A DNA stretch of 64,000 bases from Immundisolibacter cernigliae. GTDB lineage: Bacteria > Pseudomonadota > Gammaproteobacteria > Immundisolibacterales > Immundisolibacteraceae. Positions 1 through 64,000 of the stretch are shown here, in pieces. The notes under the pieces are model-generated. The model saw only the letters and a list, made by a program, of their open reading frames with translations, had not been told where the DNA came from and ran no database searches. The translations under genes were made by a program, and so were the position numbers. Positions within the stretch are counted from its first letter, which is position 1, and every line of letters starts with the position of its first letter. The stretch spans positions 434,001-498,000 of the forward strand of contig NZ_CP014671.1 in NCBI RefSeq assembly GCF_001697225.1, read 5' to 3'.

Positions 1-165
1 CGATCCGCGTTCGTGGCCCTCTGCGATGTTCGAGGGAATCGACAAGCCTGCGCGCGTGATCTGGTCTCGAAACCCAAAGTCCTTCAGGTCAACAAACGCC
101 TTGTAAAGATCAGCACTCAACCGCGCCGACCTCTTCCAAACTTCCAGCTCCTCGAACCGAGCCAC
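1..165 (-). CDS. Four-helix bundle protein (S23/IVP family), 5' part only
   Basis: A GTG at 163-165 opens a frame that runs off the left edge of the window, giving 55 codons. The translation contains [20 protein letters not shown], then [20 protein letters not shown] and ERGS. This is the N-terminal half of the four-helix bundle family first known from 23S rRNA intervening sequences, in which the SIPSNIAEG stretch is the signature. Members are usually about 115-130 residues, so roughly half is missing. The function is unclear; many copies lie alone in genomes outside rRNA genes, as here. The gene points away from gmd and probably has its own promoter. Confidence 0.8.
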
Positions 166-188
166 GACCGCGCCTCTTAAACCTTAAA

Positions 189-214
189 TCTTGAGTCTTG
201 AGTCTTGAATCTTG
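189..214. repeat. Heptamer tandem repeat, 3.7 copies of TCTTGAG/A
   Basis: TCTTGAG is repeated at 189-195 and 196-202, followed by TCTTGAA at 203-209 and TCTTG at 210-214. It lies directly upstream of the four-helix bundle gene and downstream of the gmd stop. Such short repeats grow and shrink by slippage. No function can be read from it. Confidence 0.8.
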
Positions 215-223
215 TACCTGCCG

Positions 224-1360
224 CTACTCGTGGTAGTCATAAGCCTGAAACCCCGCCATCTTGACCAGCGCATCTCGCCGAGCAGCACTGTAGTCGGCGG
301 TAACCATTTCCTTGACCAACTCGGACAGGGTGGTGGGCGGAGACCAGCCGAGTTTCTCCCGCGCCTTGCTGGCGTCGCCGAGCAGCGTTTCCACTTCGGT
401 CGGGCGGAAGTAGCGCGGGTCGACGCGCACGATGGCCTGGCCAGGTTTCAGCTGGGCGACGCGGCCATCCGTGGCCGGTCCGGGGTTGACTGAGTCGACG
501 TAGCCGACCTCGTCGGCGCCCTGCCCTTCCCAATGCAGGCCGATGCCCAGTTCGGTGGCGGCGAATTCGACAAACTGGCGCACGCTGTACTGCACGCCGG
601 TGGCGATGACGAAGTCTTCCGGCTGCTGCTGCTGCAGCATGAGCCACTGCATTTCGACATAGTCGCGGGCGTGGCCCCAGTCGCGCAGGGCCGACAGGTT
701 GCCCAGGTACAGGCAATCCTGCAGGCCCAGCGCGATCCGAGCGACCGCGCGGGTGATCTTGCGCGTGACGAAGGTCTCGCCGCGCAGCGGGCTTTCGTGG
801 TTGAACAGGATGCCGTTGCAGGCGTACATGCCGTAGGCCTCGCGGTAGTTCACCACGATCCAGTAGCCGTATAGCTTGGCGACGGCGTAGGGGCTGCGCG
901 GGTAGAAGGGGGTGGTCTCCTTCTGGGGTGTTTCCTGCACCAGGCCGTACAGCTCGGAGGTGGAGGCCTGGTAGAAGCGGGTCTTCTTCTCCAGGCCGAG
1001 GATGCGGATGGCCTCCAGCAGGCGCAGCACGCCGATGGCGTCGGAGTTGGCGGTGTATTCGGGCTCCTCGAAGCTGACCGCGACGTGGCTTTGCGCGGCC
1101 AGGTTGTAGATTTCGTCCGGCTGCACCTGCTGGATGATGCGCACCAGGCTGGACGAGTCGGTCATGTCGCCGTAGTGCAGGACGAAGTTGCGGTTGTCGA
1201 CGTGCGGGTCCTGGTACAGGTGGTCGATGCGGTCGGTGTTGAACAGGGACGTGCGGCGCTTGATGCCGTGCACGATGTAGCCCTTCTTGAGCAGGAACTC
1301 GGCGAGGTAGGCGCCGTCCTGGCCGGTGATGCCGGTAATGAGGGCGATTTTTTTTGACAT
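224..1360 (-). CDS. gmd: GDP-mannose 4,6-dehydratase
   Basis: Converts GDP-D-mannose to GDP-4-keto-6-deoxy-D-mannose, the precursor of GDP-fucose, GDP-rhamnose and related sugars. The start is the ATG opening [10 protein letters not shown]; a longer open frame upstream has no family similarity. The protein is 378 residues, a normal length. The extended-SDR NAD(P) motif GxxGxxG lies at residues 10-16, STSELYG at 133-139, and the catalytic Y158-x3-K162 in SPYAVAK. It is the last gene of the eps/exosortase locus and lies 67 bases after epsI. No downstream enzyme such as GDP-fucose synthase is in the window, so the final sugar is unknown. Confidence 0.96.
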
Positions 1361-1427
1361 GGTGTTGCGGCCTTCTGGTCGGTCGATTCCGGCATTGCCG
1401 GGGGGAGTGCGTTGCCCTGCGGCGTGC

Positions 1428-2108
1428 CTATTGCAGGCCGGACAGGCGCTTGCGGGTTTCGGGCGGCACTGCCGCAAGCAGGTCCTGCAGGAACCGTGCC
1501 TGCTGCGCGAATGCGCGCTCGTCGTCGGGGTCGATGGTCGAGGCCCGCACCAGCATGCCGTCCGGTATCTGGCCGCGGAATCCGTAGCGCAGCTGTGCCA
1601 GCTTGCCCTGCAGGCTGCCGATGATGGCGCGGTCGCCGACCATGACCCAGTAGGTGACCGGTTCGTGGCGCGGCCCGAACTGGGTGGTGAGTCGGCGCGC
1701 GGGAATTTCGCCCCATTGGGTCGGCAGGTTGGCGTTTACCGTGCTCAGAAGTTGCGCGCCCTGCGCCGGGTAGCAGACTTCCGGCCGGTGCACCTGCAGG
1801 TCGTCGCTCTGGTTGCTGCCGTAGGCGATGGACAGCATGACGCGCACGCCCTCCGCGTTCACGTAGCTGCGCATGAGGACCTGGCTGTAGATGCGGTCGA
1901 TGGTTTCCTGCTGGCGCGGGTCGACGATCTGAACTTGCTGTTTCTGTTCGATCCAGGTGCCGAACTGGCGCGGGATGGCGGTTTCCAGCTGGAAGGTGTC
2001 CGCGCCGGCGGCCTGGCGCGTCGGCTTCATGGCGTAGGCCAGGCCGGCGGCGGCCAGCATGCAGATGCCGATCAGTACGACGCGCAGCGTGGGGATGGTT
2101 TGTGGCAT
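1428..2108 (-). CDS. epsI: Exosortase-associated protein EpsI (DUF3485)
   Basis: 226 residues with an N-terminal membrane anchor (about residues 8-27, [17 protein letters not shown]), then a periplasmic domain. The stretch [15 protein letters not shown] holds the conserved cysteine region of the EpsI family, which is found as a partner of exosortases, either as a separate protein or as the C-terminal part of the exosortase. It lies 21 bases after xrtB and is surely cotranscribed. The exact biochemical role is not known; the family goes with PEP-CTERM protein sorting and exopolysaccharide loci. Confidence 0.88.
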
Positions 2109-2129
2109 GGAGCGGTTCCGTCAGACTGA

Positions 2130-3011
2130 TCAGGCGGACTGTCGCCGCGGCTCGCGCAGTCCGGGCAGCAGACCCAGCAGCGCGTCCAGCGCCAGCAACA
2201 TCGCCAGCGCGAACAGGTACAGCGAGATGCCGGCCAGGCCGTGCAGGTAGCCCTGGGCGGCGGCATCGCCCATGTGGAAGGTGATCAGCGCCAGGGTCAC
2301 CACGCGCAGCGTGTTGGCCAGGAAGGCGATCGGCACGATGGCGAGCACCAGCAGGCCCAGCCGCAGGCGGTTCTTGTAGCCCATCAGGTGCAGGTAGAAC
2401 AGGCCAACCGCGGCCAGCGAATAGATGGAATGCATGCCCGAGCAGGCATCCGCCACCAGCAGCTGGTACGGCCCCAGGTGCAGCAGCACGCCCGCCCGCG
2501 CGATGGGATAGCCGGCCGCGAACAGGAGCTGCGCGGCCAGTGCCGAGGCGTGCTGCTTCAGCGGCCCGGTGACGGCGTCCACCAGAAAGCCCGGCAGCGG
2601 AATCAGAAAAATCAGAAAAAACAGCGGAAACCACAAGCGCCGCACCGCAGCCGGGCCCACCAGCGCCAGCAGGCATCCGACCAGCACCGGGATGGCCGAG
2701 CCGATTTCCAGAATCAGGATGTCCTGCGAGCGGCCGATGGCGTACAGCAACAGGCCGGGCAGCAGCCACAGCCAGCCGGCGAGCGGGCGGGGTTGCGGCG
2801 CCGCCGAGAAGGCATCGCGGCCGGACCAGATCAGCCACAGCACCACGGCCAGTATCAGCGGCCCGTGGGCCTGATCCTCGGACTGCCATACGCCGGTGGC
2901 CAGGCCATACACGGTCGGCCCGTACAGCACGGCCAGTCCGAGCAGCACCGGCCAGGCGGCGAGCCAGCGCGGCCCGGAATGCGCAATCGACGTGGGATGC
3001 ACCGCTGCCAT
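2130..3011 (-). CDS. xrtB: Exosortase B (XrtB-type membrane transpeptidase)
   Basis: Exosortases are polytopic membrane cysteine proteases/transpeptidases thought to cut PEP-CTERM tails and anchor the proteins in the envelope. The protein has about eight hydrophobic segments and the three expected residues: C190 in VADACSGMHS, R236 in LANTLRVV and H257 in GYLHGLAG. The ATG at 3011 gives 293 residues; a TTG at 3020 would overlap the epsG stop and add three residues. It sits inside a full EpsE/F/G/L set, which fits the B subtype. No PEP-CTERM substrate is encoded in the window. Confidence 0.92.
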   Translation of the reverse strand: MAAVHPTSIAHSGPRWLAAWPVLLGLAVLYGPTVYGLATGVWQSEDQAHGPLILAVVLWLIWSGRDAFSAAPQPRPLAGWLWLLPGLLLYAIGRSQDILILEIGSAIPVLVGCLLALVGPAAVRRLWFPLFFLIFLIPLPGFLVDAVTGPLKQHASALAAQLLFAAGYPIARAGVLLHLGPYQLLVADACSGMHSIYSLAAVGLFYLHLMGYKNRLRLGLLVLAIVPIAFLANTLRVVTLALITFHMGDAAAQGYLHGLAGISLYLFALAMLLALDALLGLLPGLREPRRQSA

Positions 3012-3016
3012 GTGGT

Positions 3017-3892
3017 TCAACCCCGGTTCAGGACTATGCCCAGCGCCGGAATGCCGGTCGAGGCGAGGGTCTGCGTGAGGGTGTCGAGGCCGGTTAGGCT
3101 GGTGCGGTTGCGGCGCGCCACCAGCAGCGCGGCGCGGGCCGCGGCGGCGATGTAGTACGCGTCGCCACCGGGTCCGGTCGGCGGGGTGTCCAGAATCACC
3201 AGGTCGAAGCGGTCCGCCACGTCGCTCAGGAAGGTCTGCAGCGCCGGACGGGCCAGCAGTTCCGTGGCATTGGGCGGCACCGGGCCGGACGGCAGCACGG
3301 CCAGGCCGCTGAAACCGGGCAGCGGCGAGATGAAAGCGGCACAGCCGCGCCCGGCGAGCAGGGCCGACAGGCCGCCGCTGCCCACGGCGGATCGAAACAG
3401 CGTGTGCTGGCTGGGCCGGCGCAGGTCGGCATCCACCAGCAGCGTGCGCAGGCCAAGTTCCGCGAACGACACGGCAAGGTTGGCGGCCAGTGTGCTGCGG
3501 CCGTCGCCGCCCTCCGGGCTGAGCACGGCCAGCGCCGGGTGGCCCTCGGCGCGACCGACCCCGGCCAGGCTCAGGCGCATGCGCAGGGCGCGCAGCTGCT
3601 CCGCCTGATGGCCAAACGGCTGCGCCAGCGCGTACAGGGTGGGGTCGGTAACCGCGCTACCGGGCTTCCACGGGTAGCCGAACTGCTCGGCGAGGGCCGA
3701 ATCCAGATCGGCACCGCTGAGCAGGCCAAGCGCCTGCGCCGCCTCGCCGAAGCGCACGGCATGTTGTTTTTGGTGCTCGACGATGCGGGCCAGGTCGGTG
3801 CTGGCCAGCTTGCCGTCCTGCACCAGGCGTTCGCCGATGCGATCGGCGGCCAGCGGCGCCGGCTCGTGTCCGGCGGTCGTGTCCGGTTTCAT
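3017..3892 (-). CDS. epsG: EpsG, Wzc-like chain-length determinant ATPase
   Basis: A 291-residue cytoplasmic ATPase of the BY-kinase/ParA type, the partner of the membrane chain-length protein EpsF. After an N-terminal region with ERLVQDGKLASTDLARIVEH it shows the P-loop region SPEGGDGRST (125-134), Walker A' LLVDADLRRP (151-160) and LVILDTPP (about 231-238). The usual P-loop lysine is replaced by arginine, which to my knowledge is normal for the EpsG subfamily. There is no tyrosine-rich tail. The ATG overlaps the epsF stop by 4 bases (ATGA), indicating translational coupling. It regulates polysaccharide chain length and export. Confidence 0.92.
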   Translation of the reverse strand: MKPDTTAGHEPAPLAADRIGERLVQDGKLASTDLARIVEHQKQHAVRFGEAAQALGLLSGADLDSALAEQFGYPWKPGSAVTDPTLYALAQPFGHQAEQLRALRMRLSLAGVGRAEGHPALAVLSPEGGDGRSTLAANLAVSFAELGLRTLLVDADLRRPSQHTLFRSAVGSGGLSALLAGRGCAAFISPLPGFSGLAVLPSGPVPPNATELLARPALQTFLSDVADRFDLVILDTPPTGPGGDAYYIAAAARAALLVARRNRTSLTGLDTLTQTLASTGIPALGIVLNRG

Positions 3893-5244
3893 GCCGGTCC
3901 CTCCAGTACGCCCAGCACGGGCAGGTTGAGGCGCTGCTCCAGCATGCGCGGGCCGCGCACCTTGGGCATCAGCAGTTCCAGCAGCAGGGCCGCGCCCGCG
4001 CCGAACAGGGTGCCCAGGAATACGCCGATGATCAGGTTGAGTTTTGTGTTCGGGCTGCTGCGCTGGGTGGGTACGACCGCCGGGGTCAAAACTGCGACGT
4101 TGGTGTCCGAGACGCGGCTTTGCAGCTGACTTTCGTTGTAGCGCTGGGCGGCCACGTCGTAGGCGGCCTGCGCACTCATCACGTCGCGCTCCAGGGTCGG
4201 CATCTGGTCGCGCGCTTCCTTGAAGGCGAGCACCTTGGCGCGCTGGGCATCGAGATCCTTGCGCAGTGTCTCGACCCGGCTGCGGGCGATGTCGGCTTCG
4301 TTGGCGACGCTGCGCGTGAGCCGGTCGAGCGCCGTGGCCAGCCGCCCGCGCACGCTGGCCACCTCGGCCTCGGCGCGCTGCAGTTGCGGATGGTTGGCGC
4401 CGTACTGTTCCTGCAACTGGACCAGATCCGCCTCGCGTCGGGCCAGGTCGACCTTGAGGCTCTGCAGGTAGCCGTCGGTGGAGAATTCGCGCAGGCTCTC
4501 GATGCTGCCGCCGCCCTTGCGGATGCGCGTCAGTTCCTGCTGGCGGGTCTCGGCGTCGTGCATCAGGCCCTCGGCCTGCACCAGTTGCGAGCTGAGGTCG
4601 TTCAGGCGGGCGGTTTCGATGTCCAGCCGCTCGTCGCTGGCGAAGATGCCACGCTCGCGCTGGAAGGCCGACAGCCGCGCCTGGGCATCCTCCAGACGCT
4701 GACGCAGGGCGGTCAGTTGCGAGTCCAGCCAGGCGCTGTCGCGGCGGGCCGGATCGACGCTCAGTTCCAGGTTGGTCTCGATGTACGCGTCGGCAAAGGC
4801 ATTGGCGAGGGCGGCCGCGAACCGCGGATCCGTGCCGCGATAGGTGAGGTTCACCACCCGGCTGTCGGGGGTCGGCGTCAGGGTCAGATCCCTGCGCAGG
4901 ACGTCCGCCAGCCAGTGGCGGATGGAGCCCTCGCCGTCGGTGGCGTCCTGCCACAGCTCGCGTGCGGTTGCCTGTTCCGCCAGCTTGAGTTTGTCGACCA
5001 CCTTGAGGGCCACGTTCTGACTCTGAATGATGTCGAACTGGGTGGCCATGTAGCTTGGCGCCATCTGCACCGGCAGCATCTGCGTCTGCTGGTCGCGAAA
5101 GGTGATCAGCAGCGCGGTGGTGGCGTCGTACTTGTCGGGCAGCACCAGGGTGAGGCCCAGCGCCGCCAGCACGGAGGCGGCCAGGGTGCCGAGCAGCACG
5201 TAGCGGCGCGCCCACAGGATCTGCAGAAAATGCTGGATGTCCAT
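3889..5244 (-). CDS. epsF: EpsF, Wzz-type chain-length determinant protein
   Basis: 451 residues. The Wzz domain starts at once (MDIQHFLQILWARRYVLLGT), with transmembrane segment 1 at about 16-35. A long coiled-coil periplasmic domain follows (about 170-390), with LDSQLTALRQRLEDAQARL and similar heptad stretches, and a second transmembrane segment lies near 410-433 (LIIGVFLGTLFGAGAALLLE). It is a polysaccharide copolymerase of the inner membrane that sets chain length together with EpsG. It starts 8 bases after the epsE stop. Confidence 0.93.
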   Translation of the reverse strand: MDIQHFLQILWARRYVLLGTLAASVLAALGLTLVLPDKYDATTALLITFRDQQTQMLPVQMAPSYMATQFDIIQSQNVALKVVDKLKLAEQATARELWQDATDGEGSIRHWLADVLRRDLTLTPTPDSRVVNLTYRGTDPRFAAALANAFADAYIETNLELSVDPARRDSAWLDSQLTALRQRLEDAQARLSAFQRERGIFASDERLDIETARLNDLSSQLVQAEGLMHDAETRQQELTRIRKGGGSIESLREFSTDGYLQSLKVDLARREADLVQLQEQYGANHPQLQRAEAEVASVRGRLATALDRLTRSVANEADIARSRVETLRKDLDAQRAKVLAFKEARDQMPTLERDVMSAQAAYDVAAQRYNESQLQSRVSDTNVAVLTPAVVPTQRSSPNTKLNLIIGVFLGTLFGAGAALLLELLMPKVRGPRMLEQRLNLPVLGVLEGPA

Positions 5245-5252
5245 GTCCGACC

Positions 5253-6032
5253 TCAGAACAGGCGTTCGCGAACGACGATGATGTCACCGGCCTGCAGCGG
5301 CTGGTCGAAATCGGCGTCGATTTCGCTCACTGTGCCGTCGGCCGCCTGGCGACGGATGCGGATGCCGCGGTCGGTGCCGCGCGGCGAGATGCTGCCGCCC
5401 AGCGCCAGCCCCTGCTGCACAGTCATGTGGTGATCCAGCGGATAGGCACCGGGGCGCTGCACCTCGCCGAACACGTAGATCATCTCTGCCCTGGGTACGT
5501 AGATGACCTCGCCACCGCGCAGCACCGGATTGGCACCCGCGCCGTCTGCCAGGGTCGTGCGCAGGTCGATCTCCTGCCGGCGGCCATCGCCGGTGACCAG
5601 CACCACTTTTTCGCTGCCGCTCTGCGCCACGCCGCCGGCCTGTGCCACGGCCTCCACCAGCGTGACTTGGCGGTCCATGGGATAGCGACCCGGCCGGTTG
5701 ATGTAGCCCAGCACCGATACCAGGCGGCTCTGGTACTGCTCCACCAGCACGCTGATTTGCGGGTCGCTGACGAAATCACCCTGCTGCAGGGCCTTGGCGA
5801 TGGTCGCCTCGGCCTCGCGCTCGGTCAGGTCGGCCACGGTCACTGCCCCGGCCAGCGGCACCTTGACCTTGCCCTCCGGCCCGACGCGGCTTTTGACGGC
5901 CAGGTCCGGGTGCTCGAACACGGTGATCTGCAGCACGTCGCCGGGGCCGATCTGGTAATCGGCCGCCAGCGCGCCACCGGCCGCCACTGCCAGCAGCATG
6001 CCGCCGATTGTCCTGAGCCATCGCTTCATCAT
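5253..6032 (-). CDS. epsE: EpsE, Wza-like polysaccharide export lipo/periplasmic protein
   Basis: The chosen ATG at 6032 (MMKRWLRTIGGMLLAVAAGG) follows a CAGGAAA ribosome site and gives 259 residues with a Sec signal peptide ending near AALA. No lipobox cysteine is visible. The Poly_export domain begins ADYQIGPGDVLQITVFEHPDL, followed by SLBB repeats (SVLGYINRPGRYPMDRQVTL and YVFGEVQRPGAYPLD). It forms or contributes to the periplasm/outer-membrane conduit for exopolysaccharide. It lies between epsL and epsF in the operon. Confidence 0.93.
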   Translation of the reverse strand: MMKRWLRTIGGMLLAVAAGGALAADYQIGPGDVLQITVFEHPDLAVKSRVGPEGKVKVPLAGAVTVADLTEREAEATIAKALQQGDFVSDPQISVLVEQYQSRLVSVLGYINRPGRYPMDRQVTLVEAVAQAGGVAQSGSEKVVLVTGDGRRQEIDLRTTLADGAGANPVLRGGEVIYVPRAEMIYVFGEVQRPGAYPLDHHMTVQQGLALGGSISPRGTDRGIRIRRQAADGTVSEIDADFDQPLQAGDIIVVRERLF

Positions 6033-6084
6033 TGATTTTCCTGAGTTTTCCAAGGCCGCCGGCGCCGATTGTGACAGCGCCGTG

Positions 6085-7308
6085 TTACAGATTGACCTGA
6101 ACCGAAAAATTGAAGGTGTTGGCGTCATATTCGTAGCCGGGACGGTCCGAACTGCGCTGGCTGTGGCTGTAGCCGGCGCTGAGCGTCACCAGCGTCCGCG
6201 GCGTGTAGCTGGCGCTGAGTCCGTACGACAGGATGTCTTCCTTCGGCTGCGTGGCGCCCACGAACAGGCCGGAATCCTCGAACTGGCGGTGCGTGTAATC
6301 GGTGTTGGCCTGCAGGACGATGCGGTCGGTGGGCGCCCAGACCGGCTTGAAGGAAAGGCCGGTGGCGGTTACGGAACTCGAGAACAGGTCGTCCAGCGAT
6401 TCCAGGCGCCGGTAGGCATTCAGGTCCAGCATCAGCTTGGGCGACCAGACGTAGCTGGCGCGCAGGTTGCCGGAAGGACCGGAGTAGTCCCGAAACTCGA
6501 GGTTGTCGGAGCGCCGCCAGGAATAGCCCAGGCGCCCGTCAAGCGACGTGAAGCCGCCCTGCCAGGTAAAGGTGACGGCGCCTTCCTGCTGCAGGTAGCC
6601 ATCGTCGACCAGGCTGAAGGGACCGACCTCCCGCTTCGGAAAACGGCCATCATCCTGACGGTACTCGAAGCCGAGGCGGTTCCCGAGCGGGGTGCGGCGG
6701 GACACGCCCAGCAGCCAGTAGCTGCCTCGAAAGTTGGATGGCTCACGACTCTCGAGACCATGCGTGGTGGTGCGAATGCCGGTCCCGGCCTGCAGCTCGA
6801 TCTCGGGCGTGATCAGGTAGCCAAGATCGAACTCGCCATGCGTGGTGTCGATCGGGTCCTTTACCGGCGCACGGAAGTCGTCGAAGCTGCCAAGCTGCCG
6901 CTTGAAGCCCGCATTGACGGTGCCGGTCAGGCTGCGGCCGGCGGCCATGTTCCAGCGCGCAGCGGTGTCGTAGCCGGTGTTGTCCAGGAACGAGAAGCGC
7001 TGAAAGGACTGGTCGAGCGCCTGCAGGCTGGCGCTGACTTGCTGGCGACCGGGCAGCCACTCCAGGCCCAGACCGGCGAAGGTGGTGCGCATCCAGTCGG
7101 CGCGGCTCGATTCACCGAGCGCCAGTTCTTCGTCCACGTCGTCGGACAGGCGAAACAGGTTGTCGTCGTAGGCCGACGCAATGCCTGCGAACGGCGTCAG
7201 GAAATCGCCCTCGCCCGCCAGCGCCGGCAGCAGACCGCACAACAGCACGCTTCCGATACCCCCCCGCAGGCTGCCGATGCGGCGCAGCGTTTCAAAAAGC
7301 ATGCGCAT
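6085..7308 (-). CDS. epsL: EpsL, outer-membrane beta-barrel of the exosortase-B EPS locus
   Basis: 407 residues with a signal peptide (about 1-31, GSVLLCGLLPALAGEG) and then many alternating amphipathic strands such as TLVTLSAGYSHSQRSS, ending in an aromatic-rich strand NTFNFSVQVNL. This terminal strand and the overall composition fit an outer-membrane barrel. In EpsB/EpsL-type loci the protein is annotated as an exosortase-B-associated polysaccharide transporter. It overlaps the end of epsB by 17 bases. Confidence 0.85.
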   Translation of the reverse strand: MRMLFETLRRIGSLRGGIGSVLLCGLLPALAGEGDFLTPFAGIASAYDDNLFRLSDDVDEELALGESSRADWMRTTFAGLGLEWLPGRQQVSASLQALDQSFQRFSFLDNTGYDTAARWNMAAGRSLTGTVNAGFKRQLGSFDDFRAPVKDPIDTTHGEFDLGYLITPEIELQAGTGIRTTTHGLESREPSNFRGSYWLLGVSRRTPLGNRLGFEYRQDDGRFPKREVGPFSLVDDGYLQQEGAVTFTWQGGFTSLDGRLGYSWRRSDNLEFRDYSGPSGNLRASYVWSPKLMLDLNAYRRLESLDDLFSSSVTATGLSFKPVWAPTDRIVLQANTDYTHRQFEDSGLFVGATQPKEDILSYGLSASYTPRTLVTLSAGYSHSQRSSDRPGYEYDANTFNFSVQVNL

Positions 7309-8761
7309 CCCTGAACATCAGGGCCGCCGTGCGCAGCACGATGCGCAGGTCCAGGCTGGGCGACCAGTTGCGCAGGTATTCGAGGTCGTACTCGACCCGT
7401 GCGCGCATCTTGTCCAGCGTGTCGGTCTCGCCGCGCAGGCCGTTGACCTGCGCCCAGCCGGTGATGCCGGGCTTGACCTTGTGGCGGTGCATGTAGCCGG
7501 AGATCAGGCGCCGGTAGTGCTCGTTGTGGGCGACGGCGTGCGGACGCGGCCCGACCACGCTCATGCGGCCCTGCAGGACGTTGATGAACTGCGGCAGCTC
7601 GTCCAGCGACAGGCGGCGCAGCACGCGGCCCAGTGGCGTGATGCGGTCATCGTCACGGCGCGCCTGGGTGATGTTGGTGCCGTCCTCGCACACGGTCATG
7701 GTGCGGAACTTGTAGACGCGGATTTCCTCGCCGCCGAAGCCGTAGCGGCGCTGCTTGAACAGCACCGGGCCGGGCGAACCGAGCTTCACGCCCACGGCGA
7801 TGGCCGCCAGCAGCGGGCTGAGTGCGACCAGCGCCAGCGCGGAGAACAGCACGTCGAAAAAGCGCTTGACGACCGCGTTGACGCCGTAATAAGGCGTTTC
7901 CCAGACGCCGATGACCGGGATGCCGCCGACCTGATCCACGCGCGCCTGCAGCAGGTCGACGAAGTGCAGGTCCGGCACGAAGTACACCGACGCGGTGCTG
8001 TCGCGAAGGCCGTCGAGCAGGGCCTCGATGCGGGCGTCGCCGCGCACCGGCAGGGCGATATAGACCAGGTCGACCCGGTGCTGGCGCACGTAGTCGGCGG
8101 TCTGCGCCATACGCCCGAGCAGCGCCTCGGTGTTCGGCAGGCCAAGGCGCTCGGCGCTGCGGTCGTCGAAGAAGCCGCAAAACTCGACGCCGCCTTCCTC
8201 GGCATCCTGCAAAGCCCGGCGCAGGGCCAGCGAGACTCCCGTCAACGCCACCGCGACCGCCGAGCGACGCCTGGTGCGACTCACTGTCAGCAAGACCGCG
8301 CGGACCGCCGAGTGATACAGGACCATCACCACCGGTGTGGCCAGCAGCCACAGCTCGGCCAGCTGCGGGGAGAACTGCTCGATGGCGCCGGAGGCCACGC
8401 CGACCATGATCAACAGGCCGGCCACCGCCATCCAGGAGCCGACGATGCGGGCCAGCAGGGCCCAGTGGCCACCGCGCCGCCAGGGCTGGCCCTCGGCCAC
8501 GTCGCGGAACAGTGAAAACACCAGCAGAACCGTCACGGCGGCCGTGACCCGTTCCAGGAAGGTGATATCGAGTCGCAGCCAGACCGCGCCGAGCAGCAGG
8601 ATGGCCACCGCAGTCAGCGGATCCAGAATCCGCAGCAACATGACCGCCAGGGCCACCCGCTGGTCGAGAATCTCAGGGGTACGCACCAGCCGCACCCGAT
8701 GCACGGACGGTGGATAGGCGCCGTCGAGCGTGCCAAGCTTGTGATCGACGACCGAACTCAC
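7292..8761 (-). CDS. epsB: EpsB, undecaprenyl-phosphate sugar phosphotransferase
   Basis: The priming enzyme that moves a sugar phosphate (typically glucose-1-phosphate) to undecaprenyl phosphate. The C-terminal bacterial sugar-transferase domain is plain: KRFFDVLFSALALVALSPLL, SPGPVLFKQRRYG, VYKFRTM, LSLDELPQFINVLQG, MSVVGPRP and PGITGWAQVNGLRG. It is preceded by a CoA-binding-like domain and about four membrane helices. No ATG fits; the GTG at 8761 (VSSVVDHKLGTLDG) gives 489 residues, near the family's usual 460-480. In the given sequence the frame stays open upstream into epsD; see the epsD entry and finding. Confidence 0.9.
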   Translation of the reverse strand: MSSVVDHKLGTLDGAYPPSVHRVRLVRTPEILDQRVALAVMLLRILDPLTAVAILLLGAVWLRLDITFLERVTAAVTVLLVFSLFRDVAEGQPWRRGGHWALLARIVGSWMAVAGLLIMVGVASGAIEQFSPQLAELWLLATPVVMVLYHSAVRAVLLTVSRTRRRSAVAVALTGVSLALRRALQDAEEGGVEFCGFFDDRSAERLGLPNTEALLGRMAQTADYVRQHRVDLVYIALPVRGDARIEALLDGLRDSTASVYFVPDLHFVDLLQARVDQVGGIPVIGVWETPYYGVNAVVKRFFDVLFSALALVALSPLLAAIAVGVKLGSPGPVLFKQRRYGFGGEEIRVYKFRTMTVCEDGTNITQARRDDDRITPLGRVLRRLSLDELPQFINVLQGRMSVVGPRPHAVAHNEHYRRLISGYMHRHKVKPGITGWAQVNGLRGETDTLDKMRARVEYDLEYLRNWSPSLDLRIVLRTAALMFRDAHAF

Positions 8762-8993
8762 GACACCCAGCGCCGCGAAGCGTCGCTTGCGCACGCCCGG
8801 GGCGCAGCCATCGCCGCACCGCACGGCACCGCGTGCGTGCGCTGCCGTATCGGCTGTGAGGCATCCCGGGCGCCCGGCTGGCTTGCCGGACAGCTCCGGT
8901 ATGCCGCCGGTTCGCGCCTGGCCACAGGGTCTGTTACCGAATATTCCAATGTGCTGCTCGCGGCCGAAGGCAGTCCGCCGACCACGCGGTCGC

Positions 8994-9994
8994 CTAGCGA
9001 AGGCCCTTGAGGCCTGCCTCGACGCCGTCATCGCCGTCATCCGGCGCGTCCTGGTCCGCCGCGTCGGGCCCCGCGGCGTCGGCGGGGTCGGCTGCGGCGC
9101 TCGCCGCTGGCGCCGGTTCGGGGGTTGGTCGGCAAACTCGCCCAGCCAGACGATTTCGGCCTGTTCGCGCAGGTGTTTGACTTCCTGTTCGCCCAGCGCC
9201 TGGCGCCGCTCGTTCAGCAGCGTCTGGCGGATGGAGTCCTTGGCCTGTTCCAGGGTGATCGGGGAATCGCGCGCCTCGACCAGGAAGCTGACGGTCGATT
9301 CGGTGGCCGAACCGACCATGATGGCCTGGCCGGGTTTGAGGGTTTGCAGGCGCTCCAGAATCGGCGCCGGCACCTGTTCGGAGGCGAGCGTGCGAATCGA
9401 CACGCGCACCTTGGCGCCGCGCTCCTGCAGCCACTTGACCAGGCTCTCGGCGGTCACATCGCCTTTGCCGTAGGCATCGAGTTCTTCCCGCGGCACGGTG
9501 TTGTCGGTGGCCACCTGACGCATCAGGAACTGCTTGCGCTGGGCGTACTTCAGTGACTGCTCGTCGTAGTACTTGCGAATTTCATCGTCGGTGGGTGCCA
9601 CGGCCTGGGCCATGACGCGCTCCAGGTGGGCCTGCGCCAGCAGCTGCTGACGACCCTCCTCCAGCGCCAGCATGACGGCCGGATCGCGGTCGAGCTTCTG
9701 TGCCCGGGCGCGCTCGAGCAGCAGCTGACGGGTCACCAGTTGATCGGCCGCCTGGCGCTTGAGCGCCGCCGGATCCGGCGCCTGGGCGGCGCCTGGCAAG
9801 CGCGCCAGGAGGTAGTTGAGTTGATGCACGGTGACATCCGCACCGTTGACCGTCGCCACGGCCTGCCCGGCCTTGTCAGCGTCGGCGGCCTCATCCTGCC
9901 CACTGCCACACGCAGTTAGTCCGGCGATCAGCGCGCCGGTCACGACGAGGCGTTTCAACAAGGCAATGCCGACTTGCGAACGGGCATCGATCAT
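8994..9994 (-). CDS. epsD: EpsD, SurA-like peptidyl-prolyl isomerase lipoprotein (apparent frameshift)
   Basis: A lipoprotein signal ends in the lipobox LTAC just before GSGQDEAADADKAG. A SurA/PrsA-type N-terminal domain (VTVHQLNYLLARLP to ERVMAQAVAPTDDEIRKYYD) and a parvulin-like region follow. The frame breaks at a 5-base C run (plus-strand 9120-9124, GGGGG) after WLGEFADQ. One more base would join it to PEPAPAASAAADP and an acidic tail ending GLKGLR at the stop at 8994. Length with that base is 1002 nt, exactly 334 codons. As written, the frame instead runs without a stop into epsB. Start at 9994 (MIDARS) preferred over 10030 (MKHG). First gene of the eps operon. Confidence 0.8.
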
Positions 9995-10064
9995 GTGTCT
10001 ACCAGGTGCTGCTGTGGTGCCGTGTTTCATGGATATTGGTCAGGCAGAAAAATGAGCCAGATGC

Positions 10065-10076
10065 GGGTAAATACCC
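10065..10076. promoter_or_regulatory. 12-bp palindrome upstream of the eps operon
   Basis: GGGTAAATACCC is a perfect palindrome 35-80 bases upstream of the two possible epsD starts, in the 330-base gap between eps (minus) and the DUF815 gene (plus). It could be an operator, but no matching regulator is recognised and no convincing -35/-10 pair was found. The rest of the gap holds a REP pair (10227-10304) and nothing else I can support. Confidence 0.35.
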
Positions 10077-10226
10077 ATGGAGCGCGCGGACTACACAAGC
10101 GGAACGCGCACCGCCAAGCTGCAAAAGTGCGCGCCTCACTGCAGCCGAAGACCGGGCAGTCTGATGGCGGTGCATGACGAAACCTTTACAGTTCCCGATA
10201 CATTTGTGACAGCGCGGCGCATCAAA

Positions 10227-10304
10227 TTCGCGGCGGGGGCGCCGCTCCCACGACCCTACAAGTGGGCCAAGGCGCCGGTGTGGGAGGCCCGCCCCGGGCC
10301 GAAT
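10227..10304. repeat. REP pair (family A + B) between eps and DUF815
   Basis: Unit A at 10227-10251 is the reverse of GTGGGAGCGGCG..CGCCGCGAA; unit B at 10280-10304 is GTGGGAGGCCCGCCC followed by CGGGCCGAAT. Each unit forms a strong GC hairpin. The same two units recur seven times at 13675-13924 and four times at 37456-37622, always between genes. Confidence 0.85.
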
Positions 10305-10360
10305 CCTGCGCATGGCGGCGAATCGCTAGAATGCGCCACGCCCCGTTCGCCGCGCACACC

Positions 10361-11238
10361 ATGGACAACGACCTCACCCGACTCGCCAACCGCGCCGAAG
10401 CGCTGCTCGGCCGGCTGGAAAACCTTTTGCCTGCGCCCCCGCGCCCGTCGACTGGCAGGCGACGCTGGCGGCGCGCTGGCGGGTTTTGCCCGGCAACCGA
10501 GGTGCCCTGACACCGATCGGGCACCCACAGCGCCTGGATCTGGACGACCTGCAGGGTATCGACCGGGCCAAGGCGGCGCTCGATCGCAACACGCGCCAGT
10601 TCCTGGCCGGCGCGCCGGCCAACGACGCACTGCTGTGGGGCAGCCGCGGCACCGGCAAGTCGTCGCTGGTCAAGGCGCTGCTGACGCGCCACGCGGCCGC
10701 CGGCCTGCGCCTGATCGAGGTCGACAAGGACCACCTGATCGACCTGCCGGACATCGCGGCCGCGACCGCCGGCCTGCCCTACCGCTTCATCGTGTTCTGC
10801 GACGACCTGTCGTTCGGCAGCGACGAGCCGGCCTACAAGGCGCTCAAGGTGGCCCTGGACGGCTCGATCAGCGGTGGGCGCGAGCATCTGCTGATCTACG
10901 CCACCTCCAACCGCCGTCACCTGTTGCCCGAATATCAGGAAGAAAACGCTCTGACGCGTCACGTCGGCGAGGAAATTCATTTCTCCGAGGCAGTGGAGGA
11001 GAAAATCGCCCTGTCCGAGCGCTTCGGCCTGTGGCTGGCGTTTCATGCCTTCGACCAGGACCGCTATCTGGGCATCGTGCAGCACTGGCTGGCGCAGCTC
11101 GGCTGCCGGACGCCAATCGAACAGTGGCGCGAGGAGGCCCTGCGTTGGGCGCTGACCCGCGGCAGCCGCAGCGGGCGCAGCGCCTATCAGTTCGCCCGCG
11201 ACTACGCCGGCCGGCTGGCGCTGGGAGACTCGTCGTGA
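10361..11238 (+). CDS. DUF815 family P-loop ATPase (apparent frameshift near residue 26)
   Basis: The ATG at 10361 opens [20 protein letters not shown], the normal N-terminus of this family, but the frame is lost at the C run 10436-10440. The next frame continues [20 protein letters not shown] and then the AAA-type body: Walker [16 protein letters not shown], Walker [11 protein letters not shown], and [13 protein letters not shown]. With one extra C the gene is 879 nt, 293 codons, the usual family length. A shorter in-frame start at 10486 would lose the conserved N-terminus. The family is widespread and uncharacterised, with a fold like MoxR/RavA-type AAA proteins. It overlaps dapF at GTGA and leads the dapF-DUF484-xerC run. 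Confidence 0.85.
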
Positions 11239-12083
11239 GCGCCGGGCTGCGCTTCACGAAGATGCACGGCCTGGGCAATGACTTCGTGGTCATCGACGGT
11301 GTGCGCCAGACGGTGGCCCTGAGCACGGCGCAGATTCGCGCGCTGGCGGACCGGCATTTCGGCGTCGGCTGCGACCAGGTGCTGCTGCTGGAAGCGCCGC
11401 GTCACGCCGAGGCCGACTTCACCTACCGCATCTTCAACGCCGACGGCGGCGAGGTGGAGCACTGCGGTAACGGCGCCCGCTGCGCGGCGCGCTTCGTGCA
11501 CGAGCAGGGCCTGAGCGACAAGACCACGCTGAACTTCGACACCCTGGGCGGACCGGTGCGCCCGCGCCTGCTCGAGGGCGGCCAGGTTGAGGTGGAGATG
11601 GGCGTGCCCTGCTTCGAGCCGGCGCGCATCCCCTTCACGGCGCCTGCTGATGCGCCCGCCGAGGCGCTCGATTACCCGCTGCAGGTGGGCGATCAGACGC
11701 TGAGCATCGCGGCGCTGGCCATCGGCAATCCGCACGCCGTGCTGCGCGTGCCGGACGTGGACAGCGCGCCGGTCGGCACGCTCGGGCCGCTGATCGAGGC
11801 ACATGCCCGCTTTGCGCGCCGCGTCAACGTCGGCTTCCTGCAGGTCGTCGGTCGCCGCGAAGGCCGGCTGCGCGTGTATGAGCGCGGCGCCGGCGAGACG
11901 CTGGCCTGCGGCACCGGCGCCTGCGCGGCCTTTGTCGCCGGCGTGCGCTGGGGCCTGTTCGATGCGCAGGTCCGCCTGCATCTGCCCGGCGGCGTGCTGG
12001 AGCTGGCCTGGGCCGGTCCGGGCACGCCGGTTTTCCTCACTGGCCCCGCTGTCACCGTGTTCGAGGGCACACTCGCCGCATGA
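11235..12083 (+). CDS. dapF: Diaminopimelate epimerase
   Basis: Interconverts LL- and meso-diaminopimelate for lysine and peptidoglycan synthesis. The GTG at 11235 overlaps the upstream stop (GTGA) and opens [20 protein letters not shown]. The two catalytic cysteines are C77 in EHCGNGARC and C225 in LACGTGAC. It is 282 residues, close to the E. coli enzyme (274). Gene order dapF-DUF484-xerC is typical of gammaproteobacteria. Confidence 0.97.
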
Positions 12084-12748
12084 AAAAATCCACTGCCAAA
12101 CCCGCCGCCGACGCCGATCAGGTCGCCGCTTACCTGCTGCTGAACCCGGATTTCTTCGAAAGCCACCCGCAGGTGTTCGAGGCGCTGGACGTGCCCCACC
12201 CGACCGGCGGCGCCGTATCGCTGGTGGAGCGCCAGGTGGCGGTGCTGCGCGAGCGCAACCGGGCACTGACGGCGCGCCTGGATGCCGTCATCGAGGCCGC
12301 CCACCGGCACGACGACCAGTACCGCAAGCTGTTCGAGCTGGCGATCGCCCTGGCCGCCTGCCGCGACCTTCCCGCCCTGCTGCACGCGCTGGCCACGCAC
12401 CTGCGGCGTGACTTCGGCACCGACGCGCTGCGCGTGCTGGCGCATACCGCCCCGGCGAGCGGTACGCCGCTTCTGGTCAGCGCTTTCGATGCCGCCCCTT
12501 TCGCGGCGGACATCGAGCGCAGCAAGCCGCGCTGCCTGCCGCAGTCCGAGCTGCCCATCGTGCAGCCGTACCTGGATGCGCCGACCGCATCGGCGGCCAT
12601 CCTGCCGCTGGCCGCCGGAGCGGCACCGGCCCTGCTGCTGCTCGGTTCCCATGACGCGGAGCGCTTCAGCCCGGAACTGGGCACCCTGCTGCTGGAACGC
12701 CTGGCGCAGCTCACGGGCGCGCACTGGCACCGCCTGTCGGGCGCGTGA
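12080..12748 (+). CDS. DUF484 family protein
   Basis: 222 residues, coupled to dapF (ATGA) and to xerC (4-base overlap). The N-terminus [20 protein letters not shown] is the DUF484 signature. A short coiled coil ([20 protein letters not shown]) leads into a GAF-like domain. The function is unknown, although it is almost always found between dapF and xerC in this class. Confidence 0.93.
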
Positions 12749-13641
12749 ACGCGATCCCCAGCGTCGATGAGTTTCTGAGCGCTCTGGCCCTGCAGCGCCG
12801 GGCCAGTCCGCACACGCTGCGCGCCTACCGGCGCGACCTGCTGCGCTGCGAAGGGCTGCTGCCGGCGCTGGATGCCACGAGCCTTGCCGGCCTCACGCCG
12901 GCCCAGGTGCGCCGCCTGATCGGCATGCTGGCGCGCGAGGGCCTGGCCGGGCGCAGCATTGCCCGCCTGTTGGCAGCGCTGCGGGCGTATTACCGGCCGC
13001 TGCTGGATGCCGGCTGCCTGCCGGCCGATCCGACGGCCGGCATTGCGGCGCCCAAAAGCCCGCGCCGTCTGCCGGCCACCCTGGACGCCGATCACCTGGC
13101 GCGGCTGCTCGAATTTGCCGGCGAGGACCCGCTCGCCCGCCGCGACCGGGCGCTGTTCGAGCTGCTGTACTCGTCCGGCCTGCGCCTGGCCGAGGTGGTG
13201 GCGCTCGACCGGGCCGATCTGGATCTTGCCGACGCCAGCGCGCGGGTCACCGGCAAGGGCAACAAGACGCGCATCGTGCCGGTCGGCAGCCGGGCGCGGG
13301 ACGCCCTGAGTGACTGGCTCACCCTGCGCGCGACCCTGGCCGCAGACTGTCCGGCGCTGTTCGTCAGCCGCCGGGGCGCACGCCTGTCGCCGCGCACCGT
13401 CCAGCAGCGCCTGCGTCACTGGGCCGACCGCCAGGGCATCGACCGGCGGGTGTATCCGCACCTGCTGCGTCACTCCTGCGCCAGCCATCTGCTGGAATCG
13501 TCCGGCGACCTGCGCGCGGTGCAGGAACTGCTGGGCCACGCCAGCCTGGCGACCACGCAGGTTTATACGCACGTGGATTTTCAGTACCTGGCGCGCGTGT
13601 ACGACGCGGCGCACCCGCGTGCCCGGCGCAAGGCCCCCTGA
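12745..13641 (+). CDS. xerC: Tyrosine recombinase XerC
   Basis: Resolves chromosome dimers at dif together with XerD. 298 residues, the same length as E. coli XerC. The catalytic set is complete: R147 (SSGLRLAEV), K171 (TGKGNKTR), H239 and R242 (HLLRHSCASHLL), H265 (LLGHASLATTQ) and the nucleophile Y274 (TTQVYTHV). The GTG start overlaps the DUF484 stop. It is the last gene of the plus-strand run and is followed by a REP cluster. Confidence 0.97.
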   Translation: MNAIPSVDEFLSALALQRRASPHTLRAYRRDLLRCEGLLPALDATSLAGLTPAQVRRLIGMLAREGLAGRSIARLLAALRAYYRPLLDAGCLPADPTAGIAAPKSPRRLPATLDADHLARLLEFAGEDPLARRDRALFELLYSSGLRLAEVVALDRADLDLADASARVTGKGNKTRIVPVGSRARDALSDWLTLRATLAADCPALFVSRRGARLSPRTVQQRLRHWADRQGIDRRVYPHLLRHSCASHLLESSGDLRAVQELLGHASLATTQVYTHVDFQYLARVYDAAHPRARRKAP

Positions 13642-13674
13642 CCGGGTGCAGCGCCCTGTAGGAAATGGCACCCG

Positions 13675-13924
13675 GTGGGAGCGGCGCCCCCGCCGCGAAG
13701 TTACAGAAGATTCGGCCCGAGGCGGGCCTCCCACAGGGATTTTTCCAGTGAAGATCGGCCCGGGGGCGGGCCTCCCACGGGCTTCTCCGGTGGGAGCGGC
13801 GCCCTCGCCGCGAAGTTACAGAAGATTCGGCCCGAGGGCGGGCCTCCCACAGCACTTGGCTTGAGGGTGGGAGCGGCGCCCTCGCCGCGAATCTGCAGTT
13901 CGGCCCCGGGGCCGGGCCTCCCAC
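13675..13924. repeat. REP/BIME cluster, seven units
   Basis: Fills the xerC-fnr gap (convergent genes). A units (GTGGGAGCGGCGCC..) at 13675-13699, 13790-13814 and 13867-13891; B units (TTCGGCCCGAGG..GGGCCTCCCAC) at 13710-13734, 13753-13778, 13825-13850 and 13899-13924. A and B alternate in opposite orientation, as in bacterial interspersed mosaic elements. Placed between convergent genes they may also end transcription. No other feature is seen in this gap. Confidence 0.9.
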
Positions 13925-13927
13925 GGC

Positions 13928-14695
13928 TCAGGAAGCCCGGCTCTGGTCGTCTGCCGACAGCTGCCCCGAGAAGGCCGCCAGCGCAATGCTGTTGGTGATG
14001 CGTACCAGACGACCGTTGACATCCACCAGCCCATCGCGCTGCAGCTTGCCGAAGGCACGGCTTACCGTTTCGGCCGCCAGGCGCAGATAGGCGGCGATGT
14101 CCTGGCGGGACATCGGCAGATTGAACTCGGTCGCCGAGAAGCCGCGCCGCGCGTAGCGCTGCGACAGATCGAGCAGCAGCAGCGCCAGGCGTCGCTCCGG
14201 CGAATGGTCGCCCAGGGTCAGCAACTGCTGCTCCTTGCCGGCAATCTCGCGGCTCATCAGGCGCATCAGCTGGTGCTGCAGGGCCGGCACGCGGGCCGCC
14301 GCGTGTTCCAGCAGATCGAACGGCACCTCGCACACGCCGGCCAGCTCCAGGGCCTGAGCGGTGAGCTGATGGCGGTGCTCGACCATGCCGTCCAGGCCAA
14401 TCACCTCGCCGGGCAGGTGAAAGCCGATGATCTGCTCGCTGCCGTCCGCACCCAGGATGTAGGTCTTGACCGCGCCACTGCGCGGCACGTAGATGGCCCG
14501 GAACGGCTCGTCGGCCCGAAACAGTGTCCTGCCCCGACTGAATGGGCGGCTGCGGGACACGATGCGCTCCAACTCGGCCACATCGGCATCGTTCATGCCG
14601 TAGGGCAGGCAAAGGTCGTGCAGGTTGCAGGTGCTGCAGGCAGCCTTGAGGCCGCTGAGCGTGACGACGTTTGCCGTGGGGGAATCGGCTGTCAT
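13928..14695 (-). CDS. fnr: FNR-type oxygen-sensing transcription regulator
   Basis: 255 residues. Cluster cysteines are C20, C23 and C29 (ACSTCNLHDLC) and C122 (AGVCEV), the same positions as in E. coli FNR, so a 4Fe-4S oxygen sensor is expected. The recognition helix has E209, S212 and R213 (AETVSRAF), the residues that read the TTGAT half site. The cAMP-type beta-roll and dimer helix lie between. Two sites resembling FNR boxes occur in this window, at 16956-16969 and 21269-21282. Could equally be named anr. Confidence 0.95.
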   Translation of the reverse strand: MTADSPTANVVTLSGLKAACSTCNLHDLCLPYGMNDADVAELERIVSRSRPFSRGRTLFRADEPFRAIYVPRSGAVKTYILGADGSEQIIGFHLPGEVIGLDGMVEHRHQLTAQALELAGVCEVPFDLLEHAAARVPALQHQLMRLMSREIAGKEQQLLTLGDHSPERRLALLLLDLSQRYARRGFSATEFNLPMSRQDIAAYLRLAAETVSRAFGKLQRDGLVDVNGRLVRITNSIALAAFSGQLSADDQSRAS

Positions 14696-14774
14696 GCGAT
14701 CCAGTGTGATGTGGGAAAACGTGCGTGGAACCTAACACAAACAGTATCCATGGTCGTTTGTGGTGCACAACGTC

Positions 14775-15359
14775 TCAGGCCAGAAAGTGCCGCACGCCCT
14801 CCAGCATCATGTTCACCGAGACCAGATTCAGCAGCAGGCCGGTCAGCTTTTCCAGGGCGTTGAGACCGCGCGGCCCAAGCCACCGGGCGATGCGCCGGCC
14901 CGGCAGAAACGTGACCAGGGTGACCAGCAAGGCTCCCAGCAGGCCCAGCGCGAGCTGTCCCAGCGCCACCTGCTGCTGGGTGCGCAGCAGGATGACGGTG
15001 GCGATGGCCGCCGGCCCTGCGATCGCCGGCACCGCGATCGGCACCAGCAACGGGTCGGCCGCGTAGCCGTCCTGGAAGGCGCCCTGCGGGCCGCCGTAAA
15101 TCATGCGCAGCGACAGCAGGAACAAAATCACCCCGCCGCCGATGTGCAGCGCCGGCTCGGTGATGCCAAAGGTGCGCAGCAGGCCCGCGCCGCCCCAGCC
15201 GAGCAGCAGCAGCACGGCAAATGCGAACAGGGACTCGCGCAGCACGGCGCGCCGGTAGGCGGCAGCGTCCAGTCGCCCCAGGGCCGCCAGCACCAGCGGC
15301 AGGTTGCCGAACGGGTCGGTGACCAGCACCAGCAGGAGGATCTGTTCCGGCAGGCTCAC
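14775..15359 (-). CDS. MarC family integral membrane protein
   Basis: 194 residues with six hydrophobic segments; begins MSLPEQILLLVLVTDPFGNLP, the MarC/YhgN signature with its conserved DPFGNLP. The second half repeats the pattern (VPIAVPAIAGPAAIATVILL). Members were once linked to multiple antibiotic resistance, but their substrate is not known. It overlaps the end of mtfA by 4 bases and lies 79 bases before fnr on the same strand. Confidence 0.9.
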   Translation of the reverse strand: MSLPEQILLLVLVTDPFGNLPLVLAALGRLDAAAYRRAVLRESLFAFAVLLLLGWGGAGLLRTFGITEPALHIGGGVILFLLSLRMIYGGPQGAFQDGYAADPLLVPIAVPAIAGPAAIATVILLRTQQQVALGQLALGLLGALLVTLVTFLPGRRIARWLGPRGLNALEKLTGLLLNLVSVNMMLEGVRHFLA

Positions 15360-16141
15360 GGCGGCTCGACCAGCGCCGGCCAGTGCGCGGCCGGATCCTG
15401 GCGGTAGAACAGCGCCAGTTGCGCGTAGACGGCCGGGTAGCCGCGCTGCAGGCCGGGCGGATCGTCAAAGAACATCTCGCTCGCCACGGCGAAGAACTCG
15501 GCCGGTGACTCCGCGCCGTACGGGTCGAGCACGGTACGCAGGTGGCGCAGCGCGCGTCGGCCAAGATCGCGATACGCGGCGGCGAACGCACTGCTCCAGG
15601 CGGCCGGATCCATGCCCGGGTGCAGGGGTGGATGGCCATTGGTGTCGCCATCGAGCTGGTCGAGCTTGTGCGCGCACTCGTGAATGACGACATTGTGGCC
15701 GTGCCCCTGCCCGCCGGCCGCAACCTCGGCCAGGGACAGGATCAGCGGCCCGGCGGCCCAGGACTCGCCGCTGCGCCAGTCCTCCACCTGGTGCACCACG
15801 CCGGCTTCGTCCACCTCCTCGAAGCGGCTGCGAAACTCGTCCGGGTACAGCACCAGCGCGTGCCAGCCGCGGTACCAGTCAAGGCCCAGATTGAGTACCG
15901 GCAGCGCTGCCTGCAGGGCGATGGCCAGCGCCTGTGGGCGGTCGATGGTGGCCTGGTCAACCGGCTCCAGAACCTTGCCCGCCAGAAAGTCGAGAGCAAG
16001 CTGTTGCAGCCGTTCCCGATCGGCGGCCGACCAGTGAGCCAGCACCGGCACGCGGGCGAAGGCAGCCGGCCAGTGCTCCGCGAGCTGTGGCGCCGCTGCC
16101 CTGCGGTGCCCCGCCAGCCAATCGCGCCAGCGCGCGAGCAT
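15356..16141 (-). CDS. mtfA: MtfA-like zinc metallopeptidase (M90)
   Basis: 261 residues. The zinc motif is H154-E-C-A-H158 (NVVIHECAHKLD), followed by the conserved glutamate region GAESPAEFFAVASEMFF. The N-terminus LAEHWPAAFARVPVLAHWSA matches the family. In enterobacteria MtfA is a cytosolic peptidase that binds the repressor Mlc and affects glucose PTS genes; whether that role holds here is unknown. It lies 16 bases after the upstream dehydrogenase-like gene. Confidence 0.93.
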   Translation of the reverse strand: MLARWRDWLAGHRRAAAPQLAEHWPAAFARVPVLAHWSAADRERLQQLALDFLAGKVLEPVDQATIDRPQALAIALQAALPVLNLGLDWYRGWHALVLYPDEFRSRFEEVDEAGVVHQVEDWRSGESWAAGPLILSLAEVAAGGQGHGHNVVIHECAHKLDQLDGDTNGHPPLHPGMDPAAWSSAFAAAYRDLGRRALRHLRTVLDPYGAESPAEFFAVASEMFFDDPPGLQRGYPAVYAQLALFYRQDPAAHWPALVEPP

Positions 16142-16157
16142 GCGCGCGCTCCAGAAT

Positions 16158-16880
16158 CTAGCCGGCCAGCGCGGCCAGTTTGGCGGCGAGCTCGGCGTCG
16201 CTGTCGTGGCCGGCCTCGCCCCAGAACACGCTGAACTCGCGCTTACTGATGGCCGGATCGGTGACGCAGGCCAGCATCACGCGCGCCAGATCGGCGCGGG
16301 CAATCTGGTAGCGCATCTCCAGTGGCCGGTCCTCCCCCGTGATGGTCAGCGCGTGGGCACCGCCGGGTTTGTCGTTCAGGATGCCGGCGCGCACGACGGT
16401 CCAGTCCAGGCCGCTTTTTTTCAGGTACTCGGCCTTGTCGATCGAGTGGTCGCGCAGGCCCGGCTTGACCCAGTTCAGAATTTTCATGCCGGTGGACGGG
16501 ATGGACAAACCAATCGTCGACAGCAGCACCAGCCGGCCCTTGAAGCCGCGCTGCTTGCAGGCTTCCACGGTGTTGACCAGGCCGCCGTACATCACGGCGC
16601 GGATCTTCTCGCGGCTGGCGAACATGCCCCGGCCGGCAATACCACCGGTGATGTCGACCGTGAACACGATGCCGGCCCAGTCCGGATCGATGGCCTGCGC
16701 CAGGGTCTCCGGGCGCGTGACGTCGCCATACACCAGCGTCGCCTTGTCACCGAACAGGCCGCGCGCTTTCTCCACGCTGCGCACCACGGCGGTGGCCGGC
16801 CGGCCGGCGTCGATCAACTGGCGCATGGCGGCCAGTCCCGTGCCGCGCGTGGCGCCGATCACGGCAATCGTGTCGTTCAT
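16158..16880 (-). CDS. NAD(P)-binding SDR/NmrA-like protein
   Basis: 240 residues with an N-terminal Rossmann motif GATRGTG (IAVIGATRGTGLAAM) and a second conserved region LVLLSTIGLSIPSTG, then DWTVVRAGIL. It is an atypical short-chain fold of the NAD(P)H-binding (NmrA/YwnB) group rather than a classical YxxxK dehydrogenase. The substrate is unknown. It is divergent from the dioxygenase at 17089 and shares the intergenic region with the FNR-like box. Confidence 0.82.
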   Translation of the reverse strand: MNDTIAVIGATRGTGLAAMRQLIDAGRPATAVVRSVEKARGLFGDKATLVYGDVTRPETLAQAIDPDWAGIVFTVDITGGIAGRGMFASREKIRAVMYGGLVNTVEACKQRGFKGRLVLLSTIGLSIPSTGMKILNWVKPGLRDHSIDKAEYLKKSGLDWTVVRAGILNDKPGGAHALTITGEDRPLEMRYQIARADLARVMLACVTDPAISKREFSVFWGEAGHDSDAELAAKLAALAG

Positions 16881-16955
16881 GTCCGCTCCCCCGTTCGTGT
16901 GAGTGTCGCCGATTCTAACCGCCGCCCCGGCGCTGGCCAGCGCAACGCGGCGGCC

Positions 16956-16969
16956 TTGATACCGGTCAA
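16956..16969. promoter_or_regulatory. FNR/ANR-like box before the dioxygenase operon
   Basis: TTGATACCGGTCAA matches TTGAT-N4-ATCAA with one difference. Its centre is 126 bases before the GTG of the dioxygenase alpha gene. If a transcript began at about 17004 (class II spacing), the -10 region would fall at AATATG (16992-16997). The site is also about 80 bases upstream of the divergent gene at 16880. Confidence 0.55.
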
Positions 16970-17088
16970 GAGGCCGCGGGCGCGCGCTTCCAATATGCGC
17001 GGCGTACGCACCTGGCAGTGCCTACGTGCCGTCGCCCTGCCCGGACCGTGCCGGGCGACATCCCCACACCAAGGAAGGAGGGTTTCGC

Positions 17089-18411
17089 GTGAAAGACGTC
17101 AGCAAGTTGATCCTGGAAGACGGCGCGGTGCAGGACCGCCGCATCTACTGGGATCAGGACATCTACGAGCAGGAGCTGGAGCAGATCTTCGCCCGCGCCT
17201 GGCAGTTCCTGGCCCACGAGGGGCAGATTCCGAACGCCGGCGACTTCCTGACCACCCGCATGGGCGAGGACAACGTCATCGTCGCCCGCCAGCCGGATGG
17301 CACCATCAAGGCCTTCATCAACTCCTGTCCGCACCGCGGCAACGTGGTCTGCCACGCCGACACCGGCAACGCCAAGGCCTTCACCTGCGCCTACCACGGC
17401 TGGGCCTTTGGCCTGGATGGCGCGCTGGCCACCGTACCGCTGGAGCACGACGCCTATTACGACGCCATCGAGCGCCCGCGCTACGCCATGCACCCGGTGG
17501 CCAAGGTGGAGAGCTACAAGGGCCTGGTGTTCGGCACCTTCGACGCCAGGGCGCCGTCGCTGCGCGACTACCTGGGCGACATGGCCTGGTACATGGACAC
17601 CTTCCTTGACGTGCCGGGCGGCATCGAGCTGCTCGGTCCGCCGATGAAGTCGATCCTGAACTGCAACTGGAAGGTGCCGGTCGAGAACTTCATCGCCGAC
17701 GGTTACCACGTCGGCTGGGCACACGCCGCGGCGCTGAAGGCCATCGAGTCCCCGCTGTCGCCGCTGGCCGGCAACCAGGCCTACGACGTCAACACCGGCC
17801 TGCAGGTCGCGACCCGTGGCGGGCATGGCTTCGGCGTCATCTGGGATGCCGCGGCTGCCATCCATCCGGAGGGGGGGGCCTTTCGCGACTGGCTGGCCAA
17901 GCGCACACCGATCATCCGCGAGCGGCTCGGCGAATGGCGCTCGCGCTTTTACAACGGTCACTGGGACGCCAGCATCTTCCCGAACTGCTCGTTCCTGTAC
18001 GGCACCAACACCTGGAAGCTGTGGCTGCCGATGGGCCCGCACAACATCGAGGTGTGGACCTGGACCCTGGTCGAGAAGGACATGCCGGCTGAGCTGAAGC
18101 AGATGATGGTCGCCACCAACATGATGACCTTCGGCACTGCCGGCATGCTGGAAACCGACGACGGCGAGAACATGGAGCAGTGCACCGGCAGCAATCGGGG
18201 CTGGGTGACGCGCCGCGGCAAGCTGTACTCGGGCATGGGCCAGGTGCGTGAAGGCCGCCACCCGGAGCTGCCCGGCATCATCGGCAAGGGCATCGTGTGC
18301 GAGACCTCCAACCGCGGTTTCTACCGCCGCTGGGCCGAGCTGATGAGCGGCCGCAGCTGGGAAGAAGTCGCCCGCGAACCGCGCTCCGCCCCCAACCGCG
18401 AGGTGGCCTGA
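17089..18411 (+). CDS. Aromatic ring-hydroxylating dioxygenase, alpha subunit
   Basis: Catalytic large subunit of a three-component Rieske non-heme iron dioxygenase. Rieske ligands are C80-P-H82 and C100-A-Y-H103 (NSCPHRGN, TCAYHGWAF). Mononuclear iron ligands H207 and H212 and the bridging D204 lie in FIADGYHVGWAH. The GTG start at 17089 follows a very strong ribosome site (GGAAGGAGGG, 6-base spacer) and gives 440 residues. An 8-G run at 17871-17878 lies inside the gene in frame (HPEGGAF). The substrate cannot be read from sequence; the length and pairing with a beta subunit fit PAH/biphenyl-type enzymes. No ferredoxin or reductase gene is nearby. Confidence 0.93.
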   Translation: MKDVSKLILEDGAVQDRRIYWDQDIYEQELEQIFARAWQFLAHEGQIPNAGDFLTTRMGEDNVIVARQPDGTIKAFINSCPHRGNVVCHADTGNAKAFTCAYHGWAFGLDGALATVPLEHDAYYDAIERPRYAMHPVAKVESYKGLVFGTFDARAPSLRDYLGDMAWYMDTFLDVPGGIELLGPPMKSILNCNWKVPVENFIADGYHVGWAHAAALKAIESPLSPLAGNQAYDVNTGLQVATRGGHGFGVIWDAAAAIHPEGGAFRDWLAKRTPIIRERLGEWRSRFYNGHWDASIFPNCSFLYGTNTWKLWLPMGPHNIEVWTWTLVEKDMPAELKQMMVATNMMTFGTAGMLETDDGENMEQCTGSNRGWVTRRGKLYSGMGQVREGRHPELPGIIGKGIVCETSNRGFYRRWAELMSGRSWEEVAREPRSAPNREVA

Positions 18412-18412
18412 C

Positions 18413-18964
18413 ATGAATGCACCGACCCAGATCAAAACCCCGGCCAACCCACGCTACGTGGACCGCGACACGCTGTTCGAGGTCGAGCGTTTCCTGATCC
18501 GCGAAGCGCGCATGCTGGATGAGGAGCGCTTTCGCGAGTGGTGGCAGACGCAGCTGACCGAGGACATCCACTACGTGCTGCCGGTGCGCGAAATTCGCAT
18601 GCGCGCCAACAAGCAGCCGATCGGCAGCAACCCCGGCGCGTTCGTCTTCAACGACAACTACGGCATGCTCGACATGCGCATCCGGCGCCTGGAGACGGGC
18701 CTGGTGTGGATGGAGGACCCGCAAAACTACATCCGCCGCTTCATCAGCAACATCGATGCGGCCTGGGCCGACGTGGACGGCGAAGTCGACGCCTGGTCGA
18801 ACTTCATCGTCTACCGCAACCGCCGCCAGCGCGACGAGACCGTGGTCTGGGGCACCAAGCAGTGCCGCCTGCGCAAGGTGGACGGTCAGTGGAAGCTGGC
18901 CGGCCGCACCATCCTGGTCGACCAGCGCGTGGTGCTGGACAAGAACCTGTATTTCTTCCTGTAG
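18413..18964 (+). CDS. Aromatic ring-hydroxylating dioxygenase, beta subunit
   Basis: 183 residues, starting 1 base after the alpha stop codon. The small-subunit (NTF2-like fold) features are LFEVERFLIREARMLDEERF near the N-terminus, the stretch RRFISNIDA and the end KLAGRTILVDQRVVLDKNLY. It supports the alpha3beta3 hexamer and has no catalytic role. The pair ends in a strong hairpin, so the operon is just these two genes. Confidence 0.93.
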   Translation: MNAPTQIKTPANPRYVDRDTLFEVERFLIREARMLDEERFREWWQTQLTEDIHYVLPVREIRMRANKQPIGSNPGAFVFNDNYGMLDMRIRRLETGLVWMEDPQNYIRRFISNIDAAWADVDGEVDAWSNFIVYRNRRQRDETVVWGTKQCRLRKVDGQWKLAGRTILVDQRVVLDKNLYFFL

Positions 18965-18971
18965 CGTCCGG

Positions 18972-19011
18972 GCCGTTGTCGGCCGCCGATCCCCTGGCGG
19001 CCGACAACGGC
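18972..19011 (+). terminator. Strong hairpin after dioxygenase beta
   Basis: A perfect 16-bp stem (GCCGTTGTCGGCCGCC and its complement) encloses an 8-base loop, starting 8 bases after the beta-subunit stop. It is followed by CATCGCCTTCTTG rather than a clean U run. It most likely ends the dioxygenase transcript or protects its 3' end. Confidence 0.75.
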
Positions 19012-19150
19012 ATCGCCTTCTTGTGGGGGACGACTCGACTCCCCATATTCCACAGCCTGACTGCCGGCCTCGGCGGCGCTGTTGCGCGCACCGTCTGCCG
19101 GCATACTTCGCACCTGCGCCAGATCGGCGTTTTTTTTCAGGAGTCCGGCA

Positions 19151-19952
<802 letters not shown>

Positions 19953-19966
19953 GAACGCGCACCCGC

Positions 19967-20010
19967 CCGGCTATTGACCCGATCTATAAAAATCCCGGGT
20001 CAATAGCCGG
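19967..20010. terminator. Bidirectional hairpin between tadA and hydrolase
   Basis: CCGGCTATTGACCC at 19967-19980 is repeated as its exact complement at 19997-20010, with a 16-base loop. It lies between convergent genes. There is no strong T run on either side, so it may act as a barrier rather than as a classic intrinsic terminator. Confidence 0.6.
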
Positions 20011-20025
20011 CGGTGCGGCCGGGGA

Positions 20026-20853
20026 TCACTCCTTCAGAAAATCCAGGCACAGCTTGTTGAACAGCTTGGCCTTCTCGTACTGCACCCAATGGCCGCACTG
20101 CGAGAACACGATGAAGCGCGCGTTGTCGCACTCCTTCATGATTTCCATGCCGGACTCGACCGGACAGGCGCGGTCGTCGCGGCCCCACAGCACCATGGTC
20201 GGCAGGTTCTTCAGGATATTCAGGCGCGGGCGCAGGTCACCGATGGACAGCGTCTGGAACACCCGCGGCGGCTGGGTAACAGCCACCTCGTAGCGCTCGT
20301 TCACCAGCTGGTCGGTGACGTCGTCCTTAGAGTAGGCCATGAATTCCAGGAAGCGGCGCAGCTTGTCCTTGCTGAAGCCGCCCTCCTCCTGACCAAGCGC
20401 CTTGAGCATCTGGATGGCCGGCATGGCCAGATACCGCTCCATCGGCCCGATACCGCCCGGACCCATCACCACCAGCTTCTTGACCCGCTGCGGGAAGTCC
20501 TGCGAGAAGCGGATGGACATGGCGCCGCCCATCGAGTTTCCGACCAGGGTCACCTTGTCCAGGTTCAGGTGATCGAACAGCTTGATCAGGCAGTCCATCA
20601 GGGTTTCGAAATCGAAATTGCCGTCACTGGGCTTGGACGACAGGCCGTAGCCGAAGGCGTCCGGTGCAATGGCCCGGTAGCCGGCGTCGGCGAACACCTG
20701 CAGGTTGTGCTGCCAGTTGGTCCAGCCGCCGGCGCCCTGGCCGCCACCATGCAGGAAAATGACCGGCTCGCCCTTGCCTATGTCGTGGTAGTGAAGGCGG
20801 TTACCGTTGCCCATGTCGGCATAGTTGGCGACCTTGTTGTATTGATAGTCCAT
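20026..20853 (-). CDS. Alpha/beta hydrolase, meta-cleavage-product (BphD/HsaD-like) type
   Basis: 275 residues from the ATG at 20853, preceded by GAGGAG. The catalytic triad is S107 (GNSMGGA), D226 (WGRDDRACP) and H255 (CGHWVQYEKA). The oxyanion region FLHGGGQGAGGW and the stretch LVVMGPGGIGP resemble BphD, HsaD and related C-C bond hydrolases that cut ring-fission products. This would give the cell a hydrolytic branch of meta cleavage, but the gene is not next to the catechol 2,3-dioxygenase (33798). It lies 35 bases after ihfB on the same strand. Confidence 0.85.
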   Translation of the reverse strand: MDYQYNKVANYADMGNGNRLHYHDIGKGEPVIFLHGGGQGAGGWTNWQHNLQVFADAGYRAIAPDAFGYGLSSKPSDGNFDFETLMDCLIKLFDHLNLDKVTLVGNSMGGAMSIRFSQDFPQRVKKLVVMGPGGIGPMERYLAMPAIQMLKALGQEEGGFSKDKLRRFLEFMAYSKDDVTDQLVNERYEVAVTQPPRVFQTLSIGDLRPRLNILKNLPTMVLWGRDDRACPVESGMEIMKECDNARFIVFSQCGHWVQYEKAKLFNKLCLDFLKE

Positions 20854-20888
20854 CGGCTTTCTCCTCGGGATGTGACAGGAACGGGGGT

Positions 20889-21197
20889 TCAATCGGGGTC
20901 GTTGTCTACCAGCGGCATGCCGTTGTCGACCAGCTGGCGCAGGTCCTTGCCGGGCTTGAAATGCACCACGTGGCGCTCGCCCAGCGGCACGGACTCGCCC
21001 GTTTTCGGGTTACGCGCCAACTTGGGACGGCGGTAATGCAGGCTGAAGCTGCCAAAGCCGCGAATTTCGATGCGCCCGCCGTGACCCAGAGTGTCGATCA
21101 TCTGCCCCTGCAGCAGCTTGACCGCCAGTTCCAGGTCTTTCGTGGACAGGCCTTCGAATTCCTGGGCCAGCAGTTCGATGAGTTGGGAACGGACCAC
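20889..21197 (-). CDS. ihfB: Integration host factor, beta subunit
   Basis: 102 residues. RIEIRGFGSFSLHYRRPKLA, NPKTG and HFKPGKDLR match the IHF-beta arm and DNA-wrapping region. Binds and sharply bends DNA as a heterodimer with IhfA. The alternative, HU, is less likely because of the RIEIRGFGSFSLHYR stretch. Transcribed divergently from the universal stress gene. Confidence 0.94.
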   Translation of the reverse strand: MVRSQLIELLAQEFEGLSTKDLELAVKLLQGQMIDTLGHGGRIEIRGFGSFSLHYRRPKLARNPKTGESVPLGERHVVHFKPGKDLRQLVDNGMPLVDNDPD

Positions 21198-21268
21198 GCG
21201 GTATGGCTCTTGATTGTTGGACGGATGGCCGGCAGCGGGCGAAATTCTAATGCCGATTCAAGCGCTTG

Positions 21269-21282
21269 TGGATTGTAATCAA
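21269..21282. promoter_or_regulatory. FNR/ANR-like box upstream of the universal stress gene
   Basis: TGGATTGTAATCAA matches TTGAT-N4-ATCAA with one difference. It lies between ihfB (starts 21197, minus) and the Usp gene (starts 21357, plus). In pseudomonads several usp genes are under Anr control, which would fit. A TACCAT at 21315-21320 could be a -10, but the spacing is not the usual class II distance. Confidence 0.45.
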
Positions 21283-21356
21283 GCGTCGACGTGCGCCGCG
21301 GCGAAACGGCTTGCTACCATGCCTGCCATCTTAACCGCCGACCGGGAGTTGCCGTC

Positions 21357-21812
21357 ATGCCCACTGACTCGCTGAGCGTCCACAAGGTGCTGGTGCCGCT
21401 CGATTTCTCGGATCCGTCGCTGCAGGCCCTGCAGTACGCGCGTCGCTTTGCCGAGCCCAGCAAGGCCGAGCTGATACTGCTGTACGTGATCGAGCCGGTG
21501 GCCTACCCGGCCGAGCTGGGCGTGGTGATCAACCTCGACGCCGACCTCGCCGAGCGCGCCCTGGGCGAGCTCGAAAAACTGCGCCTGCAGCACCTGGGCG
21601 ACTATCCGGCCACCCGCAGCCTGGTACGCAGCGGCGTGGCGGATGCCGAAATCATCACCACGGCCAAGGACGAACAGGCGGATCTGATCGTCATCGGCAC
21701 GCACGGGTTTTCGGGCCTCAAACACTTTCTGCTGGGCAGCACCGCCGAACGGGTGGTGCGCGACGCGCCGTGCCCGGTGCTGACGGTGCGCCATCACGTC
21801 GCGAAGAGCTGA
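21357..21812 (+). CDS. Universal stress protein, UspA family
   Basis: 151 residues from ATG 21357 after CGGGAG. A single Usp domain: KVLVPLDFSDPSLQALQYAR at the N-terminus and the nucleotide-binding end GTHGFSGLKHFLLGSTAERV. Such proteins respond to starvation or low oxygen; the upstream FNR-like box suggests the latter. Upstream in-frame codons lack a ribosome site. Confidence 0.93.
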   Translation: MPTDSLSVHKVLVPLDFSDPSLQALQYARRFAEPSKAELILLYVIEPVAYPAELGVVINLDADLAERALGELEKLRLQHLGDYPATRSLVRSGVADAEIITTAKDEQADLIVIGTHGFSGLKHFLLGSTAERVVRDAPCPVLTVRHHVAKS

Positions 21813-21855
21813 CAGCGCACCGCTTCAGGCGACCGGGCGCGAGCGGGCCGCCGGC

Positions 21856-23154
21856 TCAGGCACCGGCAGCCCCGCGGCCTGGTCGCGGCACTACCTGCAC
21901 CGCGACAGCTGCCAGTACCGCGGCAACGCTGAACAACAACACGCCGGGTCGGTAGCTGTGGGTGGCTTCCAGCAGCCGGCCCAGCGCCGCCACCGTAATG
22001 AATGCACCCAGCGCGCCGAAGGAATTGACCACGGCGATGCCGACCGCGGCCATGGCGGGCGGTATCGCGGCCGTCACCAGACCCCAGAAGCAACTGAACG
22101 CCGCGCCGGCGCCCAGCAGCGCCACCAGCATGCCAACGGATACCTGCCAGACGCTGTCGGCAAAGGCCATCAGCAGATAGCCGGCAGCGGCCGTCAGCGC
22201 ACCGACGGACACATGCCAGTAGCGCTCGCCGGTGCGGTCCGAGTGCCGCCCCCACAGAACCAGCGCCGCCCCGAACAACAGATACGGTGCGCCGACTACC
22301 CAGCCGACCGCTGTGGCGCTGAGGCTCGGATCGAGCGCATGCACCAGCTTCGGGCTCCAGAAGATCACGCCCGTGAAGGAGCCCAGGAACAGGAAGTACG
22401 CCAAAGCCAGCAGCAGCACGGTGGGGTGAAATATCTTGCGCAAGGTGCCGTGGGCCACCGGCGCGGCCGCGGCCCGCTCGGTGGCCAGTGCGTTCTGCAG
22501 CCAGCTGCGCTGGGCGGCCGTCAGCCAGCGCGCCTGCGCCGGGCCATCCGGCAGCACCGTGAGTACGACCAGTCCCAGCAGCACCGTCGGGATGCCCTCG
22601 ACGATGAACAGCCATTGCCAACCCGCCAGTCCGAGCACGCCGCCCATGCCATCCATGATGGCGCCCGACAGGGGGCTGCCCAGCAAGCCCGCCACCGCCA
22701 GTGCCAATGCGAACTGGCCGATCGCAGTGGCCCGGTCGTTCGCGCGGAACCAGTAGGTCAGGTACAGGATGATGCCCGGGTACAGACCCGCCTCGGCCAC
22801 GCCCAGAATGAACCGCATCACGTAGAACTGCGTCGGTGTTGCGACGCAGGCCATGAGTGCCGATACCGTGCCCCAGATCAGCATGATGCTGCTGATCAGC
22901 CGGCGTGCGCCGATGCGCTCCAGCAGCAGATTGGCGGGCACCTCGAACAGGAAGTAACCGAAGAAAAACAGGCCGGCGCCCAGGCCGTAGACGGCATCCG
23001 AGAAATTCAGGTCCTGGTTCATGGTCAGCGCCGCAAAGCTGACGTTGACCCGATCCAGGTGGGCCATGATGTAGATCACGATCAACAGCGGAATGAGCCG
23101 CACGCTGATCTGCCGCCGCACGTCGTCGGCGAATGCCTGGTCTGACCCGGCCAT
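21856..23154 (-). CDS. MFS transporter, anion:cation symporter (phthalate/tartrate-like)
   Basis: 432 residues with twelve hydrophobic segments. The N-terminus LIPLLIVIYIMAHLDRVNVS and FGYFLFEVPANLLLERIGAR are typical of the ACS family, which moves organic acids such as phthalate, 4-hydroxyphenylacetate, tartrate or glucarate. In this setting an aromatic acid is a fair guess, but no sequence feature decides it. Stands alone. Confidence 0.9.
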   Translation of the reverse strand: MAGSDQAFADDVRRQISVRLIPLLIVIYIMAHLDRVNVSFAALTMNQDLNFSDAVYGLGAGLFFFGYFLFEVPANLLLERIGARRLISSIMLIWGTVSALMACVATPTQFYVMRFILGVAEAGLYPGIILYLTYWFRANDRATAIGQFALALAVAGLLGSPLSGAIMDGMGGVLGLAGWQWLFIVEGIPTVLLGLVVLTVLPDGPAQARWLTAAQRSWLQNALATERAAAAPVAHGTLRKIFHPTVLLLALAYFLFLGSFTGVIFWSPKLVHALDPSLSATAVGWVVGAPYLLFGAALVLWGRHSDRTGERYWHVSVGALTAAAGYLLMAFADSVWQVSVGMLVALLGAGAAFSCFWGLVTAAIPPAMAAVGIAVVNSFGALGAFITVAALGRLLEATHSYRPGVLLFSVAAVLAAVAVQVVPRPGRGAAGA

Positions 23155-23276
23155 GATTCCTCCCCGGTCTTGCTTGTCGTTATGAATGCTGGCGCCAAAT
23201 CACTGTTCGGCGACGCGGGCGCATGATACCCGGCACATCGGGCCAGCCGTGCCGGTGCATGGCCGACGTCCGGGCG

Positions 23277-23798
23277 CTACTGGCGCAGCGCGAGGCCCCG
23301 TGTCAGAAACAGGTACACGCCGAGCAGCAGACCCAGGAAGGCACCGAATTGGCCAACCAGCGTTATCTGCTGCAGTCCCGGCGCGGTGCCTGACAGGTTG
23401 AGCCGGTAGCCCTGGACGTACGCGCCAAAGCCGTCCGGCAGCGTGACGGCCAGCATCGAGCACACGATTTCACCCAACCAAACCCAGAACCCGATCAGCG
23501 CCAGCCAGAAGAACGGGCGACTCCATCGATAAATGGCATCGGACCATGCCTCGCCGGACATCAGGACCCGATACGGGATCAGCACCAGCATGTAGACAAA
23601 CAAGGGCACCCCGACCAGCAGCACGGCATTGATCCGGCCCGTGGTGACGCTAAGCACGTCGTGCGCCTTCACGGCAAGCTCGAAGGAGAACAGGCCCAGG
23701 CACGGCGCACAGACCGTATCGAGCCAGAATTTTCCGCTTGCCCACACGATCATCAACCACACGCTGCAGAGCGTGAACGGAACAGCCAGTCGCTGCAT
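23277..23798 (-). CDS. Conserved-looking membrane protein of unknown function
   Basis: 173 residues with four hydrophobic segments: near 5-20, 55-75 (INAVLLVGVPLFVYMLVLIP), 92-112 (PFFWLALIGFWVWLGEIV) and 148-165. Not recognised. It follows codon use of its neighbours and lies between the MFS gene and a REP cluster, so it is likely real. Confidence 0.65.
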   Translation of the reverse strand: MQRLAVPFTLCSVWLMIVWASGKFWLDTVCAPCLGLFSFELAVKAHDVLSVTTGRINAVLLVGVPLFVYMLVLIPYRVLMSGEAWSDAIYRWSRPFFWLALIGFWVWLGEIVCSMLAVTLPDGFGAYVQGYRLNLSGTAPGLQQITLVGQFGAFLGLLLGVYLFLTRGLALRQ

Positions 23799-23865
23799 GC
23801 AAGGCTCCCTGTTGGCTGGATTCGGCGTGGCTGTGTTCTGCGGATTCCGTGAGCCATCGGCAAAC

Positions 23866-24036
23866 TGTAGGAGCCCGGCTGTGCCGGGCGATCGATGGCG
23901 ATGCGTTTCCTCTTGTAGGAGCCCGGCTTCGCCGGGCGATCATCGCGCAGCGCAGCTGCGCTCCCACAGGACGACCATCCCTTGCAGGAGCCCGGCTTCC
24001 ACGGACAATCATCGCGCAGCGCAGCTGCGCTCCTAC
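23866..24036. repeat. REP cluster of the GTAGGAGCCCGGC family
   Basis: Units begin at 23866 (TGTAGGAGCCCGGCTGTGCC), 23914 and 23983, each with a GCCCGGC..GCCGGGC hairpin (the third is imperfect). The second and third are followed by GCGCAGCGCAGCTGCGCTCC with the palindrome GCGCAGCTGCGC. They fill the 296-base gap between the membrane protein and the dioxygenase gene at 24095; no other feature is seen there. Confidence 0.85.
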
Positions 24037-24094
24037 CCGGTTTTTGCCGCTGCAGGCGCCAAGACATCCGGAACGGGTTTGTTCGGCGCTTCCC

Positions 24095-25354
24095 TTACAG
24101 CCCCATCAGCCGCCGATACCCGGCCCAGAACGCGCGCACGCCGTTCTCGTCCACGCCCATCACTTCCATGCTGTCGGTGCTGCTGCCGCCGCATTCGATG
24201 ACCGAGGTGGCATCCAGGCTGCCGGCGATGCCCTGCTGGCAGATGTTGACCGCCTCGCCGTCTTCCATGGAGATGAACCCGGCCGGGCCGACCATGTTGT
24301 GCTGCTTCAGGCGATGCGCGGTCAGTGCCGGGCTGTCGTCGGCAAAGCCGTAGAAGGTCCACACCAGCTCCGTTCCTTCCAGGCCCTTGGTCTGAATCTG
24401 CCGCACGGCCAGCGTGTTCGAAATCTGCTGCAAGACGACGTTCGGGAACATCGAGTGGATGGTCAGCGAAATCTCGCCGCCCAGTTCCGGTATCCAGCGC
24501 AAAATTTCCGGGGCTTCCAGCTGGGCGTCCGATTCGGCCTTGCGCGCGCTGGCCTGCTGATAGTGCTCGATGCTCTGGTCGTCGGCCGGTTTGCACACCT
24601 GCAGCAGCTGGTGCAGCTTGTTGTCGGACAGGTGCACCCAACCGCGCTGGCCCTGCCGGTAGATGCCGAAGGTCGGGTAGAACAGGTGCAACAGACCGCC
24701 GTGGTAGCTGTCGCGCGAATTCTCGGCGTACAGCTTCCAGTTGCCGCTGAAGTACTGGCGGGCGTGACCGAGCACCGTAATCGGTCGCCCGAACAGGCGC
24801 TCGATGTTGGCGCAATGCTCAGCGCCCAGGTACTCGCGCAGCGGTAGCGTGGCGCTGTCGAAGGTACCGAAGATCATCTCGCCGACCGTATCCACCCGCA
24901 GTTGCTGCAGGCCGTGCCCGGCCATGTCGAAATCGGCCGGATAACCGCCCTTGCCGCCCAGGCCCTTGCGGAAGGGCACGCCGACGAGCTTGCCAGCGGC
25001 GTCGTAAGCCCACTGGTGATAGACACAGGTATGCGTGCCGTTTGCGCCCACATTGCCGCGCAGTTCACGACACACCAGCGCGCCACGATGCGCGCAGCGG
25101 TTGACCCAGCAGTGCAGCGCGCCGGCGGAATCCCGCGTCAGCACGACGGGCGTGTCGCCAACGAAGGTGGCCTTGTAGTCACCCGCGGCCGGCACCTCGG
25201 CGGCCAGACCCAGAAAGCTCCACACCGGGCCGCGGAAAATTCGCTCCTGCTCCTGGGCGTAGAGGACCTGGTCCTCGTACACGCGGTACGGGGCGCGCGT
25301 CTCGCCGGCCGCCGGCCAGCGCAGGGGTGTGTCGACGGATAGCGGTGCGTTCAT
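24095..25354 (-). CDS. Rieske aromatic dioxygenase alpha subunit without a partner
   Basis: 419 residues from ATG 25354, which follows AGGAGGAG; longer upstream frame is not conserved-looking. Rieske ligands C87/H89 (NRCAHRGALV) and C110/H113 (TCVYHQWAY). Iron site D215, H218 and H223 in ENSRDSYHGGLLHLF. The closest resemblance I can name is the anthranilate/salicylate/terephthalate-type large subunits, with low certainty. No beta subunit, ferredoxin or reductase lies next to it, so it may be an alpha-only oxygenase or may use a subunit from another locus. Confidence 0.88.
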   Translation of the reverse strand: MNAPLSVDTPLRWPAAGETRAPYRVYEDQVLYAQEQERIFRGPVWSFLGLAAEVPAAGDYKATFVGDTPVVLTRDSAGALHCWVNRCAHRGALVCRELRGNVGANGTHTCVYHQWAYDAAGKLVGVPFRKGLGGKGGYPADFDMAGHGLQQLRVDTVGEMIFGTFDSATLPLREYLGAEHCANIERLFGRPITVLGHARQYFSGNWKLYAENSRDSYHGGLLHLFYPTFGIYRQGQRGWVHLSDNKLHQLLQVCKPADDQSIEHYQQASARKAESDAQLEAPEILRWIPELGGEISLTIHSMFPNVVLQQISNTLAVRQIQTKGLEGTELVWTFYGFADDSPALTAHRLKQHNMVGPAGFISMEDGEAVNICQQGIAGSLDATSVIECGGSSTDSMEVMGVDENGVRAFWAGYRRLMGL

Positions 25355-25399
25355 GCGAACTCCTCCTGGTGCGTGTTTGCTGTGCGTGGGCGCCGAAGC

Positions 25400-25420
25400 A
25401 TGCGCCCAGATATGGCGCAT
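25400..25420. promoter_or_regulatory. Operator-like inverted repeat upstream of the dioxygenase
   Basis: ATGCGCC, a 7-base spacer, then GGCGCAT, 46 bases before the ATG at 25354. The symmetry and size suit a dimeric repressor or activator. The rest of the 349-base gap to the RRM gene holds no ORF I can support and may be a long leader of that gene. Confidence 0.4.
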
Positions 25421-25703
25421 AACGATACCCGGAAATATTTCGCTGCACCCGTGTGTAAGGTGCATGGAATTGTCGTACGCTTCCGCGCGTTCGTGATTGT
25501 CGGACGTTTGTGCTTGTTTCCTCGCGGGAAATTGGCCTGATCCGTCCGCCGCTGCGGACCCAGGCACACGCCGCCCGACGGCTGATTTTCGTTTTTCCGA
25601 GACTTCGGAAAGCGCCGACGGACAGCGGTTTTCGATGACCCCGGGGCAGAATGTCGGCGCACTGAACCGCATCCGCCCCGTTATCCGGAAGCGATTTTCG
25701 ACC

Positions 25704-25973
25704 ATGACTTCGATCTACGTTGGCAACCTGCCCTTCTCCGCATCGGAAGACGAGCTGCGCGCGCTGTTCGAGCAGCACGGTACCGTCCACTCGGTGAAAC
25801 TGATCAACGACCGCGAAACCGGCCGTCCGCGGGGTTTCGGCTTCGTCGAGATGGATCCCGCCGCGGCAGCCGTGGCCATCCAACATCTCAATGGCGCCGA
25901 TTTTGGCGGGCGCGCCTTGCGCATCAACGAAGCGCAGGAGCGGGCCCCACGCCCACCGCGCCGTCCGCGCTGA
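25704..25973 (+). CDS. Single-RRM RNA-binding protein
   Basis: 89 residues: one RRM with RNP2 SIYVGNLPFS at the N-terminus and RNP1 RGFGFVEM, ending in a basic tail ERAPRPPRRPR. Bacterial single-RRM proteins of this size are often cold- or stress-linked RNA chaperones. The true start is ATG 25704; codons upstream in the open frame look like leader sequence. Followed by an intrinsic terminator. Confidence 0.93.
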   Translation: MTSIYVGNLPFSASEDELRALFEQHGTVHSVKLINDRETGRPRGFGFVEMDPAAAAVAIQHLNGADFGGRALRINEAQERAPRPPRRPR

Positions 25974-25995
25974 ACCAGCCGACGCGATCAGCGGA

Positions 25996-26026
25996 CCCCG
26001 CGGCGTGCGAGCGCCGCGGGGTTTTT
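25996..26026 (+). terminator. Intrinsic terminator after the RRM gene
   Basis: CCCCGCGGCG (25996-26005), loop TGCGAG, CGCCGCGGGG (26012-26021), then TTTTTG. A textbook rho-independent terminator 23 bases after the stop codon. Confidence 0.92.
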
Positions 26027-26054
26027 GTGTTTCTGATGAACCGGAGTGCGCACC

Positions 26055-26300
26055 ATGGATACAGACCTGCAAACCCAAATCGAAGCGGCAGCTTTCCGCC
26101 GACTGCTCGAGCACCTGCAGCAACATACCGAAGTCCAGAACATCGACCTCATGAACCTGGCTGGTTTCTGTCGCAATTGCCTGGCCAAGTGGTACCGCGC
26201 CGCGGCCGCCGAACACAGTCAGACGCTCAGCGAGCCGCAGGCCCGCGAGGCGGTGTACGGAATGCCGTATGAAGACTGGAAACGACTCCATCAGAAATAG
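26055..26300 (+). CDS. DUF1244 family protein
   Basis: 81 residues. The conserved core is DLMNLAGFCRNCLAKWYRAA, with two cysteines (FCRNC), then EAVYGMPYEDWKRLH. This small family is common in proteobacteria; its function is unknown. The start at 26055 has GGAG 8 bases upstream; the next upstream ATG would include the ribosome site. Confidence 0.9.
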   Translation: MDTDLQTQIEAAAFRRLLEHLQQHTEVQNIDLMNLAGFCRNCLAKWYRAAAAEHSQTLSEPQAREAVYGMPYEDWKRLHQK

Positions 26301-26489
26301 CCGCCGGCTGAGGTCGTCGCAGGCGCTGCTGGCGGCTGCGCCCGGGTCCATCGATGCCGGGTAGTACATTACCGACCGCCGCGGGACGGCAGAAGCAGGC
26401 CCCGCTCGGGAAACGCTGAATATTTCAGCGTTTCCCTTGGCACTGCCTGCGCTCGCACATGCATCAACCTTTCACCTCGGAGAAACTCA

Positions 26490-27047
26490 ATGAACAACGC
26501 CCGTCGTGCGCGAATCGCCGGCCTTGCGCTGATCCTGCCGCTGACACTGGGAGCTTGTCGCGACGAGAAGGACAGCGCCGCCGAAACGCCGGCTGAAAGC
26601 ACCGCCGCAGCGCCGGCGCAAGCCGTCGAATCGGCGCCTGCACCCGTCACTCGGACGCCCGCCGCGCCGGCCGAACCGGCGCCTGCGGCTCAGGCGGCTG
26701 CCGCGCCGCAGATATGTGCCGACTGCGGCACGGTCACCGATGTGCGCAGCTACCAGGTCAAGGGGGACGCCAGCGGCGTCGGTGCTGCCGTCGGCGCGGT
26801 GGCCGGCGGGCTGCTCGGCAACCAGATCGGCGGCGGCAGCGGCAAGAAAATCGCGACCGTGGCCGGCGTGGTCGGTGGTGGCCTGGCCGGGCACGAGGTC
26901 GAGAAGCGCCGCAATACCGAAACCCGCTGGGAAGTCACGGTGCAACTGGACAACGGCACGACCACCACGGTTCCGTACGCGCAGGCGCCGGGCCTGACCG
27001 TGGGCCAGAAGGTCCGCATGGTCAACGGTCAGGCCGTTCCGATGTAA
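26490..27047 (+). CDS. Glycine-zipper lipoprotein (17-kDa antigen/SlyB-like)
   Basis: 185 residues. Lipoprotein signal with lipobox LGAC at residue 23, an Ala/Pro-rich linker (25-75), CADCGTVTDV, then the glycine zipper GVGAAVGAVAGGLLGNQIGG and VAGVVGGGLAGHEVEK. The C-terminal part WEVTVQLDNGTTTTVPY is typical of the family. An outer-membrane-anchored protein with structural or stress roles. Separate promoter likely in 26301-26489. Confidence 0.88.
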   Translation: MNNARRARIAGLALILPLTLGACRDEKDSAAETPAESTAAAPAQAVESAPAPVTRTPAAPAEPAPAAQAAAAPQICADCGTVTDVRSYQVKGDASGVGAAVGAVAGGLLGNQIGGGSGKKIATVAGVVGGGLAGHEVEKRRNTETRWEVTVQLDNGTTTTVPYAQAPGLTVGQKVRMVNGQAVPM

Positions 27048-27142
27048 TCACGCGCCGCCCGCTCGCGCCGCGATGCCTCGACCTGCGATGCGAGTCGGCG
27101 CGGCGCTGCCCGACCGTCACCGGACCCGCCGAGTCTCTGCCT

Positions 27143-30007
27143 GTGACTGACCAACCTGATCCTCGCGCCGTGACACCCGCCGAGCTACCGCCGTTGCTGC
27201 ATGAGTCAACGCAGCAGGTGCTTGCCGAGCTGCTGCAGCACCCGGCGCTGGCCGCAAGCAGCGCGCAATCGGAATGGCTGCAGGCGGCGCCGCGTGTGCT
27301 GGCGACCAGCGACTTCGTCGCCGACCTGTGTCTGGCGCAGCCACAGATCCTGGCCGGGCTGATCGACAGCGGCCGTCTGCAGGCGGCCGAAGACGCACCG
27401 ACCCTGAATGCCCGGATCCGAACCACCCTGGCTGACCTGAAGGATGAGGCAGACCTGCGCCAGGCGCTGCGAGGACTGCGCCAGCGCGAGATGCTGCGCA
27501 TCGCCTGGCGCGACCTGGCCGGCTGGGCTGATCTGGACGAGACGCTCACGGCACTGTCGACGCTGGCCGATGCCTGCATCGACGTTGCTCTGGCGTATCT
27601 GCACCGCTGGCAGGTGGAGCAGCTCGGCCAGCCGCGCGACGCGCAGGGCCAGCCGGTCGAACTGGTGGTGCTGGGCATGGGCAAGCTGGGCGGCAACGAG
27701 CTCAATTTCTCGTCCGACGTCGATCTGATGTTCGCCTTCGAGCGCGCCGGAGTCTGTGATGGACCGCGCGCCCTGGACAACGAAGAGTTCTTCCTGCGCC
27801 TGGCGCGCCGCCTGATCGGCGTGCTGGACGAGGCCGATGCCAACGGGCGCGTGTTTCGCGTGGACGTGCGTCTGCGCCCGTTCGGCACCAGCGGGCCGCT
27901 GGCGGTGTCCTTCGACGCCATGGAGGACTACTACCAGAACCACGGCCGCGACTGGGAACGCTACGCCCTGATCAAGGCGCGCCCGGTAGCCGGCGATGTG
28001 GCCGCGGGCGAACGGCTGCTGGCACTGCTGCGGCCGTTCGTGTTTCGCCGCTATCTGGACTTCGGTGCCATCGACGCGCTGCGCGCCATGAAGGCACTGA
28101 TCGTCGACCAGGTACGTCGTGAGCGACTGGACGATCACGTCAAGCTGGGTGCCGGCGGCATTCGCGAGGTCGAGTTCATCGGCCAGGTGCATCAGCTGAT
28201 CCGCGGCGGACGGGAGCCGGACCTGCGCTGCCGCGGCATCCGCCGGGTGCTGCGCCTGCTCGGCGAGCGCGGCCAGTTGCCGCAGTCGGCGGTCGATGAA
28301 TTGCTGGATGCCTATACCTTCCTGCGCCGCATCGAGAACCGCCTGCAGATGTGGCAGGACCGGCAGACCCATCAGGTGCCGACCGATCCGCTGGACCGCG
28401 CGCGCCTGGCGCTGGCCATGGGTTACCCCGATTGGGAAAGCTGTGGCGCCGCACTGGACGCCTGGCGGGACCGGGTACATCGCCATTTCCAGTCCTTGCT
28501 GGGCGATTCGCAGGATGCCCCACCCGCGCAGCCGCTGTGGCCGGATCGGCTGGACCAGCCCGGCGCCGAGGCGGAACTGGCAGCACTCGGCTACACCGAC
28601 CCGGCGCAGGCCCTCGCCCATCTGACCGCGCTGCGCGATGGGCGTGCCTGCCGCGTGGCCTCCCCCACCGCACGCCAGCGCCTGACCGCCCTGCTGCCGG
28701 GATTGCTGCGTGCCGCCGGCGGCACAACCCATCCGGAGCTGACGCTCGGGCGCCTGTGCACGCTGCTGGAGGCGGTGGCCACGCGCTCGGTGTACCTGGC
28801 CATGCTGGTCGAGCACCCGGCGGCGCAGGAACACCTGGCCCGCCTGATGGGCGCCAGCGCCTGGATCACCGACTGGATCACCACCCACCCGGTGGTACTC
28901 GACGAGCTGCTCGATGCGCGCACCCTTTACCAGCCGCAACATGCGCCGGACATAGAACTGGCCCTCGATCAGGTGCTGTCGGGCGTGGCCGCGGACGATC
29001 TTGAAACCGCCATGAACGCCCTGCGCGAGCATCGCCACGCCGCCGCGCTGCACGTGGCGGCCGCCGAGATTGGCGGCCTGCTGGACCCGGCCGAGCCCCC
29101 GCAGGCACTGACCGAACTGGCCGAAGTGCTACTGCGCCGCGCTTTGCTGCTGGCCCGCGCGCAGCTGGAACACCGCCACGGCCGCCCGCGTGACGCGACC
29201 GACCCCGGCCGCGAAGCACCGCTGCTGGTGATCGGCTACGGGCGCCTGGGCAGCGCTGAGCTCGGCTACGAATCCGACCTCGACCTGGTGTTCCTGCACG
29301 ACGGTGCCGGCGGCAACAGCGACGGTCCGGCGCCGCTCGCCAACGAGACCTGGTTTGCCCGTGTGGTGCAGCGCCTGACGCACATCCTGACCACGCGCAC
29401 CCCGGCCGGGCGGCTGTACGAGATCGACGTTCGCCTGCGCCCGTCCGGTAACGCCGGACCGCTGGTCACCACGCTGGGCGGCTTCGAGGCCTATCAGCTG
29501 TCGGAGGCCTGGACCTGGGAGCATCAGGCACTGGTGCGCGCCCGCCCGGTGGCCGGCGACACAGACCTTGGTGCCGCCTTCGAGGCCGTGCGCCAGCGCG
29601 TGCTGTGCCAGCCGCGCGATCCGGCCAAGCTGCTCGGGGAAATCGCCGACATGCGGGCGCGCATCCGCCAGGAAAAGCCGCTGCCAAAGGACGGCTTCGA
29701 CCTGAAGCTGAGCCCCGGCGGCCGGGTCGATGTCGAATTCATCGCCCAGTACCTGGTGCTGGCACACAGCCACGCGCATCCGCAACTGGCCGTGCCGCGC
29801 GGCAGCGCGCAAATCCTGGCTCTGGCCGAAAGCTTGCAGCTGCTCGAAGCGGGCGTCGGCCAGGCTTTGGCCGCGGCCTTTGTCGAACTGTGCGCAATCG
29901 AGCGCCAGCAGACACTCAGCGGCGCCGGCGGCGTCATCGAGACCGAGCGCGCGGCGCCGCTGACGCAAACCGTCCGCGACGCCTGGGAGCAGATGTTCGG
30001 CGCCTGA
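27143..30007 (+). CDS. glnE: Glutamine synthetase adenylyltransferase/deadenylyltransferase
   Basis: A bifunctional enzyme that adenylylates GlnA when nitrogen is rich and removes AMP when it is poor, under GlnB control. 954 residues from the GTG at 27143 (VTDQPDPRAV), close to the E. coli length of 946. Two nucleotidyltransferase domains are visible: GMGKLGGNELNFSSDVDLMF in the N-terminal deadenylylase and GYGRLGSAELGYESDLDLVF in the C-terminal adenylylase. The start is not certain; no ATG fits. Ends at a hairpin before the convergent hydratase gene. Confidence 0.95.
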   Translation: MTDQPDPRAVTPAELPPLLHESTQQVLAELLQHPALAASSAQSEWLQAAPRVLATSDFVADLCLAQPQILAGLIDSGRLQAAEDAPTLNARIRTTLADLKDEADLRQALRGLRQREMLRIAWRDLAGWADLDETLTALSTLADACIDVALAYLHRWQVEQLGQPRDAQGQPVELVVLGMGKLGGNELNFSSDVDLMFAFERAGVCDGPRALDNEEFFLRLARRLIGVLDEADANGRVFRVDVRLRPFGTSGPLAVSFDAMEDYYQNHGRDWERYALIKARPVAGDVAAGERLLALLRPFVFRRYLDFGAIDALRAMKALIVDQVRRERLDDHVKLGAGGIREVEFIGQVHQLIRGGREPDLRCRGIRRVLRLLGERGQLPQSAVDELLDAYTFLRRIENRLQMWQDRQTHQVPTDPLDRARLALAMGYPDWESCGAALDAWRDRVHRHFQSLLGDSQDAPPAQPLWPDRLDQPGAEAELAALGYTDPAQALAHLTALRDGRACRVASPTARQRLTALLPGLLRAAGGTTHPELTLGRLCTLLEAVATRSVYLAMLVEHPAAQEHLARLMGASAWITDWITTHPVVLDELLDARTLYQPQHAPDIELALDQVLSGVAADDLETAMNALREHRHAAALHVAAAEIGGLLDPAEPPQALTELAEVLLRRALLLARAQLEHRHGRPRDATDPGREAPLLVIGYGRLGSAELGYESDLDLVFLHDGAGGNSDGPAPLANETWFARVVQRLTHILTTRTPAGRLYEIDVRLRPSGNAGPLVTTLGGFEAYQLSEAWTWEHQALVRARPVAGDTDLGAAFEAVRQRVLCQPRDPAKLLGEIADMRARIRQEKPLPKDGFDLKLSPGGRVDVEFIAQYLVLAHSHAHPQLAVPRGSAQILALAESLQLLEAGVGQALAAAFVELCAIERQQTLSGAGGVIETERAAPLTQTVRDAWEQMFGA

Positions 30008-30010
30008 GCC

Positions 30011-30032
30011 CGCCCCCCCGTCTTAGGGGGCG
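30011..30032. terminator. Hairpin between convergent glnE and hydratase genes
   Basis: CGCCCCC (30011-30017) pairs with GGGGGCG (30026-30032) across an 8-base loop, 4 bases after the glnE stop. CTAGCGTTTCTT follows, a weak T tract. Confidence 0.5.
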
Positions 30033-30042
30033 CTAGCGTTTC

Positions 30043-30831
30043 TTAGGCGAAGGTGACCGACGCCGAGCCCATGCCGCCGATGGTGACGCGCATGTGATCG
30101 CCGGCCTTGGCGCTGACCATGGTGGCCAGGGAACCGGACAGGATGACCTCGCCGGCCTTGAGCGGAATGCCGCGCCGGCCGAGCGTGTTGGCCAGCCAGG
30201 CGACCGCGTTCAGCGGATGGCCCAGCGTCGCTGCACCGGCGCCCAGGCCGACGATCTCGCCATTCTTCTCCAGGATCATGCCGCAGGTTTTCAGGTCTAC
30301 CTTGCGCGGGTCGACCGCCCGGTCGCCGAGCAGGAACAGGCCGGCCGAGGCGTTGTCCGCCACCGTGTCCTGAATCTTGATCTTCCAGTCGCGGATGCGC
30401 GAGTCGCAGATCTCGAAGCACGGCATCACGCACTCGGTGGCGGCCAGCACGGCGGCATTGGTGATGCCCGGGCCGAGCAGGTCGCGCTTGAGGATGAACG
30501 CGATCTCGCCCTCCATGCGGGTCTGCATCAGCAGGCCTTCGATCGGCACTACGTCGCCGTCGTTGTAGGCCATGCCCGACATCAGGTGCCCGAAGTCCGG
30601 CTGGTCCACGCCCAGCATGGTCTGCACCGCCTTGCTGGTGGCGCCGATCTTCTTGCCGATGATGGTCTCGCCGTCGCGCTGCATGCGCCGCTGGATGATG
30701 CCCAGCTGAATCTGGTAGGCATCCTCGATGCTGATGTCGGCCTCGCGGGCGGTCAGCGGGTCCACCGATTGCGCGCCGCGCAGGGCCTGGTACAGCTCCT
30801 CGCTGTAGTGATCGATCCGGGTCTTGTCCAT
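30043..30831 (-). CDS. 2-oxopent-4-enoate (2-hydroxypenta-2,4-dienoate) hydratase
   Basis: 262 residues, closely similar by eye to DmpE/XylJ: MDKTRIDHYSEELYQALRGA, IGKKIGATSKAVQTMLGV, PDFGHL, EGEIAFILKRDLLGPGITNA, DWKIKIQDTVADNASAGLFL and LSGSLATMVSAKAGDHMRV. It adds water to 2-hydroxypenta-2,4-dienoate to give 4-hydroxy-2-oxovalerate in the lower meta pathway. It is the last gene of the cluster; the aldolase and acylating dehydrogenase that should follow are absent. Confidence 0.93.
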   Translation of the reverse strand: MDKTRIDHYSEELYQALRGAQSVDPLTAREADISIEDAYQIQLGIIQRRMQRDGETIIGKKIGATSKAVQTMLGVDQPDFGHLMSGMAYNDGDVVPIEGLLMQTRMEGEIAFILKRDLLGPGITNAAVLAATECVMPCFEICDSRIRDWKIKIQDTVADNASAGLFLLGDRAVDPRKVDLKTCGMILEKNGEIVGLGAGAATLGHPLNAVAWLANTLGRRGIPLKAGEVILSGSLATMVSAKAGDHMRVTIGGMGSASVTFA

Positions 30832-30842
30832 CGCGAGGGTCC

Positions 30843-32291
30843 TTACAGCTTGATGCAGATGTTCTTCAGTTCCGTGTAGAACTCCAGCGAGTGCACGCCG
30901 CCCTCGCGGCCGATGCCGGAGTACTTCATGCCGCCGAAGGCCGAGCGCAGGTCGCGCAGGAACCAGGTGTTGACCCACACGATGCCGGCCTCCAGCTGCG
31001 CCGCCACGCGGTGCGCGCGGGCCAAGTCCGTGCTCCACACGGTGGCGGACAGGCCGTAATTGGTGTCGTTGGCCAGTTCCAGCACCTCTTCTTCGGTGTC
31101 GAAGGGCGTCACCGTCACCACCGGGCCGAAGATTTCCTGGCGCTGCGCCTTGCAGTCGCGGCCCAGACCCACGATCACGGTCGGCTCCAGGAACGCGCCC
31201 TCGGCCAGATGCGCCGGCAGTCCGTCCGGACGCTTGCCGCCGGTCAGGAAGGTGGCGCCATCGGCCTTGGCCGAGTCCAGGAAAGTCTGCACGCGCGCCA
31301 GGTGCTCTTTGGAAATCAGCGCGCCCAGCGTGGTGGCCGGATCGGTCGGATCGCCCACCTTCACCGTGCTCTTGATGCGCGCCACCAGCTTGTCCAGGAA
31401 GGCCTGGTACAGCGGGCGCTGCACGTAGATGCGCGAACCGCACAGGCACACCTCGCCCTGATTGGCGAAGGACGAGCGCATGGTCGTCTCGATGCAGGCG
31501 TCGAGGTCCGCATCGGCAAAGACCAGGTTCGGGTTCTTGCCGCCCAGCTCGAAGGACAGCTTCTTCAGGCTGCCGGCCGCCGCGCGCATGATGATCTGCC
31601 CGGTGGTGGTCTCGCCGGTGAAGGTGATGCCGTCCACGTCCGGGTGCTCGGTCAGCGCCGAGCCGGCCGAATCGCCGCCAAAGCCGTTCACCACGTTCAG
31701 CACGCCCGGCGGCAGGATGTCCCTGGCCACGTCCGCCAGCAGGGCCGTGGTGGCCGGTGTTTCTTCCGAGGGCTTGATGATGACGGTGTTGCCGCAGGCC
31801 AGCGCCGGGGCGACCTTCCAGGTGGTCAGCAGCAGCGGGAAGTTCCACGGCGAGATGATGCCGACCACGCCCAGCGGCCGGCGCAGGGCGTAGTTCAGCG
31901 CCCCTTCCATCTCCCAGCACTCGGTGGCGACGTACTTGAAGTGCTCGGCGAACTGGATGAAGTTGGCGCTGCCGCGCGGGATGTTGACGTGGCTGGCGAG
32001 CGTGATCGGCATGCCGTTGTCGGCCACTTCGGCGGCCGCGAACTCGGCGGCGCGCGCCTGGATGCCGGCCGCCAGCTTCATCAACAGATCCATGCGCTCG
32101 GCCATGGGCATCTTGCCCCACGGGCCCTTGAGCGCCGCGCGGGCGGCGGCGACCGCCAGGTCGACCTCGGCCTTGCCGCCCTCGTGCACCTTGGCAATGA
32201 CCTGGCCGGTGGCCGGGTTGATGTCGTCGAAGGTGCGCCCGCTGGCCGAGCCGACGAACTCACCGTTGATGAAGTGTTTGATTTCTTTCAT
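30843..32291 (-). CDS. 2-Hydroxymuconic semialdehyde dehydrogenase
   Basis: 482 residues, an aldehyde dehydrogenase. Key residues are N150 (SPWNFP), E248 (SFELGGKNP) and the nucleophile C282 in FANQGEVCLCGSR, a form typical of DmpC/XylG. Oxidises the ring-fission product of catechol to 2-hydroxymuconate, the first step of the oxidative (4-oxalocrotonate) branch. It lies 11 bases before the hydratase and is separated from the upstream HbpS-like gene by an intrinsic terminator. Confidence 0.92.
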   Translation of the reverse strand: MKEIKHFINGEFVGSASGRTFDDINPATGQVIAKVHEGGKAEVDLAVAAARAALKGPWGKMPMAERMDLLMKLAAGIQARAAEFAAAEVADNGMPITLASHVNIPRGSANFIQFAEHFKYVATECWEMEGALNYALRRPLGVVGIISPWNFPLLLTTWKVAPALACGNTVIIKPSEETPATTALLADVARDILPPGVLNVVNGFGGDSAGSALTEHPDVDGITFTGETTTGQIIMRAAAGSLKKLSFELGGKNPNLVFADADLDACIETTMRSSFANQGEVCLCGSRIYVQRPLYQAFLDKLVARIKSTVKVGDPTDPATTLGALISKEHLARVQTFLDSAKADGATFLTGGKRPDGLPAHLAEGAFLEPTVIVGLGRDCKAQRQEIFGPVVTVTPFDTEEEVLELANDTNYGLSATVWSTDLARAHRVAAQLEAGIVWVNTWFLRDLRSAFGGMKYSGIGREGGVHSLEFYTELKNICIKL

Positions 32292-32348
32292 GTCGCTTGC
32301 TTCAGGTCGAGTGTTGGGGCGCCGCTGGCGCCCGAATCTTCTTGGACG

Positions 32349-32372
32349 AAAAAGGGCGCAGCCGCCCTTTTT
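32349..32372. terminator. Symmetric intrinsic terminator inside the meta-cleavage cluster
   Basis: AAAAAGGGCG, a 4-base loop, then CGCCCTTTTT. It is a good intrinsic terminator in both directions. It stands between the HbpS-like gene and the semialdehyde dehydrogenase, both on the minus strand, so it would separate or attenuate the last two genes. Confidence 0.85.
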
Positions 32373-32421
32373 CCTGGTTCACCGCTGCCAGGGGCTCGCG
32401 CTGCCCCAACGCTTTCTCAAA

Positions 32422-32865
32422 TCAGCCCGGATCGGCCGTCAGACCGGCCGCCGCAAGGCCGGCACGGGCGCAGATCTCGTCTTCTTCCTCGCTGCCGCCG
32501 GACACGCCGACGCCGGCGATGCAGTCCTGCCCCACGTACACCGGCACGCCGCCGCCGAACACCACCATGCGCGGCACCGCGGCGATGCCGGCCAGCAGAC
32601 CCGGCGAGTTCATGCCCTCAAGCACCGGCCACCACTGTTTGGTGGGCAGGCCGAAACCGGCCGAAGTGGTGGCCTTGTCCTCGGCAATCTTGGCCGAGTG
32701 AAATGGCGCACCCGGATCGCGGGCGAAGGCCAGCAGGTTGCCGCCGCGGTCCATCACCGCCACCGCCACGCGAATGCCCAGTTCCTGGCCCTTGAGCAGG
32801 GCGCCGCGGGCCACCGTCAGCGCTGCTTCCCAGTGCAGGGTGGTCTGTTGCACGGTCTTGGTCAT
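32422..32865 (-). CDS. GlcG/HbpS (DUF336) family heme-binding-like protein
   Basis: 147 residues: LTVARGALLKGQELGIRVAV, VMDRGGNLLAFARDPGA, AEDKATTSAGFGLPTK and AGIAAVPRMVVFGGGVPVYV are the family core. Members bind heme or degradation products or have unknown roles, and are often found in aromatic and glycolate catabolic operons. It sits directly between catechol 2,3-dioxygenase (9-base gap) and the semialdehyde dehydrogenase, the place where a XylT-type ferredoxin often lies; it is not a ferredoxin and has no Fe-S cysteines. Confidence 0.9.
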   Translation of the reverse strand: MTKTVQQTTLHWEAALTVARGALLKGQELGIRVAVAVMDRGGNLLAFARDPGAPFHSAKIAEDKATTSAGFGLPTKQWWPVLEGMNSPGLLAGIAAVPRMVVFGGGVPVYVGQDCIAGVGVSGGSEEEDEICARAGLAAAGLTADPG

Positions 32866-32874
32866 GACGCGACC

Positions 32875-33798
32875 TCAGGTATTGGCGGTGACGAAGCTTT
32901 CGACCATCTTGTGGCCATAGTAGAAGATGCCCTTGGGCGTCTCCTCGTGCGTCCAGGTGATGACCGGGTGGTCCGGGTAGCGGATGTAGCCGCCGTGGAA
33001 GGTCTCGTTGCGGTTGCCCGACGGGTCGAAGAAATAGATGGTCAGACCGCGCGTGAGGCCGTGGCGGCCGGGACCGTACTCCACCGGGATGTAGTTCTTG
33101 GACATGATGTCCGCGGCGTGGCGGATCTCGTCCCAGGATTCCAGGTGAAAGCTCACGTGGTGCAGGCGGCCCTTGGATTCTTCGTGGATGAAGGCTACGT
33201 CGTGGGCCTTGGTGGAGCAGGCCAGGAAGGCGCCGACCATGCTGCCGTCGGGCCCCACGATGCGCTCGCTAAGGTCGAAGTCGAGCGCTTCCTGGAACAG
33301 CTTGGCGGTTTCCGGAATGCTGTCGCCGTTGAGCAGTACATGGTCGAAGCGGCTCGGATGCATGCCCTTCAGGCCATCCGGCCACACATCCGGATTCACA
33401 TCCGGCAGGCCGTTGCCGAAATGCTGCTTTTGGGCATACAGCTCGATCAGATGCCCGGACGGCGTCTCGAAGCGCACCCGCTCGCCGGTGCCCTTCAGCT
33501 CGCCGGCCGGGATGCGCTCGATGGCCACGCCGTAGTCGGTCAGGCGCTTGGCGTAGTGTTCCAGGGTCTTGGCGTCCAGCACCTTGAAGCCGTAAAAATC
33601 CATGCCCGGACGGTCGGCCTCGCGCAGCACGATACTGAACAGGTCCTGCTCGTCCCAGGCTTTCAGGTACACGCGGCCTTCGGCGTCGCGCGCGGTCTCG
33701 ATCAAACCCACCATTTCCTTGTAATGGTGCAGCGCCGGGCCGAGTTCCATCACGCGCAACTGCACGTGGCCGGGGCGAAGAATGCCGGTCATGGCCAT
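32875..33798 (-). CDS. Catechol 2,3-dioxygenase (extradiol, XylE/DmpB-like)
   Basis: Cleaves catechol next to its hydroxyls to 2-hydroxymuconic semialdehyde. The ATG at 33798, after AGAGGA, gives 307 residues, the length of XylE. The iron ligands H153 (FDHVLLNG), H214 (RLHHVSFHL) and E265 (GNRNETFHG) fall at the same numbers as in the P. putida enzyme. Two vicinal-oxygen-chelate domains are clear. First gene of the minus-strand meta-cleavage cluster; 179 bases separate it from the upstream unknown gene. Confidence 0.96.
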   Translation of the reverse strand: MAMTGILRPGHVQLRVMELGPALHHYKEMVGLIETARDAEGRVYLKAWDEQDLFSIVLREADRPGMDFYGFKVLDAKTLEHYAKRLTDYGVAIERIPAGELKGTGERVRFETPSGHLIELYAQKQHFGNGLPDVNPDVWPDGLKGMHPSRFDHVLLNGDSIPETAKLFQEALDFDLSERIVGPDGSMVGAFLACSTKAHDVAFIHEESKGRLHHVSFHLESWDEIRHAADIMSKNYIPVEYGPGRHGLTRGLTIYFFDPSGNRNETFHGGYIRYPDHPVITWTHEETPKGIFYYGHKMVESFVTANT

Positions 33799-33977
33799 GG
33801 GGGAGTCCTCTTTGAGAAAGGTTGCAAGGCAGGGGTTCACACGCCGGCAATCCGGCCAGCGGACCGAGCGCCTCCGCATAGGACGGCGCCCGGCATATCG
33901 GCGGCAACTTTAAAGCTTTGTGATCGGCTTTGACAGCGCGGCCGCCCCACCCGCCGCTGCGGGCAGGGCAGGGCGGC

Positions 33978-34370
33978 TCAGCGCAGTTGGATGCGCCCGC
34001 CCGGTCGTCCACCCGCGCCGCCCAACCCGCCCATGCCGGCTTCCGGCACCACGATCGACGAGGCCTGCTCGCGGCGCATTTCCTGCAACTCGCGGGCGGT
34101 TTCTTCGAGCGCCTTTTGTGCCTCGGCCGGAAACTGGTCGAGCGCCTCGCGCAGCGTGGCGGCGGGAATCTCGAAATTCAGCGGCAGCGCGCCCATCGGC
34201 GTCAGGATCTGTGTCTGGCCGACGAACAGCACCGGCCGGCTGGCATCGGGCTGACCGTCGGCAGTCACCGGCTGCAAGCGGCGGATGCTGCCGACGCGGC
34301 GGTCGGTGAAGGTCTCTTCGATGTAAAGATCGTTCGTTTCCAGCTTGAATTCGGGCATCTGGCTCGACAT
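33978..34370 (-). CDS. Conserved-looking protein of unknown function near the meta cluster
   Basis: 130 residues, no signal or membrane segment. Contains FTDRRVGSIRRLQPVTADGQ, VLFVGQTQILTPMGALPLNF, EIPAATLREALDQFPAEAQ, a charged helix EETARELQEMRREQASSIVV and a Gly/Arg-rich tail GGLGGAGGRPGGRIQLR. The order and balanced composition look like a true cytoplasmic protein. I have a faint memory of similar unnamed proteins in other proteobacteria but cannot name a family. Possibly cotranscribed with catechol 2,3-dioxygenase. Confidence 0.75.
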   Translation of the reverse strand: MSSQMPEFKLETNDLYIEETFTDRRVGSIRRLQPVTADGQPDASRPVLFVGQTQILTPMGALPLNFEIPAATLREALDQFPAEAQKALEETARELQEMRREQASSIVVPEAGMGGLGGAGGRPGGRIQLR

Positions 34371-34580
34371 GGCGGGCACCTGACGGGTTGCAGGCCCGCG
34401 TCGGTCGCCGGCCATTCCGCGGCATTTTAGCGTTGCCGGCGCGCCGATTACGATTCGTCGGCAGCAGGCGCAGGCACAATGCGCACGACCCTGCGCACCT
34501 GCCGCAACGCCGGCGCGCGGCCGGTATCCGAAAAAAGCAGCTGCCACGCGGCATTGGCAATCATTCGAGGAGAAACAAAG

Positions 34581-35597
34581 ATGCGCTTCATCATCTGCGG
34601 CGCCGGCGGTCTGGGTTCGGTCATCGGCGGCATGTTGGCGCGCGCCGGCGAGGACGTGACGCTGGTCGGCCGGGCCCGCCACATGGACGCCATCAAGGCC
34701 AACGGCCTGCGCATCAGCGGCATTTACGGCGATTTCGTGGTGCGCGAGAACCTCAGCTGCGTCACCCACCCGCGCGATGCGGTCGGCGAGTTCGACCTGA
34801 TGATCCTGCTCACCAAAGCCAAGGACACCGAAACTGCCCTGTCCGAGGCGCAGGCCATCCGGGATCGGGTGCGCATGGTGTGCTCGTTCCAGAACGGCGT
34901 CGGCAAGGAAGAGCGCCTGCGCGAGTGGGCCGGGCACGACAAGGTGATCGGTGCCTCCACCATCGAGGGCGGCGTGCTGCTGGAGCCCGGCCACACGATG
35001 GCCGGCTTGACCACACCGACCACGGCCTACTTTGGCGAACTCGACGGCGGCATCACGCCGCGCATCGAGCAGGTCGTGGCAGCCTTCCAGAAAGCCGGCT
35101 TCGGCACCCGGGCGGTGGCCGACATCCGTCAGGTGCTGTGGGAAAAGCTGATGCAGATCGGCACCGCTTCCGGCTGGTCGGTGAGCACGCTGGGCCTGCC
35201 GCTGACCTTTCCGGATGGCCTTGAAGTACGCGAAGGCGCCGTCAACTACATCGCGCTGGCGCGGGATTTCCTGAAGGTCTACAAGGCCATGGGCTACGAA
35301 CCGCAGAACTTCTACGCGCCAATGGGCCAGTTCCGGGAATTCGACAGCCTGCCGCTGGACCAGGCGGTGGACCTGATGATGACCGTCGGCGCGCGCTTTC
35401 GGGAGCGCGCCAAGGCCAGCGGCGAGACCGAGGGCCGCACCTCCATGCACCAGGACCTGCACCGGCGGCGCAGGATGGAAGTGGACGTGATTCTGAAACC
35501 CTACCTCGACCAGGCCGCCGAACTGGGCATCGACGTGCCGGTGCTCGAGTACGTCTACGGCGTGGCCAAGGTGCAGGACTCCGTCCTGGCCGACTGA
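34581..35597 (+). CDS. 2-Dehydropantoate 2-reductase-like oxidoreductase (ApbA/PanE family)
   Basis: 338 residues, ATG 34581 after GAGGAG. The Rossmann motif GAGGLG (7-12) opens MRFIICGAGGLGSVIGGMLA; QNGVGKEERL and KLMQIGTASGWSV are the family's middle motifs; the C-terminal helical domain carries SGETEGRTSMHQDLHRRRRM with the usual SMxxD pattern. Ketopantoate reduction is one possible role, but family members in catabolic clusters often act on other 2-keto acids. Divergent from the unknown gene at 34370. Confidence 0.88.
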   Translation: MRFIICGAGGLGSVIGGMLARAGEDVTLVGRARHMDAIKANGLRISGIYGDFVVRENLSCVTHPRDAVGEFDLMILLTKAKDTETALSEAQAIRDRVRMVCSFQNGVGKEERLREWAGHDKVIGASTIEGGVLLEPGHTMAGLTTPTTAYFGELDGGITPRIEQVVAAFQKAGFGTRAVADIRQVLWEKLMQIGTASGWSVSTLGLPLTFPDGLEVREGAVNYIALARDFLKVYKAMGYEPQNFYAPMGQFREFDSLPLDQAVDLMMTVGARFRERAKASGETEGRTSMHQDLHRRRRMEVDVILKPYLDQAAELGIDVPVLEYVYGVAKVQDSVLAD

Positions 35598-35611
35598 GAC
35601 GGCGGCTGCGG

Positions 35612-35848
35612 TCAGCGCTTTTGGACCACGATGCGGAAGCGCTCGCCGTCCTGGCTCGCCTCGACCAGCAGGTCGCCGGACTGTTCACAGAAGGCCGCGA
35701 AATCACCCGGCGCCTTGGCGTCGGTGGCGATCACCCGCAGGCGCTGGCCGCTGTGCATGGTGTTCAGGGCGCGGCGGGCCTTGAGCACAGGCAAGGGACA
35801 CAGCAGGCCGCTGGTGTCGAGTTCCTGGGTAATGGACGATTCGGTCAT
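35612..35848 (-). CDS. TusA/SirA family sulfur-carrier-like protein
   Basis: 78 residues. The signature LDTSGLLCPLPVLKARRAL has the active cysteine C17 in the CPxP motif, and the second half GDFAAFCEQSGDLLVEASQ fits the TusA fold. TusA relays sulfur for tRNA 2-thiouridine; paralogues serve other sulfur transfers. Which applies here is unknown. Convergent with the reductase gene and divergent from bepA. Confidence 0.92.
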   Translation of the reverse strand: MTESSITQELDTSGLLCPLPVLKARRALNTMHSGQRLRVIATDAKAPGDFAAFCEQSGDLLVEASQDGERFRIVVQKR

Positions 35849-35927
35849 GGGGGCTGTGCAGTGGCGTAACTCCGGCTAAAGCATACTGTCTTAGCCGATA
35901 CCGTTCGCCCTGCCCTTGCGCCCGTCC

Positions 35928-37391
35928 ATGCTGCGTCGCCTCGTCTGCCTTGTCCTGTGCCTGTGCCTGCCGGTCGCGCAGGCGGAAATTGCCTTGCCCG
36001 AAATTGGTGACGCCGCCGGCGGGCTGCTGTCCGAACAGCTCGAACAGCGCATCGGCGTGACCTTCATGCGCCAGGTTCGCCAGGGCCTGCCGGTGCTGGA
36101 CGATCCGCTGGTCGCCGGTTATGTGGCCGGACTGGGCCAGCGTCTTGGCCGCAACAGCGGTGACGGGCAGCGCGGCTTCAGCTTCTTCGTGGTGGTCGAC
36201 CCCACGCTGAACGCCTTCGCCGGCCCGGGCGGCCATATCGGCGTACACAGCGGCCTGATTCTGACCACCCAGACCGAGGACGAGCTGGCCTCCGTGCTTG
36301 GCCACGAAATCGCGCACGTCACCCAGCGGCACCTGCCGCGCGCCTTCGAGCACCAGCAGCGCATGACCATGCCGACCATCGCGGCGATGCTGGGCGCCAT
36401 CATCCTGGGCGCGTATGGCGGCGGCGACGCGGGCGTGGCGGCCATCACCGCCGTGCAGGCCGGCGCGGTGCAGAACCAGATCGACTTCACCCGTCAGAAC
36501 GAGTCCGAAGCCGACCGCATCGGCATCCAGACCCTGGCAGCCGCCGGCTTCGACGCCCGTGCCATGGCCGATTTCTTCGGACGCATGCATCAGGCATCGC
36601 GGTTCTCGGCCGGCGAACAGCTGCCGGCCTTCCTGCGCACCCACCCGGTGACCCTGGATCGCGTCGCCGAGTCACGGGACCGGGCGCAGCGCATGCCCGG
36701 CCGCCGCCTGCCGGACAGCGGCATGTTTCTGCACATGGGCGAGCGCGTGCGAGTGCTGACCGCCAGCGGGCCGGCCGAGGCGCTGCGCTACTACGAACAG
36801 AACGCCATGCCCGGTGAGGCGCAGGCGGCACGAGCGTGGCGCTACGGCGAGGCGCTGGCGCTCATGCGCGCCGGCCGTATCCCGGCGGCGGGCGAGCGGC
36901 TGATCGCCCTGCGCACCGAAGCGCCCGAGTTCCTGCCGTACCAGGTGGCGCAGGTGGAGCTGGCCCTGACCGCCAATCAACCGGCGGCCGCCAGCGCGCT
37001 GGCACGCGCCGACCTGAAACTCTACCCGGGCAATCAGGCCCTGATGATCCTGCTTGCCGAGGCGGAACTGCGCACCGGCCATCCGGCAGCCACGCGCGCC
37101 CTGCTCGGCGACCAGGCACACCAGGCAGACCCCGCGCCGCAGGTTCTGGAGCTGCTGGCGCGGGCCGCCGACCAGCGCGGCGACAAGATCGAGGCCTTCC
37201 AGATGCGGGCCGAATACCATGTGCAGAACGGTCGTCTGGAGCTGGCCATGGAGCAACTGCGCCGGGCCAGCAAGCTGCAACCGATTGCGTTTGCGCAGCT
37301 GGCCACCATCGAGGCACGCCTGCGCCAGCTGCAGGACGACCTGGAATTCGAGCGTCAGTTCTTCGGCCGCCGCGCATTGACCGTGAACTGA
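35928..37391 (+). CDS. bepA: BepA-like periplasmic M48 metalloprotease with TPR domain
   Basis: 487 residues from ATG 35928 (the upstream TTG lacks a ribosome site), the same length as E. coli BepA/YfgC. Signal peptide 1-19 (VCLVLCLCLPVAQA). The zinc motif is H126-E-I-A-H130 (VLGHEIAHVTQ), with the third ligand region NESEADRIGIQ; C-terminal TPR repeats from about residue 310. In E. coli it chaperones and degrades outer-membrane proteins such as LptD with the BAM complex. Confidence 0.93.
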   Translation: MLRRLVCLVLCLCLPVAQAEIALPEIGDAAGGLLSEQLEQRIGVTFMRQVRQGLPVLDDPLVAGYVAGLGQRLGRNSGDGQRGFSFFVVVDPTLNAFAGPGGHIGVHSGLILTTQTEDELASVLGHEIAHVTQRHLPRAFEHQQRMTMPTIAAMLGAIILGAYGGGDAGVAAITAVQAGAVQNQIDFTRQNESEADRIGIQTLAAAGFDARAMADFFGRMHQASRFSAGEQLPAFLRTHPVTLDRVAESRDRAQRMPGRRLPDSGMFLHMGERVRVLTASGPAEALRYYEQNAMPGEAQAARAWRYGEALALMRAGRIPAAGERLIALRTEAPEFLPYQVAQVELALTANQPAAASALARADLKLYPGNQALMILLAEAELRTGHPAATRALLGDQAHQADPAPQVLELLARAADQRGDKIEAFQMRAEYHVQNGRLELAMEQLRRASKLQPIAFAQLATIEARLRQLQDDLEFERQFFGRRALTVN

Positions 37392-37455
37392 CGGCCGGCC
37401 GACAAACCCCACCACGCCGCTGGCGATCCAGGGCCCCGCCGTGCGGCGGCGCCCC

Positions 37456-37622
37456 GTGGGAGCGGCGCCCTCGCCGCGAATTCGAAGCACGGCCCCTGCG
37501 GCCTGAAGATTCGGCCCAGGGACGGGCCTCCCACGCCCGGCCGATGGGTGGTGAAAATCATTCGGCCCGAGGGCGGGCCTCCCACGGGGTTTTCTTGTGG
37601 GAGCGGCACACCCGCCGCGAAT
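37456..37622. repeat. REP/BIME cluster, four units
   Basis: A units at 37456-37480 and 37597-37622 and B units at 37509-37534 and 37560-37585, the same two families as at 13675-13924. They occupy the 275-base gap between convergent bepA and valS and may stop transcription from both sides. Nothing else is seen in the gap. Confidence 0.88.
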
Positions 37623-37666
37623 CGGACCGCCGGCAGCGTGATTCGGCTCACGCCGCCCCGTGCCTT

Positions 37667-40600
37667 TCAGCCCGCCAGCGCAGCCATCCGTTCGCGCTGC
37701 GCGACCAGCGTCGCGCGCTGCTCGGCGAATTCCGCAAGACGTGCCCGCTCGGTGTCCACGACATCCTGCGGCGCCTTGTCGACGAAGGCCGGGTTGGCGA
37801 GTCTGGCCTCGGCACGAGTGATGGCTTGCTCGAGCTTGACGATTTCCCGGCCCAGGCGGTCCATTTCTGCACTGGCGTCGACCAATCCTTCCAGCGGCAG
37901 GCGCACGGTCAGGTCGCCGACCAGCGCCATGGCCGCCTGCGGCGCGGCTGCGTCGGTCACCCACTCGACGCTGGCCACGCGGGCCAGGCGGCGCAGCAGG
38001 TGTTCGTTGCTTTCCAGGCGTGTGCGCACGTCGCCGTCGCCGCTGAGCAGCACCGGCACCGGCTGCCCTGGCGGCAGGTTCAGTTCCGCGCGCAGGTTGC
38101 GCACGGCGCGCACCACCTCGACCAGCAGGCCGATCTGGGCGACGGCTTCGGCGGTTTCTTCCGCGTCCTGATCGAAGTCCAGGGCCAACGGCCAGGCTGC
38201 CAACATGATCGTGTCGCCCTTCTTTCCGGCGCGCGGCGCTACCTGCTGCCAGATCTCCTCGGTGATGAAGGGGATCAGCGGGTGCGCCAGGCGCAGCAGG
38301 GCTTCCAGCACTTCGACCAGGGTCCGGCGCACACCGAGCGTGTGCGCCGGATCGGCATCCGGCTCCTGCAACACCGGCTTGGCCAGTTCGATGTACCAGT
38401 CGCAATACCCGCCCCAGGCGAACTCGTACAGGGCGCTGGCCACGTAATCGAGCCGGTACTCGGCGATCGCCGCGTCCACCTTGGTGATCGTCTCGGCAAG
38501 ACAGCGGCGAATCCACCGTTCCGCTGGCCCGTAGCGCACCGGCTCGGCGGGCAGCGGTGGCATGCCCTCGGTGTTCATCAGCACGAAGCGGGCGGCGTTC
38601 CACAGCTTGGTGCAGAAGTTGCGGTAACCCTCGCAGCGGGCCAGATCGAACTTGATATCCCTGCCCAGCGTTGCCTGCGAGGCAAAGGTGAAGCGCAGCG
38701 CATCGGTGCCGTAGGCCGGGATGCCCTGCGGGAACTGCTTGCGCGTGGCCTGCTCGATCTTTTTGGCCATCTGCGGCTGCATCAGGCCGGCGGTGCGCTT
38801 GGCGATCAGCGTGTCCAGGTCCACGCCGTCGATGATGTCCAGCGGGTCCAGCACGTTGCCCTTGGACTTGCTCATCTTCTGACCTTCGTGATCGCGTACC
38901 AGGCCGTGCACGTAGACCGTGCGAAACGGCACGTTGTCGTCTATCCCGACGTCGACGTCGGGGTCGACGACAACATCGGCGTCGGCGTCGGCGTCGGCCG
39001 GGCGCATGACCAGACCCATCATCACCATGCGGGCGACCCAGAAAAAGATGATGTCGAAGCCCGTGACCAGCACGTCGGTCGGGTAGTAGCGCTTGAGTTG
39101 CAGCGTCCGATCAGGCCAGCCCAGCGTGGAGAACGGCCACAGCGCCGAGCTGAACCAGGTGTCGAGCACGTCCTCGTCCTGCGACAACGGCAGGTCGGCC
39201 GCAAGATTGTGACGGGCGCGCACGTCGGCCTCGTCGTTGCCGGCATAATCCTTGCCGTCGAGGTCGTACCAGACCGGAATGCGGTGCCCCCACCAGATCT
39301 GCCGGCTGATGCACCAGTCCTGGATGTTCTCCAGCCACTGCGCGTAGGTCTTTTCCCAGTTGTCCGGAATCAGTTTGATGTTGCGGGAGCGCACGGCTTC
39401 CAACGCCGGCCGGGTGATGGCTACCAGCCCGCCGGGGCCGGGCTTACCGTCCTGACGTGTCTCGCGCGTCAGGTCCACGTACCACTGATCGGTGAGATAG
39501 GGCTCGAGCACCGCGCCGGAGCGGTCGCCGCGGGGGACGGCATGGCGGTGTTCCTTCACTGCTTCGAGCAGCCCGGCGGCGCCGAGGTCGGCGACGATCT
39601 GCTGGCGCGCGGCGTAGCGGTCGAGGCCGCGGTATTTCTGTGGGATCAGTTCGATGGTCCAGGCGCCCTCAAGCGGCGCGCCGGAGTGCATCCGTAAGCC
39701 GTCCTCGTCAGGGGGACCAAGTTTGAGATCGTCTGCTCGGAGTTCCTTGATCTGCGCATCTTCAGTGAGGACGTTGATCAGTCCCCCGTTGGGCAGCGTC
39801 GCGAATACCGGTTCATCCCGATGTCGCAGCCAGACCTGGTAGTCGTTGAAATCGTGCGCCGGGGTGATCTTCAGACACCCGGTGCCAAAGGCCGGGTCCA
39901 CGTAATCGTCCGCGATGACCGGAATCTGCCGGTCGCACAGCGGCAGCTGCAAAGCCTTGCCGATCAGGTGCCGATAGCGTTCGTCGTCCGGGTGCACGGC
40001 CACGGCGGCGTCGCCCAGCAGCGTTTCCGGGCGCGTGGTGGCGACGGTCAGGTAGCCGCTGCCGTCCGCCAGCGGATAGCGGATGTGCCACAAGTGGCCG
40101 GGCTCTTCCTCGCTGACGACCTCGAGGTCCGACACCGCCGTGCGGAGCACCGGGTCCCAGTTGACCAACCGCTTGCCGCGGTAGATCAAACCGTCCTCAT
40201 GCAGGCGCACGAACACTTCGGACACGGCCTTGGACAGGCCGGCGTCCATGGTGAAGCGCTCGCGCGACCAGTCGCAGGAGGCGCCCAGCCGGCGCAGCTG
40301 GCGCGTGATGGCGCCACCGGACTCGGCCTTCCACTGCCATACGCGCTCCAGGAACGCCTCACGGCCCAGGTCGTGACGGGATTGGCCTGCAGCGGCGAGC
40401 TGGCGCTCGACCACCATCTGCGTGGCGATGCCGGCGTGGTCGGTGCCGACCTGCCACAGCGTGTCCCGGCCCTGCATGCGCGCGTGGCGGATGAGCAGGT
40501 CCATCACCGTGTTGTTGAAGGCATGCCCCATGTGCAGGCTGCCGGTGACGTTCGGCGGAGGGATGACGATGCAAAAGGGGTCTTCGCCGGTGCCGGATGG

Positions 40601-40675
40601 CTTGAAGTGGCCGGCACGTTCCCACTGGTCGTACCAGCGCTGTTCGATGGCTGCGGGGTCGTAGTTCTTGTCCAT
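37667..40675 (-). CDS. valS: Valyl-tRNA synthetase
   Basis: 1002 residues. Class I motifs: H48-M-G-H51 ([11 protein letters not shown]) and KMSKS in [15 protein letters not shown]. The editing domain ([20 protein letters not shown]), the stretch [18 protein letters not shown] and a C-terminal coiled-coil arm ([20 protein letters not shown]) are all present. Between MVMMGL and [10 protein letters not shown] there is an acidic repeat insert, [19 protein letters not shown], encoded at about 38936-39004 by GTCGGC and GTCGAC repeats, longer than the short linker in E. coli. Downstream of holC and an unknown gene. Confidence 0.97.
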
Positions 40676-40701
40676 GGGGCGGCGCCGGCAGCGGCGCGGG
40701 A

Positions 40702-41280
40702 TCAGGCGGTGGGTGGGGTGCCGGCCAGCAGTTCGCGCAGGCGGGTATCGAGCTCCTCGCGCACGGCGCCACGCAGGCGCTGTTCGGTCAGGGCCAGCTC
40801 GTGCGCGAGGCGCCGCTCCAGGCCATTGCCGATTTCGGCCAGCAGCGCGTGCAGCAGGGCCTGTGCATCCGCGTCGGGCGGCTCGACTGCGGCAAGGGGC
40901 GGGGGGCTTAGCGGATCGGTCGCGCCGGCTGGCGGCAGTGGCGAGGTGCTTTCTGTCTCGACCTGTTCGGGCGCGCTCGCGTCAGCCCAGGGCAGCGGCA
41001 AATCGTCCTCTTGAAGCGGCGGCGCCGCGACGGCGGGCACATCCGGCGCCGGCTCGGACAGCGGCTGCTCGAGCGGCTGCGGGACACGAAAGTCGTAGAC
41101 CTGCTCGCCAGGCGTGGGCTTGGGCGTGAAGTCGATGTCGAACACGAACTCCGGCGTTGCCTGCCCTGTCCCCTCGCTGGCCGACGCATCGGTGCGCAGG
41201 CGACCGGGCACGACGATTTCGGTCAGGGTCGGGATGTCGTCGTCGTCCGGCAGTTCCGGGTCACGGATTTCGCCGTTCAT
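40702..41280 (-). CDS. Acidic, proline-rich protein of unknown function between holC and valS
   Basis: 192 residues. N-terminus [20 protein letters not shown], a disordered Pro/Ala/Glu-rich middle, then a charged C-terminal helix [20 protein letters not shown] to [12 protein letters not shown]. It overlaps holC by 4 bases and precedes valS by 26, so it is translated from the same message. No family is recognised; a coiled-coil adapter is a guess. Confidence 0.75.
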
Positions 41281-41705
41281 GCGCCACCTCCGAACGTGTG
41301 CTGGCGCAGCGGATAGCCGCGCTCGCGGTAAAAACGGTAGCGCGCCCGGGCGCGGTCGCGGCCCGGCGGATCGGCCGGCACCAGCTCCAGCACGCGCCGA
41401 AAACCGCTGAAGAAATGCGGTACCTCGTCAGCCAGGTTCAGCAGTACCTCGCCCGGCTGTGCCGGCGGCTGCCAGCCGATCCAAACCGGCGCCCGGCCGG
41501 GCATGCCCACCAGCCGGTGCGGCACGAAGGAACCGGCGCTGAAACTCCACAGCCGGGCGTCGAGCGCGTGGGCGGCCGCCTCGTCCGCCACGTGCACATG
41601 CACCTCGCCGCCGCGCCGGTGGACCGTGTCCAGCAGGCGGCAGACGAACTGCTGCGGGTCGGGCGGCGGATCGCCCTCCAGCACGTAGAAATCGACCTCC
41701 GCCAT
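41277..41705 (-). CDS. holC: DNA polymerase III, chi subunit
   Basis: 142 residues: MAEVDFYVLEGDPPPDPQQF, then HALDARLWSFSAGSFVPHRL and PGEVLLNLADEVPHFFSGFR, ending YRFYRERGYPLRQHTFGG. These are the chi-family landmarks. Chi links the clamp loader to single-strand binding protein. Gene order pepA-holC-valS is common in proteobacteria; the ATG touches the pepA stop codon. Confidence 0.93.
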   Translation of the reverse strand: MAEVDFYVLEGDPPPDPQQFVCRLLDTVHRRGGEVHVHVADEAAAHALDARLWSFSAGSFVPHRLVGMPGRAPVWIGWQPPAQPGEVLLNLADEVPHFFSGFRRVLELVPADPPGRDRARARYRFYRERGYPLRQHTFGGGA

Positions 41706-43186
41706 CAGCCGGCGACGCGGTCCAGCAGGTACTGCACCAGCAGACCCACCGGCCGGCCGGTGGAGTTCTTGTCCTTGCCGGACTTCCAGGCGGTGCCGGC
41801 AATGTCCAGGTGCGCCCAGCGCAGTTTTTCCGTGAAGGCCGACAGGAAGGCCGCCGCGGTGATGGTGCCGGCCTCGCGCCCGGCCACGTTGGGCAGGTCG
41901 GCGAAGGGGCTTTTGAGCTGCTCCTTGTAGTCGTCCCACAGTGGCAACTGCCAGGCGCGGTCGTGCGCCGTGCGCCCGGCGGCGAGCAGCGCGTCGATCA
42001 GCTTCTGGTCGTTGCCCAGCAGGCCGTGGGCGTGGTTGCCGAGCGAAACCACGCAGGCACCGGTGAGCGTGGCGATGTCGATGACGGCGTCCGGCTTGAA
42101 GCGCTCCACGTAGGTCAGCGCATCGCACAGCAGCAGGCGGCCTTCGGCGTCGGTGTTCAGAATCTCAACCGTCTTGCCGGCCATGGTTTTGACGATGTCG
42201 CCCGGCTTGACGGCGTTGCCGTCGGGCAGGTTCTCGCTGGCCGGGATCACGCCGATCAGGTTCACCGGCAGCTCCAGCAGCGCCGCGGCCTTGAGCGTGC
42301 CCAGCACCGAGGCGGCGCCGCACATGTCGAACTTCATCTCGTCCATGCCGGCGGCGGGCTTGATGGAGATGCCGCCCGAGTCGAAGGTCACGCCCTTGCC
42401 GACCAGCACCAGCGGCGCCGCCTTGGGCTTCCCGCGCAGGTGCTTGAGCACGATCAGCTTGGGCGGCTGGCGACTGCCCTGCGCCACCGCCAGCAGCGCG
42501 CCCATGCCCAGCTCGCGCATCTGCGCCTCTTCGAGCACTTCGATATGCAGGTCGTGCGCCTTGGCAAGGGCCTGCGCCTGCTCGGCCAGATAGCTCGGCG
42601 TGCACACATTGGCCGGCTGGTTGCCCAGATCGCGCGCCAGCGTCACCCCGGCGGCGATGGCCTGGCCCTGCTTCAGGGCGGTGTCGAGTGTCTTGGCCTG
42701 ACGGGCGCCGCAGCCGATGGCGAGTGTCTTCAGGTGCTGCTTGCCCGGTTCGCGCTTGTACTCGGTGAAGCGGTACAGCGCGTGATCAGCGGCCGCGACG
42801 GCCGTGCGCACGCGCCAGGCTTCGTCGTGTCCGGCAACGGCAAGTTCCGCAAGGTAAAGAGCCGCATCGGCGCCGTGCAGCCGGCCCAACGCGGCAGCAG
42901 CGGCAGCGACGATGCGCTGATAGGTGCCTTCGTGCAGCTCGCCGGCCTTGCCGCAGCCGACCAGCAGCACGCGTTCGGCCTTGATACCGGAAAGGCCGCG
43001 CAGCAGCAGCGTCTCGCCCGGCTTGCCGCTGATGTCACCGGCCTTGACTGCCGCGCTGATGGCGCCATCGGTGGCCTTGTCGAGCAGCTTGGCCGACGGC
43101 GTCAGGGCGCGCGAGGCGAACACGCCGGCCACCACGCAGCCGCCCGGCTGATCGGTGACGGGCAGACGGGTGAGCTCGAATTGCAT
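41705..43186 (-). CDS. pepA: Leucyl aminopeptidase A
   Basis: 493 residues, M17 family. Metal ligands K264, D269, D287, D346 and E348 in LVGKGVTFDSGG, KFDMCGAA and NTDAEGRL. Removes N-terminal residues from peptides; in E. coli it is also an accessory DNA-binding protein in Xer recombination at ColE1 cer and a regulator of carAB. xerC is present in this window, but no link is implied. First gene of the pepA-holC-(unknown)-valS run. Confidence 0.96.
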   Translation of the reverse strand: MQFELTRLPVTDQPGGCVVAGVFASRALTPSAKLLDKATDGAISAAVKAGDISGKPGETLLLRGLSGIKAERVLLVGCGKAGELHEGTYQRIVAAAAAALGRLHGADAALYLAELAVAGHDEAWRVRTAVAAADHALYRFTEYKREPGKQHLKTLAIGCGARQAKTLDTALKQGQAIAAGVTLARDLGNQPANVCTPSYLAEQAQALAKAHDLHIEVLEEAQMRELGMGALLAVAQGSRQPPKLIVLKHLRGKPKAAPLVLVGKGVTFDSGGISIKPAAGMDEMKFDMCGAASVLGTLKAAALLELPVNLIGVIPASENLPDGNAVKPGDIVKTMAGKTVEILNTDAEGRLLLCDALTYVERFKPDAVIDIATLTGACVVSLGNHAHGLLGNDQKLIDALLAAGRTAHDRAWQLPLWDDYKEQLKSPFADLPNVAGREAGTITAAAFLSAFTEKLRWAHLDIAGTAWKSGKDKNSTGRPVGLLVQYLLDRVAG

Positions 43187-43362
43187 TGAAAAGGCGCTCC
43201 GCTATTGGGTTTGCGGCATTCTAACAGGCCACCGCAGAGGCTCTGGGGGCGAGGGCGCGGGAGCGACCGGCGCAAAAACACCTCACTGGCAGGGTACGCC
43301 CACCGCCTGCTGTGCGTTAATCCGCACCTGGACATAATGACCGCCCGCACGAGGAGACGATC

Positions 43363-44604
43363 ATGACCGACCCCGCCCCCGCCATGAGCGGAGCCGTCAA
43401 GGCGATTCTGATCGGCCTGGGCATCGTCGTGCTGGCCGGCGGCGCTGCGCTGGTGCTGATCAGGCCCGGCGCCTCGTCCTGTCAGGGCGTGTTCGAGCAG
43501 ACCGCGCCGAGGCTCGAGGCGAATATCGAGCTGATAAAAAACAAGGGCGGCTTCGCCGTCAGCCAGGAAAAGGTGCAGGAACTCACCGAAGGCGCCCAGA
43601 AAGTGGGCCTGCACCTGAAGACCTGCTGCAGTGTGCTCGAAGGCGGCAAGCTGAACCCGGACCAGTTCCAGCAGTGCATTGCGCGGGCGTCTGCGTACGA
43701 CCGGCAGATCGCGGAAACGGCCCGCCAGGTAGATGTCGCCGCCACGGCACAGGCGCAGGGCCAGACCGCTGTCGTCGAGCAGCAGAAGACGCAGATCGCC
43801 AGCAGCCTGAAAAGCGCCGCCAGCGAGGTGACGGCGCTTGGCCGGCAGGTCGCCCAACTGGCCCCACAGCCATCCGGCCAGCCTGACGCCACCACCCGCA
43901 GCGGCTCGGAGCGCGAGCCCAACGACAACAAGACGAGCGCCGCCGAGATCGCCATCGACACACCCATCGAGGGCGAGATTGCCAGCACCGAGGACAGCGA
44001 CAACTTCAAGTTCACGTCGGGCGCCCGCGTACGCGAGCGGGTCATCGTCAGACTGGAAAACCGCTCCGACACGCTGCGTCCGTACGTGAAGGTGTTCGGG
44101 CCCGACAAGGCCGCGCTGCAGGAGGCCTACAGCGGCACCGCCGGCGCCGATACGGAACTGGCCTTCACGGCCGAGCCGGGCAAGCTCTACTACGTCGAGG
44201 TCAACCCCTATGGCACTAGCGGCAACTACACCTTAAGTGCCCTGCCGCAGGCGGCATACGACCGCTTCGAACCCAACGACGATCCGATCCGCGACACGCC
44301 AAGCGCCATCACCGTCGGTGAAAGCATCGACGCCAACATCCTGGACGAGCAGGACAAGGACTGGTACCGGCTCGCCGCGGCGCCCGGCGAATCCTTGCGG
44401 ATAACCCTGGAAAACCGCTCCACGACGCTGCGCCCCCACGTGGTCGTCTACAACGCCCAGCGATCCCAGATCAAGGAAGGCTACGACGGCACCGTCGGAG
44501 CGTCGCTGGATTTCAGCGTCGATACTACCGCCGACTTGACGTATTACCTTGAGGTCAAGCCATTCAGCAGCGGTTCAGGCAGCTACCGCCTCACGGTGCA
44601 ATGA
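43363..44604 (+). CDS. Membrane-anchored protein with two PPC-like domains
   Basis: 413 residues. One membrane anchor near 14-34 (AILIGLGIVVLAGGAALVLI) puts the rest in the periplasm. A cysteine-containing helical region (about 39-150; CQGVFEQTAPRLEAN, HLKTCCSVLEG) is followed by a linker and two similar beta domains, REPNDNKTSAAEIAIDTPIE (from about 185) and FEPNDDPIRDTPSAITVGES (from about 304). Each has the EPND opening and LRPYVKVFGP / LRPHVVVYNA core of bacterial pre-peptidase C-terminal (PPC) domains. No peptidase domain is attached. Divergent from pepA. Confidence 0.85.
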   Translation: MTDPAPAMSGAVKAILIGLGIVVLAGGAALVLIRPGASSCQGVFEQTAPRLEANIELIKNKGGFAVSQEKVQELTEGAQKVGLHLKTCCSVLEGGKLNPDQFQQCIARASAYDRQIAETARQVDVAATAQAQGQTAVVEQQKTQIASSLKSAASEVTALGRQVAQLAPQPSGQPDATTRSGSEREPNDNKTSAAEIAIDTPIEGEIASTEDSDNFKFTSGARVRERVIVRLENRSDTLRPYVKVFGPDKAALQEAYSGTAGADTELAFTAEPGKLYYVEVNPYGTSGNYTLSALPQAAYDRFEPNDDPIRDTPSAITVGESIDANILDEQDKDWYRLAAAPGESLRITLENRSTTLRPHVVVYNAQRSQIKEGYDGTVGASLDFSVDTTADLTYYLEVKPFSSGSGSYRLTVQ

Positions 44605-44626
44605 ACAGGCCGGCCCCGGTTTGCCG

Positions 44627-45121
44627 TCACACCTGATACAGGTCGAAATACGACGGCACGCAGTCGCTGAGCAGGGTGATTTTCTTTTTGGCGATCCGCC
44701 ACGCGCCCGACTGGCCAGTCAACAGGTAGTCGTAAAAGCCGAACAGGCTGCTGGCGGCTTTTTCCTTGTAGCTGTCCACGCGCCAAGTGGCGTGCACGGT
44801 CAGGCTGCCGGCGTTGCTGCCCAGCAGGCGCACGTTGTGCACGGCGTGACACGTGCGCGGCAGCACGCGGTGCGCCGGGGCGGCGGCCGACTGGATGCGC
44901 CAGACGCGCTCTTCGAGTCCGGCCCGGCTGTCGTAGTAAACCAGCGAAACCTCGCCGCCGGGGTCCGCCGTCGGCACGTCCTCGCTTTTCCAGGCCGGCA
45001 CCCAGAACTCGCAGTCCGGCGTGTACAGCGCCAGCCAGTCGTCCCAGCGGCGCTGGTCGAGCGCCGCCGCCTCGTCGAACAGCAGGCGCTGGGCCTGATC
45101 GAGCAGTTCGACGTTGGTCAT
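44627..45121 (-). CDS. Aromatic dioxygenase, beta subunit (BenB-like)
   Basis: 164 residues; the ATG overlaps the alpha stop by 4 bases. Landmarks are LLFDEAAALDQRRWDDWLAL, YTPDCEFWVPAW and SLVYYDSRAGLEERVWRIQS, typical of benzoate/toluate-type small subunits. Forms the alpha3beta3 oxygenase with the upstream subunit. Convergent with the PPC-like gene, 22 bases apart. Confidence 0.92.
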   Translation of the reverse strand: MTNVELLDQAQRLLFDEAAALDQRRWDDWLALYTPDCEFWVPAWKSEDVPTADPGGEVSLVYYDSRAGLEERVWRIQSAAAPAHRVLPRTCHAVHNVRLLGSNAGSLTVHATWRVDSYKEKAASSLFGFYDYLLTGQSGAWRIAKKKITLLSDCVPSYFDLYQV

Positions 45122-46524
45122 GCGCGCGCTCCGGCCGCCGCCTGCGCGGGCTGGGCACCGCCGGCCTTGTGCATGCGCGCCAGCCATTCCCGGTAAAAGC
45201 CGCGAAACACGGTCTCGTCCTGGATCTCGACCCCGCTGCACGACTCCAGCGGCCGGATGCCGATGTCCCTGGCGTGGCTGTCCGGACCGGCGATCACCTT
45301 GTCCATGCCGCGGGCGAAGCCCTGAATCCACTCGCTGTGCGCGTCACCAAGCCCGCCGGCGTGGATGTCCTCGTAGCAGGCCACGTCGTCCGGGGTGGCA
45401 ATGCCGCTGGCGTTGAAGAAGTCCTCGTACTGACGCAGCCGGCGACGGCGCCCCGCGGCCGGCTCGCCGCGCGGGGCCAGGCAGAACATGGTCATCTCGG
45501 TGCGATCCGGCGCCAGCGGGCGGATCACCCGCAGCTGCATGCAGGCGCTGTCCACGAACTGGATGTTGGGAAAGAAGTTCAGCACCCGCGGGCGGAACAT
45601 CCACTCCACCTGCTGCGGGTCGACGCCGCGGTCGAGCAGGTCCGGGCGCATCGCCCACAGGGCGCGGTTCTCGCGCAGCGGGTCGGTGCCCCAGAACACG
45701 GTGTGGCCGTGCGGGAAGGTGTAGGTGCCCTGCTCCTGCCCCGCCAGCGCGCCCAGGTTCACCGCCTTGACCTTGTCGGCACCGGCAGCGGCGGCCTCGC
45801 GCGCGCCACGCTGCTGCACGATCTTGGCAAACGTGGAGTGCACCGTGGTCAGGTGGTAGATGTCCATCGTGTTCTCGACCTGGAGCTTCCAGTTGGCGCG
45901 AAACACGTAGGACACCTCGCCGGGCAGGATTTCCATGCCCTGCGCCGACTGCTGGGCGAAGGTGTCGATGAAAAACCGCGCGTCGCCCAGGTAATCCGCG
46001 AGCGCAGGCACGTCCGCCGGCAGGGCGCCGAACACGAAGCCCTGGTAGCTCGCCAGCCGGCCCAGCGGCTTGAGGTCATGGCTCTGCCGGCCGAAGGACG
46101 GCGCGTAGCCGGCCTGCGGCTGGTCTTTGATCTTCACGCACTGCCCGGCGGAATCGAAACACCAGGCGTGATACGGGCACATCTGCACCTGCGCGTTGCC
46201 CTGGCGAGCCGTGTACAGGCGCGTGCCGCGATGTGGACAGGCGTTGACGAAGCCGCGCAGCGCCCCGTCCTGCCCGCGCAGCACCACCACCGGCGTTCGA
46301 CCGATGTGGGTGGTGTAGTAGTCGTTGGCGCTGCGCAACTGGCTTTCGTGACACAGATACACCCAACTGGCCTCGAACACGTGCGCCATTTCCAGCTCGA
46401 AAAGCTCGGCGTCCCGAAACAGGTCGCGATGCACATTGAACTGGCTCTGCGCCGGCTGGTCGACGAAGTAGCGGCCGGGGTCGGTCAGCGCCGGGTGGCG
46501 GCCGTCAGTCACTCGCATGTCCAT
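45118..46524 (-). CDS. Aromatic dioxygenase, alpha subunit (BenA/XylX-like)
   Basis: 468 residues from ATG 46524 after GAGAGGAGGGG. Rieske ligands are C96/H98 (NACPHRGTRL) and C116/H119 (MCPYHAWCF); the iron site is D221, H224 and H229 in ENTMDIYHLTTVHSTF. The length and sequence suit the benzoate, toluate and 2-halobenzoate 1,2-dioxygenase group, which attack aromatic acids and normally use a single BenC-type reductase; no reductase gene is present. The amidohydrolase gene just upstream (13-base gap) is probably in the same transcript. Confidence 0.92.
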   Translation of the reverse strand: MDMRVTDGRHPALTDPGRYFVDQPAQSQFNVHRDLFRDAELFELEMAHVFEASWVYLCHESQLRSANDYYTTHIGRTPVVVLRGQDGALRGFVNACPHRGTRLYTARQGNAQVQMCPYHAWCFDSAGQCVKIKDQPQAGYAPSFGRQSHDLKPLGRLASYQGFVFGALPADVPALADYLGDARFFIDTFAQQSAQGMEILPGEVSYVFRANWKLQVENTMDIYHLTTVHSTFAKIVQQRGAREAAAAGADKVKAVNLGALAGQEQGTYTFPHGHTVFWGTDPLRENRALWAMRPDLLDRGVDPQQVEWMFRPRVLNFFPNIQFVDSACMQLRVIRPLAPDRTEMTMFCLAPRGEPAAGRRRRLRQYEDFFNASGIATPDDVACYEDIHAGGLGDAHSEWIQGFARGMDKVIAGPDSHARDIGIRPLESCSGVEIQDETVFRGFYREWLARMHKAGGAQPAQAAAGARA

Positions 46525-46537
46525 GATTCCCCTCCTC

Positions 46538-48208
46538 TCAGTTCACAGCCACGCCGGGCAGCGCGCCGGTGTGCCGGCCGTGGTCGAACACCAGGCGGCC
46601 ATTGACGATGGTGCAGTCCACGCCGCGCGCCTCGGCGATCATGCGTTTGCCACCGGCCGGCAGATCGGCCACCAGGTGCGGGCGGCGGTCCGAGCCGACC
46701 GTGGCGGGGTCGAACACCACGATGTCCGCGAAGTAACCCTCCTTCAGCAGGCCCCGCTCGCGGATGCCGAACAGGCCGGCGGCTTCAGACGTGATGCGCT
46801 GCACGGCGCGCTCCAGGCTCATCAGCTTGCGTTCGCGCACCCAGTAGCCGAGCAGATAGGTCGTGTAGCCGGCCTCGCACAGCATGTCCACGTGCGCCCC
46901 GCCGTCGCCAAGACCAATGCGGATGCGGGGGTCGGTGAGCATGCGGGCCAGGTTGGCCTCGTCCGAGTTGGCCACTGCCACCCGAAAGCGCGTGTTCACG
47001 TCGTCCGCAATCGCTAGATCCAGGAACGTGTCGCACGGGTCGGCGCCGCGCTCGGCGGCGATGTCCGCCACCGTGCGCCCCAGCAGCGGCTGCAGGTCCG
47101 GGTTGTCCGCCGACAGCAACTCGAAGTGGTTCCAGTCGCGCACCAGCGAGCGGCCCTCGGCCATGTCGGCGCGGAAGGTGCGCCGGAAAGCGGTGTCCGC
47201 ATACAGCGCTTTCTGCACCTCGACCGGCTGGTTGAAGGCCGCCTTCCAGGCCGGCAGCGGCGCGAACATGAACGGATTGCGCACGTCCGCCTCGGCCATG
47301 AACGGCCGCACCACGGTCTGCGGATAACAGCCTCTGGCGGTCAGGTGCCCTGCCCGCTCCACGGCGGCAAAGGCGCAGCCCGGACTGGAATTGAGGTCCA
47401 GCAGCGTCAGCCAGGTCACCGGCCGGCCGCTTTGCTCGCACAGCAGCTCCAGCAGGGCGACGTCCTCGTCCTGCAGGTGCGCCAGTTTTTTGGTCACGGC
47501 GATCTCGATGCCGCCGCGACCATGTTTGCCCACCGTGCGGGCATAGGCGGCGAACTCGTCGTTGCTGGTCAGGCGACTGGCCAGCGGCGTGCCGTTGTAG
47601 CCGACGTGGTTGGGCTGCTGGGACGAACTGAACCCCAGCGCCCCGGCCGACAGTGCATCCCCCAGCAGGCCGCACAGCGTCTCGGTCTCGGCCGCCGTCG
47701 CGGCGCGCTCGCTGGCCGCCTCGCCCAGCGCATAGGTCCGCAGCGGCGACAGCGGCACCAGAAAGCCCAGATTGATGGCGCTGCCCCGCCCCAGCGTGGC
47801 GGCCATGAACTCGCCAAACGACTCCCACTGCCAGTCGATGCCGGCCTCCAGCACCTCGCGCGACATCGCCTCCACGTTGATCAGATCCCACAGCGCGCGT
47901 TCGCGCGTGTCCGGCCGGCACGGCGCCAGACCCACGCCGCAGTTGCCGATCACCGTGGTGGTGACGCCGTGCCAGGCCGTGGGCGTGACCAGCGGATCCC
48001 AGGACAACTGCGCGTCGTAGTGCGTGTGCGGGTCGATGAAACCGGGCGCCACCACCCGGCCGGTGGCGTCGACGGTCTGCGTCGCCTCGCCGGTGATCTG
48101 GCCAATCTTGACGATGCGCCCGTCCCTGACCGCCACATCGGCCACAAAACCGGCGCCGCCGCTGCCATCCACCAGCGTGCCGCCGCGGATGACCAGGTCG
48201 TAGGCCAT
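46538..48208 (-). CDS. Amidohydrolase, N-acyl-D-amino-acid deacylase family
   Basis: 556 residues from ATG 48208, preceded by GAGGAG. Begins MAYDLVIRGGTLVDGSGG; the metal motif HTHYDAQLSWDPLVTPTAWH and TTTVIGNCGVGLAP are characteristic of D-aminoacylases, as is the C-terminal RGLLKEGYFADIVVFDPATV. The substrate is unknown. Leading a dioxygenase operon, it may release an aromatic acid from an amide or N-acyl conjugate; that is inference. Confidence 0.88.
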   Translation of the reverse strand: MAYDLVIRGGTLVDGSGGAGFVADVAVRDGRIVKIGQITGEATQTVDATGRVVAPGFIDPHTHYDAQLSWDPLVTPTAWHGVTTTVIGNCGVGLAPCRPDTRERALWDLINVEAMSREVLEAGIDWQWESFGEFMAATLGRGSAINLGFLVPLSPLRTYALGEAASERAATAAETETLCGLLGDALSAGALGFSSSQQPNHVGYNGTPLASRLTSNDEFAAYARTVGKHGRGGIEIAVTKKLAHLQDEDVALLELLCEQSGRPVTWLTLLDLNSSPGCAFAAVERAGHLTARGCYPQTVVRPFMAEADVRNPFMFAPLPAWKAAFNQPVEVQKALYADTAFRRTFRADMAEGRSLVRDWNHFELLSADNPDLQPLLGRTVADIAAERGADPCDTFLDLAIADDVNTRFRVAVANSDEANLARMLTDPRIRIGLGDGGAHVDMLCEAGYTTYLLGYWVRERKLMSLERAVQRITSEAAGLFGIRERGLLKEGYFADIVVFDPATVGSDRRPHLVADLPAGGKRMIAEARGVDCTIVNGRLVFDHGRHTGALPGVAVN

Positions 48209-48404
48209 GACGTTCTCCTCGTTGAAATCGCTTTGTCCGTCCCTGACCGATGGGTCCGGGCGTCCCTGCCACGGCCATTTACGGCATGGTAGCAGCACCA
48301 GAACGGTCGTTCAGTCACGCCGCTGGACCGGGCGCGCGGCGCCGCCGACAATGCCAGCAACAGCCGCCGGCATCCGGCCGCGGCGCGAGTGCAGGAGCCA
48401 AGCC

Positions 48405-49499
48405 ATGCTGTCGATGAAAGCCGTTGTCGTGCGCGACCAGAACCAGTACGCCGTCGAGACCGTGAACCTGGACCCGCCCAAGACCGGCGAAGTGCTGGTG
48501 CGCATCAAGGCCTGCGGCGTGTGCCACTCGGACATCTCCATCATCAACGGCACCATCCCGCAGCCGTTCCCGGCCGTCATCGGCCACGAGGGCGCCGGCA
48601 TCGTCGAGCAAATCGGCGAGGGCGTGCGCACCGTCAAGCCCGGCGATCACGTGGTGATGTCCTTCGTGCCGCGCTGCGGCGAGTGCTTCCACTGCCTGCA
48701 CGACCAGCCGTTCCTGTGCACCGTCAGCCCGCCGGACGGCACGCTGTTCGACGGCACCAGCCGCATCCACCAGGACGGCAAGCGCTTCTACACCATGTCC
48801 TTCCTGGGCAACATGGCCGAGTACGCCGTGGTGCCGGAAGCCTGCGTCGTGTCCGTGGACAAGAGCGTGCCGTTCAAGGCCGCGGCGCTGGTCGGCTGCG
48901 GCGTTACCACCGGCGTCGGTGCCGTCATCAACACCGCCGAGGTCAAGCCCGGCAGCACCGTGGCCGTGTTCGGCTGCGGCGGCGTGGGCCTCTCAGTGAT
49001 CCAGGGCGCACGCATTGCCGGCGCGCGCATGGTGATCGCGGTCGATCTGTCGCGCGAAAAGCTGGAAATGGCCAAGGGCTTTGGCGCCACCCACACCGTG
49101 GAACCGGGCAGCGACCCGGTCAAGGAAATCATGGGCCTGACCGGCGGCATTGGCGCCGACTACGCCTTCGAGGTGGTCGGCATCGGCAAACTGGTGGAGA
49201 CTGCCTTCAAAGCCACCCGCCGCGGCGGCATGACCGTGGTCGTCGGCGTCGGCAGCAAGGACGACCGCTACTCCTTCAACAGCCTGATCCTGCCGTTCAC
49301 CGCCAAGACCGTGAAAGGCTCCATGTACGGCAGCGCCAACTTCAAGGTCGACTTCCCGATGTTGCTCGACCTCTACAAGGCCGGCAAACTCGACCTTGAC
49401 CACATGGTGACCCGCACCTACACCATCGACGAAGCCGGCCAGGCGTTTGCGGACCTGGAAGCCGGGCGCAATGCACGGGGGGTGATTGTGTTTGATTGA
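48405..49499 (+). CDS. Zinc-dependent alcohol dehydrogenase (class III/NDMA-like MDR)
   Basis: 364 residues from ATG 48405 after AGGAG. Catalytic zinc: C40 (KACGVCHSD), H61 and E62 (GHEGAG). Structural zinc: C91, C94, C97 and C105 (PRCGECFHCLHDQPFLC). NAD motif GCGGVGLS and AVDLSREKLEMAK. Related to aryl-alcohol and long-chain alcohol dehydrogenases; aromatic alcohols are likely substrates given the setting. Divergent from the amidohydrolase gene. Confidence 0.92.
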   Translation: MLSMKAVVVRDQNQYAVETVNLDPPKTGEVLVRIKACGVCHSDISIINGTIPQPFPAVIGHEGAGIVEQIGEGVRTVKPGDHVVMSFVPRCGECFHCLHDQPFLCTVSPPDGTLFDGTSRIHQDGKRFYTMSFLGNMAEYAVVPEACVVSVDKSVPFKAAALVGCGVTTGVGAVINTAEVKPGSTVAVFGCGGVGLSVIQGARIAGARMVIAVDLSREKLEMAKGFGATHTVEPGSDPVKEIMGLTGGIGADYAFEVVGIGKLVETAFKATRRGGMTVVVGVGSKDDRYSFNSLILPFTAKTVKGSMYGSANFKVDFPMLLDLYKAGKLDLDHMVTRTYTIDEAGQAFADLEAGRNARGVIVFD

Positions 49500-49691
49500 G
49501 TGGGCCTGGCGTTTTGAGGCGGCCAGGGTGGACAATCTGGCGCACCGCCCCAACCGTTTGATTTGCCGACGAAATGCCAGACTCTTTGTTCAAGGTTATA
49601 CGCCACTTGGTGTACATTTTACATTAGACCCAACTTTATACCGATACGCGCTATTGTCAGTTTCTAAACGAAGAGAACGGAGGGCCGGAGC

Positions 49692-50042
49692 ATGTTCAAA
49701 CTAATTTGTCACGCCACAAAGAACTACGCCAGCATCAAGTTGTTGGACCGCGGTTCGGACGCGCTACTCTTTCGATATGTGCCATATTTTCAGCGCGATT
49801 TACCACCAAATGCAAAAAAAGTAATGTCCGAGCTGATCAGGCGGCAGTATTTAGACGTAACGGATAGAGCGCTCACATTTGAGGAAGCTGCGGCCTGCAA
49901 GCTCATTGTTCTCTACCAAATGCACGCGGCGGTTGGCCGTGAACAGCATATTGAGGCAGCAATGGATCGTTTTGAAAGCGACTTCTCGAACAAACTGTCG
50001 CCCAAGTACGCGATGGCGCTAAATGCACGAAGAATTTTTTGA
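49692..50042 (+). CDS. Hypothetical protein in an AT-richer patch
   Basis: 116 residues, MFKLICHATKNYASIKLLDR to NKLSPKYAMALNARRIF, preceded by an AACGGAGG ribosome site. It has no recognised domain. Its codon use and base composition are less GC-rich than the flanking genes, a sign of recent arrival. 49500-49691 holds no gene but is clearly AT-richer. Confidence 0.65.
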   Translation: MFKLICHATKNYASIKLLDRGSDALLFRYVPYFQRDLPPNAKKVMSELIRRQYLDVTDRALTFEEAAACKLIVLYQMHAAVGREQHIEAAMDRFESDFSNKLSPKYAMALNARRIF

Positions 50043-50087
50043 CATACTGGGTTTCCAGTCCGCGTAGGGCGGAATAGCGTAGCCCGC

Positions 50088-50282
50088 GTAGGTTGGGCTG
50101 ACGCAGGAAGCCCAACGTCGTTTACACCGATACCGGGGCAAAAAGGCTGCCATGCGCAACCTGCCCGACGGAGCGCTTTCTGTTCGCGGTTCGTGTGGGG
50201 AATGCAAGACGCGCGGGCTTCGCGAGCGTGTTTTTCGGACGACGGTTGAATCTGTTGGGCTTCCTGCGTCAGCCCAACCTAC
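50088..50282. mobile_element. REP-bounded miniature element, copy 1
   Basis: A 29-bp perfect terminal inverted repeat (50088-50116 and 50254-50282). Each end begins GTAGGTTGGGCTGACG and is itself a hairpin (TTGGGCT...AGCCCAA) preceded by GTAG, the layout of RAYT-linked REP sequences. A 137-base core without a plausible gene lies between. Just left of it is half of another REP (GTAGGGCGGAATAGCG at 50065). Confidence 0.8.
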
Positions 50283-50307
50283 ATGAACTACGCTACATGG
50301 AGATGTA

Positions 50308-50667
50308 ATGGCTGATCCAGCAATTTCCTTCGCTAGTAATTTTGATGCCAGCTTCCGATCGCTGACGCGGGGGTTCACCCATAACGAAATCCCACTATTT
50401 CGGGCAATGCATTCTGCCTTAGTGGGATTGAGCGGACAGTTTCAGATTGAGGAATACCACGGCACCTCACATCAGGTTACGTTTACGGGCAATGGCTCCT
50501 ACGCGCGAACGCAGGCACGTTGTGAGTTAAGTGATCTTATGATAGTTACTTACTCGCCAATCTCTCGCCATGTACGACTGACCTATCTGCAAGCCAAATC
50601 TGAAAGGGCAACACTACACTCTGTTTGCGGAAGGCCATTCTCCGCCAATCTCGAACAGCCCGCGTAG
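50308..50667 (+). CDS. Truncated hypothetical protein, possible PD-(D/E)XK-like core
   Basis: 119 residues from ATG 50308 (GGAG 5 bases upstream): MADPAISFASNFDASFRSLT to SVCGRPFSANLEQPA. The stretch ELSDLMIVTYS then RLTYLQAKSE has a D..(Q)xK pattern seen in restriction-type nucleases; this is a weak guess. The stop codon TAG is part of the REP at 50664-50693, so the coding region was probably cut short by insertion of the repeat. Base composition is unlike the core genes. Confidence 0.5.
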   Translation: MADPAISFASNFDASFRSLTRGFTHNEIPLFRAMHSALVGLSGQFQIEEYHGTSHQVTFTGNGSYARTQARCELSDLMIVTYSPISRHVRLTYLQAKSERATLHSVCGRPFSANLEQPA

Positions 50668-50693
50668 GGCGGAATAGCGCAGCGTATTCCGCC
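50664..50693. repeat. REP, GTAGGGCGGAATA family
   Basis: GTAG, then GGCGGAATA...TATTCCGCC hairpin. The same repeat lies at 54444-54473 (reversed) and 55421-55450, with a variant at 55531-55552. Confidence 0.85.
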
Positions 50694-50714
50694 TTCCGGG
50701 TTGCCCCGCAGCCC

Positions 50715-50902
50715 GGTTGGGCTGACGCAGAAAGCCCAACGTCGTATACACCGATAGCGGCACACAAAGGTTGCCAGGCGCAACCTGCCCGAAGGAGCGC
50801 TTTCTGTTCGCGGTTCGTGTGGGGAATGCAGGACGCGGGGGCGTCGCGAGTGTGTTTTTCGGACGACGATTGAATGTGTTGGGCTTGCTGCGTCAGCCCA
50901 AC
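50715..50902. mobile_element. REP-bounded miniature element, copy 2
   Basis: 188 bases, ends 50715-50740 and 50878-50902, near-perfect inverted repeats of the same sequence as copy 1 with a few changes. The internal part matches copy 1 closely along its whole length (for example GGAGCGCTTTCTGTTCGCGG in both). Same orientation, 600 bases from copy 1. The 379-base gap 50668-51046 holds this element, the REP before it and a further repeat at about 50923-50990. Confidence 0.8.
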
Positions 50903-50922
50903 GTGACTCCGACACCTTCGTC

Positions 50923-50990
50923 ATTCCGGCCAAAGCCGGAATCCAGAGTGGTGAGGGACTGGACCCCGGCTTTCGCCGGGGTGACGATAA
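50923..50990. repeat. Dispersed repeat of the CGTCATTCCGGC...GGGGTGACG type
   Basis: CGTCATTCCGGCCAAAGCCG, then TGGACCCCGGCTTTCGCCGG and GGTGACG, forming two hairpins with CGTCA/TGACG ends. This pattern is common between genes in many proteobacteria. A further GGGGTGACGAT follows at about 50999. Confidence 0.7.
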
Positions 50991-51046
50991 ATGGGGCCGG
51001 GGTGACGATCCGGCCTTGCATCCCGTGGCCGGATAACAGTATCTAC

Positions 51047-51376
51047 ATGAACTCCTTATATCAGGCGTCAGGAATCGTGAAGAACCCTACAAGCAAGACT
51101 CTGGCCGTCGTGTACATCGCCTTCGTTGGCGCGCTCATCGCCTGGGCCGTTGACATTTGGCACCTCCGGTGCGAGGGGTTTGGTTGCACCGGCGTTGGTG
51201 TTGCTTGGTTGGGATGGGTCGGGCTCTTTCTCACGGGCTTGGTCTTGGGTCTTGTCCTTCGCACGCTGTCCTCGCCAGGCGCCTTTCTTGCCAGGAGTAC
51301 AAAGCTTGCCTTCTGGCTTCAAGTAGCTACGGGCGGCACTCTTTTTGTGCTGTGGGTTTCTAGAAATGCCGTCTAA
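51047..51376 (+). CDS. Small membrane protein of unknown function
   Basis: 109 residues with three hydrophobic segments: LAVVYIAFVGALIAWAVDIW, VAWLGWVGLFLTGLVLGLVL and LAFWLQVATGGTLFVLWVSR. No family recognised and no strong ribosome site. It lies in the repeat-rich patch after the second miniature element. Confidence 0.5.
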   Translation: MNSLYQASGIVKNPTSKTLAVVYIAFVGALIAWAVDIWHLRCEGFGCTGVGVAWLGWVGLFLTGLVLGLVLRTLSSPGAFLARSTKLAFWLQVATGGTLFVLWVSRNAV

Positions 51377-51418
51377 CGCTTCCATCGAGGAGCACGCCCA
51401 TACAGCGGTCACCATACA

Positions 51419-51473
51419 GGGGTCAGGTCTGGAATCTAGATTAATGTATAAACTCTGCTTTGTACCTGACCCC
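51419..51473. repeat. GGGGTCAGGT inverted repeat with T tract
   Basis: GGGGTCAGGT at 51419-51428 and ACCTGACCCC at 51464-51473 enclose 35 AT-rich bases; ATTTTTTT follows. This outer sequence resembles a widespread RAYT-associated repeat. The hairpin plus T run could also stop transcription from the left before gloA. Confidence 0.65.
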
Positions 51474-51519
51474 ATTTTTTTCCGCACGGCTTCCCCAAAC
51501 CACGCCAAGGAAACACATC

Positions 51520-51909
51520 ATGCGTTTGCTCCATACCATGCTGCGAGTCGGTAACCTGGACAAATCCATCGACTTCTACACCAACGTGCTCGGCATGCGG
51601 GTGCTGCGCCGCACGGACTACCCCGACGGCAAGTTCACGCTGGCGTTTGTGGGCTACCAGGACGAGTCCGCGGGTGCCGTCATCGAGCTCACCCACAACT
51701 GGGACACCGACAAGTACGACCTGGGCAACGGCTACGGCCACATCGCCGTGGAAGTGGACGACGCCTACGAGGCCTGCAAGAACGTGAAGGAACGCGGCGG
51801 CAAGGTCACGCGCGAAGCCGGCCCCATGAAGCACGGCACCACCGTCATCGCCTTCGTGGAAGACCCCGACGGCTACAAGATCGAGTTCATCCAGAAGAAG
51901 TCCATGTAG
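51520..51909 (+). CDS. gloA: Lactoylglutathione lyase (glyoxalase I)
   Basis: 129 residues. Metal ligands H5, E56, H74 and E122 fall at the same positions as in the E. coli nickel enzyme, and the short form without inserts indicates the Ni/Co-activated class. Converts the methylglyoxal-glutathione hemithioacetal to S-lactoylglutathione. Stands alone after the repeat patch; downstream bases 51910-52005 may be a decayed miniature-element remnant. Confidence 0.95.
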
Positions 51910-52012
51910 CTGGGGCGGACGCAGGAATCCCCACAGATTTCACCCTCATCCTTAAAAACGCGTGCGAAGCCCGTGCGTTTTGCATCCCACCCAAGCATCA
52001 CCATTCACGCGC

Positions 52013-52234
52013 CTACCGATCCGGGCGCTTGCCCGCGCGGCGCCAGACCTGCCGCGCGGCCATGGCCGGAATGACCACAACCACCAGCCAGCCCACAATC
52101 AGAACCCCGCCCTGCGCCGCGCCGGGCAACAGGTCGCTGTGCGGGCCGGCAAGAACCATCACGACCAGCAACGCAAGCGCCCCAACCACCGCCAGGGCTG
52201 CAAGATAAGCAACGCCGGCCAGCAAGACCCTCAC
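52013..52234 (-). CDS. Small two-helix membrane protein
   Basis: 73 residues from a GTG: VRVLLAGVAYLAALAVVGAL, LLVVMVLAGPHSDLLPG, then GGVLIVGWLVVVVIPAMAA and a basic tail. Two membrane helices with the loop AGPHSDLLPG. I do not know its function. Lies 91 bases after metY on the same strand. Confidence 0.65.
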   Translation of the reverse strand: MRVLLAGVAYLAALAVVGALALLVVMVLAGPHSDLLPGAAQGGVLIVGWLVVVVIPAMAARQVWRRAGKRPDR

Positions 52235-52325
52235 GGCAACGGCTGCCGGTCGGTGCGGGTGAGACGTCCGCCGTCAGTCGCGGCGAGCGCCACGCGGGGC
52301 ATGCCCCGTCGCGCGCCCGTGGAAC

Positions 52326-53609
52326 CTACGCGCTGGCCGCCGCCAGCGCCTGATCGATGTCCCACAGGATGTCGTCCACGTGCTCCAGGCCCACGGACAT
52401 GCGCACCATGTCGGGCAACACACCGGCGGCGATTTGCTGCGCGTCGTCGAGCTGGCGGTGCGTGGTGGAAGCCGGGTGGATGATCAGCGTGCGCGTGTCG
52501 CCGATGTTGGCCAGATGGCTCATGAACTGCGCGGATTCGATGAAGCGCACGCCCGCCGCCACGCCGCCCTTCACCCCAAACGCCAGCAGGCCGGACGCCC
52601 CGCGCATCTGCCGCTGCACCAGCGCGTGCTGCGGATGCTCCGGCAGGCCGGGATAGCTCACCCAGCTCACGCGCGGGTCGGCGCGCAGGAACTCGGCCAC
52701 GCGCAGCGCATTCGCGCAGTGGCGCTCCATGCGCACCGGCAGCGTTTCGATGCCCTGCAGGATCTGCCACGCGCTGGTCGGCGCCAGCGCCGCGCCATAC
52801 ACGCGCAGCGTTTCCATGCGCGCACGCATGGTGAAGCCGAAGTCGCCGAAGGTCTCGTAGAACTTCACGCCGTGGTAGCCGGGCGAGGGTTCGGTCATGC
52901 CCGGGAATTTGCCGTTGTCCCAGGGGAATTTGCCGCTCTCGACGATCACGCCGGCCAGCGTGGTGCCGTGGCCGCCCAGGTACTTGGTCGCCGAATGCAC
53001 CACGATATCCGCGCCAAAGGCGATCGGGTTGCACAGGAATGGCGACGGCACCGTGTTGTCGATTACCAGCGGCACGCCGTGCGCGTGCGCCACGTCGGCC
53101 ACCGCGGCGATGTCCAGCACCGTCAGGCTCGGGTTGCCCAGGCTCTCGGCGAACACCGCGCGCGTGTTCGGCCGCATGGCGGCGGCAAAGGCGTCCGGCT
53201 GCGTGGCATCCACAAAGCTGGTCTCGATACCGAACTTGGCCAGATTCACCGCCAGCAGGGTCACCGTGCCGCCGTACAGCGCGCCGGCCGCCACGATGTG
53301 GTCGCCGTGTTCCAGCAGGGTCATCAGCGCCATTGCCTCGGCGGCCATGCCGCTGGCCGACGCGACCGCGGCGCGGCCGCCTTCGAGCGCCGCCACGCGC
53401 TCTTCCAGCGCCGCCACGGTCGGGTTGCTCAGCCGCGAATAGACGTTGCCGAAGGTTTGCAGGTTGAACAGCGAGGCCGCGTGGTCGGCGCTGTCGAACA
53501 CGAAGCTGGTGGTCTGGTAGATGGGCAGCGCGCGGGCGCCGGTGGCAGCGTCCGGAATCTGGCCGGCGTGGATGGCCAGCGTCTCGGGCTTGAACTGACG
53601 GTCAGCCAT
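52326..53609 (-). CDS. metY: O-acetylhomoserine sulfhydrylase (Cys/Met-metabolism PLP enzyme)
   Basis: 427 residues. PLP lysine K209 in VVHSATKYLGGHGT; YSRLSNPTVAALEERVAALE and IETLPVRMERHCANALRVAE are typical of O-acetylhomoserine aminocarboxypropyltransferases, which are longer than cystathionine synthases. Makes homocysteine (or methionine) from O-acetylhomoserine and sulfide (or methanethiol). Lies 12 bases after the CoA-binding gene. Confidence 0.92.
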   Translation of the reverse strand: MADRQFKPETLAIHAGQIPDAATGARALPIYQTTSFVFDSADHAASLFNLQTFGNVYSRLSNPTVAALEERVAALEGGRAAVASASGMAAEAMALMTLLEHGDHIVAAGALYGGTVTLLAVNLAKFGIETSFVDATQPDAFAAAMRPNTRAVFAESLGNPSLTVLDIAAVADVAHAHGVPLVIDNTVPSPFLCNPIAFGADIVVHSATKYLGGHGTTLAGVIVESGKFPWDNGKFPGMTEPSPGYHGVKFYETFGDFGFTMRARMETLRVYGAALAPTSAWQILQGIETLPVRMERHCANALRVAEFLRADPRVSWVSYPGLPEHPQHALVQRQMRGASGLLAFGVKGGVAAGVRFIESAQFMSHLANIGDTRTLIIHPASTTHRQLDDAQQIAAGVLPDMVRMSVGLEHVDDILWDIDQALAAASA

Positions 53610-53621
53610 CGCGTGCCCGCT

Positions 53622-54083
53622 TCAGTGCGGTCGGCGCGCGGAAATCACGCGCGTGTTCACGCCCGCCCAGTGCAGGCCGCCGAACAGGCGCGCGTGCTCG
53701 ATCTTCACGCAGCGGTCCAGCACCGAATCGAGCCCCGCCGCGCGCGCCAGGCGGTCGGCTTCGAGGTTCATCACGCCAAGCTGCTGCCACAGGCATTTTG
53801 CGCCAATGGCGATCGCCTGCTCGGCAATCGGCAGCACGTCTTGCGTGCGGCGGAACACGTCCACCATGTCCACCGCGTGCGGGATGTCGGCGAGGCTTGC
53901 ATAGCAGCGCTCGCCCAGCACCTCCTCATAGCGCGGGTTCACCGGCACGATGCGGTAACCGTGGTGCTGCATGTACTTGGCGGCAAAGTAGCTGGGGCGG
54001 TTCCAGTCCGCCGACAGGCCCACCACGGCGATGGTGCGGCAGGCGGTCAGGATGCGGCGCAGGGTTGTGATGTCGTCGGCCAT
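53622..54083 (-). CDS. CoA-binding protein (YccU-like)
   Basis: 153 residues from ATG 54083. Rossmann-like CoA-binding domain: ILTACRTIAVVGLSADWNRP, YMQHHGYRIVPVNPRYEEVL and CLWQQLGVMNLEADRLA. The family is small and widespread; E. coli YccU is related. Physiological role unknown. Probably cotranscribed with metY. Confidence 0.9.
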   Translation of the reverse strand: MADDITTLRRILTACRTIAVVGLSADWNRPSYFAAKYMQHHGYRIVPVNPRYEEVLGERCYASLADIPHAVDMVDVFRRTQDVLPIAEQAIAIGAKCLWQQLGVMNLEADRLARAAGLDSVLDRCVKIEHARLFGGLHWAGVNTRVISARRPH

Positions 54084-54251
54084 CCGCAGATCGTAACAGT
54101 CCTGCGTAGGGAGCAATGAGCGCAGCGCGTTGCGCCGCATTTGCGAAGCCTGCGCGTTTTGCATTTCACCCAAGCATCACGCACAGAAGCGGTTCGTCCG
54201 GCGGGTTGCAGCCGGCAATCTTTGTACTCCAGCGTTCCCGGTGTAGACGAT

Positions 54252-54276
54252 GTTGGGCTTCCTGCGTCAGCCCAAC
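54252..54276. repeat. Single end of the miniature element abutting the RAYT remnant
   Basis: GTTGGGCTTCCTGCGTCAGC followed by CCAAC is identical to the right end of copy 1. Sequence to its left (from about 54137) is a diverged version of the element core, reversed. It joins directly to a transposase remnant at 54277. Confidence 0.75.
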
Positions 54277-54402
54277 TTGGGCTACATCCATCACAACCCC
54301 GTGAAACACGGCCACGCCGACTGGGTTGTGGACTGGCCGTATTCATCGTTTCACCGCTACGTCGAGCGGGGTGTTTATCCCCCGGACTGGGCCGCCGGAT
54401 CA
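54277..54402 (+). pseudogene. Remnant of a REP-associated tyrosine transposase (RAYT)
   Basis: The reading frame encodes LGYIHHNPVKHGHADWVVDW and PYSSFHRYVERGVYPPDWAA, the C-terminal landmark of RAYT (TnpA-REP, Y1/HUH-type) transposases: YIHxNPVKHG, DWPxSSFHRYV and PPDW. The catalytic N-terminal part (HUH motif and tyrosine) is absent; a REP end is fused in its place. The frame continues through REP sequence to 54534, which is not gene. This is a dead fragment. Confidence 0.85.
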
Positions 54403-54443
54403 GCAGTGCGCGGGGTGAGTTTCGAGTCGCCTTGCTCTCGGAA

Positions 54444-54473
54444 GGCGGAATACGCTTCGCTATTCCGCCCTAC
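54444..54473. repeat. REP, GTAGGGCGGAATA family (reversed)
   Basis: GGCGGAATACGCTTCGCTAT then TCCGCCCTAC: hairpin followed by CTAC (GTAG on the other strand). It lies between the RAYT remnant and the IS30 end. Confidence 0.85.
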
Positions 54474-54480
54474 GCGGGCT

Positions 54481-54517
54481 CCGGGTGAGGTGTTGCACTT
54501 CAAACTTGAAACCGCCC
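54481..54517. mobile_element. IS30-type end, left copy (facing left)
   Basis: A 37-bp sequence beginning CCGGGTGAGGTGTTGCACTT is the exact reverse complement of 55129-55165. The right copy is followed by an IS30 transposase start, so this is the matching end of a second, oppositely oriented element whose body has been lost and replaced by the REP at 54444-54473. Confidence 0.75.
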
Positions 54518-54523
54518 GCAGAA

Positions 54524-54654
54524 AGCGAGCGTAGGGTGGTCAAAGGCCATAAGGCCGTGCCCACGCGGCTCTGACGAGCTTTCGACGAGCCCTTGGCGGC
54601 GACTGGCGCCGTGTTCGCGTAGGCACGCTGCGCTTTGCGCACCCTACGCTCGCT
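54524..54654. repeat. REP-like inverted repeat pair (AGCGAGCGTAGGGTG)
   Basis: AGCGAGCGTAGGGTG at 54524-54538 is repeated inverted at 54640-54654. The inner part 54617-54648 is itself a CGTAGG...CCTACG hairpin. The remaining bases 54655-54769 show no gene. No reliable ORF occurs in the 54403-54769 gap. Confidence 0.7.
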
Positions 54655-54769
54655 GACCCTTTGGGAAAGCCCTTTTTTTGACCCACGACTATCTTCCCCC
54701 AAAAGGGCTAACCTCCGAAATCAGCGGCGCGAACCCGCATAGCGGGCTTGCGTCCGCTGGATTGAGATC

Positions 54770-55123
54770 TTAGCCCACATGCAACACGCCCTTGAACCTT
54801 GAACTGAAACGCTCAACCCAAATGCCATCGACCAGAAGGCAACCGGACTCGCCTTGCGTTACACGCATGCGCAGTTCGAACGGATCACTTGCGACGCCGT
54901 CTTTGCTTGCGCGGAGCGACGCCCGTTGGTACATGCCCTGCACGAGCGGTAGCTCCGCTGTGAACGCCCAACTGCCATATTCCGGCGTAACGGAAGCACC
55001 AGAAAGGGAGATGTGGCTCTCACGTATGAAAAGCTCATCGACCTGAAGATGTCCGGGCTCATCCAAGTATTCGAGCCTGCCGGCGTATTTGTTTTGGACG
55101 TCTGGCATTGCAAAGACCTTCAT
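54770..55123 (-). CDS. Hypothetical cargo gene between two IS30 ends
   Basis: 117 residues from ATG 55121-55123, which lies just inside the right IS30 end: MKVFAMPDVQNKYAGRLEYL to VDGIWVERFSSRFKGVLHVG. It looks like a small beta-rich soluble protein (AFTAELPLVQGMYQRASLRA, ELRMRVTQGESGCLL). No family recognised. Its codon use is less biased than that of the core genes. Flanked by outward-facing insertion-sequence ends, it may have been carried between two elements. Confidence 0.6.
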   Translation of the reverse strand: MKVFAMPDVQNKYAGRLEYLDEPGHLQVDELFIRESHISLSGASVTPEYGSWAFTAELPLVQGMYQRASLRASKDGVASDPFELRMRVTQGESGCLLVDGIWVERFSSRFKGVLHVG

Positions 55124-55128
55124 ATGGG

Positions 55129-55165
55129 GGGCGGTTTCAAGTTTGAAGTGCAACACCTCACCCGG
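55129..55165. mobile_element. IS30-type end, right copy (facing right)
   Basis: 37 bp identical (inverted) to 54481-54517, containing the palindrome TTCAAGTTTGAA and ending CAACACCTCACCCGG. The IS30 transposase ATG lies 14 bases further on. Confidence 0.8.
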
Positions 55166-55179
55166 AGTAAGGTGTTGCC

Positions 55180-55434
55180 ATGGAAAAACAACCCTCGTAT
55201 ACGCAGCTGCGGCCTGAAGAGCGGGTCGTCATTGCCGGCATGGCCCGGCTGAAGGCCAGTATGCGGGCCATGGCCCGCACACTGGATCGCTCGCCCTCCA
55301 CGATCAGCCGCGAGTTGGCCCGCAACCACTCGCCCGACGCGGGCTACACCAGTGAAGCCGCCCACGGGCTGCGCACCGCACGGCGGGCCGCCACCCGGCC
55401 ACCGCGCAAGCTCAGCCCGCGTAGGGCGGAATAG
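55180..55434 (+). pseudogene. IS30 family transposase, N-terminal fragment
   Basis: MEKQPSYTQLRPEERVVIAG and MRAMARTLDRSPSTISRELA are the N-terminal helix-turn-helix of IS30 transposases. The true protein is about 320-350 residues with a DDE catalytic domain; here only about 75 codons remain before a REP (55421-55450) replaces the rest. Non-functional. Confidence 0.88.
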
Positions 55435-55450
55435 CGAAGCGTATTCCGCC
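55421..55450. repeat. REP, GTAGGGCGGAATA family, at the break of the IS30 gene
   Basis: GTAG followed by the GGCGGAATA...TATTCCGCC hairpin; the transposase reading frame is cut exactly here. A shorter relative (GTAGGGCGGATCGTGATCCG) lies at 55531-55552. Confidence 0.85.
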
Positions 55451-55492
55451 TTCCGGGTTGCAGTTACTCGCGAGAGCTGTTGCGTCGACACG

Positions 55493-55525
55493 TTAAAACA
55501 AAAAATACCGCTGCGCGAGCGGCAG
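55493..55525 (-). pseudogene. Second copy of the last 11 codons of ureC
   Basis: On the minus strand the bases read CTG CCG CTC GCG CAG CGG, then codons for YFLF and TAA, giving [10 protein letters not shown]-stop. The intact ureC ends with the same ten residues and TGA at 56275-56307; 29 bases are identical and the only differences are the third base of the last codon and the middle base of the stop. The copy lies 750 bases beyond the ureC stop, on the other side of the toxin-antitoxin pair. The remaining 55451-55559 bases hold no gene. Confidence 0.85.
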
Positions 55526-55559
55526 CCCGCGTAGGGCGGATCGTGATCCGCCTTCCGCG

Positions 55560-55979
55560 TCAAGCTCCGGACCGGAGCTTTTTGAGCGCCTGCGCCGCAG
55601 TCAGAATCGGAATGCCTTGGTGGCTTCCCAGCGTCAGTAGATCGTCATCGCCCGAGACGACGGCATCGGCCCGCGCGGCCAGGGCGCAGGCGAGCACGTG
55701 ATCGTCGTCAGGATCGCGGCAGACGCGCTGCGTTTCGGCCGGGATCACGTGCACGGCCAGTGCCGCATAGCCATCGAACAGATCAGCTGCACGCAGTCCG
55801 CGCCTGACGAGTTGCCTGGCGAACTTGGGCCGACTCAGCACGCCTTCCAACTCAGCCAGCAGCGCGGTACTGCACGCCAACTCGATGCCTTGCGTTTCGG
55901 CGGCATCTATCAGCTGCCCGGATGGGCCGCCCCACAGCAGCCCCGAAATGACCGTGTTGGTGTCAAGGACCAGGCGCAC
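55560..55979 (-). CDS. PIN-domain toxin (VapC-like ribonuclease)
   Basis: 139 residues: MRLVLDTNTVISGLLWGGPS opens with the first PIN aspartate (LDTN), the ELEGVLSRPKFA region holds a conserved glutamate, and CRDPDDDHVLACALAARADA and VVSGDDDLLTLG hold the other acids. This is the putative-toxin PIN subfamily (COG1569-like). Expected to cut RNA. It overlaps the antitoxin gene by 17 bases and follows it. Confidence 0.9.
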   Translation of the reverse strand: MRLVLDTNTVISGLLWGGPSGQLIDAAETQGIELACSTALLAELEGVLSRPKFARQLVRRGLRAADLFDGYAALAVHVIPAETQRVCRDPDDDHVLACALAARADAVVSGDDDLLTLGSHQGIPILTAAQALKKLRSGA

Positions 55980-56205
55980 GCCGCTGCCCGGCCCGGTAGG
56001 CGCGGATTTCAGCTTGGATTTCGTCGGCCGTCATCGGCGGCAGCGGATCGGCAGCGAGCATTTCGCGAGCGGCGCGCAGGCGCTTGAGGCGCTCGGCGCG
56101 CAACTGCTCGCGCAGCAAGGCTGCGATCTTGTCCGAAGTGAGCAGGCCGGCTTTGGCGGCTTCCTTGGCCAACGGCCCGGGCAAGCTAATCTGTACGGTG
56201 GTCAT
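55963..56205 (-). CDS. Antitoxin partner of the PIN toxin
   Basis: 80 residues: MTTVQISLPGPLAKEAAKAG begins like a ribbon-helix-helix strand and helix (TVQISLPGPLAKEAAKAGLL), then SDKIAALLREQLRAERLKRL and a C-terminal DEIQAEIRAYRAGQRRAPGP that would wrap the toxin. Position, size and overlap fit an antitoxin that represses its own operon. A REP (56219-56249) lies immediately upstream. Confidence 0.82.
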   Translation of the reverse strand: MTTVQISLPGPLAKEAAKAGLLTSDKIAALLREQLRAERLKRLRAAREMLAADPLPPMTADEIQAEIRAYRAGQRRAPGP

Positions 56206-56218
56206 TGGGTAAGCTCGC

Positions 56219-56249
56219 GTAGGATGGGTGGAGCGCAGCGTAACCCATC
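56219..56249. repeat. REP, GTAGGATGGGT family
   Basis: GTAG, then GATGGGT (56223-56229) ... ACCCATC (56243-56249). A very common proteobacterial intergenic repeat, here between ureC and the antitoxin gene. Confidence 0.8.
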
Positions 56250-56274
56250 ATTCCCTTCTCCCTCTTCCTCTTCC

Positions 56275-57977
<1,703 letters not shown>

Positions 57978-57981
<4 letters not shown>

Positions 57982-58295
57982 GGCTGCGCCTCCAGTTGGC
58001 CCATGACTTCGCCCCGAAAGCCGTACACCTCGCGCGTGCCGGCGTAGGCCACCAGCGTCACTTCGCGCGTCTGGCCCGGCTCGAAGCGCACCGCGGTGCC
58101 GGCCGGGATGTCGAGCCGCATGCCACGCGCGAAGGCACGGTCGAAACGCAGCGCGGGGTTGGTCTCGGCGAAGTGGTAGTGCGAGCCGACCTGGATCGGC
58201 CGGTCGCCGGTGTTCGCGACGGCCAGGGTGATGGTTGGCCGGCCGGCGTTGAGTTCAATCTCGCCGGGGGCGGTGTCGAGTTCTCCGGGGATCAT
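57978..58295 (-). CDS. ureB: Urease beta subunit
   Basis: 105 residues from ATG 58295: [40 protein letters not shown] and [20 protein letters not shown], the normal full-length beta subunit. The gamma-subunit gene ureA, normally just upstream, is missing; kdpE lies 97 bases away instead. The upstream part of the open frame (58296-58421) has no similarity to ureA. Confidence 0.95.
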
Positions 58296-58392
58296 GCGGT
58301 GTGCTCCTCTGGACTGCCTTGCTCGGCGCCTGAGTTGCGCCACGCCTGCACGGCAAGCAATCCACGCGCCAGAAAAACCTTCCCATGAGGAT

Positions 58393-59076
58393 TCAGGCTG
58401 GCGCGTAGCGGTAACCCACACCCGTTTCGGTCAGCAGGAACACCGGCCGGGCGGGGTCGACCTCCAGCTTGTGGCGCAGGCGTGCCATGTAGATGCGCAG
58501 GTAGTGGCCCTGCTCCACCGCCGCCGGCCCCCAGACTTCGCGCAGCAGGTGGCGCTGGGTGAGCACCTTGCCGGGATGGCGCAGCAGCGCCGCCAACAGG
58601 CGCAGCTCGGTCTGCGTCAGGTGGATGTCCTGCCCGTCGCGGGTTACGCGGCGGTGTGCCAGATCGACGGTCACATCCCCCAGCAACAGCACCGGTTCGC
58701 CGCCCTCGCCTGCCCGGCTGCGGCGCAGCGCTACCCGCACCCGCGCCAGCAGCTCCGCGACACCGAAGGGTTTGGTGAGGTAATCGTCCGCGCCGGCATC
58801 GAGCGCCGCGACCTTGTCGGTTTCCTCGACCCGCGCCGACAGCACGATCACCGGCATCGAACTCCAGGCGCGCAGCGCGATGATGAAGTCCCGGCCGTCG
58901 CCATCGGGCAGGCCCAGATCGAGGATCACCAGATCCGGCCTGCGCGTACCGGCCTCGATCAGGCCGCGCGCCAGCGTCTGCGCCTCGGATACGCGCAGGC
59001 CTTCACCCTCCAGCGCGCGGCGCACGAACAGGCGGATGGTGGGGTCGTCCTCGACGATCAGGATGTTGCCGTCGAT
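58393..59076 (-). CDS. kdpE: KdpE response regulator (no canonical start codon)
   Basis: About 227 residues. Receiver domain: [20 protein letters not shown], phosphoacceptor D53 ([13 protein letters not shown]) and [17 protein letters not shown]; OmpR-type winged helix: [20 protein letters not shown] and [16 protein letters not shown]. The frame holds no ATG, GTG or TTG near the expected start. The ATC at 59074-59076, four residues before ILIVEDD and behind GGGGGAAGG, is the best fit. It overlaps the kdpD stop (59058). Activates kdp expression at low potassium. Confidence 0.88.
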
Positions 59077-61814
59077 GGCCCTTCCCCCACATGGCCTGGC
59101 AGGCCTCCCTCGATCGGCACAGCCGGGGGCGCCGTCAGCGGCAAGGTGAACACGAAGCGCGCGCCGCCTGCGGGGCGATTCTCGGCCCGGATGCGCCCGC
59201 CGTGGGCGTCGACGATGGCCTGGCAGATGGCCAGACCCAGGCCCACGCCGGCAATGGCCGATTCGCGCTGGCCGCGGGCAAAGCGCTCGAACAGGATCCG
59301 CTCCTGGCCGATTGGCAGGCCGGGGCCTTCGTCCCACACCGCCACTTCCAGCGCGTCACCCTGCGTGCGGACAGTGATGCCCAGCGGCGTGCCGGGCGGC
59401 GTGTACTTGATGGCGTTGTCGATCAGGTTCACCAGTACCCGCTCCAGCATCACGGCATCGCCCTGCACCAGCGGCAGGTCGGCCGGCAGGTCGGTTTGCA
59501 ACGGATGGCCGGCGAGCGACGGCTCCAGCGCCTTGATCGCTGCGCCGATGAGCTCCTCCAGCGCCAGCCAGTCCTTGCGCGGCTGCACCGTGCCCGATTG
59601 CAGGCGCGCCATTTCCAGCAGATTGTCGACCAGCCGGCTGGTGCGCAGCGCCTGGTCGCGGATGGCGGCGGCAGTTTCGCTTTCCGGCGCCTGCACCGCC
59701 AGCAGTTGCAGGGTGAGCGTGTCGGCCAGGCCCACCAGTGCGGTGAGTGGCGTGCGCAGATCGTGCGACAGCGCCGCCAGCAACGAGCTGCGCAGGCGTT
59801 CGGATTCGGCGCCCAGCTGGCTGCCGTGCGCTTCGGTAACGAAGTGCAGCCGCTCCAGCGCCATCGCGATCAGCGCCGCGTAGGTGTCCAGCAGGCGGCG
59901 CTGTTCTGGGATGTGCAGCAGGCGCGGGTGGCTCGGCGCCACCACCAGCACGCCGCGCACCCCGACCGGTGCCTTCAGTGGCAGGTAGGCGGCGCTGGCG
60001 GCCGGCAGGGTGTCGGTGCCGATGCCGGCCGGCTCGCCGTGATCGAAACACCACTGCGCGACGGCGACATCGACGGTCGGCGCTTGGATATCCCCGGGCA
60101 GGAGCTTACCGGCGGCATCGGGCAGCAGCACGGTCGCCTGGGCGCGAAAGCTCGCCTCCACGAAGCGGTCGCTGATCGCCGCCACCTGTGACTCGCTCAA
60201 TGCCGAGGCCAGCGCCTTGGCCATCTGGTAGAGGTTGCGGATGCGCTCTTCGCGGTGGCCGGCGATGCGCGCCTGATAGCGCAGCAGCGCGGTCAGATGG
60301 CCGATGGCGAGGCCGACAATAAGCATCACGGCGAAGGTGAGCAGATATTGGGCGTCGCTGACGGCAAAGGTCAGATGCGGCGGCACGAAGAAGAAATCGA
60401 ACAGCGCCACCGACAACACCGCTATCAGCACGGCTGGCCCACGCCCCCAGCGGAACGCCACCAGCACCACGCCGAGCAGGAACAGCATGACGATGTTGGT
60501 CAGCTCGAGGTAATGCCGCAGGGGCGCGGCCAGCGCCGTGATGCCCAGGCACAGCAGCGCCGCCGCGACGTAACGCGGCCAGATCGCTTTGGCGATCCGA
60601 GGCGCGGGCGCGTCGTCAACCGCCACACGGCGTTGCGGTGGGCGCCCATCGTCACCGCCGCGCGCCACCGCGATCAGGTCGATGTCCGGCGCGCGCTCGC
60701 CCAGCCGACGCATGAACTGGCCCCACCAACGCCGCTGTGGTCGCGCCCGCCGACCGATGACGATCTTGCCCAGATTGCGCTCGCGAGCGTAGTCGAGCGC
60801 CGCATCCACCAGATCCGGCGCCGCCAGCACCGCCGTTTCCGCCCCCATCTCCTGCGCCAGCCTGAGCATGGCGAGGATGGCGCCGCGCTGCGCTTCCGGC
60901 AGCCGCTGCAGGCGCGGCGTTTCGATGTAGATCGCGTGCCAATGGGCGTTCAGCCGGCTCGCCAGGCGCGCCGCCGTGCGCACCAGCTTGCCGTCGGTGT
61001 CGCCCGGCCCCAGGCACACCAGTAGCGATTCGCTGGTGGCCCACACCTGGCTGCCGGGCGTGGCCAGGCGCGCGCCCTGCATCTGCGCATCGACCCGCTC
61101 GGCGGTGCGTCGCAGCGCCAGGTCGCGCAGCGCAATCAGGTTGCCGCGGCGAAAGAAATGCTCGGCGGCCCGCGCCGCCTGCTCGGGCAGGTAGACCTTG
61201 CCCTCCTTGAGCCGCGTGAGCAGGTCATCCGGCGGCAGGTCCACCAGCGCCACCTCGTCGGCGGCGTCGAATACCCGGTCGGACACCGTCTCCCAGACGC
61301 GCACGCCGGTGATGCCGCCCACCACGTCGTTGAGGCTCTCCAAGTGCTGCACGTTGAGCGTGGTCCAGACATTGATGCCGGCGGCGAGCAGTTCCTCCAC
61401 GTCCTGCCAGCGCTTGGGATGCCGGCAACCGGGCAGATTGGAGTGGGCGAGTTCATCCACCAACAGCAACGCCGGGCGACGTTCGAGGGCAGCGTCGAGG
61501 TCGAATTCCGTCAGCGCGCGCTGGTGATGCTGCACGGGTTTGCGCGGCAGGATTTCGAGCCCGTCCAGCAGGGCCTGGGTCTCGGGCCGGCCATGCGTTT
61601 CGACCAGCCCAACCACCACGTCGACGCCCTGCGCGTGCGCCTGGCCGGCGGCGGCGAGCATGGCGTAGGTCTTGCCGACGCCGGGCGCCGCCCCGAAGAA
61701 AATTTTCAGCTTGCCGCGCCGCGCCGCCGCCTCATCGGCGGTCACCTGTCGCAGCAGGGCATCCGGGTCGGGGCGGCCGGGGACCTCAGTCAAGCGGCTG
61801 CGCCTCGTGGCCAT
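59058..61814 (-). CDS. kdpD: KdpD sensor histidine kinase
   Basis: 918 residues. N-terminal KdpD domain with P-loop [12 protein letters not shown] and [18 protein letters not shown], a Usp-like domain ([20 protein letters not shown] to [20 protein letters not shown]), four membrane helices (about 405-505), a GAF domain, the phosphorylated H684 ([10 protein letters not shown]), and the ATPase motifs NLIDNAIKY and WDEGPGLP. Senses potassium limitation. Overlaps kdpC by 29 bases. Confidence 0.95.
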
Positions 61815-62373
61815 CCAGCGCCAGGTTGAGCTTGAGCACGTTCACCCGTGGCTCGCCGAGGACGCCGAGCCACGGGCGCGCCGCCTGCTGCTCGATCAGC
61901 GCCTGGACGGTCTCGGCCGGCAGGCTTCTCGCCTTCGCCACCCGCGTCACCTGGAAGCGCGCAGCCGCGAGCGAGATGTCGGGGTCGAGACCACTGCCGG
62001 AGGCGGTCACCAGATCGACCGGGACCGGTTTGTCGTTGCCGGGATCGGCGGCCCTGAGCGCCGCGACGCGCACCTTGACTACATCCGTCAGCGCCGGGTT
62101 GAGCGGCCCCTGGTTCGAGCCGCCGGATGCGGCGGCGTTGTAGGGCTGCGGGCCGGTGGCCGAGGGCCGGCCCCAGAAGTACTGCGCACCGGTGAAGGGC
62201 TGGCCGATCAGCGCCGAGCCGACCGGCTTGCCGTTCACCGCCTGGATCGACCCATTGGCCGCATGCGCAAACAACAACTGGCCGACTCCGGTCACCGCGA
62301 GCGGATAGGCGAGCCCAGTCAGCACGCTCAGCAGCGCGAACAGCGAGAGTGCGGGACGTAACAGGGATGTCAT
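61786..62373 (-). CDS. kdpC: Potassium-transporting ATPase, KdpC subunit
   Basis: 195 residues. One N-terminal membrane helix ([20 protein letters not shown]), then the family motifs [46 protein letters not shown] and [20 protein letters not shown]. Stabilises the KdpFABC complex and aids nucleotide binding. Lies 11 bases after kdpB. Confidence 0.96.
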
Positions 62374-62384
62374 GACGATGCTCC

Positions 62385-64000
62385 TTACACCAGACCCAGC
62401 GCCGTGAGGCCCAGATCGATGAGCTTGATGCCCAGGAACGGAACGATGATTCCGCCCAGGCCGTAGATTGCGAGGTTGCGTCGCAACACCACGCCGGCGC
62501 CCTGCGGCCGGTAGGCGATGCCCTTCAGCGCCAGCGGAATCAACACCACGATGATCAGGGCATTGAAAATCACCGCCGACAGGATGGCCGACATGGGGCT
62601 GGCCAGCCCCATGACATTGAGCGCATCGAGCTGCGGGTAGATCGCCACGAACAGCGCCGGGATGATGGCGAAATACTTGGCCAGGTCGTTCGCGATGCTG
62701 AAGGTGGTCAGCGCGCCGCGGGTCATCAGCATCTGCTTGCCGACCGCCACGACTTCCAGCAGCTTGGTCGGATTCGAGTCCAGATCGACCATGTTGCCGG
62801 CCTCCTTCGCCGCCTGGGTGCCGCTGTGCATGGCCACCGCGACATCGGCCTGGGCCAGCGCCGGTGCATCGTTGGTGCCGTCGCCGGTCATCGCCACCAG
62901 CCGGCCCTCGGCCTGGTACTGGCGGATCAGCTTGAGTTTGTCCTCGGGCGTCGCCTCGGCGAGAAAGTCGTCCACGCCGGCCTCGGCGGCGATGGCGGCG
63001 GCGGTCAGGCGGTTGTCGCCGGTGATCATCACCGTCTTGATGCCCATGCGCCGCAGCTCGGCGAAGCGCTCCCTGATGCCGCCCTTGACGATGTCCTTGA
63101 GCTCGATCACGCCCAGCACGCGCGCACCGTCTGCCACCACCAGCGGCGTGCTGCCGCGGCGCGACACTTCCTCTGCCGCCTGAATCGCATCGCCCGGAAA
63201 GTGGCCGCCGTTGGCCTCGACGTGCATGCGGATCGCCTCCATCGCGCCTTTGCGGATCTGCCGGTCGCCCAAATTGACGCCGCTCATGCGCGTCTGCGCC
63301 GAGAACGGCACGAAGGTCGCGCCCAGCGCATGAATGTCGCGTTCGCGCAGATTGAAGCGCTGCTTGGCCAGCACCACCACGCTGCGCCCCTCGGGGGTTT
63401 CATCGGCCAGCGAGGCGAGCTGGGCAGCATCGGCCAGTTCCTGCTCGGTCACTCCCGCCACCGGCAGAAAGGCCGCCGCCTGACGGTTGCCCAGCGTGAT
63501 GGTGCCGGTCTTGTCGAGCAGCAGCACGTCCACGTCGCCGGCCGCCTCCACCGCGCGCCCGGAGGTGGCGATGACGTTGGCGCCCAGCATGCGGCTCATG
63601 CCGGCGATGCCGATGGCCGACAGCAGCGCGCCGATGGTGGTCGGAATCAGGCACACCAGCAGCGCCACCAGCGCAGTCACCGTGACCGGACTGCCAGCCC
63701 CGGCAGTGGCCACTGCGAACAGCGAATACGGCAGCAGCGTCACGGTTGCCAGCAGAAAGATCAGCGTCAGCGCCACCAGCAAAATGGTGAGCGCGATCTC
63801 GTTGGGCGTCTTCTGCCGTTTGGCACCCTCGACCAGCGCGATCATGCGATCGACGAAGGTCTCGCCGGGGTTGGCGGTGACGCGCACCACGATCCAGTCC
63901 GACAGCACCGTGGTGCCGCCGGTGACGGCCGAGAAATCGCCGCCCGACTCGCGGATCACCGGCGCCGACTCGCCGGTGATGGCGCTCTCGTTGACCGAGG
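62385..64000 (-). CDS. kdpB: Potassium-transporting P-type ATPase, KdpB subunit (5' end outside window)
   Basis: The frame is open to the right edge, where it reads [18 protein letters not shown], so about 538 codons are present and roughly 150-160 N-terminal residues are missing. P-type hallmarks: TGES, the phosphorylated [41 protein letters not shown] and [20 protein letters not shown]. The catalytic subunit of the high-affinity potassium pump. kdpF and kdpA should lie further upstream. Confidence 0.96.

Follow-up and report, generated by a model that had tools for sequence, protein, structure and literature searches.

Conserved FNR-type boxes before ring-hydroxylating dioxygenase operons of Immundisolibacter suggest activation at low oxygen

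The textbook FNR protein is an anaerobic switch, inactivated by the very oxygen that ring-hydroxylating dioxygenases (RHDs) need. At the class II promoters of E. coli FNR and Pseudomonas ANR, a TTGAT/C-N4-A/GTCAA box stands about 41 bases before the transcription start, with a -10 hexamer and without a -35, and is served by a regulator with four cluster cysteines (Cys4) and an ETVSR recognition helix. These features are shared by the RHD locus of Immundisolibacter cernigliae described here, a genome in which ccoN and an OmpW-like gene are boxed too. OprG is a relative of OmpW. Its gene belongs to the core ANR regulon of Pseudomonas (PMC6588701). The regulons differ in content, as the boxes kept in all three Immundisolibacter genomes mostly precede oxygen-consuming enzymes, whereas the words dioxygenase, oxygenase and aromatic are absent from the main text of the paper on the Pseudomonas core regulon (PMC6588701).

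For RHD operons, the nearest published system is that of DPR-1 and DPR-2 in Cycloclasticus P1, CRP/FNR regulators which control RHD operons with c-di-GMP (PMC8547461). Like the system proposed here, it relies on activators of the Crp/Fnr family that act on several RHD operons of a gammaproteobacterial PAH degrader, but the DPRs respond to c-di-GMP and PAH (with PdgC), whereas the regulators considered here are Cys4 FNRs, and no box was found at any of the five Cycloclasticus RHD loci with enough upstream DNA (two more were excluded). Another precedent is the globin gene vgb of Vitreoscilla, which is under positive FNR control and can raise dinitrotoluene (DNT) dioxygenase activity (PMC3962134). 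The globin gene of I. cernigliae is likewise boxed, with CATAGT 21 bases after the box; the Vitreoscilla pairing of globin and dioxygenase was, in contrast, engineered, and the dioxygenase is not described in that paper as FNR-controlled. Herbaspirillum seropedicae shares the presence of several FNR paralogues that share and divide promoters, but there the described targets are components of the electron transport chain, the word dioxygenase is absent from the main text of the report (PMC5934665), and the residue at position 154 is Glu instead of the Lys or Arg discussed below. Among the papers listed in a literature search of limited coverage, none besides the Cycloclasticus DPR work deals with an FNR box before RHD genes.

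The window analysed is a stretch of 64,000 nucleotides (NZ_CP014671.1, positions 434,001 to 498,000) from I. cernigliae, a species reported to carry many RHD copies (PMC9535955). On its plus strand lie the genes of an RHD alpha subunit (17089..18411; Rieske and Ring_hydroxyl_A, with HcaE as the nearest NCBIfam model, below its cut-off) and an RHD beta subunit (18413..18964; PRK10069, over the cut-off). The alpha subunit starts with the GTG at 17089, preceded by the ribosome-binding site AAGGAAGGAGG (the AAGGAAGGAGGG region, 17071..17082, plus strand, recognized by eye). The FNR-type box, TTGATACCGGTCAA, occupies 16956..16969 of the plus strand, 119 bases before the GTG, and is a strict match to TTGAY-N4-RTCAA, with the half-sites TTGA(T/C) and (A/G)TCAA on either side of the N4 spacer. 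The -10-like hexamer CAATAT (16991..16996, plus strand) follows 21 bases after the box, and places the probable transcription start at 17003..17004 on the same strand. Relative to this start, the box is centred at about -40.5/-41.5, as at class II promoters. There is no -35 hexamer at the right place in this promoter. The initial annotation, which had described an FNR-like box about 120 bases before the alpha gene and a possible -10 at class II distance, was thus borne out on both counts. At this promoter the two congeneric genomes G001 and G002 keep only the 14-mer, at the orthologous place, and the -10 spacing, with the hexamers CACTAT and CGATAC, respectively. A GC palindrome around the box (GCGGCC...GGCCGC) was considered as a separate operator and rejected, as it is not kept in the congeners.

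Several other elements of the window may be recorded here. A one-mismatch FNR-like box, TGGATTGTAATCAA, lies at 21269-21282, about 70 bases upstream of the gene of a universal stress protein (PF00582), and genes of this kind are often under ANR. By eye, an inverted repeat, GCTATTGACCCG...CGGGTCAATAGC, was seen at 19971-20008, between convergent tadA-like and alpha/beta-hydrolase genes, and is possibly a two-way terminator. Behind the FNR-1 gene, at 13660-13930, a GC-rich extragenic repeat (GTGGGAGCGGCGCC... / ...GGGCCTCCCAC), REP-like by eye, is present in several copies. Names such as hemA and prfA, for genes that are given no family assignment, are presumed from the sequence.

Within the window, three box matches with at most one mismatch compare with 2.1 expected in shuffles, and the box is therefore not provable from the window alone; the proof comes from its enrichment across the genome (3,243,537 bases in one contig, with 73 matches to the window alpha subunit, fragments included). 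The box before the window operon is one of 24 distinct sites that match the strict pattern TTGAYN4RTCAA, compared with five for the pattern read backwards. The 300-bp windows upstream of RHD alpha matches hold seven of the 24, although they add up to just 0.67% of the genome length (binomial p = 2e-10), and an eighth (2331708) stands before a beta-alpha operon, 61 bases upstream of its RHD beta gene. Since the box at 213594 sits between two divergent RHDs, the eight boxes serve nine RHD alpha genes, that is 9 of the 73 matches against none in a background of ten 20-kb stretches (200 kb) with 181 called genes (Fisher p = 9e-6). The perfect TTGAN6TCAA occurs eight times (seven distinct sites) in the 32.9 kb upstream of RHD matches and is absent from this background. 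By our own gene calls, 23 of the 24 strict boxes are intergenic and the remaining one (1508147) is at a gene junction, in comparison with a background that is 10% non-coding. About 64 of the 73 RHD matches have no strict box, so FNR is no general RHD regulator. One-mismatch sites add six further matches upstream of RHDs, two of them (2626545 and 3045818) with a -10-like hexamer at +21; they were left out of the count because they are equally frequent in the background (0.21/kb) and upstream of RHDs (0.18/kb). The idea that the boxed RHDs form a single enzyme subfamily was discarded, as the BenA model places five of them among its best 20 of 72 matches and the other four elsewhere, which amounts to only a weak preference.

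Boxes also accompany genes other than those of RHDs. A catechol 2,3-dioxygenase gene (TIGR03211, 364 bits against a cut-off of 320) has one box before and one behind it (locus L104, 2087-2100 and 3102-3115), both kept in the two congeners. Others precede the globin gene (PF01152), a fatty-acid-desaturase-family gene (PF00487), the OmpW-like gene (below its model's cut-off), a Haem_oxygenas_2 gene, a pyridine-nucleotide oxidoreductase gene and an Fe-S subunit gene that diverges from that of an acyl-CoA dehydrogenase, and one is upstream of a CoxB/aa3 oxidase operon region (600822). The cbb3 oxidase gene ccoN (TIGR00780) has a one-mismatch box, CTGATTTCGATCAA; ccoN is a classical FNR target, and many bacteria use FNR-type proteins to switch it on when oxygen is low. 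Elsewhere in the genome, two strict boxes 66 bases apart (1472183-1472262; locus L100, 2684-2763) lie in a long interval that holds no called gene and are not kept in the congeners.

The spacing seen in the window recurs across most of the set. With a -10 weight matrix entered by hand, offset 21 gave the best -10 score among offsets 8-59 over the nine RHD-facing directions, which none of 2000 shuffles reached. Good hexamers at +21 are present in six of the nine (CAACAT, CAATAT, CAGAAT, CACAAT, TCTAAT and CACAGT), as well as after the boxes of the catechol 2,3-dioxygenase (CAGAAT) and ccoN (CACACT) genes, and the -10 at +21 points, on its sequence, to a class II FNR geometry common to the RHD operons and ccoN. 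The three directions in which no -10-like hexamer stands at +21 (213794+, 2320084 and 2772904-) mean that not every box need activate the adjoining RHD; at the box at 2773050, a good -10, AAGAAT, faces the neighbouring Haem_oxygenas_2 gene and not the RHD. One boxed RHD alpha gene (genome 2771474-2772904; locus L082, 1475-2905) is broken by a single TAG; its box is conserved, and it is this box whose good -10 faces the Haem_oxygenas_2 gene.

Conservation of the 14 bases in relatives was one test that the initial annotation had set for its proposal, and the box came through it. Each of the eight RHD boxes has a counterpart at the orthologous position of both congeners, G001 and G002, while of the 16 non-RHD boxes five are kept in both congeners, four in one and seven in neither, absences from G002 being soft because it is a draft of 330 contigs. 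RHD boxes account for 8 of 24, 8 of 17 and 8 of 15 strict sites across the three Immundisolibacter genomes. Comparisons within 12 promoter triples gave 192 identities out of 192 for the half-sites (partly owing to how these were found), against 474 of 744 (64%) for the flanks and 117 of 144 for the -10 hexamers. In a sister genus of the same family (g2), all three orthologues of the window alpha subunit (67-70% identical) carry the variant CTGAY-N4-GTCAA 86-87 bases upstream, as CTGACCTGGGTCAA, CTGACATGGGTCAA and CTGATATGGGTCAA. Outside the genome, 80 RHD homologue loci were taken, of which 78 had 150 bp or more of upstream sequence and were examined; one has a perfect box (L203, from a congener) and four have one-mismatch sites, the three of the sister genus and L229 from Plasticicumulans. 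The last is probably due to chance, and apart from it no box was seen before RHD homologues outside the family among these 78 loci.

The regulators that would read the box can be narrowed down. Six Crp/Fnr proteins of the genome exceed the Pfam cut-off, and only two of them, FNR-1 and FNR-2 (57% identical), combine an ETVSR recognition helix with the four cluster cysteines, three in an N-terminal C-x2-C-x5-C and a fourth in the centre; the E-x-x-S-R helix is absent from the other four. FNR-1, encoded in the window at 13928..14695 on the minus strand, is the complete FNR that had been noticed 2.3 kb from the box; the distance is 2.26 kb, and the 255-residue protein scores 244 bits with the NCBIfam Fnr model PRK11161, over the cut-off of 228. 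FNR-2, with 252 bits, is encoded at genome positions 2319175-2319930 (locus L072, 1176-1931), directly before the alpha gene of a boxed RHD that resembles benzoate dioxygenase. The end of the FNR-2 gene and the box of the RHD at 2320084 are about 12 bases apart. G001 and G002 retain both proteins, with the ETVSR helix and with unchanged neighbours, FNR-1 near the orthologue of the window RHD and FNR-2 beside the other RHD.

What sets the pair apart is the position of Asp154 in E. coli FNR (the numbering agrees with the FNR alignment and with the text of PMC4214427), which is Lys in FNR-1 and Arg in FNR-2 in six of six congeneric sequences. Among 19 other gammaproteobacterial FNRs there are 11 Asp, four Glu, four other residues and no basic one, so that an acidic residue here does not define membership in the family (four of the 19 lack it), and its loss bears instead on oxygen control. 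In E. coli the acidic residue keeps the apo-protein a monomer, and the D154A variant of FNR is described as dimeric without its cluster and of raised activity in air, with a cluster that still reacts with oxygen (PMC4214427). By analogy, FNR-1 and FNR-2 may tolerate some oxygen and act while it is still present.

We consider it likely that the RHD operon of the window is activated at low oxygen by FNR-1 or FNR-2, acting in class II fashion from the 14-mer. The box would be the binding site of an FNR-family dimer, formed by either paralogue, and would be placed where a class II activator contacts RNA polymerase, at a promoter that has a -10 and lacks a -35. As oxygen becomes scarce, FNR with its [4Fe-4S] cluster would bind and turn on the alpha-beta operon. 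The initial annotation had left two directions of control side by side, readiness for low oxygen and repression in anoxia, and it is the former that is favoured, because of the activator-type -10 spacing, the missing -35 and the same layout at ccoN. The opposite direction, in which FNR would block RNA polymerase and so spare the cell a useless dioxygenase when oxygen is lacking, would fit with the overlap of the box and the -35 region. Oxidases of the aa3 type are often repressed by FNR/ANR proteins, and the box upstream of the aa3 operon region would fit as well. Repression is nonetheless unlikely, as the -10 stands at the activating distance and a promoter without a -35 in place should be weak in the absence of an activator.

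A different regulator has also to be weighed against FNR-1 and FNR-2. A ligand-driven Crp/Fnr protein of the DPR-1/DPR-2 type, working with c-di-GMP and unrelated to oxygen, has its published precedent in a PAH degrader, Cycloclasticus (PMC8547461), and the Lys or Arg in place of Asp154 could mean that oxygen control is loosened in both FNRs. We nevertheless think this rather improbable, given the four cluster cysteines and model scores of the FNR pair, the lack of a matching helix in the other Crp/Fnr proteins, the boxless Cycloclasticus loci and the shared architecture of ccoN. The suggestion that the divergent NAD(P)-binding gene (16158..16880, minus strand; NAD_binding_10) is the true target, with the dioxygenase as a bystander, could not be sustained and is highly unlikely. 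Its ATG is just 75 bases from the box, with TTAGAAT between them, but the hexamer at +21 in that direction is AGCGCC, which is no -10, while TTAGAAT itself is at 37-38 bases, an unusual position for an activator, and is missing in G002; the other boxes, moreover, track RHD genes regardless of the gene on the opposite side. That the palindrome arose by chance and has no function would agree with the count in the window, which is near expectation, but hardly any weight can be given to this in view of the genome-wide RHD enrichment, the fixed -10 spacing and, above all, the conservation in five relatives.

If activation by FNR-1 or FNR-2 is correct, the same switch would extend to the seven further RHD boxes, to the genes of the catechol 2,3-dioxygenase and the bacterial globin, and to the operon of the cbb3 oxidase. 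Oxygenase and high-affinity oxidase would then be raised together, so that ring oxidation could continue in hypoxic, hydrocarbon-rich soil. A bolder proposal, which we put forward tentatively and which may well prove wrong, is that in Immundisolibacter the anaerobic switch FNR has been remade into one that answers to hypoxia and serves oxygenases, with a duplicated FNR pair, in which Lys or Arg takes the place of the Asp154 brake on dimer formation, partly active in the presence of oxygen and driving a conserved, oxygenase-rich core regulon; its members would be the genes of the eight RHD boxes, the catechol 2,3-dioxygenase and the desaturase-family gene, plus the globin and the cbb3 oxidase. 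The placing of an oxygenase behind an FNR box had at the outset been called unusual, and so it is when compared with textbook FNR regulons; within the genus it is a common pattern and no single oddity.

A conserved FNR regulon made up mainly of oxygenases would, if true, help to explain how the oxygen-dependent breakdown of pollutants persists at the edge of anoxia, the common state of oily soil. With such a regulon one could also test directly whether natural substitutions at position 154 give FNR another oxygen set-point. For these degraders, the level of oxygen, besides the substrate, may set the expression of ring-hydroxylating dioxygenases.
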